40,648 nucleotides of DNA, from assembly GCA_027068765.1 (NCBI GenBank), contig JAMOMC010000059.1, positions 1 to 40,648 of the forward strand, read 5' to 3'. A program made the position numbers and the translations under genes. This stretch comes from Campylobacterales bacterium. Lineage in GTDB: Bacteria > Campylobacterota > Campylobacteria > Campylobacterales > QNZT01. Positions 1 through 40,648 of the stretch are shown in pieces. Each line of letters begins with the position of its first letter. The stretch's first letter is position 1. The notes under the pieces were generated by a model that worked only from the letters and a program-made list of their open reading frames with translations, was not told the DNA's origin and did no database searches.

Positions 1-482
1 AACAACCATGCAAACCTAATTTTAAAAGAGTCTCCACATGACACTCAATGGTGTTTTTAAGAATAGTATATATTAAAAGATAACAAAACTCATATAATGA
101 GAGAAATATATAGCCCCAACAAGTTATTTTGGTTAGTGTCTGAGAGATTGTAAACAGCTACATATTTCTCAAGTCTACTGATATAGTATAGCAATTCTAA
201 CTCTAAACCATCCATAACTTATATTTTTTCAATATAACCCCTAAGTTTAGGGTAAAACTTGATTTTTTAGTCTCATATAAAATGGACTATTAGATAGATA
301 TATTTTAAACTTGGTTATAAATATATCAGTCAATTTTTATGTGAGTAGAGTCACACTTCTTAAAAAAGCCCAGAAATTAGGGTTTTAATTTTAAAAATAT
401 TTGTCTCCAAAACTATGCTTATAATGGTTTGATGGTAGTATTTTTCAGAGTTAGAATTACTGGATATAGTATCACTTTGTTA
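1..482. other. left-end intergenic stretch, no convincing gene
   Basis: This stretch is AT-rich and has stop codons in all frames at short intervals. The only open frame with protein-like composition is the 41-codon minus-strand ORF at 90-215, listed separately. Near 362-392 a weak inverted repeat (GCCC with GGGT arms plus flanking A/T pairs) could end transcription, perhaps from the helicase gene that stops at 483. No tRNA-like fold, known riboswitch or phage/IS end was recognised. Confidence 0.5.
90..215 (-). CDS. possible small ORF, 41 aa, unknown
   Basis: An ATG on the minus strand at 215 opens 41 codons that end in TGA at 90-92. The product begins MDGLELELLYYISRLEKY and ends in a hydrophobic run (LLGLYISLII). 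The mix of charged, polar and hydrophobic residues looks more protein-like than a random AT-rich frame. There is no strong ribosome binding site; the nearest purine-rich segment is too far upstream. It could be a true small protein, the remnant of a longer gene decayed beyond the left edge, or chance. I do not recognise a family. Confidence 0.25.
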   Translation of the reverse strand: MDGLELELLYYISRLEKYVAVYNLSDTNQNNLLGLYISLII

Positions 483-1688
483 TCAAGATTTTTGATTTCT
501 TTTTTTCGGGCGGTGTCTGTTTTGTTTTTGGATTGGTTCTGCTTTTATTGATAGGTCTGGCTCAAACCCTTTTATCTCCATCTTTGGTATTTTATTTTTT
601 ATTAGCTTTTCGATATTTTTAAGTAGCTCTAGCTCATCTATGCACACGAGTGATACAGCTTCTCCTTCATATCCAGCTCTTCCTGTTCGTCCAATTCTAT
701 GAACATAATCCTCAGGCACATTTGGAAGTTCAAAATTTATCACATATGGGAGTCTGTCTATATCTATTCCTCTTGCTGCTATATCTGTTGCTACAAGTAT
801 TTTAACTGCTCCTGATTTAAAATCAGCCAAAGCTTTGGTTCTTGCTCCTTGGCTTTTGTTTCCGTGGATTGCTGCGGATATAAGATTGGATTTGTTTAGT
901 TTTTCGCTTAGTTTATTTGCACCGTGTTTTGTTCTTGTAAATATTAAAACTTGTTTTAATTTGTTGGTTTTTATAAGATGTATAACAAGTTCTATTTTTC
1001 TCTTTTTGTCAACTTGATAGACTAATTGCTCAATTTTTTCTACTGTTGTGTTCTTTTTTGCTACTTCTATCAAAGTTGGAGTGTTTAAAAGTGAGTTAGC
1101 TAACTTTTTTATCTCATCAGAAAATGTAGCTGAAAAGAGAAGATTTTGACGATTTTTTGGTAAAACTGCTAAAATCTTTTTGATATCACGAATAAATCCC
1201 ATATCAAGCATCCTATCTGCTTCATCCAAAATCAGACACTCAATTTGTGAAAGGTTTACAGCCTTTTGCTCCATTAAGTCAAGCAGTCTACCAGGAGTTG
1301 CGATAACTATATCTACCCCTTTTCTAAGTTTTGCGATTTGAGGGTTTATCCCAACTCCTCCAAAAATTACAGCTGTTTTATATGGAAGATATTTACCATA
1401 AGTCTCAACACTTAAAGCTACTTGTGCAGCTAACTCTCGTGTAGGAGTTAATATGAGAGCTTTAACGTGAGGTTTTTTTTGATTGTGATGTTTTTGACTT
1501 AAAAGCTCTAACAAAGGTAGAGTAAATCCAGCTGTTTTTCCAGTCCCAGTTTGAGCCCCTGCTAAAACATCTTTTTTTTCTAAAATTACTGGAATTGCTT
1601 GTTTTTGTATTGGAGTTGGATTTAAGTAGCCTTGTTCTGAAATTGCACGAAGAAGAGGTTGTGATAAACCTAGTGTTTTAAATGACAT
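483..1688 (-). CDS. rhlE: DEAD-box ATP-dependent RNA helicase, RhlE-like
   Basis: This 401-residue protein is a complete two-domain superfamily 2 RNA helicase that unwinds or remodels RNA in the cytoplasm using ATP. Visible motifs in order are: the Q motif near the start ([11 protein letters not shown] then [10 protein letters not shown]), motif [22 protein letters not shown], motif II DEAD, motif III SAT, and in domain 2 the HRIGRTGR arginine-finger motif VI. A lysine/arginine-rich tail ([11 protein letters not shown]) follows, as in RhlE/CsdA-type helicases. It stands alone, divergent from the YyaL gene, with a candidate -10 (TACAAT) on the minus strand at 1717-1722. Family membership is certain. 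The RhlE label rests on general resemblance and lack of extra C-terminal domains; the RNA substrate is unknown. Confidence 0.9.
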
Positions 1689-1763
1689 TTTTTACCTAGT
1701 GATAATATTTTTGTTGATTGTATCAGAAATTTATAAACATATGCAATAGGACATTTTTAGTCC

Positions 1764-1769
1764 TATAAT
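1764..1769 (+). promoter_or_regulatory. candidate -10 box for the YyaL-like gene
   Basis: TATAAT lies 47 nt before the YyaL-like ATG. A short inverted repeat (TAGGAC at 1747-1752 with GTCCTA at 1760-1765) overlaps its upstream edge and could be an operator. There is no clear -35. An AGGAG ribosome binding site sits at 1804-1808, 8 nt before the ATG at 1817. Confidence 0.4.
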
Positions 1770-1816
1770 ACTACAATGATAAAAATAGTGAAAATTTCAC
1801 ATTAGGAGTAGTTATT

Positions 1817-3772
1817 ATGTCAAATACAAATAAACTAATAAACGAACACTCTCCATATCTACTCCAACATGCTTATAATCCAGTAGATTGGTATCCATGG
1901 TCTGATGAAGCTTTTTTGAAAGCGAAAAAAGAGGATAAACTTATATTTTTATCTATTGGATATAGCACTTGTCATTGGTGTCATGTTATGGAGAGAGAGT
2001 CATTTGAAGATGACAAAGTTGCTAAGATTTTAAATCGTGATTTTGTGTCTATTAAGATAGATAGAGAAGAGTATCCTCATATTGATAGGTATTATCAAGA
2101 TATTTATACTCTGATGAATAAAAGAGGAGGAGGGTGGCCTCTTAGTATTGTGATGACTCCAGATAGAAGAGTTTTTTTCTCAGGTACTTATATTCCTTTG
2201 GAAGATGCTTATGGTATGAGTGGTTTTAAAGCCTTACTAAATGCACTTTATGATGCTTATATAAATAGAAAAGATGAAGTTATAAGAAGTGTAGAGTCTA
2301 TTGAAAATGCTTTAAATCAGAGACAAAATAGAAAAGAAGATAAAAAAGTTACATTAGATATAAAAATTGCTGATGACTTTGTAAAAGAGATAACTTCACA
2401 ATTTGATTTAAAAAACACAGGTTTAGGCTCTGCCCCAAAATTTCCCCATGCAACTACTTTTGATACACTTTTAGAGATTTATAAAATTACAAAAGATAAA
2501 TCTGCTTTAAATATGGCAAATGAGACTCTACTTGCGATGAGTAGAGGTGGAATTTATGATCAGATTGAGGGTGGGTTTTATAGATATAGTGTTGATGAGA
2601 TGTGGTTAATTCCTCATTTTGAAAAGATGCTTTATACAAATGGAGAGCTTTTAGAAGTTTATGCAAATGCCTATTTTTTGAGTAAAAATGAGAGATTTAA
2701 AACAGTTATAAAAGAGACAATTTTAAATATAAATGAACGCTTTTTAAAAGATGATATCTACTTCTCTGCTAGTGATGCAGATAGTGATGGTGAAGAAGGG
2801 AAGTATTTTGTTTTTGATTATAAGGAGAGTTTGGAGGATTTGAAAAAGGGTGGTTTTTTAGATAAAGATGCAAAAGAGATTTTAGACTATTATAGTATTA
2901 ACATCGAGGGAAATTTTGAGCATAAACAGACAAATCCATATTTGAGTGGTCAAGATGCACCTTTGCATCTTGAAAAAGGAAAAAAGATTTTAAGAGCAAA
3001 TCGTAAAAAGAAGAGTTATGCTTTTATAGATTATAAGATTCAAACATCTTGGAATGCCATTTATCTTAAAGGAGTTTTTAAATCTGCAAAATATGTAGAT
3101 AACTCATATGAAAAAGATGCTTTAAAATCATTAGATGCACTACTTAAAAATCTCTATATCAAAGAAGAGCTTTATCACCAAATAATCATAGGTAAAAAGC
3201 CAAAAGTCAAAGGGTATTTGGAGGATTATGCTTTTTTGATTTCAGTTTTGATAGATGCATATCAGATAGATTTTGATGAAAATTATTTTACTTTAGCAAA
3301 AGAGCTTTCAGATAAAAGTATCTCAAAATTTTATAAAGATGCAAATTGGCATATGTCAGATGATGATTTTATGATAAAAGCAGAGTTTTATGATGCATCT
3401 TATCGTTCAGCCATGGCAGTGATGATAGAAAATCTTTTTAAAATTGCAATTTTGAGTGACAATTTATCTCTTTATTCATTTGCAAAAAATAGCTTAGATA
3501 AAAACCTAACACAACTAAAATCTGCTCCAAGTCATTATCCTTACGGATTAAAAGTCTATCTTCAAAGTCTCTTGTCACATGTAGTGATAAAATCTACCAG
3601 AGAGAATCTTGTAGAAAATAAAGATGCATTAGATGCGATAAAGTACCCATATGTTCTTCTGAAGCCAAGTTGTGACAAAGATTTTTTAGTTTGCAATATA
3701 GATAGCTGTTTTTTTGCAGATAAAGATGTAAAAGAGGTAGTTAGGGCAGTGGATAAAGCTCTAAAAGGGTAA
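1817..3772 (+). CDS. YyaL/DUF255-family protein with thioredoxin-like N-terminus
   Basis: This 651-residue protein belongs to the DUF255 (YyaL, SSP411-like) family. The N-terminal ~165 residues form a thioredoxin-like domain with the family signature [24 protein letters not shown] and a CHWCHVM motif near residue 55. The rest resembles the (alpha/alpha) barrel of N-acylglucosamine-epimerase-like proteins, with the typical [30 protein letters not shown]-type segment at about residues 245-275. There is no signal peptide, so it should be cytosolic. The biochemical function of bacterial members is not settled; a redox or sugar-linked role is only suggested by the folds. Length is slightly below the usual ~670-700. 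It is monocistronic and converges on rpmA. The start has a good AGGAG site. Confidence 0.85.
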
Positions 3773-3785
3773 AGTTTTTACCCTT
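3765..3785. terminator. shared hairpin across two convergent stop codons
   Basis: A 9-bp perfect stem (arm at 3765-3773, loop GTT, arm at 3777-3785) contains the TAA of the YyaL-like gene and overlaps the stop codon of rpmA coming from the other strand. It probably serves as a bidirectional transcription stop. Neither side has a long T-tract after the stem, so efficiency is uncertain. Confidence 0.5.
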
Positions 3786-4044
3786 AAGCTGACATTGGAA
3801 CAACAGAGACTTTATTTCTGTTTTTATCTTTCTTTTTAAACTGCACATGACCATCTACTAAAGCAAAGATTGTATGATCTTTTCCTATGCCTACATTTTC
3901 ACCAACATGTACTTTTGTGCCTCTTTGTCTGATTATGATGTTTCCAGCTCTTACAAACTCTCCACCAAATTTTTTAACTCCTAGTCGCTGACCTCTTGAG
4001 TCTCTATTATTCTGGGTACTACCTTGACCTTTCTTATGTGCCAT
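3784..4044 (-). CDS. rpmA: 50S ribosomal protein L27
   Basis: This 86-residue protein is bL27 of the large ribosomal subunit, whose N-terminal tail reaches the peptidyl-transferase centre. It starts [20 protein letters not shown], followed by [22 protein letters not shown] and the [12 protein letters not shown] segment, all standard for the family. There is no cleavable N-terminal extension of the firmicute type. Unusually, rplU (L21) and obg, its normal neighbours, are absent: upstream is the divergent proA and downstream the convergent YyaL-like gene. A TG-N-TATAAT extended -10 lies just upstream and an AAGGAT ribosome binding site precedes the ATG, so it looks like a functional single-gene unit. 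Confidence 0.97.
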
Positions 4045-4077
4045 ATGAAATCCTTAATTATATTAAAATTTTTGGCG

Positions 4078-4086
4078 ATTATAGCA
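4078..4086 (-). promoter_or_regulatory. extended -10 promoter of rpmA
   Basis: On the minus strand this reads TGCTATAAT, an extended -10 (TG-N-TATAAT), 34 nt upstream of the rpmA ATG. It faces away from an identical TGCTATAAT serving proA at 4114-4122, so the 101-nt gap carries two divergent promoters of the same sequence. Confidence 0.6.
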
Positions 4087-4113
4087 AGTTTAGCTTTATT
4101 TTTCAATACCTTT

Positions 4114-4122
4114 TGCTATAAT
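4114..4122 (+). promoter_or_regulatory. extended -10 promoter of proA
   Basis: TGCTATAAT lies 23 nt before the proA ATG at 4146, and the AAGGA ribosome binding site is at about 4134-4138. It matches the -10 of the divergent rpmA promoter exactly. No convincing -35 is seen, which is common in Campylobacterota promoters. Confidence 0.6.
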
Positions 4123-4145
4123 CTGGATAAATTAAGGAATTTTCA

Positions 4146-5381
4146 ATGGAGACATTTTTAAAAAAAGCAAAAGATGCAAGCTCAATTTGTGCAACACTAG
4201 ATAGTGGAGTAAAAAATAGCATCTTAATTCAAATGGCAGATGCTATAAGAGAAAATAGTGCTAAGATACAAGAACAAAATCAAAAGGATATGATCTATGC
4301 AAAAGAGAATAATCTCTCAGATGCGCTGCAAGATAGACTTCTTTTAGATGAAAAAAGAGTAGATGCGATGGCTAACTCAATAGTGCAGATTGCATCTTTA
4401 AAAGAGCCAGTAAATAGAGTTTTAGAGGGTTGGAGAGTTGAAAGTGGTTTAAATATCCAAAAAGTAACAGTTCCAATTGGAGTTATTGGTATTATCTACG
4501 AATCTCGTCCAAATGTTACAAGCGATACAGCGGCACTTTGTTTTAAAAGTTCAAATGTATGTGTACTTAAAGGTGGAAAAGAGGCACAAAATTCAAATGA
4601 AGCAATTGCTAAAATATTGCAAGATGTGTTGGAGAAAAACTCTCTCCCAAAAGAGATGATTTCACTTCTTCCAGATAGCTCACGAGAGGGTGTAAAAAAT
4701 CTCATAAAACAAGATAAATATGTTGATCTTATCATACCAAGAGGAGGTGAGGGGCTTATAAAGTTTGTGAGTGAAAATGCTACTGTTAGTGTTGTAAAAC
4801 ATGATAAAGGCTTGTGTCATACATATCTAGATGAAGATGCAGATTTTGAAAAAGCACTCAAGGTGACTATAAATGCAAAATGTAGACGAGTAGGTATTTG
4901 TGGGGCTTTAGAGACTCTTTTGGTTCACGAAAATATTGCAAAAGAGATTTTGCCGATTTTAAAAGTAGAGTTTGATAAACACTATACTGAGTTAAAAGGT
5001 TGTGAGAAAACTGTAGAGATTATTGAAACTTTTTTAGCAAATGAGAAGGATTTTGAGACAGAGTATTTGGCAAATGTTCTATCTGTAAAAGTTGTAAAAG
5101 ATGTAGATGAGGCGATAGAACATATAAAAAAGTACGGTTCATCCCATTCAGATGCAATTATCACAGAAAATTACACTGTTGCAGAGAAGTTTTTAAATAG
5201 TGTTGACTCAGCTTGTGTCTATCTAAATGCTAGCACACAGTTTACTGACGGAGGTGAGTTTGGTTTTGGTGCGGAGGTAGGAATTAGCACTAACAAACTT
5301 CACTCACGAGGTCCTATGGGCATTAATGACTTGACAACTTATAAGTATAAAATCTATGGAAATGGTGAGATTAGAGCTTGA
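4146..5381 (+). CDS. proA: glutamate-5-semialdehyde dehydrogenase (gamma-glutamyl phosphate reductase)
   Basis: ProA reduces gamma-glutamyl phosphate to glutamate semialdehyde with NADPH, the second step of proline synthesis. At 411 residues it is full length for the family (about 415). The NADPH-binding GVIGIIYESRPNVTSD segment, the VLKGGKEAQNSN segment and the catalytic-cysteine region NAKCRRVGICGALE (Cys near residue 245) are all present, as are the C-terminal GGEFGFGAEVGIST and HSRGPMG blocks. proB, which supplies the substrate, is not in this window. The gene overlaps the downstream ABC ATPase by 4 nt, implying one transcript. Confidence 0.96.
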   Translation: METFLKKAKDASSICATLDSGVKNSILIQMADAIRENSAKIQEQNQKDMIYAKENNLSDALQDRLLLDEKRVDAMANSIVQIASLKEPVNRVLEGWRVESGLNIQKVTVPIGVIGIIYESRPNVTSDTAALCFKSSNVCVLKGGKEAQNSNEAIAKILQDVLEKNSLPKEMISLLPDSSREGVKNLIKQDKYVDLIIPRGGEGLIKFVSENATVSVVKHDKGLCHTYLDEDADFEKALKVTINAKCRRVGICGALETLLVHENIAKEILPILKVEFDKHYTELKGCEKTVEIIETFLANEKDFETEYLANVLSVKVVKDVDEAIEHIKKYGSSHSDAIITENYTVAEKFLNSVDSACVYLNASTQFTDGGEFGFGAEVGISTNKLHSRGPMGINDLTTYKYKIYGNGEIRA

Positions 5382-5944
5382 GTGTTTTAGAGATAAAAAA
5401 CTTAACATTTGGCTACAAAGATGGGCCACTTTTATATGATAATTTTTCACTCAATTTAAAAAAAGGAGAAGTTATCTCTATCGTTGGAGCAAGTGGAAGT
5501 GGTAAAAGTACACTTTTTGAGCTGATAAATGGCACACAAGCTTTAAAAAGTGGAACAATCAAAAAAAGCAAAATCGCACAAATCTACCAAGACCCATACA
5601 GCTCTTTTCACCCCTCATACAAAATCATCTCACAGATAAAAGAGGTTGCCGACATAAAAGATATAGATATTTTTTTAACAAAATTAAATCTAGAAAAAGA
5701 GCTTTTAGAGAAAAAACCACACCAATTAAGTGGCGGACAACTTCAAAGATGCTCAATTTTAAGAGCAATTCTTATGAAGCCTGACTTAATTTTAGCAGAT
5801 GAGCCAACATCAGCTCTTGATAATATTGTACAGCTAGATGTGATGAAGCTTTTGATGAGATTTTTAGATAGGGTTGGAATACTTCTTATAACTCATGATG
5901 ATGATTTAGCAACTTGGGCAAGTGATAAGATTGTTAAGCTTTGA
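5378..5944 (+). CDS. orphan ABC transporter ATP-binding protein
   Basis: This is a short, 188-residue ABC ATPase with every core motif: Walker A GASGSGKST (37-45), Q-loop QDPYSSFHP (71-79), signature LSGGQ (117-121), Walker B LILADE (137-142) and H-loop His173. The QDPYSSFHP stretch resembles peptide/nickel-importer ATPases of the OppF/DppF/NikE type, but the C-terminal extension those carry is missing. The start codon is TTG, overlapping the proA stop as TTGA; the GTG two bases further on is out of frame. No permease or binding-protein gene is nearby, so the partner and substrate are unknown. It may be an orphan subunit serving a transporter elsewhere or a non-transport ABC protein. Confidence 0.85.
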   Translation: MSVLEIKNLTFGYKDGPLLYDNFSLNLKKGEVISIVGASGSGKSTLFELINGTQALKSGTIKKSKIAQIYQDPYSSFHPSYKIISQIKEVADIKDIDIFLTKLNLEKELLEKKPHQLSGGQLQRCSILRAILMKPDLILADEPTSALDNIVQLDVMKLLMRFLDRVGILLITHDDDLATWASDKIVKL

Positions 5945-5960
5945 TTTGGTATTAAATCAA
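5941..5960. terminator. inverted repeat after the orphan ABC gene
   Basis: Arms TTGATTT (5941-5947) and AAATCAA (5954-5960) enclose a 6-nt spacer and overlap the ABC stop codon. It can form a 7-bp hairpin that ends the proA transcript. The TTGAT/ATCAA edges recall Crp/Fnr half-sites, but the 10-nt spacing between them does not fit that family's usual 4. Confidence 0.4.
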
Positions 5961-6060
5961 TGCTGTTTTATGTAAAATGATAACTGCTTGTGATAAAAGT
6001 AGTAGATGTGAAAAACACACAAAGTTTTACAAATAGTTTATTAATTTAATCTAAAATAGG

Positions 6061-6066
6061 TACAAT
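6061..6066 (+). promoter_or_regulatory. candidate -10 of the Entner-Doudoroff operon
   Basis: TACAAT lies 28 nt before the zwf ATG and follows an AT-rich run. No convincing -35 is visible. The zwf ribosome binding site (AAGAAAG) is weak. The 150-nt gap upstream of zwf holds no other obvious element apart from the inverted repeat at 5941-5960. Confidence 0.35.
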
Positions 6067-6094
6067 CAATAAAAAACTTAAGAAAGACAACAGC

Positions 6095-7558
6095 ATGAGT
6101 GAAGCAGAAAATTTATGTGATATTATTATTTTCGGTGGTCATGGTGATTTGGCATTTAGAAAATTGATGCCTTCACTCTATCACCTTTGTAGTGATGGTT
6201 ATTTAAATCCTAAAAGCCGTATTTTGACTGTAACTAGAAGAGCTATGAGCCTCAAAAAGCATATAGAGCTTGTTGAATCCAAACTTTTGGAGTTTTTAGA
6301 AGAGGGGCTTTTTGATGAGAAGAAGTTTAAAGACTTTAAACGAAGGCTTCAAGTTGTTACAGTTGATTTGGCAAATGAGGAGAGTTATAAGGTTTTAAAA
6401 GATGCTTTAGAGAAGTATCCAAATTATCAAAGAGTAAATTATCTTTCAACTTCACCAGATTTTTTTGCATCTATTTGTAAAGCATTAGATAGATGGAAAC
6501 TTATAACAAAAGAGAGTCGTGTAGTTCTTGAAAAACCAATTGGGCATGATTTGAAATCTTCACAAACGATAAATCAAGAAGTTTTAAAATATTTTCAAGA
6601 GAGGCAGATCTATCGAATTGATCACTATCTTGGAAAAGATACTGTGCAAAATATTATAGCACTTAGATTTTCAAATAGAATTTTTATGTCACTTTGGGAT
6701 GCAAATAATATTGATCATATTCAAATTACTGTTGCTGAGAGTGTTGGAGTTGAGGGTCGCTGGGGGTATTATGACAAGTATGGAGCTCTTCGTGATATGA
6801 TTCAAAATCACCTAATGCAGCTTTTATGTTTGGTTGCTATGGAGCCACCTTGTTCATTAGATGCTAATAGCATAAGGGATGAAAAAGTAAAAGTATTAAG
6901 ATCTCTTCGCCCAATAACACAAGCTGATATAGCACAAAAAACTGTACGAGCTCAATATGATTTAGGGACTATTGGTGCTGAGATGGTACCTGGATATAAA
7001 GAGGGTGAAGGAGTATCTGATAGTACTACTGAAACTTATGCTGCAATTCGTGTAGATATTGATAATTGGAGATGGAGTGGGGTACCTTTTTATATACGAA
7101 GTGGGAAACGCTTAAAAGAGAAGAATTCAGAGATTATAATTGTATTTAAACCTATTCCATACTCTGTTTTTGCAAATAAAGGCAGATGTATCTCACAAAA
7201 TAGATTGATAATTTCACTACAACCAGATGAGAGTATAAAACTTAAATTTATGAATAAAATTCCGGGACTTTCAGAGCAGATGAATTTACAACAAGCTGAG
7301 TTAGAGTTAAACTCTTCTATAAATGAGTCTAGAAAATTTGGAGCATATGAGAGATTGTTATTAGATATTATCCGTTCAAATCCGACACTTTTTATGCGTT
7401 TAGATGAGGTAGAGGCTGCTTGGAGATGGACAGATACTATCTTGGAAGGGTGGGCGGAAAATATTGTGCCAATGAAAAGTTATAGTGCTGGAAGTTGTGG
7501 ACCTAGCGCTGCGATTGAGTTAATTGCAAGAGATGGTAGAAGTTGGTATGATGAGTAG
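6095..7558 (+). CDS. zwf: glucose-6-phosphate 1-dehydrogenase
   Basis: This cytosolic enzyme oxidises glucose 6-phosphate to 6-phosphoglucono-1,5-lactone with NAD(P)+. At 487 residues it matches the family length (E. coli 491). The dinucleotide-binding GGHGDLA lies at 14-20, EKPIGHD at about 146-152, and the active-site RIDHYLGK at 174-181 holds the catalytic His region. It is the first gene of a four-gene Entner-Doudoroff operon: pgl begins inside its last codons. The lactone it makes is the substrate of that next gene. There is no gnd (6-phosphogluconate dehydrogenase) here, so flux is expected to go to Edd rather than to the oxidative pentose phosphate route, unless gnd lies elsewhere. Confidence 0.96.
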   Translation: MSEAENLCDIIIFGGHGDLAFRKLMPSLYHLCSDGYLNPKSRILTVTRRAMSLKKHIELVESKLLEFLEEGLFDEKKFKDFKRRLQVVTVDLANEESYKVLKDALEKYPNYQRVNYLSTSPDFFASICKALDRWKLITKESRVVLEKPIGHDLKSSQTINQEVLKYFQERQIYRIDHYLGKDTVQNIIALRFSNRIFMSLWDANNIDHIQITVAESVGVEGRWGYYDKYGALRDMIQNHLMQLLCLVAMEPPCSLDANSIRDEKVKVLRSLRPITQADIAQKTVRAQYDLGTIGAEMVPGYKEGEGVSDSTTETYAAIRVDIDNWRWSGVPFYIRSGKRLKEKNSEIIIVFKPIPYSVFANKGRCISQNRLIISLQPDESIKLKFMNKIPGLSEQMNLQQAELELNSSINESRKFGAYERLLLDIIRSNPTLFMRLDEVEAAWRWTDTILEGWAENIVPMKSYSAGSCGPSAAIELIARDGRSWYDE

Positions 7559-8249
7559 TATAAATTTTCATAATTTTAACACAAGTGTTGACTTAGTTGA
7601 TAAGCTTAGTCAAAATATAGTTAAAAACCTACAAGGTGCAATTGATAAAAAAGGTCATGCAACTCTTATAGTTTCAGGAGGCAACACACCAAAGCCACTT
7701 TTTGAAAAGTTACAAAAAATGGAGTTAGAGTGGGAAAAAGTTACTGTTGGATTGTGTGATGAGAGATGGGTCTCTTCTTCAAATGAAGATAGCAATGAGA
7801 AGTTTGTAAAAACATATCTTTTACAAAATCAAGCTAAAAAAGCTAAATTTGTTGGTATGTATATAGATGGTATGAGTGCTAAAAAAGCGGAGTTAGTGTG
7901 TGCTAAAAATTTTAAAGAACAACTTTTTCCTTTTGATGTGTTGATTTTAGGTATGGGAAGTGATGCACATACCGCTTCACTTTTTCCTAATAATCCTAGA
8001 TTAAAAGATGCACTTGATCTTGAGAAAAAAGAGATTTGTGTGAGTATTAAACCACAAAGTGCATCTTATGTTCGTATGAGTTTGACTCTCTTTGCAATTT
8101 TAAGTGCAGAAAATATATATTTACATTTTGAAACGATGAGTAAACTTGCAGTATATAAGGAGGCGATTGCAGGGCATGATATGTATAAGATGCCAATTCG
8201 CTCAATTTTACATCAAGACAAAAAAGATATAGAGGTATATTTTTCATGA
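7548..8249 (+). CDS. pgl: 6-phosphogluconolactonase
   Basis: Pgl hydrolyses 6-phosphogluconolactone to 6-phosphogluconate. It is a DevB/SOL-type lactonase of about 233 residues with the family motifs SGGNTPKPLFEKL, CDERWV (phosphate-side pocket) and ILGMGSDAHTASLFP. The frame is open back to a TTG at 7524, but the tandem ATGs at 7548 and 7551 suit an AGAAG at 7538-7542 better, so I start at 7548; 7551 is equally possible. The gene overlaps the end of zwf by about 11 nt, and its TGA overlaps the edd ATG (ATGA). Translational coupling across the pathway is therefore likely. Confidence 0.93.
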   Translation: MMSSINFHNFNTSVDLVDKLSQNIVKNLQGAIDKKGHATLIVSGGNTPKPLFEKLQKMELEWEKVTVGLCDERWVSSSNEDSNEKFVKTYLLQNQAKKAKFVGMYIDGMSAKKAELVCAKNFKEQLFPFDVLILGMGSDAHTASLFPNNPRLKDALDLEKKEICVSIKPQSASYVRMSLTLFAILSAENIYLHFETMSKLAVYKEAIAGHDMYKMPIRSILHQDKKDIEVYFS

Positions 8250-10075
8250 ATAAAATAATAAAACAAGTTAGAGACAATATAAAAAAGCGTTCACTAAAAA
8301 GTAGAGCTATCTATCTTAGTCGTATGCAAGAGGCAGAAAAAAGAGGTGTAAATAGAGCAAAGTTAGGATGTAGCAATATAGCACATGCTTTTGCATCAAT
8401 GAAAGAGAGTGAAAAAGCATTTCCGTCTTTGCTAAATCATCCAAATATCGCAATCGTTACAGCATATAACGACATGCTTTCAGCCCATGAGCCATATAGA
8501 CTCTATCCATCGTTAATTAAGCGAACACTTGCAGATTTGGGAGCAACTTCTCAAGTTGCGGGAGGAGTGCCAGCAATGTGTGATGGTGTCACACAATCGC
8601 AACCTGGAATGGATCTTAGTCTATTTAGCCGAGACAATATCGCAATGGGTACAGCCATAGCTCTTTCACATAATGTATATGATGGAGCATTGTATCTTGG
8701 TGTTTGTGACAAGATTGTTCCTGGACTTTTGATAGGGGCTTTGGCATTTGGTCATCTTCCTTCTGTCTTTGTGCCAGCAGGTCCTATGACTTCTGGTATA
8801 TCAAATGCTAAAAAAGCTAAAGTAAGAGAAGAGTTTGCTAAAGGAGATGTTGATGAAAATACTCTGCTTAAGGTTGAATCAGCATCTTATCATAGTAGTG
8901 GAACTTGTACATTTTATGGAACAGCAAACTCAAATCAGATGCTTTTGGAGATGATGGGGCTTCAACTTCCAAATAGCTCTTTTATAAATACAAACACCAA
9001 TCTTCGAGAAGCACTAACTGAAGAAGCTTCAAAAAGTATCTTAAAAATGACTAAAATAGTAGGAGATTATAAACCTCTTTATAAGATTATTGATGAGAGA
9101 AGCTTTGTTAATGCTATAGTTGGCTTGATGGCAACAGGTGGTTCAACCAATCATACGATACATCTTATAGCGATGGCAAGAGCGGCTGGAATTATACTCA
9201 CTTGGGAGGATTTTGATGCACTCTCCAAAGTGACACCACTTCTTTGCAGAATGTATCCAAATGGTCAAGCTGATGTAAACCATTTTAGAGATGCTGGAGG
9301 TATGAGTGTTGTAATTTATCAACTTTTAAGTGCTGGATTGATTTTTGAAGATGTAGAGACTATCATAGGTAGAGGGCTTGAAAAATATATAGTTGAGCCT
9401 AGCTTAGAAGATGGTGAGCTTAAATTTAACGAAGGGTTAAAAGTCTCTAAGAATGAAAATGTTATTTCATCTTTTGCATCTGCATTTAGTAGTGAAGGGG
9501 GCTTAAGATTGCTTGGTGGAAATATTGGTCAAAGTGTTATTAAAACATCTGCTTTAAAAAAAGAGCATCTTTTTATCGAAGCCAAAGCGATAGTTTTTGA
9601 ATCTCAACAAGAGCTAAAGAGTGCATTTGAAAAAGGTGAGTTAGAGAGGGATTTTATCGCAGTAGTTCGATATCAAGGACCAAAATCTAACGGTATGCCA
9701 GAACTTCACGGACTCTTACCATCACTTGGAGTTTTACAAGATAAAGGTTTTAAAGTTGCAATTGTTACAGACGGACGAATGTCTGGGGCTTCTGGAAAAG
9801 TACCTTCAGCAATTCACATATCTCCAGAAGCTTCAGATAATGGAGTGATTGCAAAAATACAAACTGGCGATATAATCTCTTTTGATGTTCAAAAAGGTGT
9901 GGTAGAGCTTAAAGTAGATGAAGATGAGTTAAATGCGAGAGAGATTAAAAGAGTAGATCTCTCTACTAATCGTTATGGTTTTGGTCGTGAACTTTTTGTC
10001 TCAATGAGAAGAAGTGTTGGTAGTGCAAAAGAGGGTGCTTGTGTTTTTGATATTTGTGGAAAGGAGCGAGCATGA
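8246..10075 (+). CDS. edd: phosphogluconate dehydratase
   Basis: Edd dehydrates 6-phosphogluconate to 2-keto-3-deoxy-6-phosphogluconate, the committed Entner-Doudoroff step. It belongs to the IlvD/Edd family of iron-sulfur dehydratases. The 609-residue length fits Edd rather than IlvD (about 560). Cluster and active-site segments are visible: AYNDMLSAHEPY, GVPAMCDGVTQSQPGMDLS, LGVCDKIVPGLL, GTCTFYGTANSNQM and, near the end, TDGRMSGASGKVPSAIH. The ATG overlaps the pgl stop by 4 nt and the gene's own TGA overlaps the eda ATG. As an Fe-S dehydratase it should be oxygen-sensitive, consistent with a microaerobic or anaerobic life. Confidence 0.96.
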   Translation: MNKIIKQVRDNIKKRSLKSRAIYLSRMQEAEKRGVNRAKLGCSNIAHAFASMKESEKAFPSLLNHPNIAIVTAYNDMLSAHEPYRLYPSLIKRTLADLGATSQVAGGVPAMCDGVTQSQPGMDLSLFSRDNIAMGTAIALSHNVYDGALYLGVCDKIVPGLLIGALAFGHLPSVFVPAGPMTSGISNAKKAKVREEFAKGDVDENTLLKVESASYHSSGTCTFYGTANSNQMLLEMMGLQLPNSSFINTNTNLREALTEEASKSILKMTKIVGDYKPLYKIIDERSFVNAIVGLMATGGSTNHTIHLIAMARAAGIILTWEDFDALSKVTPLLCRMYPNGQADVNHFRDAGGMSVVIYQLLSAGLIFEDVETIIGRGLEKYIVEPSLEDGELKFNEGLKVSKNENVISSFASAFSSEGGLRLLGGNIGQSVIKTSALKKEHLFIEAKAIVFESQQELKSAFEKGELERDFIAVVRYQGPKSNGMPELHGLLPSLGVLQDKGFKVAIVTDGRMSGASGKVPSAIHISPEASDNGVIAKIQTGDIISFDVQKGVVELKVDEDELNAREIKRVDLSTNRYGFGRELFVSMRRSVGSAKEGACVFDICGKERA

Positions 10076-10698
10076 ATGCTTATGAAGTTATGCAGATCTC
10101 TCCCATTGTACCTGTAATTGCTCTTGAAAATGTAGATTATGCTCTGCCTTTGGCTTATGCACTACTTGAGGGAGGCATCCATGTCATGGAGGTTACACTT
10201 CGAACAAAAGAGGGCTTAAAATCGATAGAAAGTATCGCTAAAAATATACCACAGATGCACATTGGAGCTGGTACGGTTGTTAATGCGGATAGTTTTAAAA
10301 GGGCGGTTGATTGTGGTGCAGAGTTTATCTTTAGTCCTGGAATTAGCAAAGAGCTTATTCAGAGTTCACTTGATACAAAAATTGCACTTATACCAGGAGT
10401 TGCTACTGCATCTGAGGTGATGTTTGCTTTTAATAATGGTTTTGAACAGTGTAAACTTTTTCCAGCTACTGCTGTTGGCGGAGTTGAAACACTTAAAGCA
10501 TATCAAGGACCTTTTGCTTCGATGCATTTTTGTCCGACAGGTGGAATTGATCTTGAAAATTTAAATGAGTTTTTATCTCTTAGTAATGTATCTTGTGTTG
10601 GTGGTAGTTTCATTGTGCCAAAAGATGCGATAGAAAATAGAGACTTTAAACATATAACAGCACTTTGTAAAGAGGCATTAGAAGTAATTAAGATATAA
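10072..10698 (+). CDS. eda: KDPG aldolase (2-dehydro-3-deoxy-phosphogluconate aldolase)
   Basis: Eda splits KDPG into pyruvate and glyceraldehyde 3-phosphate and closes the Entner-Doudoroff route. This class I aldolase has 208 residues: the active-site Glu40 in VMEVTLRT, GAGTV, PGVATASE and the Schiff-base Lys128 in CKLFPA, followed by FCPTGGI. The frame is open to 10054, but the ATG at 10072 overlaps the edd stop as ATGA and has AAGGAG at 10061-10066, so it is the real start. It ends the tight operon. A TATAAT that spans its stop codon may drive the following small gene. Confidence 0.96.
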   Translation: MNAYEVMQISPIVPVIALENVDYALPLAYALLEGGIHVMEVTLRTKEGLKSIESIAKNIPQMHIGAGTVVNADSFKRAVDCGAEFIFSPGISKELIQSSLDTKIALIPGVATASEVMFAFNNGFEQCKLFPATAVGGVETLKAYQGPFASMHFCPTGGIDLENLNEFLSLSNVSCVGGSFIVPKDAIENRDFKHITALCKEALEVIKI

Positions 10699-10699
10699 T
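10694..10699 (+). promoter_or_regulatory. possible internal -10 at the end of eda
   Basis: TATAAT overlaps the TAA stop of eda and lies 30 nt before the start of the small membrane-anchored gene. It could give that gene expression independent of the sugar operon. In AT-rich DNA a chance match is quite possible. Confidence 0.3.
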
Positions 10700-10728
10700 C
10701 TCACAAGAGAGTATAAAAGGAGATATAT

Positions 10729-11103
10729 ATGTTAAAAAATCTATTACCAATTGCATTAGCTGCAGGACTTCTGTTTTTTGGTTGGCAAGCTTATGATGAA
10801 GCTAAACCTGAGACAAGAGATAAGAGGGTATATTCTGAATTAAAACCGTATATCCCATATAAAATTGAAAAACGAGTTGGTGGGCTTAGCATATCAAGTA
10901 CCTTAAATGATGATATAGAAAAACCACCAGCAACACAGGTGTACCATAGATTAGACGAGCTTGAGAAGTTGTGGGGAAAAAGATACTTGAAACTTGAAAA
11001 AAATCAGCTTTTTGTTTTGGATGATAATAATAAGACAATAAAAACAATTTTGCTTCAAAATGAGAAAGAGCTATCTTATGTTAAGAGTTTTTTTGGGCTC
11101 TAA
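10729..11103 (+). CDS. small membrane-anchored protein of unknown function
   Basis: This 124-residue protein has a single hydrophobic segment at about 4-22 (LLPIALAAGLLFFGW), then a charged, mostly hydrophilic part. It is likely an N-terminal anchor with the rest in the periplasm, although a cleaved signal is possible. The C-terminal half (HRLDELEKLWGKRYLKLE, then LFVLDDNNKTIKTILLQN) looks like a small alpha/beta domain. I recognise no family. It follows eda by 30 nt on the same strand with a strong AAAGGAG site, so it is probably co-transcribed with the Entner-Doudoroff genes at least in part; the proximity alone does not show a metabolic role. Confidence 0.7.
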   Translation: MLKNLLPIALAAGLLFFGWQAYDEAKPETRDKRVYSELKPYIPYKIEKRVGGLSISSTLNDDIEKPPATQVYHRLDELEKLWGKRYLKLEKNQLFVLDDNNKTIKTILLQNEKELSYVKSFFGL

Positions 11104-11175
11104 GTATTTATCTATAAAAATGATAGTTTTTGATTATATTTTTTAAAAACTCATTTTTTTCTCATTAATTTTTAT

Positions 11176-11181
11176 TATAAT
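11176..11181 (+). promoter_or_regulatory. candidate -10 of the YiiX-like gene
   Basis: TATAAT lies 21 nt before the ATG at 11203, in a 99-nt AT-rich gap. An AAAGGAT ribosome binding site follows at about 11188-11194. No -35 is recognised. Confidence 0.45.
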
Positions 11182-11202
11182 AGATTTAAAGGATAATAAA
11201 TT

Positions 11203-11808
11203 ATGAAGAAATATATACTTTTACTGGCTCTATTTTTTACTCAAGCTTATTCAGAGGCTCCTAATCATCTGTTTAAAGATGCTGATATAATTTTTCAAGA
11301 TGCACAATCTTCGCAATCAAAAGCAATTAAATTAGCAACTTCTTCAAAATATTCTCATGTTGGGATTATTTTTAAAGATAATGGTAAATTATATGTTTAT
11401 GAAGCGGTTGAGCCTGTTAAAATTACACCTCTTAAAAGATGGATTAAAAATGGTAAAAATGAGCATTTTGTGTTAAAGAGATTAAAAGATGAAACCTTAT
11501 TGACATTTCAAAATCTAAAAAATATGAAAAAGATTGGAGAGAGTTTTTTAGGTAGGCATTATGATGGGCTTTTTGGTTGGGGAGATGATAAAATTTACTG
11601 TAGTGAGCTTGTTTGGAAAGTTTATGAAAGAGCATTAGGTGTTAAACTTGGTCCTCTTAAAAAACTTAAAACTTTTGATCTGACTCATCCTATTGTCAAA
11701 AAAAAGCTTTATGAGAGGTATGGAAATAAGATACCATTTGAAGAGTTTGCTATTGCTCCTCAAGGTATTTTTGACTCTAAGTTATTAAAAATAGTTTATA
11801 GCAATTAA
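11203..11808 (+). CDS. exported YiiX/YebB-like NlpC/P60-superfamily hydrolase
   Basis: This 201-residue protein has an N-terminal signal peptide (residues 1-17, KKYILLLALFFTQAYS) and a permuted papain-like fold of the YiiX type. His52 in YSHVGIIF and Cys133 in YCSELVWKVYE are the expected catalytic pair, with Glu67 in YEAVEPV a candidate third residue. Members of this group are thought to cut amide or ester bonds in lipids or cell-wall peptides; the substrate is not known here. It should act in the periplasm or at the membrane. The gene is a single unit that converges on a small minus-strand ORF 19 nt beyond its stop. Confidence 0.8.
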   Translation: MKKYILLLALFFTQAYSEAPNHLFKDADIIFQDAQSSQSKAIKLATSSKYSHVGIIFKDNGKLYVYEAVEPVKITPLKRWIKNGKNEHFVLKRLKDETLLTFQNLKNMKKIGESFLGRHYDGLFGWGDDKIYCSELVWKVYERALGVKLGPLKKLKTFDLTHPIVKKKLYERYGNKIPFEEFAIAPQGIFDSKLLKIVYSN

Positions 11809-11827
11809 AAAAAATAGAAAATTCCTA

Positions 11828-12031
11828 CTAAAGTAGTCCAATCTCTTTTAAAATAGGTCTAATTTCTATGGATATTTCAGCGAGTATATCTGGAATTATA
11901 CTCATAGCTTCATCCTCTAAATACCACTCTTCGAGTCGTTTATGCATCAAGTTTTTCTCATCTTCGGTGATTTTTTGAGATTTCTCTACAGCATTTTTTA
12001 TATCTTCAAAATGTTTTTTTCTTTGAATCAT
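11828..12031 (-). CDS. small helical protein downstream of rnpB, unknown function
   Basis: This 67-residue protein is acidic, cytosolic and predicted almost entirely helical (KKHFEDIKNAVEKSQKI, ITEDEKNLMHKRLEEWY). It has no membrane segment and no cysteine. A good AGGAGAG ribosome binding site precedes the ATG. The start lies only 21 nt after the 3' end of RNase P RNA on the same strand, with no room for a separate terminator and promoter, so it is most likely read from the rnpB promoter. I do not recognise the family; a small regulator or scaffold are both possible. Confidence 0.6.
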   Translation of the reverse strand: MIQRKKHFEDIKNAVEKSQKITEDEKNLMHKRLEEWYLEDEAMSIIPDILAEISIEIRPILKEIGLL

Positions 12032-12052
12032 AATCTCTCCTTTTAATTTTAA

Positions 12053-12370
12053 TAGGCACAGCGATAAGCTGGATTCTGTCGTTGGATGATTATTTATCTA
12101 AGAGATATTTTACAATAACTCTTTAGCGAAGTGCAAAATTTTAAGACTTATACCACACACTTCTTGCTGCAGGTTGGGTTTTCAAAGCTACTTAGATTGC
12201 TCAAAGTACTGGTAGGCTCTTACTCTACCGTTTCACCCTTACCAAATAATGGCGGTTTACTTTCTGTTGCACTATCCCTCAGGTTACCCTGGCCATCTGT
12301 TAGATGGAACCCTATCTTAAAGCAGCCCAGACTTTCCTCTAGTTTTACTAGCAATCATCTGCTGTACCTA
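12053..12370 (-). ncRNA. rnpB: RNase P RNA, bacterial type A
   Basis: This is the catalytic RNA of RNase P, which matures tRNA 5' ends. On the minus strand the conserved GAGGAAAGTC of CR-I, the AGTGCAACAGAAA block followed by ACCGCC, the GGTAAGGGTGAAACGGT block with AAGAGCCTACCAG, and the 3' ACAGAATCCAGCTTAT element occur in the right order. Both ends are set by helix P1: TAGGTACAGC at the 5' end pairs with GCTGTGCCTA at the 3' end, with one G-U pair, giving 318 nt. A plus-strand open frame across 12131-12382 is only the antisense of this RNA. A strong promoter lies directly upstream. Confidence 0.95.
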
Positions 12371-12375
12371 ATGCA

Positions 12376-12404
12376 ATTATAGCGAAAAAATATTATTGTA
12401 ACAA
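12376..12404 (-). promoter_or_regulatory. rnpB promoter, -35 and -10
   Basis: On the minus strand TTGTTA (12399-12404) and TATAAT (12376-12381) are separated by 17 nt. The predicted start is 6 nt downstream, at the 5' end of helix P1. A GTAACAA direct repeat (12398-12404 and 12408-12414 on the plus strand, 10 bp apart) gives a second -35-like copy one helical turn upstream. Confidence 0.75.
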
Positions 12405-12467
12405 TGTGTAACAAGGTAAAATATTTTTTTCTTTAAAAGAGTAATTTTATACTAAAGGTTTTTTTTA

Positions 12468-12476
12468 TGCTACAAT
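12468..12476 (+). promoter_or_regulatory. extended -10 promoter of the thioredoxin gene
   Basis: TGCTACAAT (TG-N-TACAAT) lies 24 nt before the ATG at 12501, with AAGGAG at 12488-12493. The 11-nt string ACAATGTGTAA that includes part of this -10 also occurs at 12401-12411 beside the rnpB -35. Confidence 0.5.
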
Positions 12477-12500
12477 GTGTAAAAAATAAGGAGTAGAGAT

Positions 12501-12893
12501 ATGAAAAAATTAGTTTCTTTGTTATTCGTTTGTATTATAAGTGGTAGCACTTTGTTTGGTTTTGAACATTTAAAAAGTGTTAAAGAGTTTGAAGAGATAA
12601 CCAAAAAAGGAAATTTTATAGTAGATTTTTATGCTACTTGGTGCAACCCTTGTGTTGAGATGGAAAAAAACTTAAAAACTTTAAGTAAAGATATGAAAGA
12701 TGTTACAATCTATAAGGTAAATATAGAAGAGAGTGTCGAGCTTTTAGAAAAATACGGTACACCTCAAGTTCCTGCAATTTTATATATTAAAGATGGAAAA
12801 ATTCTTCAAGGATATATTGGATTAAAAGAGGTTAAAGAGCTTAAAAAAGATGTTGTAAAATATTTTACAAATAAAAAGCTAGCAAAAAAGTAA
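12501..12893 (+). CDS. exported thioredoxin-like protein
   Basis: This 130-residue protein has a signal peptide (about 1-20, KKLVSLLFVCIISGSTLFG) and a single thioredoxin fold. The redox motif is WCNPC (Trp47, Cys48, Cys51) and the cis-proline is Pro91 in QVPAIL. It should work in the periplasm as a disulfide reductase or oxidase. The neighbouring eight-cysteine exported gene (13082) is a natural candidate client, although that link is only by position. WCNPC is not the CGPC of cytosolic thioredoxin, so redox potential and partner may differ. A KK-rich tail ends the protein. It is transcribed alone from a good extended -10. Confidence 0.85.
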   Translation: MKKLVSLLFVCIISGSTLFGFEHLKSVKEFEEITKKGNFIVDFYATWCNPCVEMEKNLKTLSKDMKDVTIYKVNIEESVELLEKYGTPQVPAILYIKDGKILQGYIGLKEVKELKKDVVKYFTNKKLAKK

Positions 12894-13018
12894 AATAAAC
12901 TTTCCTAAAATATATAATTATTACTTTTTTCTAAGAAAGAAGTAGATTATATATTGATTTCTTCAATCTACTGTATAAATTCCTCTATTTTTTAAGTATA
13001 AAATATTTTTTACCTTTA

Positions 13019-13047
13019 TTGACTTAACTTAAATATTTCTTTATACT
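13019..13047 (+). promoter_or_regulatory. sigma70-type promoter of the cysteine-rich gene
   Basis: TTGACT (13019-13024) and TATACT (13042-13047) are spaced by exactly 17 nt. This is one of the few promoters in the window with a near-consensus -35. The start would fall near 13054, and AAAAGGAG precedes the ATG at 13082. Strong expression is suggested. Confidence 0.7.
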
Positions 13048-13081
13048 ATATAGTGTAAAACAATTTAAAAGGAGTTCAATT

Positions 13082-13465
13082 ATGAACAAAATAGTAACAG
13101 CTTTAGTAGCATTAGGTTTGGCAGTTAGCCTTCAAGCAGGCACGGTTAAGTGTGATTTTCCAGTATACAAATCAGAGCCGATTTGGAAAACTGTAATTAA
13201 AAAAATTCCTAAAAAAGAGTGTTGGGAAGAAGAGCAAAAATCAGCTGTTAATTTTAAAGATAGTGGGTCAGATGCTTGCAATTCAGGCGGTATAGTTATC
13301 TCTAAAAGATGTGTAGTTACAAAATGTAGAACAGTATATGAGTCATATGAAGAGAAAATTTTAGTTGGTTATAAAAATTATGCTAAATGTGGTGTAGGAT
13401 GTGGTGAGATTACTAAAATCGCTGACTGCAAACTTGAGACAATTCCAGGAACTGTAAGTTATTAG
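13082..13465 (+). CDS. exported eight-cysteine protein of unknown function
   Basis: This 127-residue protein has a clear signal peptide with likely cleavage after SLQA (residue 19). The mature part holds eight cysteines (24, 47, 66, 77, 82, 103, 107, 116), an even number suited to four disulfides. The segment SEPIWKTVIKKIPKKECWEEE recalls the N-terminal ECW/DCWDE motif of some glycine-zipper outer-membrane proteins, and YESYEEKILVGYKNYA recalls their C-terminal beta segment. The glycine zipper between them is missing here and is replaced by a cysteine-bearing loop. That comparison is from memory and tentative. It has a near-consensus promoter and a strong terminator, so it is an independent, probably well-expressed gene. 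Confidence 0.7.
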   Translation: MNKIVTALVALGLAVSLQAGTVKCDFPVYKSEPIWKTVIKKIPKKECWEEEQKSAVNFKDSGSDACNSGGIVISKRCVVTKCRTVYESYEEKILVGYKNYAKCGVGCGEITKIADCKLETIPGTVSY

Positions 13466-13474
13466 TTTCTTAAG

Positions 13475-13500
13475 GTAGATGTTTTTTATTAAACATCTAC
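13475..13500 (+). terminator. terminator of the cysteine-rich gene
   Basis: A 10-bp perfect stem (GTAGATGTTT at 13475-13484, AAACATCTAC at 13491-13500) with a 6-nt loop starts 9 nt after the stop codon and is followed by the T-rich TTGTCTTATCTTT. The 245 nt between it and the next gene's end hold nothing recognisable. Confidence 0.75.
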
Positions 13501-13745
13501 TTGTCTTATCTTTATTACTTGATTTTCTATAAATTTCATTAGTAAGCCATATACATAAAATTTTTGTTTAGATTTTTACTACATAAGTATTTTATTTGGT
13601 AGATTTTAAAATAGGATGAGAAGTATCATTTTGGTAACACTATTTTAATATTTGCACAATTTCTTCTTCTTCACTTAGATTTTTTAACTTTTAATACCTC
13701 TAATAATTTTATTTTTTCTTGGCATTGATAAGGATGGGAGAGAGT

Positions 13746-14495
13746 TTAATTTTTTCTATTTGATATAAATTCAATCAAACTTTTATAATACTCTCCTTTG
13801 CACTCTCCACACTCTTTAAGGTTATTTGCATGTTTTACCAAAAGGTTATCAACTTCATTTACAATCTCTTCTAAATCATCAGATAAAAATATAAGATTTA
13901 AATCCTCTTTTGAGATGACTCCCTCTTTGATCATAGAGTTTTTTATAAATTCATATAGAGGTTGCCAATACTCTATACCAACTAAGATAATTTTTACCTG
14001 AGAGATTTTTTTAGTCTGCATAAGTGTTAATGCTTCAAAAAGTTCATCCAATGTCCCAAAACCACCAGGGAAGATGATGTAAGTAAAAGAGTATTTTACA
14101 AGCATTACTTTTCTTGCAAAAAAGTAATCAAATCCTATCTCTGTTGTTGTATATTTATTTGGTTTTTGCTCTTGTGGAAGTGCTATATTTAAACCAATTG
14201 ATTCGCACCCTCCACACTCATATGCACCTTTATTTGCCGCCTCCATAATACCACCACCTCCACCTGTAATGATATTATATCCATTTGCACAAAGCATACT
14301 ACAAAGCTTTGTAGCTTTTTTATAGTAAGGGTTGTTTTTATCACTTCTTGCACTTCCAAAGAGTGTTATAGAAGGACCTAACTCTTTTAACTCTTCAAAA
14401 CCTTTGACAAAATCAGACATAACTTTAAAAACACTCCAGATGTCATCTTTTTCAATATCATTTATAAATCTATTTTTAGAGTTTTTTCTTGCCAC
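13746..14495 (-). CDS. LOG-family / TIGR00730-type nucleotide phosphoribohydrolase-like protein
   Basis: This 249-residue Rossmann-fold protein has both LOG hallmarks: GGGGGIMEAANKGA (78-91) and PGGFGTLDE (143-151). LOG proteins cleave nucleoside 5'-monophosphates to free base and ribose 5-phosphate; in plants and some bacteria they release cytokinins, while in many bacteria they are nucleotide-salvage enzymes. Length and the N-terminal extension of about 40 residues fit the longer bacterial subgroup. Its first base overlaps the last base of fliY, so it is the last gene of the fliA-fliM-fliY unit. A function in motility is not implied by the domain. Confidence 0.85.
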   Translation of the reverse strand: MARKNSKNRFINDIEKDDIWSVFKVMSDFVKGFEELKELGPSITLFGSARSDKNNPYYKKATKLCSMLCANGYNIITGGGGGIMEAANKGAYECGGCESIGLNIALPQEQKPNKYTTTEIGFDYFFARKVMLVKYSFTYIIFPGGFGTLDELFEALTLMQTKKISQVKIILVGIEYWQPLYEFIKNSMIKEGVISKEDLNLIFLSDDLEEIVNEVDNLLVKHANNLKECGECKGEYYKSLIEFISNRKN

Positions 14496-15304
14496 TATTT
14501 TAGCTGTGAGAGAATCTCTTTTGGAGTACCAATATCAACTATTTGAATTCCAAAATTACCCTCTACAATCACAACTTCTCCTTTTGCAATTATCTTATCA
14601 CCAACTAAAACATCTAAAGGCTCATTTGCAAGCTGATCAAGCTCCACAACTGAACCGATGTCCATATTTAATACATCTTTTAAAAGAACAGTTTTTGTCC
14701 CGATTCTAACTCTAATAGGAAGAGCCACATCTAAAAGAAGTTCCATATTTTTAAGCTCATCTTCGCTTAGAGTAGATGCACTCTTATCGTCATCATTATC
14801 ATCTTCTAAAATACCAAAATTTGAGATAAATTCACTATCTCCTGCTATATACATATTTGCTGTTGTATTTGCAATATTGGTTTTTATTGTATATAATTTA
14901 GAGAAGTTTTCAAAGTTTTGACCATCTTCAAAATAGTCAATACTTTGAAGTTCAAAATTTAAAGAGGGCAGGTCATCTTGAGCTGATAGTGTTGTAGATA
15001 CGGCTCCAAATATATTTGAAATTATCTCTTTAGTTGCATCTATATCATCTTCATTCATGCTAAGTTGCTCTTCTCCCTCACCTCCAAGCATCAAATCACC
15101 CAAACAAGTAGCAAGAGATGTTTCCATGGATAAAGAAATTTGTCCTTTTTCACAAGATAAAACTGCAAAAGCAATAGCAGCATCAATTTTTAAATCACCT
15201 TCAATTTTTTGTTCATCTTCTGTTGTAATTGTTGGTGCTTGACCTGTTAAGCCTTCTATTACTGATGATGTTTCTGCTATAAGCAGATTTATAAAACTAT
15301 TCAT
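14495..15304 (-). CDS. fliY: flagellar motor switch protein FliY
   Basis: This 269-residue protein is the FliN-type switch component found in Campylobacterota alongside FliM. The C-terminal ~85 residues are a SpoA/FliN domain (LLLDVALPIRVRIGTK, then MDIGSVVELDQLANEPLDVLV). The N-terminal part is CheC-like. The usual CheC-site pattern (D/S)xxxExxN appears altered: D89-x3-E93 is present, but position 96 is Ser and Asn follows at 97, so CheY-P phosphatase activity may be absent. It overlaps fliM by 8 nt upstream and the LOG gene by 1 nt downstream. It acts at the cytoplasmic C-ring. Confidence 0.92.
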   Translation of the reverse strand: MNSFINLLIAETSSVIEGLTGQAPTITTEDEQKIEGDLKIDAAIAFAVLSCEKGQISLSMETSLATCLGDLMLGGEGEEQLSMNEDDIDATKEIISNIFGAVSTTLSAQDDLPSLNFELQSIDYFEDGQNFENFSKLYTIKTNIANTTANMYIAGDSEFISNFGILEDDNDDDKSASTLSEDELKNMELLLDVALPIRVRIGTKTVLLKDVLNMDIGSVVELDQLANEPLDVLVGDKIIAKGEVVIVEGNFGIQIVDIGTPKEILSQLK

Positions 15305-16355
15305 TTACCGCTTCTTTTTTTATTTTTTGGAGTTTCAGTTTTTTTTCTAACTCATATTTTTGTAAAATCTCTTTTATCTCATCTTTATCATTTTTAATCA
15401 CTTTTGTGATTTCAAGTGTTTTGTGGTGATTATGTATTCCCATTCTAGCTTCAAATATCTCTTTTTTATCAATTGAGATGATAGCACTATCACTAGCTGG
15501 GGCATCCAATCTTATAATACTACCTTTTTTTAGATTTAGTAAGTCTTTGAAATTTAGGGTAGTCTTGCCTAAAATTCCCTCATTTGTTATATCTGCTCTT
15601 TTAATTAACTCTTTTAATTCACTGTTTTTACTTTTCTTTGCATTTGTCTCACCTTGCATTATATCCTTATTTGCAAGTTTTGATAAAATTGGTTCTAGGT
15701 AGATTACAGGATAAGCTATATTTATCATACCGCTTGTCTCTCCTATTGTGATTTCAAGAACTATCATTATTACAATCTCATTTTGTGAAACAATCTGTAT
15801 AACATTTGGGCTTGATTCTTTTGCTTCAACAATAGGATATATTTCAGCTACACCTCCCCAAGCATCTTTTAATTTACTCATAATAAGTCTTAAAATCGTC
15901 TCTATCAAATTTAACTCAATATCAGTTAACTCTCTCTCTCCTTCATAACTCTCACCTTTTCCACCAAGAAGTCTATCTAGCATTGGAAAGACTATGGATG
16001 GGTTGAGCTCTAGTATGGCACTTCCATCTAAAGGCTTTAGTGAAAATATATTAAAACTTGTTGGGCTTGGAAGAGACATTAAAAACTCTCCATAAGTCAT
16101 CTGATCAACTGATTGTAGCTGTATTTCGATGATTGATCGCATAACTGTAGATATATGAGATGCAAGGTTTCTAGACATCTTGTCATGAATACCTTTTATG
16201 GCACGAAGTTGTTCTTTTGAGACACGATTTGGACGCTTAAAATCATAAAGCATGATTTTTTCGCTACTCTCCTCTGCCCCAACTTCTTCATGTTGCTCTT
16301 CATCACTACTATCAAGAAGGGCATCAATCTCATTTTGACTTAATATATCTGCCAT
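15297..16355 (-). CDS. fliM: flagellar motor switch protein FliM
   Basis: FliM forms the C-ring with FliG and FliY and binds phosphorylated CheY. The N-terminal CheY-P-binding motif LSQNEIDALL lies at residues 5-14, followed by the conserved YDFKRPNRVSKEQLRA segment. The middle domain contains LPSPTSFNIFSLKPLDGSAI, and a SpoA domain lies near residues 255-325. The 352-residue length is normal. AGGAA precedes the ATG; fliA stops 7 nt upstream. Confidence 0.96.
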   Translation of the reverse strand: MADILSQNEIDALLDSSDEEQHEEVGAEESSEKIMLYDFKRPNRVSKEQLRAIKGIHDKMSRNLASHISTVMRSIIEIQLQSVDQMTYGEFLMSLPSPTSFNIFSLKPLDGSAILELNPSIVFPMLDRLLGGKGESYEGERELTDIELNLIETILRLIMSKLKDAWGGVAEIYPIVEAKESSPNVIQIVSQNEIVIMIVLEITIGETSGMINIAYPVIYLEPILSKLANKDIMQGETNAKKSKNSELKELIKRADITNEGILGKTTLNFKDLLNLKKGSIIRLDAPASDSAIISIDKKEIFEARMGIHNHHKTLEITKVIKNDKDEIKEILQKYELEKKLKLQKIKKEAVNE

Positions 16356-16362
16356 CTTATTC

Positions 16363-17061
16363 CTAAAGTGTTAGTTTTTCTCTAATTTGCTTCATCAATT
16401 TCTTGTGAAGTTGGGATATTCTTGATTCACTAATCTCTAAAATCTCACTAATCTCTTTTAAATTTAATTCCTCAAAATAGTAGAGTTGTATGATAGTCTG
16501 TTCACGATCATTTAGTGTTGATAATATATTTTTAACAGCTTCAATCATTTGTGATTGTTCAACACGAGATTCTACGCTCTCACTCTCATTAGTTAACATA
16601 TGTTCGTTTAGTGGTACATTATTTGCAACTTCTGCTGCTGTTTTTGCTTCTCTAATTTTTGTTAAACTCTCACCTAATGCTTTTGCTAAAAACTCCTCGC
16701 TAGGTTCTCTGGAGTGTTCTGTTAAGTGTTTGCTGGTCTCTGTATCAATTGCTTTTATTAATCTTCGATTGTTTCTACTTACTACATCTAAGCTTCTTAA
16801 ATGATCTAACATTGAGCCGTAAACTCTTTTTTTTGCATATCCCCAAAATGAATCATTTTGCTCCATATTATATCTTCTAGAGAGTTTAACCATCTCTTCA
16901 ACACCAATTGCAATTAAATCATTTACATCTATAGACGAGGGTAATCTCTCTTTTAATCTAAATGACATAGCTCTTACAGCTGGTAAATATTGAATAACAA
17001 CCTCATTTGTCTTAGTATATTGTCCCTCTTTTTTCTCTTTCGTAGCAATAGCACTTATCAA
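16363..17061 (-). CDS. fliA: RNA polymerase sigma factor FliA (sigma28)
   Basis: This 232-residue sigma factor directs RNA polymerase to late flagellar and chemotaxis genes. Region 2 is seen in YLPAVRAMSFRLKERLP, DVNDLIAIGVEEM and FWGYAKKRVYGSMLDHLRSLD. Region 4 is seen in LNDREQTIIQLYYFEELNLKEISEILEISESRISQLHKK. The start is a TTG with AAGGAG 6 nt upstream; no better in-frame ATG exists. The upstream small membrane gene stops 1 nt before it. Regulation: a canonical sigma54 promoter lies ahead of that small gene, so fliA is predicted to be RpoN-dependent. No flgM is present in the window. Confidence 0.96.
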   Translation of the reverse strand: MISAIATKEKKEGQYTKTNEVVIQYLPAVRAMSFRLKERLPSSIDVNDLIAIGVEEMVKLSRRYNMEQNDSFWGYAKKRVYGSMLDHLRSLDVVSRNNRRLIKAIDTETSKHLTEHSREPSEEFLAKALGESLTKIREAKTAAEVANNVPLNEHMLTNESESVESRVEQSQMIEAVKNILSTLNDREQTIIQLYYFEELNLKEISEILEISESRISQLHKKLMKQIREKLTL

Positions 17062-17062
17062 T

Positions 17063-17386
17063 TTAAACTCCTTTTTTTTCTGTTGGCTCTTGGCCGTTTA
17101 TACTCTTTATAAGAGCAGTTATTTCATTTTCTCTCTTTTTAATCTCAGATATTTGTATGTTGACTAAGTTTTCGTACTCTTTTTTATTAAAAAGTAAATC
17201 TTCATCAACCTCTTTATCACTAAGAAAAAAGATTAAAACTAAATGTATGAACAAGTAGAAAAAAAGTGTGATTGTAAGTGTGCCAAATAAAAAGCTTTCA
17301 GCAGAGTTAAATTTTACCATAGAGAAAATCATACCGATGAAAAAACCGCAAATTGTAAAAAATGCAACATAATTTTCACTTCTCAA
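17063..17386 (-). CDS. two-TM membrane protein of the flagellar cluster
   Basis: This 107-residue protein has two hydrophobic segments (about 6-27 and 33-55), then a charged, probably coiled-coil tail (EYENLVNIQISEIKKRENE). It matches in position and build the small integral membrane protein that lies between flhG and fliA in Campylobacter (Cj0062c as I recall). The start is TTG with AGGA 6 nt upstream. It is the first gene after the sigma54 promoter and abuts fliA. Its function is not known; conservation of place suggests a role in flagellar biogenesis or its regulation. Confidence 0.8.
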   Translation of the reverse strand: MRSENYVAFFTICGFFIGMIFSMVKFNSAESFLFGTLTITLFFYLFIHLVLIFFLSDKEVDEDLLFNKKEYENLVNIQISEIKKRENEITALIKSINGQEPTEKKGV

Positions 17387-17478
17387 ATATTTTCCTCATA
17401 GTAAATATTAAATCTTACTAAAACTCCACTATTAAACACCTTACAGAAACTTCACAAGTTTTCTTATAAATTAACAAA

Positions 17479-17493
17479 GCAATTAATGTGCCA
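17479..17493 (-). promoter_or_regulatory. sigma54 (RpoN) promoter of the fliA operon
   Basis: On the minus strand TGGCAC (17488-17493) is followed by ATTAA and TTGC (17479-17482), so GG and GC are exactly 10 nt apart. This matches the -24/-12 consensus TGGCAC-N5-TTGC without a mismatch. Transcription should start near 17467, giving a leader of about 80 nt before the TTG of the small membrane gene. The genes served are that gene, fliA, fliM, fliY and the LOG gene. Confidence 0.88.
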
Positions 17494-17583
17494 GTTTTTA
17501 GTATAGTTGATTTTTATTGGTATTTTATAAAATATATTTAATTTATTTGGGAAAGAAACTGTTTTAGTATATATTTTTTAAAA

Positions 17584-17609
17584 ATAGACTTGTCAGAAGA
17601 CAAGTCTAT
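17584..17609 (-). terminator. terminator of the cytochrome c gene
   Basis: An 11-bp perfect stem (ATAGACTTGTC at 17584-17594, GACAAGTCTAT at 17599-17609) with a 4-nt loop is followed on the minus strand by TTTTT. It lies just after the cytochrome stop and before the sigma54 promoter, so it insulates the fliA operon from upstream transcription. Confidence 0.8.
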
Positions 17610-17618
17610 TAAGTTTTA

Positions 17619-18335
17619 CTACTCAGTTGTTGTTGGAGTAGGACTACTTGCATAAGGGTTAATTGTAGGTGCATATACCCAATCTGGTTGATCTTGGTAG
17701 TTTGGTACAAGATCATTTTTAGGTAACTTTCCTAGAGGTTTAATATACTTTGGTGTATCGTTTTGTGCTCTAACTTGATTTACAGGGAACTCTCCAGCTC
17801 CAGCTGATTCATCCATAGCTGAGAATACTTTCATAGTATTTATACTTAAACCTGCACCTGCCATATCAACTTTTGAAGAGTGACATAAAGCACATAAGTT
17901 TTGCATACTTGAAGCACTTTCCCCAACATCAATTCTAAGATAAAGTGCATTTTTATTTGATGGATGAGGCTCATGGCAACTAATACAGTCAAGTTTTCCA
18001 TCTTTTAACAAGTTCACAGGAACTGAAGCTATTTTTGGATTTGGTACAATCCCAATAGGGTGAGTAGTGTGAAGATGAATAGGTCTAATTCCAGCACCAC
18101 CAAATTGCTCTAACTGATGACAACCGAGACATTTAGGAGCTGATAAGCCCTCTAAAGATTGACCATTTACAGGGTTTGTTAACTGTGTATTTTTTACAGC
18201 AAAGATTTTATCATCAACAGCAAAGTGTGGAGAGTGACAACCAAGACAATCAAGCCCATCATGTGGACCAAAAGCATGTATAGAACTTGTAGATATAAAA
18301 GCTGCAACAACTGCAACACCTAATTTTTTTAACAT
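17619..18335 (-). CDS. exported tetraheme cytochrome c, paired-CXXCH type
   Basis: This 238-residue precursor has a signal peptide (residues 1-21, ending STSSIHA) and four heme c sites: CLGCH at 30-34, CLGCH at 69-73, CISCH at 117-121 and CALCH at 148-152. The third and fourth, CISCHEPHPSNKNALY then LCALCH, match the doubled CXXCH domain. It should carry electrons in the periplasm; donor and acceptor are unknown. The frame is open to 18374, but the ATG at 18335 has AGGAG 5 nt upstream and begins the signal peptide. The gene sits between flhG and the fliA operon, where relatives have no such gene, and has its own terminator. No heme-lyase or reductase gene adjoins it. Confidence 0.9.
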   Translation of the reverse strand: MLKKLGVAVVAAFISTSSIHAFGPHDGLDCLGCHSPHFAVDDKIFAVKNTQLTNPVNGQSLEGLSAPKCLGCHQLEQFGGAGIRPIHLHTTHPIGIVPNPKIASVPVNLLKDGKLDCISCHEPHPSNKNALYLRIDVGESASSMQNLCALCHSSKVDMAGAGLSINTMKVFSAMDESAGAGEFPVNQVRAQNDTPKYIKPLGKLPKNDLVPNYQDQPDWVYAPTINPYASSPTPTTTE

Positions 18336-18417
18336 TTTTACTCCTCTAGTTATAAGATTTTTTAATTTTATCAAATAAAAGGATAGAGTTAGCTTAAAAG
18401 AAACAAATTTTTGCTAA

Positions 18418-19281
18418 TTAAATATTTTCAATTAATTTTTTTATAAAAAGTCCAAAACTTTTTTTATTTTTTTTAATAGGAGCTTGATTTTCTAGTTGGA
18501 AGACTAGAGTATCAACTATCTCATTTAAATGAAAAGATGGTAGGGAGTTGGGTCTTGTTTTTGAAAAGAGTTGACGAAATTTTAGAGACTTAGAGATATC
18601 TCTTGATGTACAGATGTAACCTAAGTAGTTTAAGAAAAATTGGGTTTCTATATTTGATTTTGCAACTTTTTGAATTTTTTCATATATAAACTCTCCCTCT
18701 TTTTGGTTTTCGGCCATATTTACTATAAGGTTTATGTTTTGATTTATGGCTGAAGTAATTTTTATAAGAGCATAAGCATCTGTTATAGCTGATGGGTCTG
18801 GAATAGTTACAACAATCACTTCATCTGCATGTTGTAAAAAAGTTTGTACATTTTTTCCAATTCCACTACCTGTATCAATGATAAGATAATCTAAAGTATT
18901 TAAAAACTCTGAATTTTCAAGAACTCTGCTATATATATCTTCATTGTAGAAGTTTAAAATCTCATCTCCACTTTCCCCTGGAATTAAAAATAGATTTTTT
19001 TCTACTTCTATTATGATATCTTCTAAAGTACACTCACCTTTTAATACATTTAAGAGATTACTTTTTATTTTTACATTAAATATAATATCAAGATTAGCAA
19101 GCCCAATAGATGCATCAAAAATAGCTACTTTAAATCCACGACTTGAGAGAACAAAACTAAGGTTTGAAGCAATTGTGCTTTTTCCAACTCCTCCTTTTCC
19201 ACTTGTTATAGCTAAAATTTTACTCTTTAAATTTTTGTTTTGAGTTTTAATATCTCTTAGCTTTTTGGCTTGGGTATTCAA
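18418..19281 (-). CDS. flhG: flagellar number regulator FlhG (MinD-like ATPase)
   Basis: This 287-residue ParA/MinD-type ATPase (FlhG, FleN, YlxH) restrains FlhF and so limits flagella to the right number and place. The deviant Walker A GKGGVGKST is in LAITSGKGGVGKSTIASNL, with FDASIGLANLD as Walker A' and LDYLIIDTGSGIG as Walker B. The C-terminal helix (KKNKKSFGLFIKKLIENI) is basic and amphipathic, fitting a membrane-targeting sequence. It overlaps flhF by 4 nt. In this genome it is the last gene of the aroQ-to-flhG unit, because the cytochrome gene follows after an 82-nt gap. Confidence 0.93.
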   Translation of the reverse strand: MNTQAKKLRDIKTQNKNLKSKILAITSGKGGVGKSTIASNLSFVLSSRGFKVAIFDASIGLANLDIIFNVKIKSNLLNVLKGECTLEDIIIEVEKNLFLIPGESGDEILNFYNEDIYSRVLENSEFLNTLDYLIIDTGSGIGKNVQTFLQHADEVIVVTIPDPSAITDAYALIKITSAINQNINLIVNMAENQKEGEFIYEKIQKVAKSNIETQFFLNYLGYICTSRDISKSLKFRQLFSKTRPNSLPSFHLNEIVDTLVFQLENQAPIKKNKKSFGLFIKKLIENI

Positions 19282-20537
19282 CTATAAACCTTTTTGTTTA
19301 CAAATCCTTCAAAGATACAGGAGACTAAAAAATCACCACTAGCCTCTTCTATATCATCTGGAACTTCTTGCCCTGTTGAAAAATATGATGTCGGTTTAGC
19401 TGAGCTTTTTATAAGTGAAAAGATATTTCCAAAACCTCTAGTCTCATCAAACTTTGTAAATATAAGTGTATCTATATCTAAAAAAGAGAAATTTTTATAA
19501 GCATCTTCTAAATCTTGTAGTTTTGAAGTTGCAGATAAAACTAGGTTTACATCTATTTTGTGATCCGTTGATTTTAAGAAGTTTGCAATTTTTAAGATTT
19601 TTTCTTTATCGTGTTGTGAACTTCCAGCTGTGTCTATTAAAATCAAATCACAATACAAAAGAGAGTTAAGGGCTTTTTTAAAATCTTCACTATCTATAAC
19701 ATCTTGGACTGGAAGTTTCATCATCTTTGCATAGTGAAATATCTGCTCTAATGCTCCAATCCTATAAGTATCAAGGGTTATAATTCCAACTCTGTTTTTA
19801 TGTTTTAAAAATGAGTATTTAGCCGCAAGTTTTGCTAAAGTTGTAGTTTTTCCAACACCAGTTGGTCCTACAAACATCATAATTTTTTTCTCACCCTTGG
19901 ATATTGGTTTTTCAATTCTTGTTGGTATCATCTTTTTTAGAAGTACAAAAAAGTATCTTTTTACAGTTTTACTGCTATTTTTCATGTATGGAGGCATTAG
20001 TTTTATGCTCTCTTGCATAATCTCGTCAAGATGCTCTTTTTTCATACCAGAACTTTTTGCTTTGTTGTAAATCTCTGCAAATTCAGGAGGAATACTAAGC
20101 TCTTTTACATCCTCTTTTTCATCCCAAAGCATGTTTTGAAGTATTTTTATCTTATCGCTTAAAAGTCCTATCTCATCTTTTAGCTGTGAAAAATCACTAT
20201 GTTTTTGTTCACTTTTAATAGCCTCAATACTACTTTGAGTCACTCTGCTTTCAAGTGGGTTGCTTAGGTTCTCTAATCTTGATAGTTGTTTGGCTGTTTT
20301 TGAGATATTATCAAGTATATCATCATCAAAAGTAGCTTTTAATTTTGGTGTTTTTGTCTGTTTTTCTAAAGCAACTTTATCCTCAACTGCAATCACCAAC
20401 TCATAAAGTGCATCACTTGTGAGTGATTTTTTTCGTATTTGTTTTGTGCTAACTACTAAAGCATCTCTGCCACAAGCTTTTTGTGCTTTTTGTAGTGCAA
20501 TTGAGGGAGAAGTTGCGGTAAAAGTAAATAATTTCAT
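19278..20537 (-). CDS. flhF: flagellar biosynthesis GTPase FlhF
   Basis: This 419-residue SRP-type GTPase marks the pole where the flagellum is built. There is an N-terminal B domain with charged stretches (1-140), an N domain, then the G domain. The G domain has P-loop GPTGVGKTT at 224-232, DTYRIGALEQ (G2 region), LILIDTAGSSQHD (G3) and TKFDET (G4). The start MKLFTFTATSPSIALQKA is typical. It overlaps folK and flhG by 4 nt each. In Campylobacter FlhF also influences sigma54-dependent flagellar genes, relevant here because fliA has a sigma54 promoter. Confidence 0.95.
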   Translation of the reverse strand: MKLFTFTATSPSIALQKAQKACGRDALVVSTKQIRKKSLTSDALYELVIAVEDKVALEKQTKTPKLKATFDDDILDNISKTAKQLSRLENLSNPLESRVTQSSIEAIKSEQKHSDFSQLKDEIGLLSDKIKILQNMLWDEKEDVKELSIPPEFAEIYNKAKSSGMKKEHLDEIMQESIKLMPPYMKNSSKTVKRYFFVLLKKMIPTRIEKPISKGEKKIMMFVGPTGVGKTTTLAKLAAKYSFLKHKNRVGIITLDTYRIGALEQIFHYAKMMKLPVQDVIDSEDFKKALNSLLYCDLILIDTAGSSQHDKEKILKIANFLKSTDHKIDVNLVLSATSKLQDLEDAYKNFSFLDIDTLIFTKFDETRGFGNIFSLIKSSAKPTSYFSTGQEVPDDIEEASGDFLVSCIFEGFVNKKVYS

Positions 20538-21028
20538 TTTTTTGCTCTTTCAACGATATGTGCTAAAGGTATCAATACCGACTCTCTTGTTTTGAAATGG
20601 GGGTGCGGAATAACCAAATCTTTCGTTTTAATGCTTATTTTATCAAAAAAGAGTATATCAATGTCTAAAGTTCTTGGACTATTTTTAAAACTTCTAACTC
20701 TCTTAAAAAACCTCTCTACTCTTAAAACAAACTTAAGTAAATTTTTAGGATTTAGGTTAGTTTTTACTATTATGACTGCATTGTAAAAATCTTTCTGATT
20801 TTTATATCCAAAAGGTGGATTTTTTAAAATTGGGGAGCTTGAGATAACATCAACTACACCTCCTCTTTGAAGAGATAAAAAAAGTTTTTGAAATCTTGCT
20901 CTTGTATTTCCTACATTTCCTCCGATGCCAAGTGTAACTGTATGAGTTTTGTTTGATTTTTTTGAAGCTTTAAATGGATAGTTTTTATCATAAAAAAGTG
21001 TAAGATTTTTATTTAATACTTTTTTCAA
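20534..21028 (-). CDS. folK: 2-amino-4-hydroxy-6-hydroxymethyldihydropteridine pyrophosphokinase
   Basis: FolK (HPPK) transfers pyrophosphate from ATP to the pterin in folate synthesis. This 164-residue protein carries the family signature GIGGNVGNTRARF, PPFGYKNQKDFYNAV and the metal/ATP loop SPRTLDIDILFFD followed by IPHPHFKTRESVLIPL. A lysine-rich extension of about 30 residues precedes the enzyme core. Its place between pepQ and flhF is the usual Campylobacterota one, with a 1-nt gap and a 4-nt overlap; the link to motility is through shared transcription, not function. Confidence 0.93.
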   Translation of the reverse strand: MKKVLNKNLTLFYDKNYPFKASKKSNKTHTVTLGIGGNVGNTRARFQKLFLSLQRGGVVDVISSSPILKNPPFGYKNQKDFYNAVIIVKTNLNPKNLLKFVLRVERFFKRVRSFKNSPRTLDIDILFFDKISIKTKDLVIPHPHFKTRESVLIPLAHIVERAKK

Positions 21029-21029
21029 T

Positions 21030-22055
21030 TTATAAAATAATAGCTTTATCTTGGTAAATTTGCACCATATCTTCTATGCGAATTCCAAACTCATTTGGTA
21101 TATAGATACCAGGTTCAATTGTAAAGACCATATTTTCCTCTAGTATTACAGATGATTTTTTAGAAATCATAGGAAGTTCATGTATATCCAAACCAACACC
21201 ATGTCCAGTTGAATGTATAAAAAACTTTCCAAATCCAGCTTTTTCAATCACATCTCGTCCTGCTTTATCAACATCACTAGCTTTTACACCAGCTCCTGCT
21301 ATTTTTATAGAGGCTTCACTAGCTTTTAAAACTATATCATAAATTTTTTGCATCTTTTTATTTTTAAATTTTTGCATTTTTTCAAAATTAAAATTATCTG
21401 TAAACTCTGCTGTTCTTGTTCTATCTGAACAGTATCTTTTATATTTTAATCCGGCATCTACTAAAAGAAGATCTCCAAAATTTAGCTTTTTTTCATTTGC
21501 ATATGCATGAGGTTTTGCAGCATTTTCATTTATAGCAGTAATTGGGTGGAAGCTTAAGTCATATTTGCCATTTTGTGTTAACTCTCTAAGGGCTTCAAAA
21601 TTGATATACTTTTCACTTTTTTTGTCCCCATTTTTTTGAAGATAAGATGCAAAATTATCAAAAGCTTCACTTCCAAGTTTTACAGCGGTTTTTATGAGTT
21701 CTATCTCTTTGTCACTTTTGATAATTCTCTTTTTTTGTGAAAAATTTGGAGATTTTTTAAAGGTGATTTTTAGAGATTGTTTTAACTTGTCAAAACTTCC
21801 AACTGTAAAATCTAAAGGATCATAAAAAACTTTTTTTACACCTGATTTTCTTAAAATATTTTTAGCTTCACTATTTAAATCTCTTGCAGCCTCTATAACT
21901 TCTGCATCCCTTACCTTTAGTTTTGCTTCAGTTGTATAACGAGGGTCTGTGATAAAAAAAGCTTCACTTCCAAGCTTTATAAAAAGCTCATTATCGCAAG
22001 AGAAACCGCATTCATGATATACGGCATTCTCATTTCTTAGGATATAATTTATCAT
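21030..22055 (-). CDS. pepQ: M24-family aminopeptidase (Xaa-Pro peptidase)
   Basis: This 341-residue dimetal peptidase has the creatinase/prolidase fold. Metal ligands are visible in [19 protein letters not shown] (two Asp), [13 protein letters not shown] (His), [11 protein letters not shown] (Glu) and GIRIEDMV (Glu). It releases N-terminal residues before proline or splits Xaa-Pro dipeptides; the pepP versus pepQ choice cannot be settled from sequence by eye. It is cytosolic. It overlaps aroQ by 4 nt and is followed by folK after 1 nt. Confidence 0.88.
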
Positions 22056-22528
22056 TCAGCAGGTTGTTTGTTTTGTGACTCTTTCATCGCTCTAACTTCG
22101 CTTAAAATTTGTGATATAGCAATCATTGCAAGATGGTAAGAAAACGGTCCAAAACCACTAATTTGACCAGTGCAAACAGGAGCTACCAAACTTGTATGTC
22201 TAAACTCTTCTCTAGCATAAATGTTAGAGATATGAACCTCAATAATAGGAATTCTAACTGCAGAAATAGCATCTCTAATAGCTATAGAAGTATGAGAATA
22301 AGCTGCAGGATTTATGATAATACCCTCTGCATCATCTATGCACTCTTGAATTCTATCAACAATCTCACCCTCTAAATTTGATTGAAAAAACTCTACCTCA
22401 ATGCCATTTTGTTTTGCATACCCCTCCATTTGAGAGTGAATATCTTCAAGCTTCATAGGACCATAAATATTTTGCTCTCTTATACCTAGCATATTTAGAT
22501 TTGGACCTTGGATTACTACTACTTTCAT
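22052..22528 (-). CDS. aroQ: 3-dehydroquinate dehydratase, type II
   Basis: AroQ dehydrates 3-dehydroquinate to 3-dehydroshikimate in the shikimate pathway. The type II signature [17 protein letters not shown] (Arg18, Tyr22), [15 protein letters not shown] and [17 protein letters not shown] are all present in 158 residues, the usual length. It is the first gene of the aroQ-pepQ-folK-flhF-flhG unit. A possible extended -10 (TGC-TAGTAT on the minus strand, with TAGTAT at 22560-22565) lies about 30 nt upstream, and AAAGGAAA precedes the ATG. Confidence 0.95.
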
Positions 22529-22672
22529 TTTTTTCCTTTATATAATAAATGTAGTTGATATACTAGCATATTGATGCCAAATTAAAAGAAATTATTTTTT
22601 AGATATGAATTTTAAATATCTATTTTTTTTATCTCTACTTTAAGTTATGGTGTTTTTTATGAATTATTTAGT

Positions 22673-22712
22673 TTTTTATTGTTCTAGCATGCTAGTAAAA
22701 ACTATGCACTTT
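22673..22712. repeat. intergenic repeat, copy A
   Basis: This 40-nt stretch is repeated, in the same orientation, at 31661-31692. The copies differ by an 8-nt insertion here (CATGCTAG, which makes a CTAGCATGCTAG palindrome at 22684-22695) and two substitutions. Both lie just beyond the 3' end of a minus-strand gene. Confidence 0.5.
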
Positions 22713-22723
22713 TAGTGCATAGT
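22701..22723 (-). terminator. terminator of the NfeD/SPFH operon
   Basis: A 10-bp perfect stem (ACTATGCACT at 22701-22710, AGTGCATAGT at 22714-22723) with loop TTT lies 21 nt after the SPFH stop and is followed on the minus strand by TTTTT. Confidence 0.75.
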
Positions 22724-22743
22724 GGTTGAGTTTTTTAGTACTT

Positions 22744-23589
22744 TTATTTAAGTACATTTCCTAACATTCCTTTTATAGCAGCTTGTAAATCTGCTGGATA
22801 TACTACAAATTTGCTATTTGGAGATTGGCTCATCTTTTCTAGTGTATTTATGTAGCGATCTCCTAATAAAAACATTGTTGGTAACTCTTTATCGTGTATG
22901 GCTTCGGAGACATTTTTGATAGCTTGGGCTGAAGCTTCTGAAAGTGCTACTTGAGCCTCAGCCTCTTTTTTTGCAGCTTCTAGTTTTCCTTGGGCTTCTA
23001 ATATCATGGCATTTTTATCACCCTCAGCTTTTGTCTCTATGGCTCTTCTCTCTCTCTCAGCTGCCGCTTGTTGTTCCATCGCTTTTTGCATAGAAGCAGA
23101 AGGGGTTATATCTTGTATCTCTACAGACTTTACAGTCACTCCCCAATCTGCGGCATCATCTATAATCTGCTCTTTTAGTTTTGCTTTGATCATCTCTCTA
23201 TTTGAGAGAGCTTCATCTAGTTTCATCTCTCCGATAATTGATCTTAAAGTTGTCATTATGAGGTTTTGGATTGCTAGTGTAAAATCCTCGACTCCATAAA
23301 TTGCATCTTTTGGATTGGTAACCCTTACAAAGGCTATTGCATTTGTAAGTATGACAGCATTGTCTCTTGTTATGACCTCTTGTTGTGGTATGTCTAAAAT
23401 TATATCTCTTGTTGATATTTTCTGTCTTACTTTATCCATGTATGGTATGATGACATTTAGACCTGGCTTTAGTGTTTTGTTAAACTTACCAAGTCTTTCA
23501 ATTACCCACTCTTCGCCTTGGGGAACTATTTTTATCCCTGCAAAGAGGGTTATGATTACTACAAATAGTAAAACTATTAAAATTTCCAT
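22744..23589 (-). CDS. SPFH/stomatin-like membrane protein (QmcA type)
   Basis: This 281-residue protein has one N-terminal membrane segment (about 3-20), an SPFH domain (VPQGEEWVIERLGKFNK onwards) and a long helical region rich in Ala, Glu and Arg (about 175-225: EQQAAAERERRAIETKAEGD) that forms coiled-coil oligomers. Such proteins build membrane microdomains and large cages, and modulate proteases or envelope stress. The partner NfeD gene lies 3 nt upstream of its start, the standard pairing for the QmcA/YbbK group, which distinguishes it from HflK/HflC. Confidence 0.92.
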   Translation of the reverse strand: MEILIVLLFVVIITLFAGIKIVPQGEEWVIERLGKFNKTLKPGLNVIIPYMDKVRQKISTRDIILDIPQQEVITRDNAVILTNAIAFVRVTNPKDAIYGVEDFTLAIQNLIMTTLRSIIGEMKLDEALSNREMIKAKLKEQIIDDAADWGVTVKSVEIQDITPSASMQKAMEQQAAAERERRAIETKAEGDKNAMILEAQGKLEAAKKEAEAQVALSEASAQAIKNVSEAIHDKELPTMFLLGDRYINTLEKMSQSPNSKFVVYPADLQAAIKGMLGNVLK

Positions 23590-23592
23590 TAT

Positions 23593-24045
23593 TTATCCTT
23601 TTTTTACTTTTATAAGTTGTCCATGAACTTCAACGATATGTACACTCTCACCGACTTCTATAGATTCATCAGCATTAGCTTGCCACTCTCTACTTCCAAG
23701 TACAGGTGTATCAAATTTTACTTTTCCTCTACTATCAAAGTCAATTTTTTTACTTACTACTCCTTTTGTATTTAGGTTTGAGTCGCTTTGTCCACTTCTT
23801 GTGATGGTTTTATCTTTCAAAAAGACAAACCATAACACTAAAAATACAACTGAAAGGACTATCCATAAGATTAGCTCACTCACAAATGAAGTTTCAAATC
23901 CAAGATCTACAACTCCGACAATAAGAGCAGAAACCCCAAACCAAAGTACGATAAAAAGTGGCACAAAAATTTCACTCATTATCAAAATAAGCCCGAGAAT
24001 TATCCAGTGCCACCAAAGTAAATCTGTTAGAAGAAATTCCATCAT
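23593..24045 (-). CDS. NfeD-family membrane protein
   Basis: This 150-residue protein has three or four hydrophobic segments in the first ~80 residues (HWIILGLILIMSEIF, VLWFGVSALIVGVVDLGF, LILWIVLSVVFLVLWFVF) and a C-terminal OB-fold-type domain (GVVSKKIDFDSRGKVKFD, ending VHIVEVHGQLIKVKKG). Short NfeD proteins pair with SPFH proteins at the inner membrane, and the SPFH gene follows 3 nt later. The two should act as one complex. An AAGGAT ribosome binding site precedes the ATG. Confidence 0.9.
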   Translation of the reverse strand: MMEFLLTDLLWWHWIILGLILIMSEIFVPLFIVLWFGVSALIVGVVDLGFETSFVSELILWIVLSVVFLVLWFVFLKDKTITRSGQSDSNLNTKGVVSKKIDFDSRGKVKFDTPVLGSREWQANADESIEVGESVHIVEVHGQLIKVKKG

Positions 24046-24140
24046 ATGTAGATCCTTTTTTATTTTATTCTAAATTATATAGTAAACAATTTGGATTTTT
24101 TGGATTTATTGTATCATGTATTTGTTGTAAAGAGGAACTT

Positions 24141-24163
24141 AAGACGGATAAAGAATCCGTCTT
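24141..24163 (-). terminator. hairpin downstream of rpsU
   Basis: A 9-bp stem (AAGACGGAT at 24141-24149, ATCCGTCTT at 24155-24163) with a 5-nt loop lies just after rpsU on the minus strand. The T-tract is poor on that strand, but no plus-strand gene ends here, so it most likely ends rpsU transcription. Confidence 0.55.
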
Positions 24164-24171
24164 TTAGAATA

Positions 24172-24384
24172 TTATAGTCTAGACTCGTATCGTCTAAGCA
24201 TATAAAGTTTTTTGAGTGCTTTTTTCTTAGCAGCAATTTTCTGTTTTTTTCTTATATCAGTACCTGTTTCATAGAACTTTCTAGCTCTTTTTTCAGTAAC
24301 AACTAAGTTTCTATCAGTCTGTTTTTTAAACTTTCTATATGCTTCTTCGAATGACTCGTTAGGTTTGACATTTATACCTGGCAT
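24172..24384 (-). CDS. rpsU: 30S ribosomal protein S21
   Basis: This 70-residue basic protein is bS21 of the small subunit, located near the anti-Shine-Dalgarno end of 16S rRNA. It begins [21 protein letters not shown], has [20 protein letters not shown] and ends [10 protein letters not shown]. It is a single-gene unit. Its Shine-Dalgarno region (GGTGGTGAT) can pair locally with CCAC next to the ATG, which could dampen translation. Confidence 0.96.
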
Positions 24385-24421
24385 GTGGATATCACCACCT
24401 CTCTTTTAAAATTAAGTCGCT

Positions 24422-24427
24422 ATTATA
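24422..24427 (-). promoter_or_regulatory. -10 box of rpsU
   Basis: TATAAT on the minus strand, in a GATATAATAGC context, lies 37 nt before the rpsU ATG. No clear -35 is seen. Confidence 0.5.
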
Positions 24428-24443
24428 TCATGATTTTATAAAA

Positions 24444-24986
24444 TTAAGAACCCCAATATCGAATAGGACCTGTATCTATATGCATAAAACCACTTCTAGG
24501 GTAGTACCCGACTCCACCACGACGAAGAAATGTTGCTAATTTTTTTAAGTTTTTAAGTTCAGTTCCTGGCAGATTTATATCTATGGCTTGGGCTTTTAGG
24601 TGAAAACTATTTTTAGCGACACCTTCACTTTTCCCTCTTAACATTTTGTTTGTTTTTGGAGATCTGTAACCTGAGAGAACTTTGATAGGTTTATTAGTAT
24701 CTCGTATGAGTTGTAGTGAATATAGCAGATCTAAAAGCTCTATATCCATATCTTCTACTTCACCTGTTCGATGATCTCTTAGGTGGTGGTTTATCTTTTT
24801 TAATTCATCTTTAACAAAATGATCTTTTGACCAATAGGTAGCTTTTAAGTGTTCTCCTGTATGAGCATTATAAAGTTTTATAGTTCTATCAACTGGGAGT
24901 CTATATGCAAAAAGTTCATAAGGACTGACACTTAGTCCTGCTCCTAAGATGATACTTTTTTTTAAAAAGTCTCTTCTACTATTCAT
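24444..24986 (-). CDS. Tat-exported DUF882/YcbK-like peptidoglycan peptidase
   Basis: This 180-residue protein has a twin-arginine signal (SRRDFLKKS, then the hydrophobic IILGAGLSV) and a C-terminal M15-like metallopeptidase domain. The zinc ligands expected for this family are seen: His129 and Asp136 in SFHLKAQAIDI, and His169 in GFMHID. The VLSGYRSPKTN motif is characteristic. It should fold in the cytosol and be exported to trim peptidoglycan in the periplasm. It stands alone between rpsU and the aminotransferase gene, with a 58-nt gap on the rpsU side. Confidence 0.85.
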   Translation of the reverse strand: MNSRRDFLKKSIILGAGLSVSPYELFAYRLPVDRTIKLYNAHTGEHLKATYWSKDHFVKDELKKINHHLRDHRTGEVEDMDIELLDLLYSLQLIRDTNKPIKVLSGYRSPKTNKMLRGKSEGVAKNSFHLKAQAIDINLPGTELKNLKKLATFLRRGGVGYYPRSGFMHIDTGPIRYWGS

Positions 24987-25055
24987 AATTAATTTACATC
25001 CAATTTTATTTTTTCTGTTACTTCAGATACTAAATCGGATATAAATTAAAAATCT

Positions 25056-26219
25056 TTAATAATTATCACAAAAAGCAATGATTCTCGCAATTCCTTCTTT
25101 GATATTTTTCTCATCAGTAGCAAATGAAAATCGAAAATACCCCTCACTTCCAAAACCAACTCCAGGAACTAATGCTACACCTTTTTCTTCAAGAAGTTGT
25201 TTGCAAAATTTCATAGAGTCGTTTGTAACTTTTTGAATATTGACAAATAGATAAAAAGCACCATCAGGTTTTAAAACTGAAAGCTTAGAGCTTGCATTAA
25301 AAAGTTTTACTGCTAAATCTCTTCTTTTTTGAAATTCTTTTCTCATCATCTCAATATCTGCATCTGCTTTGCCAAGAAGTGCCACAATAGCAGCTTGTTG
25401 TGTGATAGAGTTTATGTTTGAAGTGCTTTGAGATTGGAGTTTTTTCATAGCAGATATAAGCTCATCATTTGGAGATGCTAAATATCCAAATCTCCAACCA
25501 GTCATAGCTACTGATTTGCTAAGACCGTTTATAGTTATTGTTCTTTTATACATATCTTCACTTATGCTTGCAGCTGCTGTGAACTCTACATCATAGACTA
25601 ATTTTTCATACATCTCATCAGATGCTACAAATATATCTGTATCTTTTAAAACATCTGCAATCTCTTGTAATTCGGTTTTTGTGTATACTGAGCCTGTTGG
25701 ATTTGATGGAGTTGTTAGAATTAGCATTTTAGTTTTTTTAGTTATTGCCTCTTTTAGTTTTTTTGCTGTAATTTTAAAACCATCTTTATCAGTAGTTTGA
25801 ATAATTATAGATTTTCCACCACTATAAGTGACAAGTTCAGGATAAGTAACCCAATAAGGAGCACCAATGATAACTTCATCGCCATCTTCTATAAGGGCTT
25901 GAAATAGATTAAAAAGTGAGTGTTTTGCACCATTGCTTGTTATGATTTGAGATGGTTTATAGTTTAAATTGTTGTCTCTTTTTAATTTTTCTACTACTGC
26001 TTTTTGAAGCTGTGGAGTTCCAGGAACTGCTGTATATCTTGTAAAGTCTGCATCTAATGCTTTTTTTGCTTCATTTTTGATAATCTCTGGTGTTCCAAAA
26101 TCAGGTTCACCAGCTGAAAAACTGATGATATCTTTTCCTTCAGCTTTAAGTTCATTCGCAAGTGTTGATATAGCAATTGTTAGTGATGGTGATAGACTAT
26201 TGACTCTTTTTGTTAGCAT
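25056..26219 (-). CDS. aspC: aspartate aminotransferase, class I PLP-dependent
   Basis: This 387-residue fold-type I aminotransferase interconverts aspartate and 2-oxoglutarate with oxaloacetate and glutamate. Visible blocks are SAGEPDFGTPEIIK, TSNGAKHSLFNLFQAL (cofactor phosphate region), TPSNPTGSVYT, VASDEMYEKLVYD, the PLP lysine in NGLSKSVAMTGWRFGYL, and the substrate arginine in YFRFSFATDE near the C-terminus. It resembles the Bacillus/Thermus aspartate aminotransferase subgroup (Ib). A relaxed specificity, for example prephenate, cannot be excluded. It appears monocistronic, with its own -10 upstream. Confidence 0.88.
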   Translation of the reverse strand: MLTKRVNSLSPSLTIAISTLANELKAEGKDIISFSAGEPDFGTPEIIKNEAKKALDADFTRYTAVPGTPQLQKAVVEKLKRDNNLNYKPSQIITSNGAKHSLFNLFQALIEDGDEVIIGAPYWVTYPELVTYSGGKSIIIQTTDKDGFKITAKKLKEAITKKTKMLILTTPSNPTGSVYTKTELQEIADVLKDTDIFVASDEMYEKLVYDVEFTAAASISEDMYKRTITINGLSKSVAMTGWRFGYLASPNDELISAMKKLQSQSTSNINSITQQAAIVALLGKADADIEMMRKEFQKRRDLAVKLFNASSKLSVLKPDGAFYLFVNIQKVTNDSMKFCKQLLEEKGVALVPGVGFGSEGYFRFSFATDEKNIKEGIARIIAFCDNY

Positions 26220-26231
26220 TTTATAACCTTT

Positions 26232-26255
26232 GATAATGTAAATTATCTGATTATA
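26232..26255 (-). promoter_or_regulatory. -10 and 5' hairpin of the aminotransferase gene
   Basis: On the minus strand TATAAT (26250-26255) is followed at once by an inverted repeat, GATAAT and ATTATC around 4 nt (26232-26247), which would cover the transcription start and may be an operator. The start codon is at 26219. Confidence 0.35.
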
Positions 26256-26286
26256 TCAAAAATAAACCGACAAACAAAAAAAATTA

Positions 26287-27021
26287 TCACTTTTTAGGTA
26301 TTACAACTTCAAGGGTATTGTTTTTATACTCTGTTTTTAGTTTATCTATGAGTGCATCTGCTGGTATAAAGAGAGTATTTTTATGCTTTTTTATACTTTT
26401 TATATGGAGAGTAGTGTTGTTTTTTTGCTCTGTTTTTTCGATATTTTCTAAAACTAAAATTGTTAAAAAATCATCTTTAGCTTTTATATCTATTTTTGAA
26501 TTAGCTCCACCTGCAATCTCTAATGAGAGATAATAGTCTTTACCTCTGTCTATAAAATGTAGTTGGTTTTTGTTTGTCAAAGTGCTAAATAGATCTTTAA
26601 AAAATGGATCATCATAAGATAGTTTTTCTAGCTCTAAACTTAAATCTCCAAAGCCTTTTTCCATCTCTTTAATTCCCTCTTGTAGTTGTGCTTCAGCCTC
26701 TTTTAGACCATCTTTTATACCCTCTTGCAACTTTGGATTTTCAAAAATATTTTTAAATAGTCTATTTAAATCTTCTTTTATAAGTTCTTCATCAAACATC
26801 TCATCTGGATTAAATTTGGTTTGTGAAGTTTGCATGGAGGGTTTATTTAACTCTTTTATCTCTTTTTCAATTGATATTTTTTCAATATCTATACTTATCT
26901 CTGGTTGCTCTTTTTTAGCTTGAAGGAGAGGTGTAGTTGAGTTTTTATCTAGCAAATAAGCCTGATATGCAATAACCCCAACCAATATAAAACCTACAAT
27001 AATAACAATATTTTTAGTCAT
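26287..27021 (-). CDS. membrane-anchored alpha-crystallin/Hsp20-like protein
   Basis: This 244-residue protein has one N-terminal hydrophobic segment (4-22, NIVIIVGFILVGVIAYQAYLL), a charged linker, a helical region with a repeated heptad-like LKEAEAQLQEGIKEMEKGF (about 106-124), then a C-terminal beta domain at about 155-244. That last part (YYLSLEIAGGANSKIDIKAK, DDFLTILVLE, NNTLEVVIPKK) follows the pattern of an alpha-crystallin domain, including the final beta strand usually seen as NGxLxIxxPK. Known small heat-shock proteins are soluble; this one is tethered, probably with the domain in the periplasm. A holdase role there is inference. Confidence 0.7.
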   Translation of the reverse strand: MTKNIVIIVGFILVGVIAYQAYLLDKNSTTPLLQAKKEQPEISIDIEKISIEKEIKELNKPSMQTSQTKFNPDEMFDEELIKEDLNRLFKNIFENPKLQEGIKDGLKEAEAQLQEGIKEMEKGFGDLSLELEKLSYDDPFFKDLFSTLTNKNQLHFIDRGKDYYLSLEIAGGANSKIDIKAKDDFLTILVLENIEKTEQKNNTTLHIKSIKKHKNTLFIPADALIDKLKTEYKNNTLEVVIPKK

Positions 27022-27029
27022 AAAAAACC

Positions 27030-27057
27030 TTTTTTATGATAATTTTATCATAAAAAA
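27030..27057. terminator. bidirectional A/T hairpin terminator
   Basis: Perfect 13-bp arms (27030-27042 and 27045-27057), each a run of six T or A with ATGATAA or its complement, enclose TT. It lies about 50 nt after the DUF4832-like stop and just before the Hsp20-like gene. It probably ends the upstream three-gene unit. Confidence 0.6.
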
Positions 27058-27108
27058 AGAAATATTTAAAACTTAAGTGGAGTGTTATAGATTTATGATA
27101 TTTTATTT

Positions 27109-28644
27109 CTAATTTAAATCTGTAGATATAATTAAGTTAAATTTTGGGTCTTTATCTGTTTTATCAAATACATTTGAATCTATAACTTGACTAGTTATTT
27201 TATCTTTTATACCAATTCTACCAATTGGAGTGTAACCTCCATTAAAATAGTTTATATTTGCAAATCTAAGTGATGGAGTGTTTTTTTCTTGGATTGATAA
27301 AGCTATATAGTATTTACCATTTGGAGTGTTGGATGGAATTGATAAAGAGATATTTTCACTATAATCTCCCTCTATCCATTTTGTTATATCTACATCTGTT
27401 TTAGTATTGCTAACTATGTTAAAATTTTTATCAATCAAACTAACAATTAGTGACCATTTATAATAAAATGGAGCAGAGCCATCATTTGATATTTTAAAAC
27501 TTATATCAACTTTTTCACCTTGCTTGACATTCATTTTATAACTTGCATCTTTTAGAATAAATCTATATCCTAAAGCTTTATGAATTTTTTTAGCTCCTTC
27601 ATTGGCTTTTGGTGTTTTTTTATAGTTTGAAATCCACGATAAATCGCTCATGTGGTACTTTCTAATATTTTTAACCAACACATCAACCATAGCAGGATCT
27701 TCAATGCTTTGTTTCATTCTTAAAGAGGTAGCTTCATCCTTAAATGCCATACCTCCAAGACCTGTATTTGGTACATTTATATTGTAAGCTACTTCACCAA
27801 CATAAGGTTTTGTTTTCCATAAACTTGTATTCATTGTTTTATTGCCAGTCCAGTTTTGGGTAGGTTTTCCTTCAAGAGCTAAGCCAAAAAATTCTATCAA
27901 TGGAGTGGAGATAAAAGAGTTCCAATCGATACCAAATTTATTGCTAAGTATGGTACTTGGAATATATTCAAGAATGTTATTATTGTAGCCTGCAATTCCT
28001 GTAGTAGTTACATGTTTTTTTCTAAACTTACTAAATTCAGAGGTTAGGACACTAAGTGTCTTTTCATCATAAAAAGTATAATCGTGTTTATCTACATAAA
28101 ATTCACCATAAGAGCCGACAAGTCCCATCTCAATATAAGCTATATTTGGGTTATTATCCCATTTTTGCACAAGTTTTGGAATGAGAAACTTCAACATATT
28201 TTGAAACTCTTTGCTTTTGTAATATGTTGAGCTATTTAAATCTGTAAGCCATTTATATCCAGGATCGGTATGTGCAACAATACGGGGAATAATTTTTATA
28301 TTATTTTCAAATAGAGCATCTAACACTCCTGGATATATCTTTTTTTTGAATGATTTCTTATCTGTAGTTTTTACAAAATGAGTAAGTTTTAAATCATTTA
28401 TAACTTTATACTCATTATCATTAATTTTTTTAATTAGTGAATCTAGCGGAATGTAAAGTCTTTTTATTGAAGAGAGACCTACATCTTTTTTTAAAAAAGC
28501 AGCATCCCAGCTAGCATCCCAACCTTTAAATCCTTTGATTGGATTTATGATAGGTTTTGTATCCTCTGTCAATTGTATAGTTTGTGGATTTGCATAAGCG
28601 AAAGAGATAAACAAAAGTAGAGTAGTTATAATAATTTTTTTCAT
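27109..28644 (-). CDS. exported DUF4832-like, glycosidase-type protein
   Basis: This 511-residue protein has a signal peptide (about 1-18, ending FISFAYA). Residues 30-350 look like a TIM barrel of the glycoside-hydrolase A kind: NPIKGFKGW at 34-42, and IEMGLVGSYGEF at 171-182, in which Glu181 matches the GxxGxWGE-type glutamate of DUF4874/DUF4832 proteins. Residues about 365-510 form a beta-sandwich (ISNDGSAPFYYKWSLIVSL, NGKYYIALSIQE, GGYTPIGRIGI) typical of the DUF4832 part. A polysaccharide-binding or -cutting role outside the cytoplasm is inferred; no characterised member is known to me. The gene follows the propeller gene by 42 nt with a GGAG site, so it is the third gene of the PAS unit. 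Confidence 0.65.
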   Translation of the reverse strand: MKKIIITTLLLFISFAYANPQTIQLTEDTKPIINPIKGFKGWDASWDAAFLKKDVGLSSIKRLYIPLDSLIKKINDNEYKVINDLKLTHFVKTTDKKSFKKKIYPGVLDALFENNIKIIPRIVAHTDPGYKWLTDLNSSTYYKSKEFQNMLKFLIPKLVQKWDNNPNIAYIEMGLVGSYGEFYVDKHDYTFYDEKTLSVLTSEFSKFRKKHVTTTGIAGYNNNILEYIPSTILSNKFGIDWNSFISTPLIEFFGLALEGKPTQNWTGNKTMNTSLWKTKPYVGEVAYNINVPNTGLGGMAFKDEATSLRMKQSIEDPAMVDVLVKNIRKYHMSDLSWISNYKKTPKANEGAKKIHKALGYRFILKDASYKMNVKQGEKVDISFKISNDGSAPFYYKWSLIVSLIDKNFNIVSNTKTDVDITKWIEGDYSENISLSIPSNTPNGKYYIALSIQEKNTPSLRFANINYFNGGYTPIGRIGIKDKITSQVIDSNVFDKTDKDPKFNLIISTDLN

Positions 28645-28686
28645 TAAAATTCTCCAAATTTTTTATTAATTTGTTTTAGAATACAC

Positions 28687-30807
28687 TTATATACTTAAAA
28701 CAGCTATACTCTCTTTAAATGCTCTTTTTTTATAACCTTTAATATCATCACAATTTGTCAATGAGTCATATATATCTAATACAGAGTTTTTTATAGCTAT
28801 GTTTTTCAACTCTTCATCTTTTCCATAAAGTTCACTATAATTTAAAAAAGTTTTTTTCCAGTGTAACTCCCCTTTTTTTAAAGCAGGATCTATTGAGTTT
28901 AAGTATGCTAATTTTAGTGTAAAAGCAATGCTATCTTTTAGGTAGTCAATCTTTAAATACTCTTCAAGTAGATGCAAAGTTTCTTTGATATCTCCAGATA
29001 TTGCAACTTTTTTTGCACTCTCATTTATATTTTCAAACTCAGAAATAACTTCAAAATATCTAATTTCTTGTTCTAGAAATTCATTATCTTGGATAAGTTT
29101 AAAAATACCTATAAGATTTTTATCTTCTATCTGTTTGTCAAAATCTTCTAATACGGATATCTTTTTTAGCTGATTTAGAGCTTTATCTTTTACAGGTGCA
29201 AACTCTAGTAACCTTTTTGCTGTTAGGGTTGCACTCTTATAATCTTTTATTTTTATAGCTTTTTTAACATTTGTTAAAAGAAGTTCAGTTATAGAAATCA
29301 CTTTGTTATAAGTTTTTGTATCTTTTAAAAATTCATACTCTTTGATTAAATCAAAAAATTGAGGGAATTTTTTCTCTTTTAAAAGTGTGTCCGCTTTAAA
29401 AAATATAGTTGAATTTTCTAATAAATTTTTTATTGAGCTATTTTTTGAAGGTACATTTAGAAAACTTTGCAAGAGACCTTTCGCTCTTATTTTCTCACTA
29501 CTATTATTTGGATTTTTTGCAATTGTATTTTTTGCTTCATTAAAACATTTATGCCAAAATTCTTCAAGAGAGTGATATTTTTTTAATTTTTTTATATATA
29601 TAAACTCTTCAGCCAGTTTATAAGCTGTTGTAAAATCTTTTTTATCTACACAAGAGATAAATTGGGCAATTTCACTTTTTTGAGACATGTATAAATCAAA
29701 TTTTTTGCTAAAGTCCTCATTCTCCATAAATGCTAAAGCTGCATCTGTTGCCTCTTGAAGTTTGCCAAGTTCAATTAATGTTATGATTTTTTTTAAAACT
29801 AATTCTTTGTTTTCATAAAGTTTTTCTATAGTCCCGTCGAGATATAAAAGAGCATTTGCATCTATTAACTTTTTAGTTTTATCAAAATCTTCAATCTTAA
29901 GAGAAGCTAGTGATTCTTTAGAGTTTTTTTGCATATCACATATAAGTATACTACCATCAGCAAATGCCATGTAAAGGTTGTTTTCATTAAAATCTATAGA
30001 GTTCAATCCTCTGTTTTGTAAGGGTATATTTTTAAGGATTTTTCCTTTTTTCAAATCAACAATTAAAAAAGTATTATCTCTTGTTCCTACTACTGCATAG
30101 TTATCTGATTTATATGTTTTTATAGTAGTTAGCCAGTGTTGTCCTAAGTTTTTGTTATAGAGTATTTTTTTTGTTTTTAGCTCAAACGATAAGATGCTCC
30201 CATCTCTTAATGCAGAGTAAAGATGCTCATTGTCACTTGAAAAAACCATATCTTCAACCACAAATCCTGCTTCAAATGTATGAGTTAATTGCCAATTATC
30301 TGTATTGTATATTTCAATTTTTTTATCATATGAGCCAATTGCTACAAGTTTGTCATTTTTTGTAAAGATAATAGAAGATATCTCATCAGCTCTTGGGTTT
30401 AAGGTATAAATAATTTTTTTTACATCTATATCATATATCCATAAATCACCTATGTCGCTACCAATTAGAACTATTTTTGAATTATTGGAAAATTTAGTTA
30501 TAGATGCGGCTTCTTCTAGTTTTAAATTTTTAACAATTTTTAAACCCGCATTATCTTCGATAAAAGTTATAGACTTTGTATCTTTTTTGGGATAAGCATG
30601 AAGTGAGTTATTTGATATGTCAAAAACTTTTGTATACTCATGTAGGGTTAACTCTTTTTTTATGGCTGTTTTTTTATCAATACTATAAGTTGAACTATCC
30701 AGACGATAATGTATAAAGTTATTATCAATCATATCTATATTGTTCTCATTATGTTTTATAAAAACAGGAGAGTTATTTAATCGTAAAAGTTTTTTTGTAT
30801 GTACCAT
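28687..30807 (-). CDS. cytosolic WD40-like propeller plus helical-repeat protein
   Basis: This 706-residue protein lacks a signal peptide and membrane segment. Residues about 1-295 hold beta-propeller repeats of roughly 40 residues: SKIVLIGSDIGDLWIYDID, DKLVAIGSYDKKIEIYNTD, EHLYSALRDGSILSFELKT, NYAVVGTRDNTFLIVDLKK and NLYMAFADGSILICDMQ. Residues about 330-706 are all helical and read like degenerate TPR-type repeats (LQEATDAALAFMENEDF, FTTAYKLAEEFIYI, YKSATLTAKRLLEFAP, KETLHLLEEYLKI). No enzymatic motif is seen, so it is likely a scaffold. It begins 3 nt after the PAS gene stop, which argues for joint function. I know no characterised protein with this arrangement. Confidence 0.75.
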   Translation of the reverse strand: MVHTKKLLRLNNSPVFIKHNENNIDMIDNNFIHYRLDSSTYSIDKKTAIKKELTLHEYTKVFDISNNSLHAYPKKDTKSITFIEDNAGLKIVKNLKLEEAASITKFSNNSKIVLIGSDIGDLWIYDIDVKKIIYTLNPRADEISSIIFTKNDKLVAIGSYDKKIEIYNTDNWQLTHTFEAGFVVEDMVFSSDNEHLYSALRDGSILSFELKTKKILYNKNLGQHWLTTIKTYKSDNYAVVGTRDNTFLIVDLKKGKILKNIPLQNRGLNSIDFNENNLYMAFADGSILICDMQKNSKESLASLKIEDFDKTKKLIDANALLYLDGTIEKLYENKELVLKKIITLIELGKLQEATDAALAFMENEDFSKKFDLYMSQKSEIAQFISCVDKKDFTTAYKLAEEFIYIKKLKKYHSLEEFWHKCFNEAKNTIAKNPNNSSEKIRAKGLLQSFLNVPSKNSSIKNLLENSTIFFKADTLLKEKKFPQFFDLIKEYEFLKDTKTYNKVISITELLLTNVKKAIKIKDYKSATLTAKRLLEFAPVKDKALNQLKKISVLEDFDKQIEDKNLIGIFKLIQDNEFLEQEIRYFEVISEFENINESAKKVAISGDIKETLHLLEEYLKIDYLKDSIAFTLKLAYLNSIDPALKKGELHWKKTFLNYSELYGKDEELKNIAIKNSVLDIYDSLTNCDDIKGYKKRAFKESIAVLSI

Positions 30808-30810
30808 CTG

Positions 30811-31602
30811 TTAACCGTTCATAAAAGCTACTATAAAAGTACTCTCTTTATCTTCTTTTAATCGAAGAGAAAATCTTCTTCCATTACTCTCATTTTTGAA
30901 TGATACATCATAATCGTCGTTAAATGCAATCAATTCATCTTTCCAATCAATTAAACAATCTACACTTTTATCAAGTTCTATAATCTCTTCAATATTCGCA
31001 CAATCATTTGTAAGATTTGTTAAAAAATTATTTGCTATGTCTATATCAAATAAATCAAAAAAATCATCATTATAATGTAGTATATTGTCGTTTTTATCTA
31101 TGGAAATCAAAGGTACGGGAATAGACTTTAGTATTTGTTTGGTGTTTAGCTCAAATGCTTTGTCTGTTACAGCTTTTAAATTTTTACCATTTAATCTTTC
31201 TATTTCTTTCTCTTTTTGAATTAATTCTGTTATATCCTCACGAAGTCCGATAAACTCTATGATATTGTCATCTTCATCAAGTACTGGAACTATTGTCGCT
31301 TTTACAAAATATGATCCACCATCTTTTTTCAAATTTTCAACAATTCCTTTCCAAATTTTTTTAGATTTTATGGTACTCCACAAATCTTTAAATGCAAAAG
31401 AGGGCATATTGGGATGCCTTACTATATTGTGGGATCTTCCTATAAGCTCTTCTCTTGTGAAGCCAGAAATCTTACAAAATTCATCATTGATATAAGTAAT
31501 AATGCCTTTTGTATCTGTTTTGGAGACGATAGCAGAGGCATCTACTACCTTTTTATACTCTTTTAAAAGTTTAGAATCATTTATATTTGCAGTAGTTTCC
31601 AT
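30811..31602 (-). CDS. Aer/CetB-like PAS sensor without output domain
   Basis: This 263-residue cytosolic protein has an N-terminal PAS domain (about 15-125) very like that of the Aer aerotaxis receptor: SGFTREELIGRSHNIVRHP, then MPSFAFKDLWSTIKSKKIW and YFVKATIVPV. In Aer this region binds FAD; here the RHPD motif is RHPN. A helical linker (KEKEIERLNGKNLKAV) leads to a second, degenerate PAS domain (about 155-263). There is no kinase, GGDEF, EAL, methyl-accepting or DNA-binding domain, so it must act through a partner, as CetB does with CetA in Campylobacter. The frame is open to 31638, but AAGGAG at 31611-31616 fixes the ATG at 31602. A sigma28-like promoter precedes it. Confidence 0.8.
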   Translation of the reverse strand: METTANINDSKLLKEYKKVVDASAIVSKTDTKGIITYINDEFCKISGFTREELIGRSHNIVRHPNMPSFAFKDLWSTIKSKKIWKGIVENLKKDGGSYFVKATIVPVLDEDDNIIEFIGLREDITELIQKEKEIERLNGKNLKAVTDKAFELNTKQILKSIPVPLISIDKNDNILHYNDDFFDLFDIDIANNFLTNLTNDCANIEEIIELDKSVDCLIDWKDELIAFNDDYDVSFKNESNGRRFSLRLKEDKESTFIVAFMNG

Positions 31603-31628
31603 CAATGTGCTCCTTAGGTTAGTAGCAA

Positions 31629-31655
31629 ATATCGGCATTTTAAGTTAAAAGTGTA
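31629..31655 (-). promoter_or_regulatory. sigma28 (FliA)-like promoter of the PAS gene
   Basis: On the minus strand GCCGATAT (31629-31636) differs by one base from the sigma28 -10 GCCGATAA and contains the CGATWT core reported for Campylobacterota. TACACTTT (31648-31655), 11 nt upstream, matches six of eight bases of TAAAGTTT. The start would lie about 20 nt before the ATG, just upstream of the AAGGAG. Confidence 0.55.
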
Positions 31656-31660
31656 ATTTT

Positions 31661-31692
31661 TTTTTATTGTTCTAGTAAAAATTATGTACTTT
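31661..31692. repeat. intergenic repeat, copy B
   Basis: This 32-nt stretch matches 22673-22712 except for an 8-nt deletion (CATGCTAG) and two substitutions. It lies between the dxs stop and the PAS-gene promoter. Unlike copy A it lacks the second arm needed for a terminator hairpin. Confidence 0.5.
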
Positions 31693-31755
31693 CAATTGTT
31701 TATATGAGGTACTATTATATTTGATTTTTTTGCTACTGAATGGCTAGCATCTTTT

Positions 31756-33552
31756 TTACTTTTGTAAGATTTTTTCTGCTAGTTGTTTAGGTAAAATTCC
31801 CATATACTCTTCCACTAGTTTTGTATCACCATGCTTTATAAATTTATCATCATACTCAAAAGATACAATTTCAACACCTTTGATACCAAGCTCTAAAATA
31901 GCACTACCAACACCGCCCATTTTTGCACTATCACTAAATATAAACCATCTTTTATGGCTTTTTGCTAACTCTCTTAACATATTCTCATCTAGTGGTTTTA
32001 CAAAAATAAGATCTAATATAGAGACATCAATATCTAATAGTTTAGAAGTCATGCAAGCTCTACCAACTCCATTTCCATAACCAATTAAAAGTACATCGCT
32101 TTTGCCAATTTTAAGTAGTTGTGATTTTCCAAGCTCTAGAGGTTTATTTTCTCCCTCACATGGTAGAAATTCTCCTCTTGGGTATCTGAAAGAGCAGGGG
32201 GTTTTCATCTCACAAGCAAAGCTTACGACCTCTTTTAAGCTATTTTCATCTCTTGGTGCAAAAAGTGTCATATTGGGGATAGCTCTTAGATAGGATATAT
32301 CAAAAGTTCCTTGATGTGTCTCTCCATCCTCACCAACTATGCCAGCACGATCTATTGCAAAAACAACAGGAAGCTCCATGATGCAAGCATCATGGATAAC
32401 CTGATCATAAGCTCTTTGTAAAAATGTAGAGTAGATAGCTATAAAAGGTTTAAACCCCTCTTTTGCCATAGCACACATAGATGTAACTGCATGTTGTTCA
32501 GCAATTGCTACATCCCAAAATCTCTCAGGTAGTTTGTCTATAAGTGTTTTAATACCTGTACCACTAGGCATGGCTGCTGTAACACCTACAACATTTTCTT
32601 TTTTAAGAGCTAACTCTAGTAGTGCTTCGCCAAACATTTTAGTTGCATTTTTTGCACCATTTTTTTCTATCGGCTCTCCGCTATCTATATCAAATTTACC
32701 AACACCATGCCAATGTTCATAATATCCTTCAGCAATCTCATATCCTTTGCCTTTAGTTGTTTGTGTATGAATTATAACAGGTTTTTTTAACTCCTTTGCA
32801 ATCGTAAAAGACTCAATCAAAGCTTCAATATCATGCCCTTTAGTTGGTCCAATATACTCTAATCCAAGCTCTTCAAATAGTAATCCAGGAGTTATAAGCC
32901 TAAGACTTTCATCAAATCTTTTAGCGATATAAGTAGCACTCTGGGGAAGGTGTTCTAATACTTGTGTAGTTTTCTCTTTTACTTTTTGATAAAATCGTCC
33001 AGCTAATACTTGTGATAAGTAGTTGCTAATAGCTCCAATTGGTTTAGAGATACTCATCTCGTTGTCATTTAATATAATAACAACAGGAAGTCTTATATCT
33101 CCTAATTCATTCATAGCCTCATAAGCCATACCAGCACTCATTGAGCCATCTCCAATTAAAGCAATAGGAAGACGATTTTCATTTTTAAGCTTTATAGCTT
33201 TTGCTGCACCAACTGCTAGAGAGATTGAAGTGGAGCTATGACCAGCTATAAAGTAGTCGTAAGGAGATTCACTAGGTTTTGTATATCCACTAATACCTCC
33301 AAATTCTCTTAATGTTTCAAACTCATCCCATCTATCTGTTAAAAGTTTGTGGGCATATGCTTGATGAGATACATCATAGATAAAAGGGTCATTTTTAGCA
33401 TCAAAAACATAATGCATAGCAACTATCAACTCAACAACACCAAGTGTAGAGCTTAAGTGACCACCATTTTTACTAACTGTCTCTAAGATTTTTTTTCGTA
33501 TATCACTGCACAATTCATTTAGCTCATCAACACTATACTCTTTTATGTTCAT
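31756..33552 (-). CDS. dxs: 1-deoxy-D-xylulose-5-phosphate synthase
   Basis: Dxs condenses pyruvate and glyceraldehyde 3-phosphate, starting the MEP route to isoprenoids. This 598-residue transketolase-type enzyme has GGHLSSTLGVVEL near the start, the thiamine-diphosphate motif GDGSMSAGMAYEAMN, LNDNEMSISKPIGA, the central AIAEQHAVTSMCAMA and DRAGIVGEDGETHQG. The frame extends to 33579, inside fliH, but the ATG at 33552, four nt after the fliH stop and preceded by GGAAAAGAG, gives the usual N-terminus. It is the last gene of the lysA-to-dxs unit. Its two substrates are the products of Eda, encoded elsewhere in this window. Confidence 0.96.
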   Translation of the reverse strand: MNIKEYSVDELNELCSDIRKKILETVSKNGGHLSSTLGVVELIVAMHYVFDAKNDPFIYDVSHQAYAHKLLTDRWDEFETLREFGGISGYTKPSESPYDYFIAGHSSTSISLAVGAAKAIKLKNENRLPIALIGDGSMSAGMAYEAMNELGDIRLPVVIILNDNEMSISKPIGAISNYLSQVLAGRFYQKVKEKTTQVLEHLPQSATYIAKRFDESLRLITPGLLFEELGLEYIGPTKGHDIEALIESFTIAKELKKPVIIHTQTTKGKGYEIAEGYYEHWHGVGKFDIDSGEPIEKNGAKNATKMFGEALLELALKKENVVGVTAAMPSGTGIKTLIDKLPERFWDVAIAEQHAVTSMCAMAKEGFKPFIAIYSTFLQRAYDQVIHDACIMELPVVFAIDRAGIVGEDGETHQGTFDISYLRAIPNMTLFAPRDENSLKEVVSFACEMKTPCSFRYPRGEFLPCEGENKPLELGKSQLLKIGKSDVLLIGYGNGVGRACMTSKLLDIDVSILDLIFVKPLDENMLRELAKSHKRWFIFSDSAKMGGVGSAILELGIKGVEIVSFEYDDKFIKHGDTKLVEEYMGILPKQLAEKILQK

Positions 33553-33556
33553 ATAT

Positions 33557-34312
33557 TTACTCTTTTCCAATAAGTTCAATCGCTTTATTTAACCGAGAGG
33601 AGATAGTTCCATCAATGTTTGCAGAGTCACTTAGTATGACTACACCACCACGACTTATAGCTTCATCTTCTTGTATCTTAATAGAGTCTTGATTAAAATG
33701 TTCTGATATTTCTTTAAAATCATTAGGATTTACTTTAATTGTTAGGTTTCTTACACTTTTTAAGGTATCAATGAGAGCAGATGCTATAGATTTTGCAATT
33801 TTTTTAGAATCTATTTCAATCTCTTTTTTAATCACTTTTTTAGCTATTAAAATGGCACTCTCTACTAAATCTTCTTCAATATTTTTAAACACCCCATCAA
33901 GAGTGTTTTTTTGCTCATCTAAAAGTGTGATAGATCTTATGAGTTGATTTTTAAGATCATCATTTTCATTTGCAAACATCTCTTGTGTCTCTTTAATTCC
34001 CTCATTTTTACCATCTTCAAATTGACTTATTTTTTCTGCTTCTAGTTTGCTTTCAAACTCTTTTGTTTGCTCTTGTTGCTCCATTTGAAGTGTAACTATT
34101 TGCGAAGTTAGTGTTTCTACCTTTTCTAGTAGTTCATATGAAGGGTCTTTTTGCTCTTTTTGTTTAGTTTCTATTTTTTTTTCATCTATATTATCTTTGA
34201 AAAGTTCACTGTTAAATGTATTAACTTGGTTTTCTTTTATATCTAGCTGTCCAAATTTATATTTTTCTATATTGATTTTTTTAGATTTTTTTGGATCTAT
34301 AATATTGCTCAT
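33557..34312 (-). CDS. fliH: flagellar export regulator FliH
   Basis: FliH binds the export ATPase FliI and docks it at the C-ring. At 251 residues it has a charged N-terminal part, a long coiled coil (about 60-130: LEKVETLTSQIVTLQMEQQE, QFEDGKNEGIKETQEMF) and the conserved C-terminal FliH/V-ATPase-E-like domain (LVESAILIAKKVIKKEI, INVEV-like VRNLTIKVNP, AISRGGVVI). Sequence conservation in FliH is low, so position between fliG and dxs is part of the evidence. It starts 2 nt after fliG. Confidence 0.88.
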   Translation of the reverse strand: MSNIIDPKKSKKINIEKYKFGQLDIKENQVNTFNSELFKDNIDEKKIETKQKEQKDPSYELLEKVETLTSQIVTLQMEQQEQTKEFESKLEAEKISQFEDGKNEGIKETQEMFANENDDLKNQLIRSITLLDEQKNTLDGVFKNIEEDLVESAILIAKKVIKKEIEIDSKKIAKSIASALIDTLKSVRNLTIKVNPNDFKEISEHFNQDSIKIQEDEAISRGGVVILSDSANIDGTISSRLNKAIELIGKE

Positions 34313-34314
34313 AA

Positions 34315-35346
34315 TTAATCAATCATCTCGTCAGCTTCGCCAACTTGTATAAGACCTTTTTCTGCGAGCTTTTGTACTTCATCAACAATTTTTCTCTGTG
34401 CTTCTTCAACATCTTTTACTTTTGTAGCACCTAAAAACTCCATCTCTTCGTCAAAAGCTTCAGCAGCTCTTTGGGACATGTTTTCTGTAAATTTCACTTT
34501 AAGATCTGCTCCTGTTCCTTTGAGTGCAACCATTAATTGGTTTTTATCTAGTACTTTTAAAAGTTCTCTAATTGCAGTGGCATCTAGCTTTTCAATATCT
34601 TCAAAAGTAAACATTAGCTCTTTTATTACATTTGCAAGATCATTATCTGATTTTTCAATTAAGTCCATTGTCGATTTGGTTGCTTTTTGACCTAATTTGT
34701 TAAGCATTTCAGCGACCGCACGAGGACCACCTACTTCTACTTTATATGAGGTTAAAGACTCTAATTTACTCTCTAATACAGCGGAGACTCTTTTTATAAT
34801 TGCAGGTGAAATATCTCCTAAATTTGCCATACGAATTGTCACATCTGCTTTTTGATCATCTTCAAAAAATGAGAGAGTTTCAGCAGCATCAACAGGATTC
34901 ATATGGGCTAAAATAAGTGCTATTGTTTGAGGGTGTTCAGTGATGATAAAATCAGCTAATTGCTCAGGTTTTACTTTTGCAAGGTAGTTAAAACTTTGAG
35001 CTTCATTGAGGTCTTTTGAGAGTTTATTTAGTATATTTTGTGCAGTTTCAGGTCCAAAAGTTTTAAACAAAATTTCTCTTGCATACTCTAAGCCACCATT
35101 TACAATATATTTATTTGATTGAAAAAGTGCAACAAACTCTTCAAGTATTGCTGTTGCTATTGGTTTGTCCACATTTTCAAGTTTAACAATATCTGCTGTG
35201 AGATCTGTTACCAAGCTAACATCTAAACTCGCAAAAAGCTTAGAGGTTACTTCATCTCCAAGTTGTGTTAGCAGTATTGCAATTTTTTTGTCAGTTCCAA
35301 GTTCGGTATAAATTGCTTTTTGCTCATCGGTAAGTATTGTATTCAT
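34315..35346 (-). CDS. fliG: flagellar motor switch protein FliG
   Basis: FliG forms the top of the C-ring, binds FliF and makes torque with the stator. This 343-residue protein has the N-terminal FliF-binding domain (KIAILLTQLGDEVTSKLF), the middle domain with EHPQTIALILAHMNPVDAAE, and the C-terminal domain with FTFEDIEKLDATAIRELLK carrying the charged torque helix (DDL-type region). All are in the expected order and length. It lies 1 nt after fliF and 2 nt before fliH. Confidence 0.97.
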   Translation of the reverse strand: MNTILTDEQKAIYTELGTDKKIAILLTQLGDEVTSKLFASLDVSLVTDLTADIVKLENVDKPIATAILEEFVALFQSNKYIVNGGLEYAREILFKTFGPETAQNILNKLSKDLNEAQSFNYLAKVKPEQLADFIITEHPQTIALILAHMNPVDAAETLSFFEDDQKADVTIRMANLGDISPAIIKRVSAVLESKLESLTSYKVEVGGPRAVAEMLNKLGQKATKSTMDLIEKSDNDLANVIKELMFTFEDIEKLDATAIRELLKVLDKNQLMVALKGTGADLKVKFTENMSQRAAEAFDEEMEFLGATKVKDVEEAQRKIVDEVQKLAEKGLIQVGEADEMID

Positions 35347-35347
35347 T

Positions 35348-37036
35348 TTAAAACTCTTTTTCGCTTTCTATCATATTTTTTATCATTTTAGCTGCCTCTT
35401 CAGGGTTGCTTTCAATTTCTGCACGGATTTTTTCTAAAAGAACTTCATGTTTTATCTCCTCTTTATCTACAGGTCCTGAAATTCCAAGTTCTTCTTCGGC
35501 TTTTTTCTTAGCTTCATTGTACTCTTTTAAAGTGTCACTATCTTCTTTATTATCTTCAATTATAATCTCTTCTATAAGCTCCTCTTCGACATTGTGGTCT
35601 TGAAGCATTTTTTCTCCAAAAGGTGCAATAATTTTTTTATAAAATATAAATAGTAAAATGGCAGCAAAAAGAAATTTAAAAAGTGGAAGCAGAGGGTTTA
35701 TATAATTATTTGCAATTTCAGATACATTTGATGCTAAATCTTTTGGTTTTTCTTGTGAAAGAGGGTTAAATTCAAAATTACTAACAGCTACTTCATCACC
35801 TCTTTTTTCATTAAAACCAAAACTATTTTTTACGATATTTGTAATTGCATCTATTTCACTACCCTCTAATGGAATATATTGAAGTTCACTTATTCCATCA
35901 CTCTCTTTTTGTATATATTTTCCATCAACTACAACAGAAGCTGTGACTCTTTTTATTCTTGCAAATTCACTTTTGATATTTGTCACTTTTTTGGAGATTT
36001 CATAGTTTGTTGTTGTTGTACTTTTTTCGTACTTTTCACCTTTGTTTTTATTTTCATCTATTCCTTGTACTGGACCTATATTGCTAATGGCTCCTGGAAC
36101 TCCGCCTATATCTTGATCTTTGGAGCCTTCTTTTAACTCTTCAGTGCTCTGTTCACTTCTTACAACAGATTCAGGATCAAAAAATTCACTAACTACACTC
36201 TTTTGTTCAAAATCAAAATCGATAGATACTTTGGCAACAACTTTTTTTTCTCCTCCTAAAATTGGAGCTAGAATTTTTTCAATCTTTCTCTCATAAGCTC
36301 TCTCATAATCATTTCTATATTTTATCTGTGCAGCTACCATGTCGGACTCAAATCCATCATCTGTTTGATTTCCTAAAGACTCTCCATTTTGGTTTACAAT
36401 TTTTACATTTTCTGTGGTTAATTTTGAAACAGATGCTGAGACTAAATTTTTTATACCTGCTATCTGTTTGTTTGTAAGTTTTAAATTTGAATCTATCTTT
36501 AGTATAATAGATGCAGTTGGATTGGCTGATTTTTCTACAAAAACACTATCTTTTGGTAAAGCTATGTGTACTTTTGCATCTTCTATTGGAGTTAAACTTC
36601 CAATTGTTCTAGCTAGCTCTCCTTCTAAAGCTCGAAGATATTTTATCTTTTGTGCAAAGTCTGTTTCTCCAAAGCTCTGTTGGTCAAAGAGTTCAAATCC
36701 TACTTTAGAATTTTTAGGAATTCCAAGAGCTGCAATGGTGATTCTTTGCTTATATACAAACTCTTTTGGAACTTTTATAGTCCCTTCACTTAAAATTTTG
36801 TAAGGAATCCCATCTTTTTCGAGTTGTTCAATTACAAGTGCGGAGTCTGATGGTGTAATGTTGTCAAATAGTACTCTATATCCGTAGTCATCGTTATTTT
36901 TACTATTTGTAAAAAGGACTAAAAAGATTATAAACCCAACAACACTTAGAGTAGCTCCACCAATAATTGCTTTTTGTTTGGTTGTTAAGCTCTGAAAAAG
37001 TGCTGTAATTTGCTCTAGTAGCGTTTTAAAGTCCAT
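35348..37036 (-). CDS. fliF: flagellar MS-ring protein FliF
   Basis: FliF builds the MS-ring in the inner membrane, the base on which the flagellum assembles. It has 562 residues, with a first membrane segment at about 24-45 (AIIGGATLSVVGFIIFLVLF), a YscJ/FliF ring-building domain (YRVLFDNITPSDSALVIEQL, ELARTIGSLTPIEDAKVHIALP), a long periplasmic loop, a second membrane segment near 455-472 (LLPLFKFLFAAILLFIFY) and an acidic cytosolic tail that binds FliG. The length is normal. It follows hisC by 7 nt. Confidence 0.97.
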   Translation of the reverse strand: MDFKTLLEQITALFQSLTTKQKAIIGGATLSVVGFIIFLVLFTNSKNNDDYGYRVLFDNITPSDSALVIEQLEKDGIPYKILSEGTIKVPKEFVYKQRITIAALGIPKNSKVGFELFDQQSFGETDFAQKIKYLRALEGELARTIGSLTPIEDAKVHIALPKDSVFVEKSANPTASIILKIDSNLKLTNKQIAGIKNLVSASVSKLTTENVKIVNQNGESLGNQTDDGFESDMVAAQIKYRNDYERAYERKIEKILAPILGGEKKVVAKVSIDFDFEQKSVVSEFFDPESVVRSEQSTEELKEGSKDQDIGGVPGAISNIGPVQGIDENKNKGEKYEKSTTTTNYEISKKVTNIKSEFARIKRVTASVVVDGKYIQKESDGISELQYIPLEGSEIDAITNIVKNSFGFNEKRGDEVAVSNFEFNPLSQEKPKDLASNVSEIANNYINPLLPLFKFLFAAILLFIFYKKIIAPFGEKMLQDHNVEEELIEEIIIEDNKEDSDTLKEYNEAKKKAEEELGISGPVDKEEIKHEVLLEKIRAEIESNPEEAAKMIKNMIESEKEF

Positions 37037-37043
37037 TCTCTTC

Positions 37044-38147
37044 CTATAAAGTTAAAACCTCTTTGAAGGTTTTTAAAAATCTGCTATTTTGTTCAGGTGT
37101 CCCTATGGTGACCCTTATGCCATTAACACCGTAAGATGTTAAATCTCTGATTATTATACCTTTTTTTAATAATATTTGAGCTATGTTTTTAGAGCTTTTT
37201 TTATCGGAAAATGTGAAAGTAATAAAATTTGTATAGCTATTTATAAAATCTATTTTATTTTCTTTTGCAAAATCTTCATACTTTTTCATCTCTTTGAAGT
37301 TATTTTGCATAGTTTTATCGATAAACTCTTTATCTTCCAGTGACTCAAGAGCTGCCTTTAGTGAGAGAGTTGTAACATTAAAAGGTGGTCTCATTTTATA
37401 AAGTGCATCCATGATATCTATATTAGAAATTCCATAACCAACCCTAAGTCCTCCAAGTCCATATGATTTAGAAAATGTACCAAGGTATAGTGTGTTTGGA
37501 AATGTTTCGATTAACTCTTTTGGGCAGATCTCTTTTTTTGCATCTTTAAATTTAGCAAAATCTTGATAAGCACCATCAATCACTACCAAGGTATTTTCAT
37601 CAATATTCTTTAAAAAATTAAAAACATCCTCTTTATCCAGACACTCTCCAAGAGGATTATTTGGTAGACATAAAAATATAATTCCTATATCTTTCTCTTT
37701 TTTATAAAGATGCAGAAAGTCATCTAAATTGTGTTGATGTGAAGGAGTTTTTATAACTTTTGCACCGATTTGTTTGGCATAAATATCATACATTGCAAAG
37801 GTGGTTTTTGCCGTTAAAACTTTTTTATGCCTATTTGCTTTAGCATTTATAGCAAATGAGATAATTTGATCACTTCCTGCTCCTAAAATGATATTTTTGC
37901 TATCAACATTGTACTTTTTGGCTAGTGCAGTTTTTAAATCTATCATACTATCATCTGGATACATGTGAACTTGATTAGAGTTTTGTTTTATCGACTCTAT
38001 AACTTTTGGACTTGTTCCAAAAGGGTTTTCATTAGATGCTAGTTTTATTATATCTTTTGCATCTATCCCAAACTCTCTTACAACTAACTCTATTGGTTTT
38101 CCACCCTCATAAGTTTTGATACTCTCTAATTGTCTGTTAAATTTCAT
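37044..38147 (-). CDS. hisC: histidinol-phosphate aminotransferase
   Basis: HisC transfers an amino group from glutamate to imidazole-acetol phosphate in histidine synthesis. This 367-residue fold-type I PLP enzyme has [49 protein letters not shown], the PLP lysine in [17 protein letters not shown] and [11 protein letters not shown]. The frame extends to 38159, but the ATG at 38147 has GGAG at the right distance and gives the usual start [18 protein letters not shown]. It overlaps the end of pheA. Members of this group in small genomes may also act on aromatic amino acids, relevant next to pheA. Confidence 0.94.
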
Positions 38148-39207
38148 TTTTTTCTCCATCTACATAAGAGCCCAACCACTTTATTTTATTTGGTGAGTTT
38201 TTTATGAGTGTTTTTATTTTTTCGTTGTCTATATGACCCTTAAAGTCTATAAAAAAGATTGATTGAAATTTTTTCTCTTTTATTGGGCGAGACTCAATCT
38301 TTGTAAGATTTATACCAATATCTTGAAAGCTTTGTAAAAAATCTACTAAACTTCCTGGTCTATCCTCTGTTCTAGCTAAAATTGTAGTTTTGTCGTGTTC
38401 ACTTTGCTGATTTTTAAAATCACTTAGAATTAAAAATCTAGTTCTATTTGCCAAATTATCCTCTATCTTTTCAAAGTGTATAGGAAGTTTATAAAGTTTT
38501 GCAGCGATATGTGAGCAAATAGCTGCAGAGTTTGGATCCTCTTTTGCTCTTCTTGCTGCTGCTGAAGTCGATCTTGTTGGCACAAACTCTATATCTTGTA
38601 AAAAATGCTCTTCGAGAAAATTTTTACATTGATTGTAGCCTTGAGGATGTGAGTATATTCGTTTTATATCTTTTAAATTCTCTGAAACTGTGGCAAATGA
38701 GTGATGAATATCCATAAAAGTCTCAGAAACTATCAAAGAGTCATATTTTTTTAGACAATCTAGTGTAGCTCCAACTGCACCATCTGTGTTGTTTTCAATT
38801 GGAACTATTCCAAACTTTGCCTCTTTATTATCAAGCACTTTAAAAACAGATTCAATTGAATTTAGTGGAAGATAATAACTCATCGCCCCAAATTTACTCT
38901 CTGCAACTTGATGAGAATAACTCCCCTCAGGTCCTAAATATGCGACTTTTTCAGGAAGTTCAAGATTTCTGCTAACTGCAAAAATTTCCATATAAATCGC
39001 TTCAATCGCTTCATCACTTAAAGCTCCATTATTTTGTTTGCAAAGTCTCTCAATTATCTCTTTTTCTCTCTCAGGGCGATAGATGCTAGAGCCGTCGTTG
39101 TGCTTTAGTTTGCCTACTTTTTTTACATACTCCATTCTTTGATTTAGAAGTGTTAAAAGCTCATCATCAACACTGTTTATCTCTAATCTTAAATCATTTA
39201 AAGTCAT
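38137..39207 (-). CDS. pheA: bifunctional chorismate mutase / prephenate dehydratase
   Basis: PheA converts chorismate to prephenate and then to phenylpyruvate for phenylalanine. The 356 residues hold an AroQ-type chorismate mutase (1-85: [20 protein letters not shown]), a prephenate dehydratase (about 95-270: [39 protein letters not shown] with the TRF motif) and a C-terminal ACT domain ([20 protein letters not shown], then ESRPIK) that usually mediates feedback by phenylalanine. It overlaps lysA by 4 nt and hisC by 11 nt. Confidence 0.96.
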
Positions 39208-40409
39208 TTTATAAACTCCTTCTCTAAAGCTATCATATCTTCAAAATTTTCTCTTTTTCGTATGAGTCTATCTTTGCCATTTTCTAAAGCAACTTCAGCT
39301 GCTTTTGCTCTTGTGTTGTAGTTGCTACTCATCGTATAACAGTAAGCACCTGCATTTTTAATTACTAAAAGATCATTATGTTCTGTTTTTGGTAACTCTA
39401 TATTTTTTGCAAAAAAGTCACCACTTTCACAAACAGGACCAACAACATCTGTTAAAGTTTTTTCGTTTTCATTGTTCAAAACCTCTATATCATGGTAAGC
39501 ATTATAAAGAGATGGTCTTATAAGGTCGTTCATACCTCCATCAACTATAACAAATCTTTTATCTCCATTTTGTTTCTCATAAAGAACTTTAGTTAAAAAA
39601 TATCCACTCTCTCCAACTAAAAATCTACCAGGTTCACAGATAATTGTCACATCAAGAGTAAAAAGAGTGCTAAATATAGCTTGAGCATAATCATAAGGCT
39701 TTATCAATACTTCATCTTTATACCTTATACCTAGTCCTCCACCAATATCAAAAAACTTAATATTTATATCTAAAACTTTTAAATTTCTAACCAAATCAGC
39801 TACAATTTCACTTGATTTTTGAATCGGTTCTAGCTCGGTTAATTGGGAACCTATGTGAAAATGAATCCCAACAGGGTCTAGAAACTCTGAATTTTTAGCT
39901 TTTATGTACATTCTTTTTGCATCTTCTATATCTACACCAAACTTATTTTCACTAAGTCCAGTAGAGATGTATGGATGAGTTTTTGGGTCGATATTTGGAT
40001 TTACTCTTATGCTTATTCTTGCAATTTTTCCTAACTCTTTTGCCATAATTTCAACTCTCATAAGCTCTGCAAAACTTTCAAGATTTATCATAAGTATATC
40101 TTTTTCAATTGCTTCTTTTATCTCCACATCTCTTTTCCCAACACCAGAAAAGATAATTTTATAGCTAGACACACCTGCCAAAAATGCTCTTCTAACTTCA
40201 CCAATTGAGACACAATCACAACCAGCTCCTAAATCTGCTAAATGTTTAATAACACTGAGGTTTGAGTTAGCTTTTACAGCATAACAGATGAGGGATTTTT
40301 TGGCACGAAATGACTCTTTTAGCTCACTGTATTTAGTGGAAATATAATCAAAATCATAAATATAAAGTGGTGTGTCGTAAGTGTCGCTTAAAGTTTTAAA
40401 GTCTATCAT
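39204..40409 (-). CDS. lysA: diaminopimelate decarboxylase
   Basis: LysA decarboxylates meso-diaminopimelate to lysine. It has 401 residues, a fold-type III PLP barrel with the PLP lysine in CYAVKANSN, HFHIGSQLTE, DIGGGLGI, CEPGRFLVGESG, GPVCESGDFFAKN (active-site Cys) and AGAYCYTMSSNYN. The frame extends to a TTG at 40451, but the ATG at 40409, preceded by GGG about 8 nt away, gives the usual length and start MIDFKTLSDTYDTPLYIYDF. It is the first gene of the seven-gene unit running to dxs. The 147-nt gap upstream shows no lysine riboswitch. Confidence 0.94.
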   Translation of the reverse strand: MIDFKTLSDTYDTPLYIYDFDYISTKYSELKESFRAKKSLICYAVKANSNLSVIKHLADLGAGCDCVSIGEVRRAFLAGVSSYKIIFSGVGKRDVEIKEAIEKDILMINLESFAELMRVEIMAKELGKIARISIRVNPNIDPKTHPYISTGLSENKFGVDIEDAKRMYIKAKNSEFLDPVGIHFHIGSQLTELEPIQKSSEIVADLVRNLKVLDINIKFFDIGGGLGIRYKDEVLIKPYDYAQAIFSTLFTLDVTIICEPGRFLVGESGYFLTKVLYEKQNGDKRFVIVDGGMNDLIRPSLYNAYHDIEVLNNENEKTLTDVVGPVCESGDFFAKNIELPKTEHNDLLVIKNAGAYCYTMSSNYNTRAKAAEVALENGKDRLIRKRENFEDMIALEKEFIK

Positions 40410-40485
40410 AGAAATTACCCTATTTTTGTATTTTTGAGCGATAGTATCCAAAAATCTCTTTTAGGTAGTTTTTTAGACCAAATTG

Positions 40486-40494
40486 TGCTAAAAT
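40486..40494 (+). promoter_or_regulatory. putative extended -10 of the right-end gene
   Basis: GTGCTAAAAT in this segment reads TG-N-TAAAAT, an extended -10-like element that would start transcription near 40501. The palindrome at 40490-40510 covers it. Confidence 0.35.
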
Positions 40495-40510
40495 AACTTC
40501 AAGTTATTTT
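40490..40510. repeat. perfect palindrome over the right-end promoter
   Basis: Arms AAAATAACTT (40490-40499) and AAGTTATTTT (40501-40510) are perfectly inverted around a single C. The genes on both sides point away from it, so a terminator role is unlikely, and an operator for a dimeric repressor fits better. Confidence 0.55.
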
Positions 40511-40556
40511 GGAATTAGGATATTGCTTACAGTAACAAAGGAGATTGAATCTATTT

Positions 40557-40648
40557 ATGAAAAAACTACCAATAGGCATACAGACATTTTCAGATATTAT
40601 CAAAGAGAATTATACTTATGTAGATAAAACACAAATAGCATACAATCT
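40557..40648 (+). CDS. AAA-ATPase-like / PD-(D/E)XK family protein, 5' end only
   Basis: Only the first 30 codons lie in the window. The start MKKLPIGIQTFSDIIKENYT followed by YVDKTQIAYN is the hallmark N-terminus of the AAA-ATPase-like (PF09820) plus PD-(D/E)XK nuclease-superfamily (DUF1703) proteins. These are about 500-600 residues and often occur in many divergent copies per genome; their role is unknown. AAAGGAG at 40537-40543 is 13 nt before the ATG, rather far; an in-frame TTG at 40545 is too close. It diverges from lysA. Confidence 0.75.
   Translation, partial: MKKLPIGIQTFSDIIKENYTYVDKTQIAYN

Follow-up and report, generated by a model that had tools for sequence, protein, structure and literature searches.

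The window, a stretch of 40,648 nt comprising positions 1 to 40,648 of contig JAMOMC010000059.1 of a Campylobacterales bacterium (assembly GCA_027068765.1), carries three complete ORFs in a row on the minus strand (27109-31602), encoding a PAS-domain sensor, a WD40/alpha-solenoid scaffold protein and a DUF4832 protein (Table 1). The gaps between them are 3 and 42 nt; the coordinates, the shared strand and both gaps agree with the earlier note on this DNA. For the PAS gene, ATG 31602, which is preceded by an AAGGAG sequence, is probably the start rather than ATG 31638. The sensor and scaffold genes sit after fliF-fliG-fliH-dxs. A scan of the locus for promoters and terminators was uninformative, its matches being no commoner than in shuffled sequences, and a plasmid search gave no match.

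Table 1. Features of the sensor, scaffold and DUF4832 genes in the window.
Feature	Position	Strand	Basis and remarks
PAS protein called from the first ATG	30811-31638	-	ORF call
PAS-X sensor protein, 263 aa	30811-31602	-	Start ATG 31602; AAGGAG at 31615-31610
PAS domain, residues ~19-126	31225-31548	-	Most similar in sequence to flavin PAS domains from MmoS, Aer and NifL; R62 and H63 match Aer R57 and H58, and N65 falls at Aer D60
Predicted linker/signal helix, residues 125-160	31123-31230	-	Low-confidence model, secondary structure only
X domain, residues ~141-263	30814-31182	-	Conserved C-terminal domain; PAS_8 E=0.0045; present in every sensor that partners the scaffold
WD40/alpha-solenoid scaffold protein, 706 aa	28687-30807	-	ORF, Pfam, AlphaFold2
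WD40 beta-propeller, residues 1-292	29932-30807	-	27 predicted strands, about seven blades; G-beta/WDR61-like fold
Alpha-helical solenoid, residues 308-682	28762-29886	-	AlphaFold2; without a named family
DUF4832 protein, 511 aa	27109-28644	-	Pfam; probable secretion signal; outside the conserved unit

The sensor contains a PAS fold (Pfam E=2.2e-20), for which a phmmer search of the PDB retrieved MmoS (3ewk, 3e-29), Aer (8dik, 2.8e-26) and NifL (2gj3, 1.1e-17) among the best matches. FAD binding by Aer requires Arg57, His58 and Asp60 (PMC2628428). The motif at these positions in the window protein is HNIVRHPNMP, which keeps the arginine and the histidine and has an asparagine in place of the aspartate. 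Judged from its sequence, the domain is likely to bind a flavin, although the Asn at the equivalent of Aer D60 makes FAD binding uncertain. The earlier note had considered the protein to be a PAS sensor lacking an output domain, a description that does not hold, as a further conserved domain spans residues ~141-263. This C-terminal half of the sensor (about 120 residues), named X here, is conserved among orthologues and resembles a degenerate PAS by a weak Pfam match only. The corresponding motif reads RHPD in some of the X proteins found elsewhere. Pfam detected no REC domain in the window sensor; REC is present in relatives sharing the X domain. Structure prediction covered single chains; the AlphaFold model of the PAS-X protein was poor (pLDDT 39) and was used for secondary structure only.

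X is found behind several input architectures, namely PAS-X, PAS-PAS-X, REC-X, REC-PAS-X and PAS-X joined to a predicted membrane sensor that bears a CxxCH motif. By Pfam, these correspond to REC-X at locus L079, REC-PAS-X at L093, L095 and L180, and PAS-PAS-X at L092, with a Tll0287-like region carrying the CxxCH motif ahead of PAS-X at L076. X itself was left unnamed by Pfam in each of the architectures checked at these loci, and no Pfam or NCBIfam family names either X or the solenoid of the scaffold protein.

For the 706-residue product of the second gene, the proposed combination of a propeller with helical repeats was confirmed. WD40/propeller Pfam models match it with E-values down to 4.5e-21, and AlphaFold2 (mean pLDDT 74) predicts a propeller of 27 strands (about seven blades) and, after it, a long helical solenoid. 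Foldseek matched the propeller to G-beta (1e-17) and WDR61, both ordinary WD40 proteins. The scaffold family is present in 136 out of 399 Campylobacterales genomes. X was within reach at 29 of the 84 scaffold loci in a sample chosen by the propeller; its lack near most scaffold homologues indicates that members of the family also act in other ways or with partners encoded elsewhere. X-linked scaffolds were scattered over a tree of 87 rows built with a quick method and limited by several long branches, with at least nine changes of linkage. A search of genome contigs with the propeller alignment retrieved only three orthologues, in Campylobacterales MAGs, and two archaeal matches restricted to the propeller.

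Several other arrangements were seen around scaffold genes. One X-less scaffold branch is paired with REC proteins of ~340-355 aa (L122, 3421-6550; L128; L136), with an MCP-like gene upstream in two cases. Another (L008, 1221-3323; L105; L119; L124) has a Ppx/GppA-like phosphatase gene as its fixed neighbour, overlapping by 1 nt or lying a few nucleotides away; a threonine-dehydratase-like gene is often upstream, and a sensor is absent nearby. Frame-broken or split scaffold genes lie beside intact-looking X genes at L088 (genome G395), L182 (G258), L183 (G180) and L095 (G295), which could reflect decay or sequencing error. WD40-like matches of ~316 aa in genomes of the same genus (L006, L007, L009 and L012) are NapL-like and lie beside NapD; they do not belong to the scaffold family. 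Directly after the NapL-/NapD-like genes, three same-genus genomes encode a ~160-aa protein that is CetB/Aer-like and consists of PAS alone (L006, 101-586; L007, 329-817; L012, 2730-3215), which suggests a link between a redox PAS and periplasmic nitrate reductase.

The linkage between X and the scaffold was assessed within the family of the window genome and across the order. In the same family, the gaps between the PAS-X and scaffold genes are 14, -1 and -1 nt in genomes G004, G005 and G006 (stop codon excluded), and G001 carries the pair split over contigs. The outer neighbours change. A cation symporter, a thioesterase-like protein or riboflavin synthase is encoded downstream of the pair in these relatives, and dxs, the upstream neighbour in the window, is followed by other genes in the relatives examined, mostly by a convergent fusA-like gene. 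Two modules that are only distantly related, both with a flavin-type PAS sensor, have a riboflavin synthase-like gene immediately after the scaffold (L013, 3625-4224; L176, 7243-7851). No consistent output gene adjoins the module at the loci compared.

When residues 128-263 of the window protein alone were searched against 399 Campylobacterales genomes (E<1e-4), 14 matches were found outside its own clade, 10 of them in the same gene run as a WD40/solenoid gene. A profile built from a 13-row X alignment (profile A5; E<1e-9; the same 399 genomes) gave 41 matches, of which 38 were beside a ~700-aa WD40/solenoid gene, including two tandem X genes that are one gene away. The three exceptions are one match at a contig end (G281) and two, both in G295, that are not adjacent to a scaffold. 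The G281 match belongs to a row of genes at the end of contig C8 (L181, 1527-4563) consisting of a CetB-like PAS gene, a CetA-like MCP gene, a short X-like ORF and the PAS-X gene; contig C38 of this genome starts with a WD40/solenoid gene, so the two contigs may adjoin. As a check of the prediction, genome G425, outside the earlier sample, encodes a REC-PAS-X protein directly followed by a 713-aa WD40/solenoid protein (profile E=1.7e-125).

The X/scaffold pairs span ten families (f1, f5, f6, f8, f13, f14, f16, f17, f20 and f21), although the counts are not independent events, since a single genus group, g25, supplies about half of the linked pairs. The genes are divergent at L104, their order is reversed at L076, and an overlap of 22 nt recurs in f20. 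At a syntenic locus beside ispG in the Helicobacteraceae-like family f13, G425 has the REC-PAS-X gene and the WD40 gene of L069 is preceded by a REC gene that stands alone, indicating that the scaffold keeps a receiver neighbour even without X. That the PAS and propeller genes form a genuine unit is strongly supported. Since the input domain varies while X and the scaffold remain constant, X and the WD40/solenoid protein look like an interchangeable output module.

Our preferred reading, which we hold to be fairly likely, is that the PAS and propeller proteins together make up a signalling module of Campylobacterales, in which a modular sensor, here of the redox/energy PAS type, docks through X on a cytosolic WD40/solenoid scaffold. 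The architecture of the two proteins, their conserved linkage, the swapping of inputs and the joint movement of the two genes are shown by the comparisons above. For the mechanism, we infer the docking of X, its dependence on the state of the input and the existence of a scaffold client. A variable input, here an Aer-type and probably flavin-binding PAS domain, would be joined to the conserved X domain by a helix. The linker helix and X would respond to the flavin's redox state or, in relatives with REC, to phosphorylation of that domain. X would then bind the scaffold and change what it holds, in the manner of a response-regulator output that binds a partner protein. The module may be linked to taxis or motility, although support for this is weak. 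An X gene comes after CetB- and CetA-like genes at L181 and after cheR/cheD/cheB-like genes at L179, and the pair in the window comes after fliF-fliG-fliH-dxs; chemotaxis genes, however, are common.

The PAS protein could instead be a CetB-like half-receptor for a CetA-like chemoreceptor encoded elsewhere, with the WD40 protein as a mere operon neighbour or an assembly factor. The Aer/CetB type of the PAS domain, the CetB-like PAS and CetA-like MCP genes ahead of the X gene in G281 (L181) and the MCP-like gene ahead of the WD40/REC pair at L122 and L128 are compatible with such a role. However, CetB consists of a PAS domain without any further domain and is paired with CetA (PMC2628428), whereas the constant partner here is the WD40 protein. 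Moreover, the inputs joined to X include REC-X proteins without any PAS, and short CetB-like PAS genes occur separately in the same genus. This makes the half-receptor explanation improbable.

The earlier note had proposed that the three genes together make up a sensory system whose carbohydrate-active output acts at the cell surface. The third gene is indeed DUF4832-like: PF16116 matches residues 326-463 of its product with 82.4 bits, against a cut-off of 29.2 (E=5.1e-23). Judged by sequence, the N-terminus, MKKIIITTLLLFISFAYANPQ, is plausible as a Sec signal. A search of the PDB with this protein returned nothing. The gene lies on the same strand as the pair, and the 42-nt gap before it contains a ribosome-binding site and no terminator-like site; it may be co-transcribed with the pair. 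Additionally, some Gram-positives have DUF4832 genes next to Pel exopolysaccharide clusters (PMC7112168), which would suit such an output.

These points are outweighed by the distribution of the gene. It is absent from all of the pair-carrying relatives (G001, G004, G005 and G006). Homologues were found in only 3 of 349 Campylobacterales genomes, that of the window included, leaving 346 without one; the other two are distant and occur in genomes in which no propeller match was detected at E<=1e-20. The co-occurrence that had been suggested as a check in other genomes is thus seen for PAS-X with the scaffold and not for DUF4832; of the proposed three-gene unit, the PAS/propeller pair stands and the third member does not, and the inferred cell-surface output is not supported. 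A foreign origin of the DUF4832 gene was considered and rejected, as its GC3 and codon use are like those of its neighbours, leaving no compositional signal. Being missing in all pair-carrying relatives and apart from the scaffold elsewhere, which is the refuting condition that the earlier note had set, the gene is a chance or local, lineage-specific neighbour outside the mechanism, and we find a single three-gene system decidedly improbable.

It is very unlikely that the scaffold is a bacterial membrane-coat-like (protocoatomer-type) protein through which the sensors regulate membrane remodelling or trafficking. A propeller followed by an alpha-solenoid in a single chain does occur in eukaryotic coats and in PVC bacteria (PMC2799638), and COPI_C matches the solenoid weakly (E=0.011), but this match (14.9 bits) is chance-like and falls under the family cut-off of 25 bits, the best propeller matches are ordinary WD40 proteins, and the architecture is generic. 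There is equally little to recommend an ancestral gene order, in which X and WD40 genes would be adjacent by inheritance without a functional link: the inheritance of both genes within one order and the concentration of about half of the pairs in g25 fit it, but the spread over ten families, the changing outer neighbours, the swapping of inputs with the link retained and the divergent and reversed arrangements at L104 and L076 argue for selection on the pair.

Regarding the two-protein module, the open-access literature held no description of the pair, and nothing relevant was found there on WD40 proteins in Campylobacterota or on WD40 partners of REC or PAS proteins. What is new here is the unnamed adaptor X with its WD40/solenoid partner; sensors with a protein-binding output are a kind already known. 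More tentatively, X and the WD40/solenoid protein may constitute a new general output system in Campylobacterales, in which flavin PAS domains, receivers and possible heme-type membrane inputs converge on one adaptor whose control is exerted on a scaffold and not on transcription, enzymes or chemoreceptors. If so, 'orphan' PAS proteins and receivers of Campylobacterales that seemingly lack an output would gain one, in the form of an adaptor controlling a scaffold, and a widespread family of ~700-aa WD40/solenoid proteins would gain a function-linked partner.

The module shares features with several known systems and departs from each of them. Like the membrane-coat-like proteins of PVC bacteria, the scaffold has a propeller and then a helical solenoid in one chain; it differs in showing no convincing sequence relationship to them, in being coupled to sensors and in belonging to a different phylum. 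The DUF4832 protein is a clear member of its family by domain, and is linked to the sensor/scaffold pair nowhere else. The PAS domain is nearest to the structures of Aer, MmoS and NifL and conserves Aer R57 and H58, whereas the sensor has Asn at D60, carries no HAMP/MCP, kinase or kinase-like part, and ends in X. RssB and PhyR are response regulators with a protein-binding output, and the REC-X relatives look like receivers whose output makes protein-protein contacts of this type. However, neither Pfam nor NCBIfam lists X as an output domain, the window copy has no REC, and the partner is a WD40/solenoid scaffold. The CetA/CetB system of Campylobacter jejuni, from the same order, also relies on a soluble PAS protein that signals to a separate partner. 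In the window, that partner is a WD40/solenoid protein instead of a HAMP/MCP protein, and the 263-aa sensor bears the additional X domain behind an exchangeable input.
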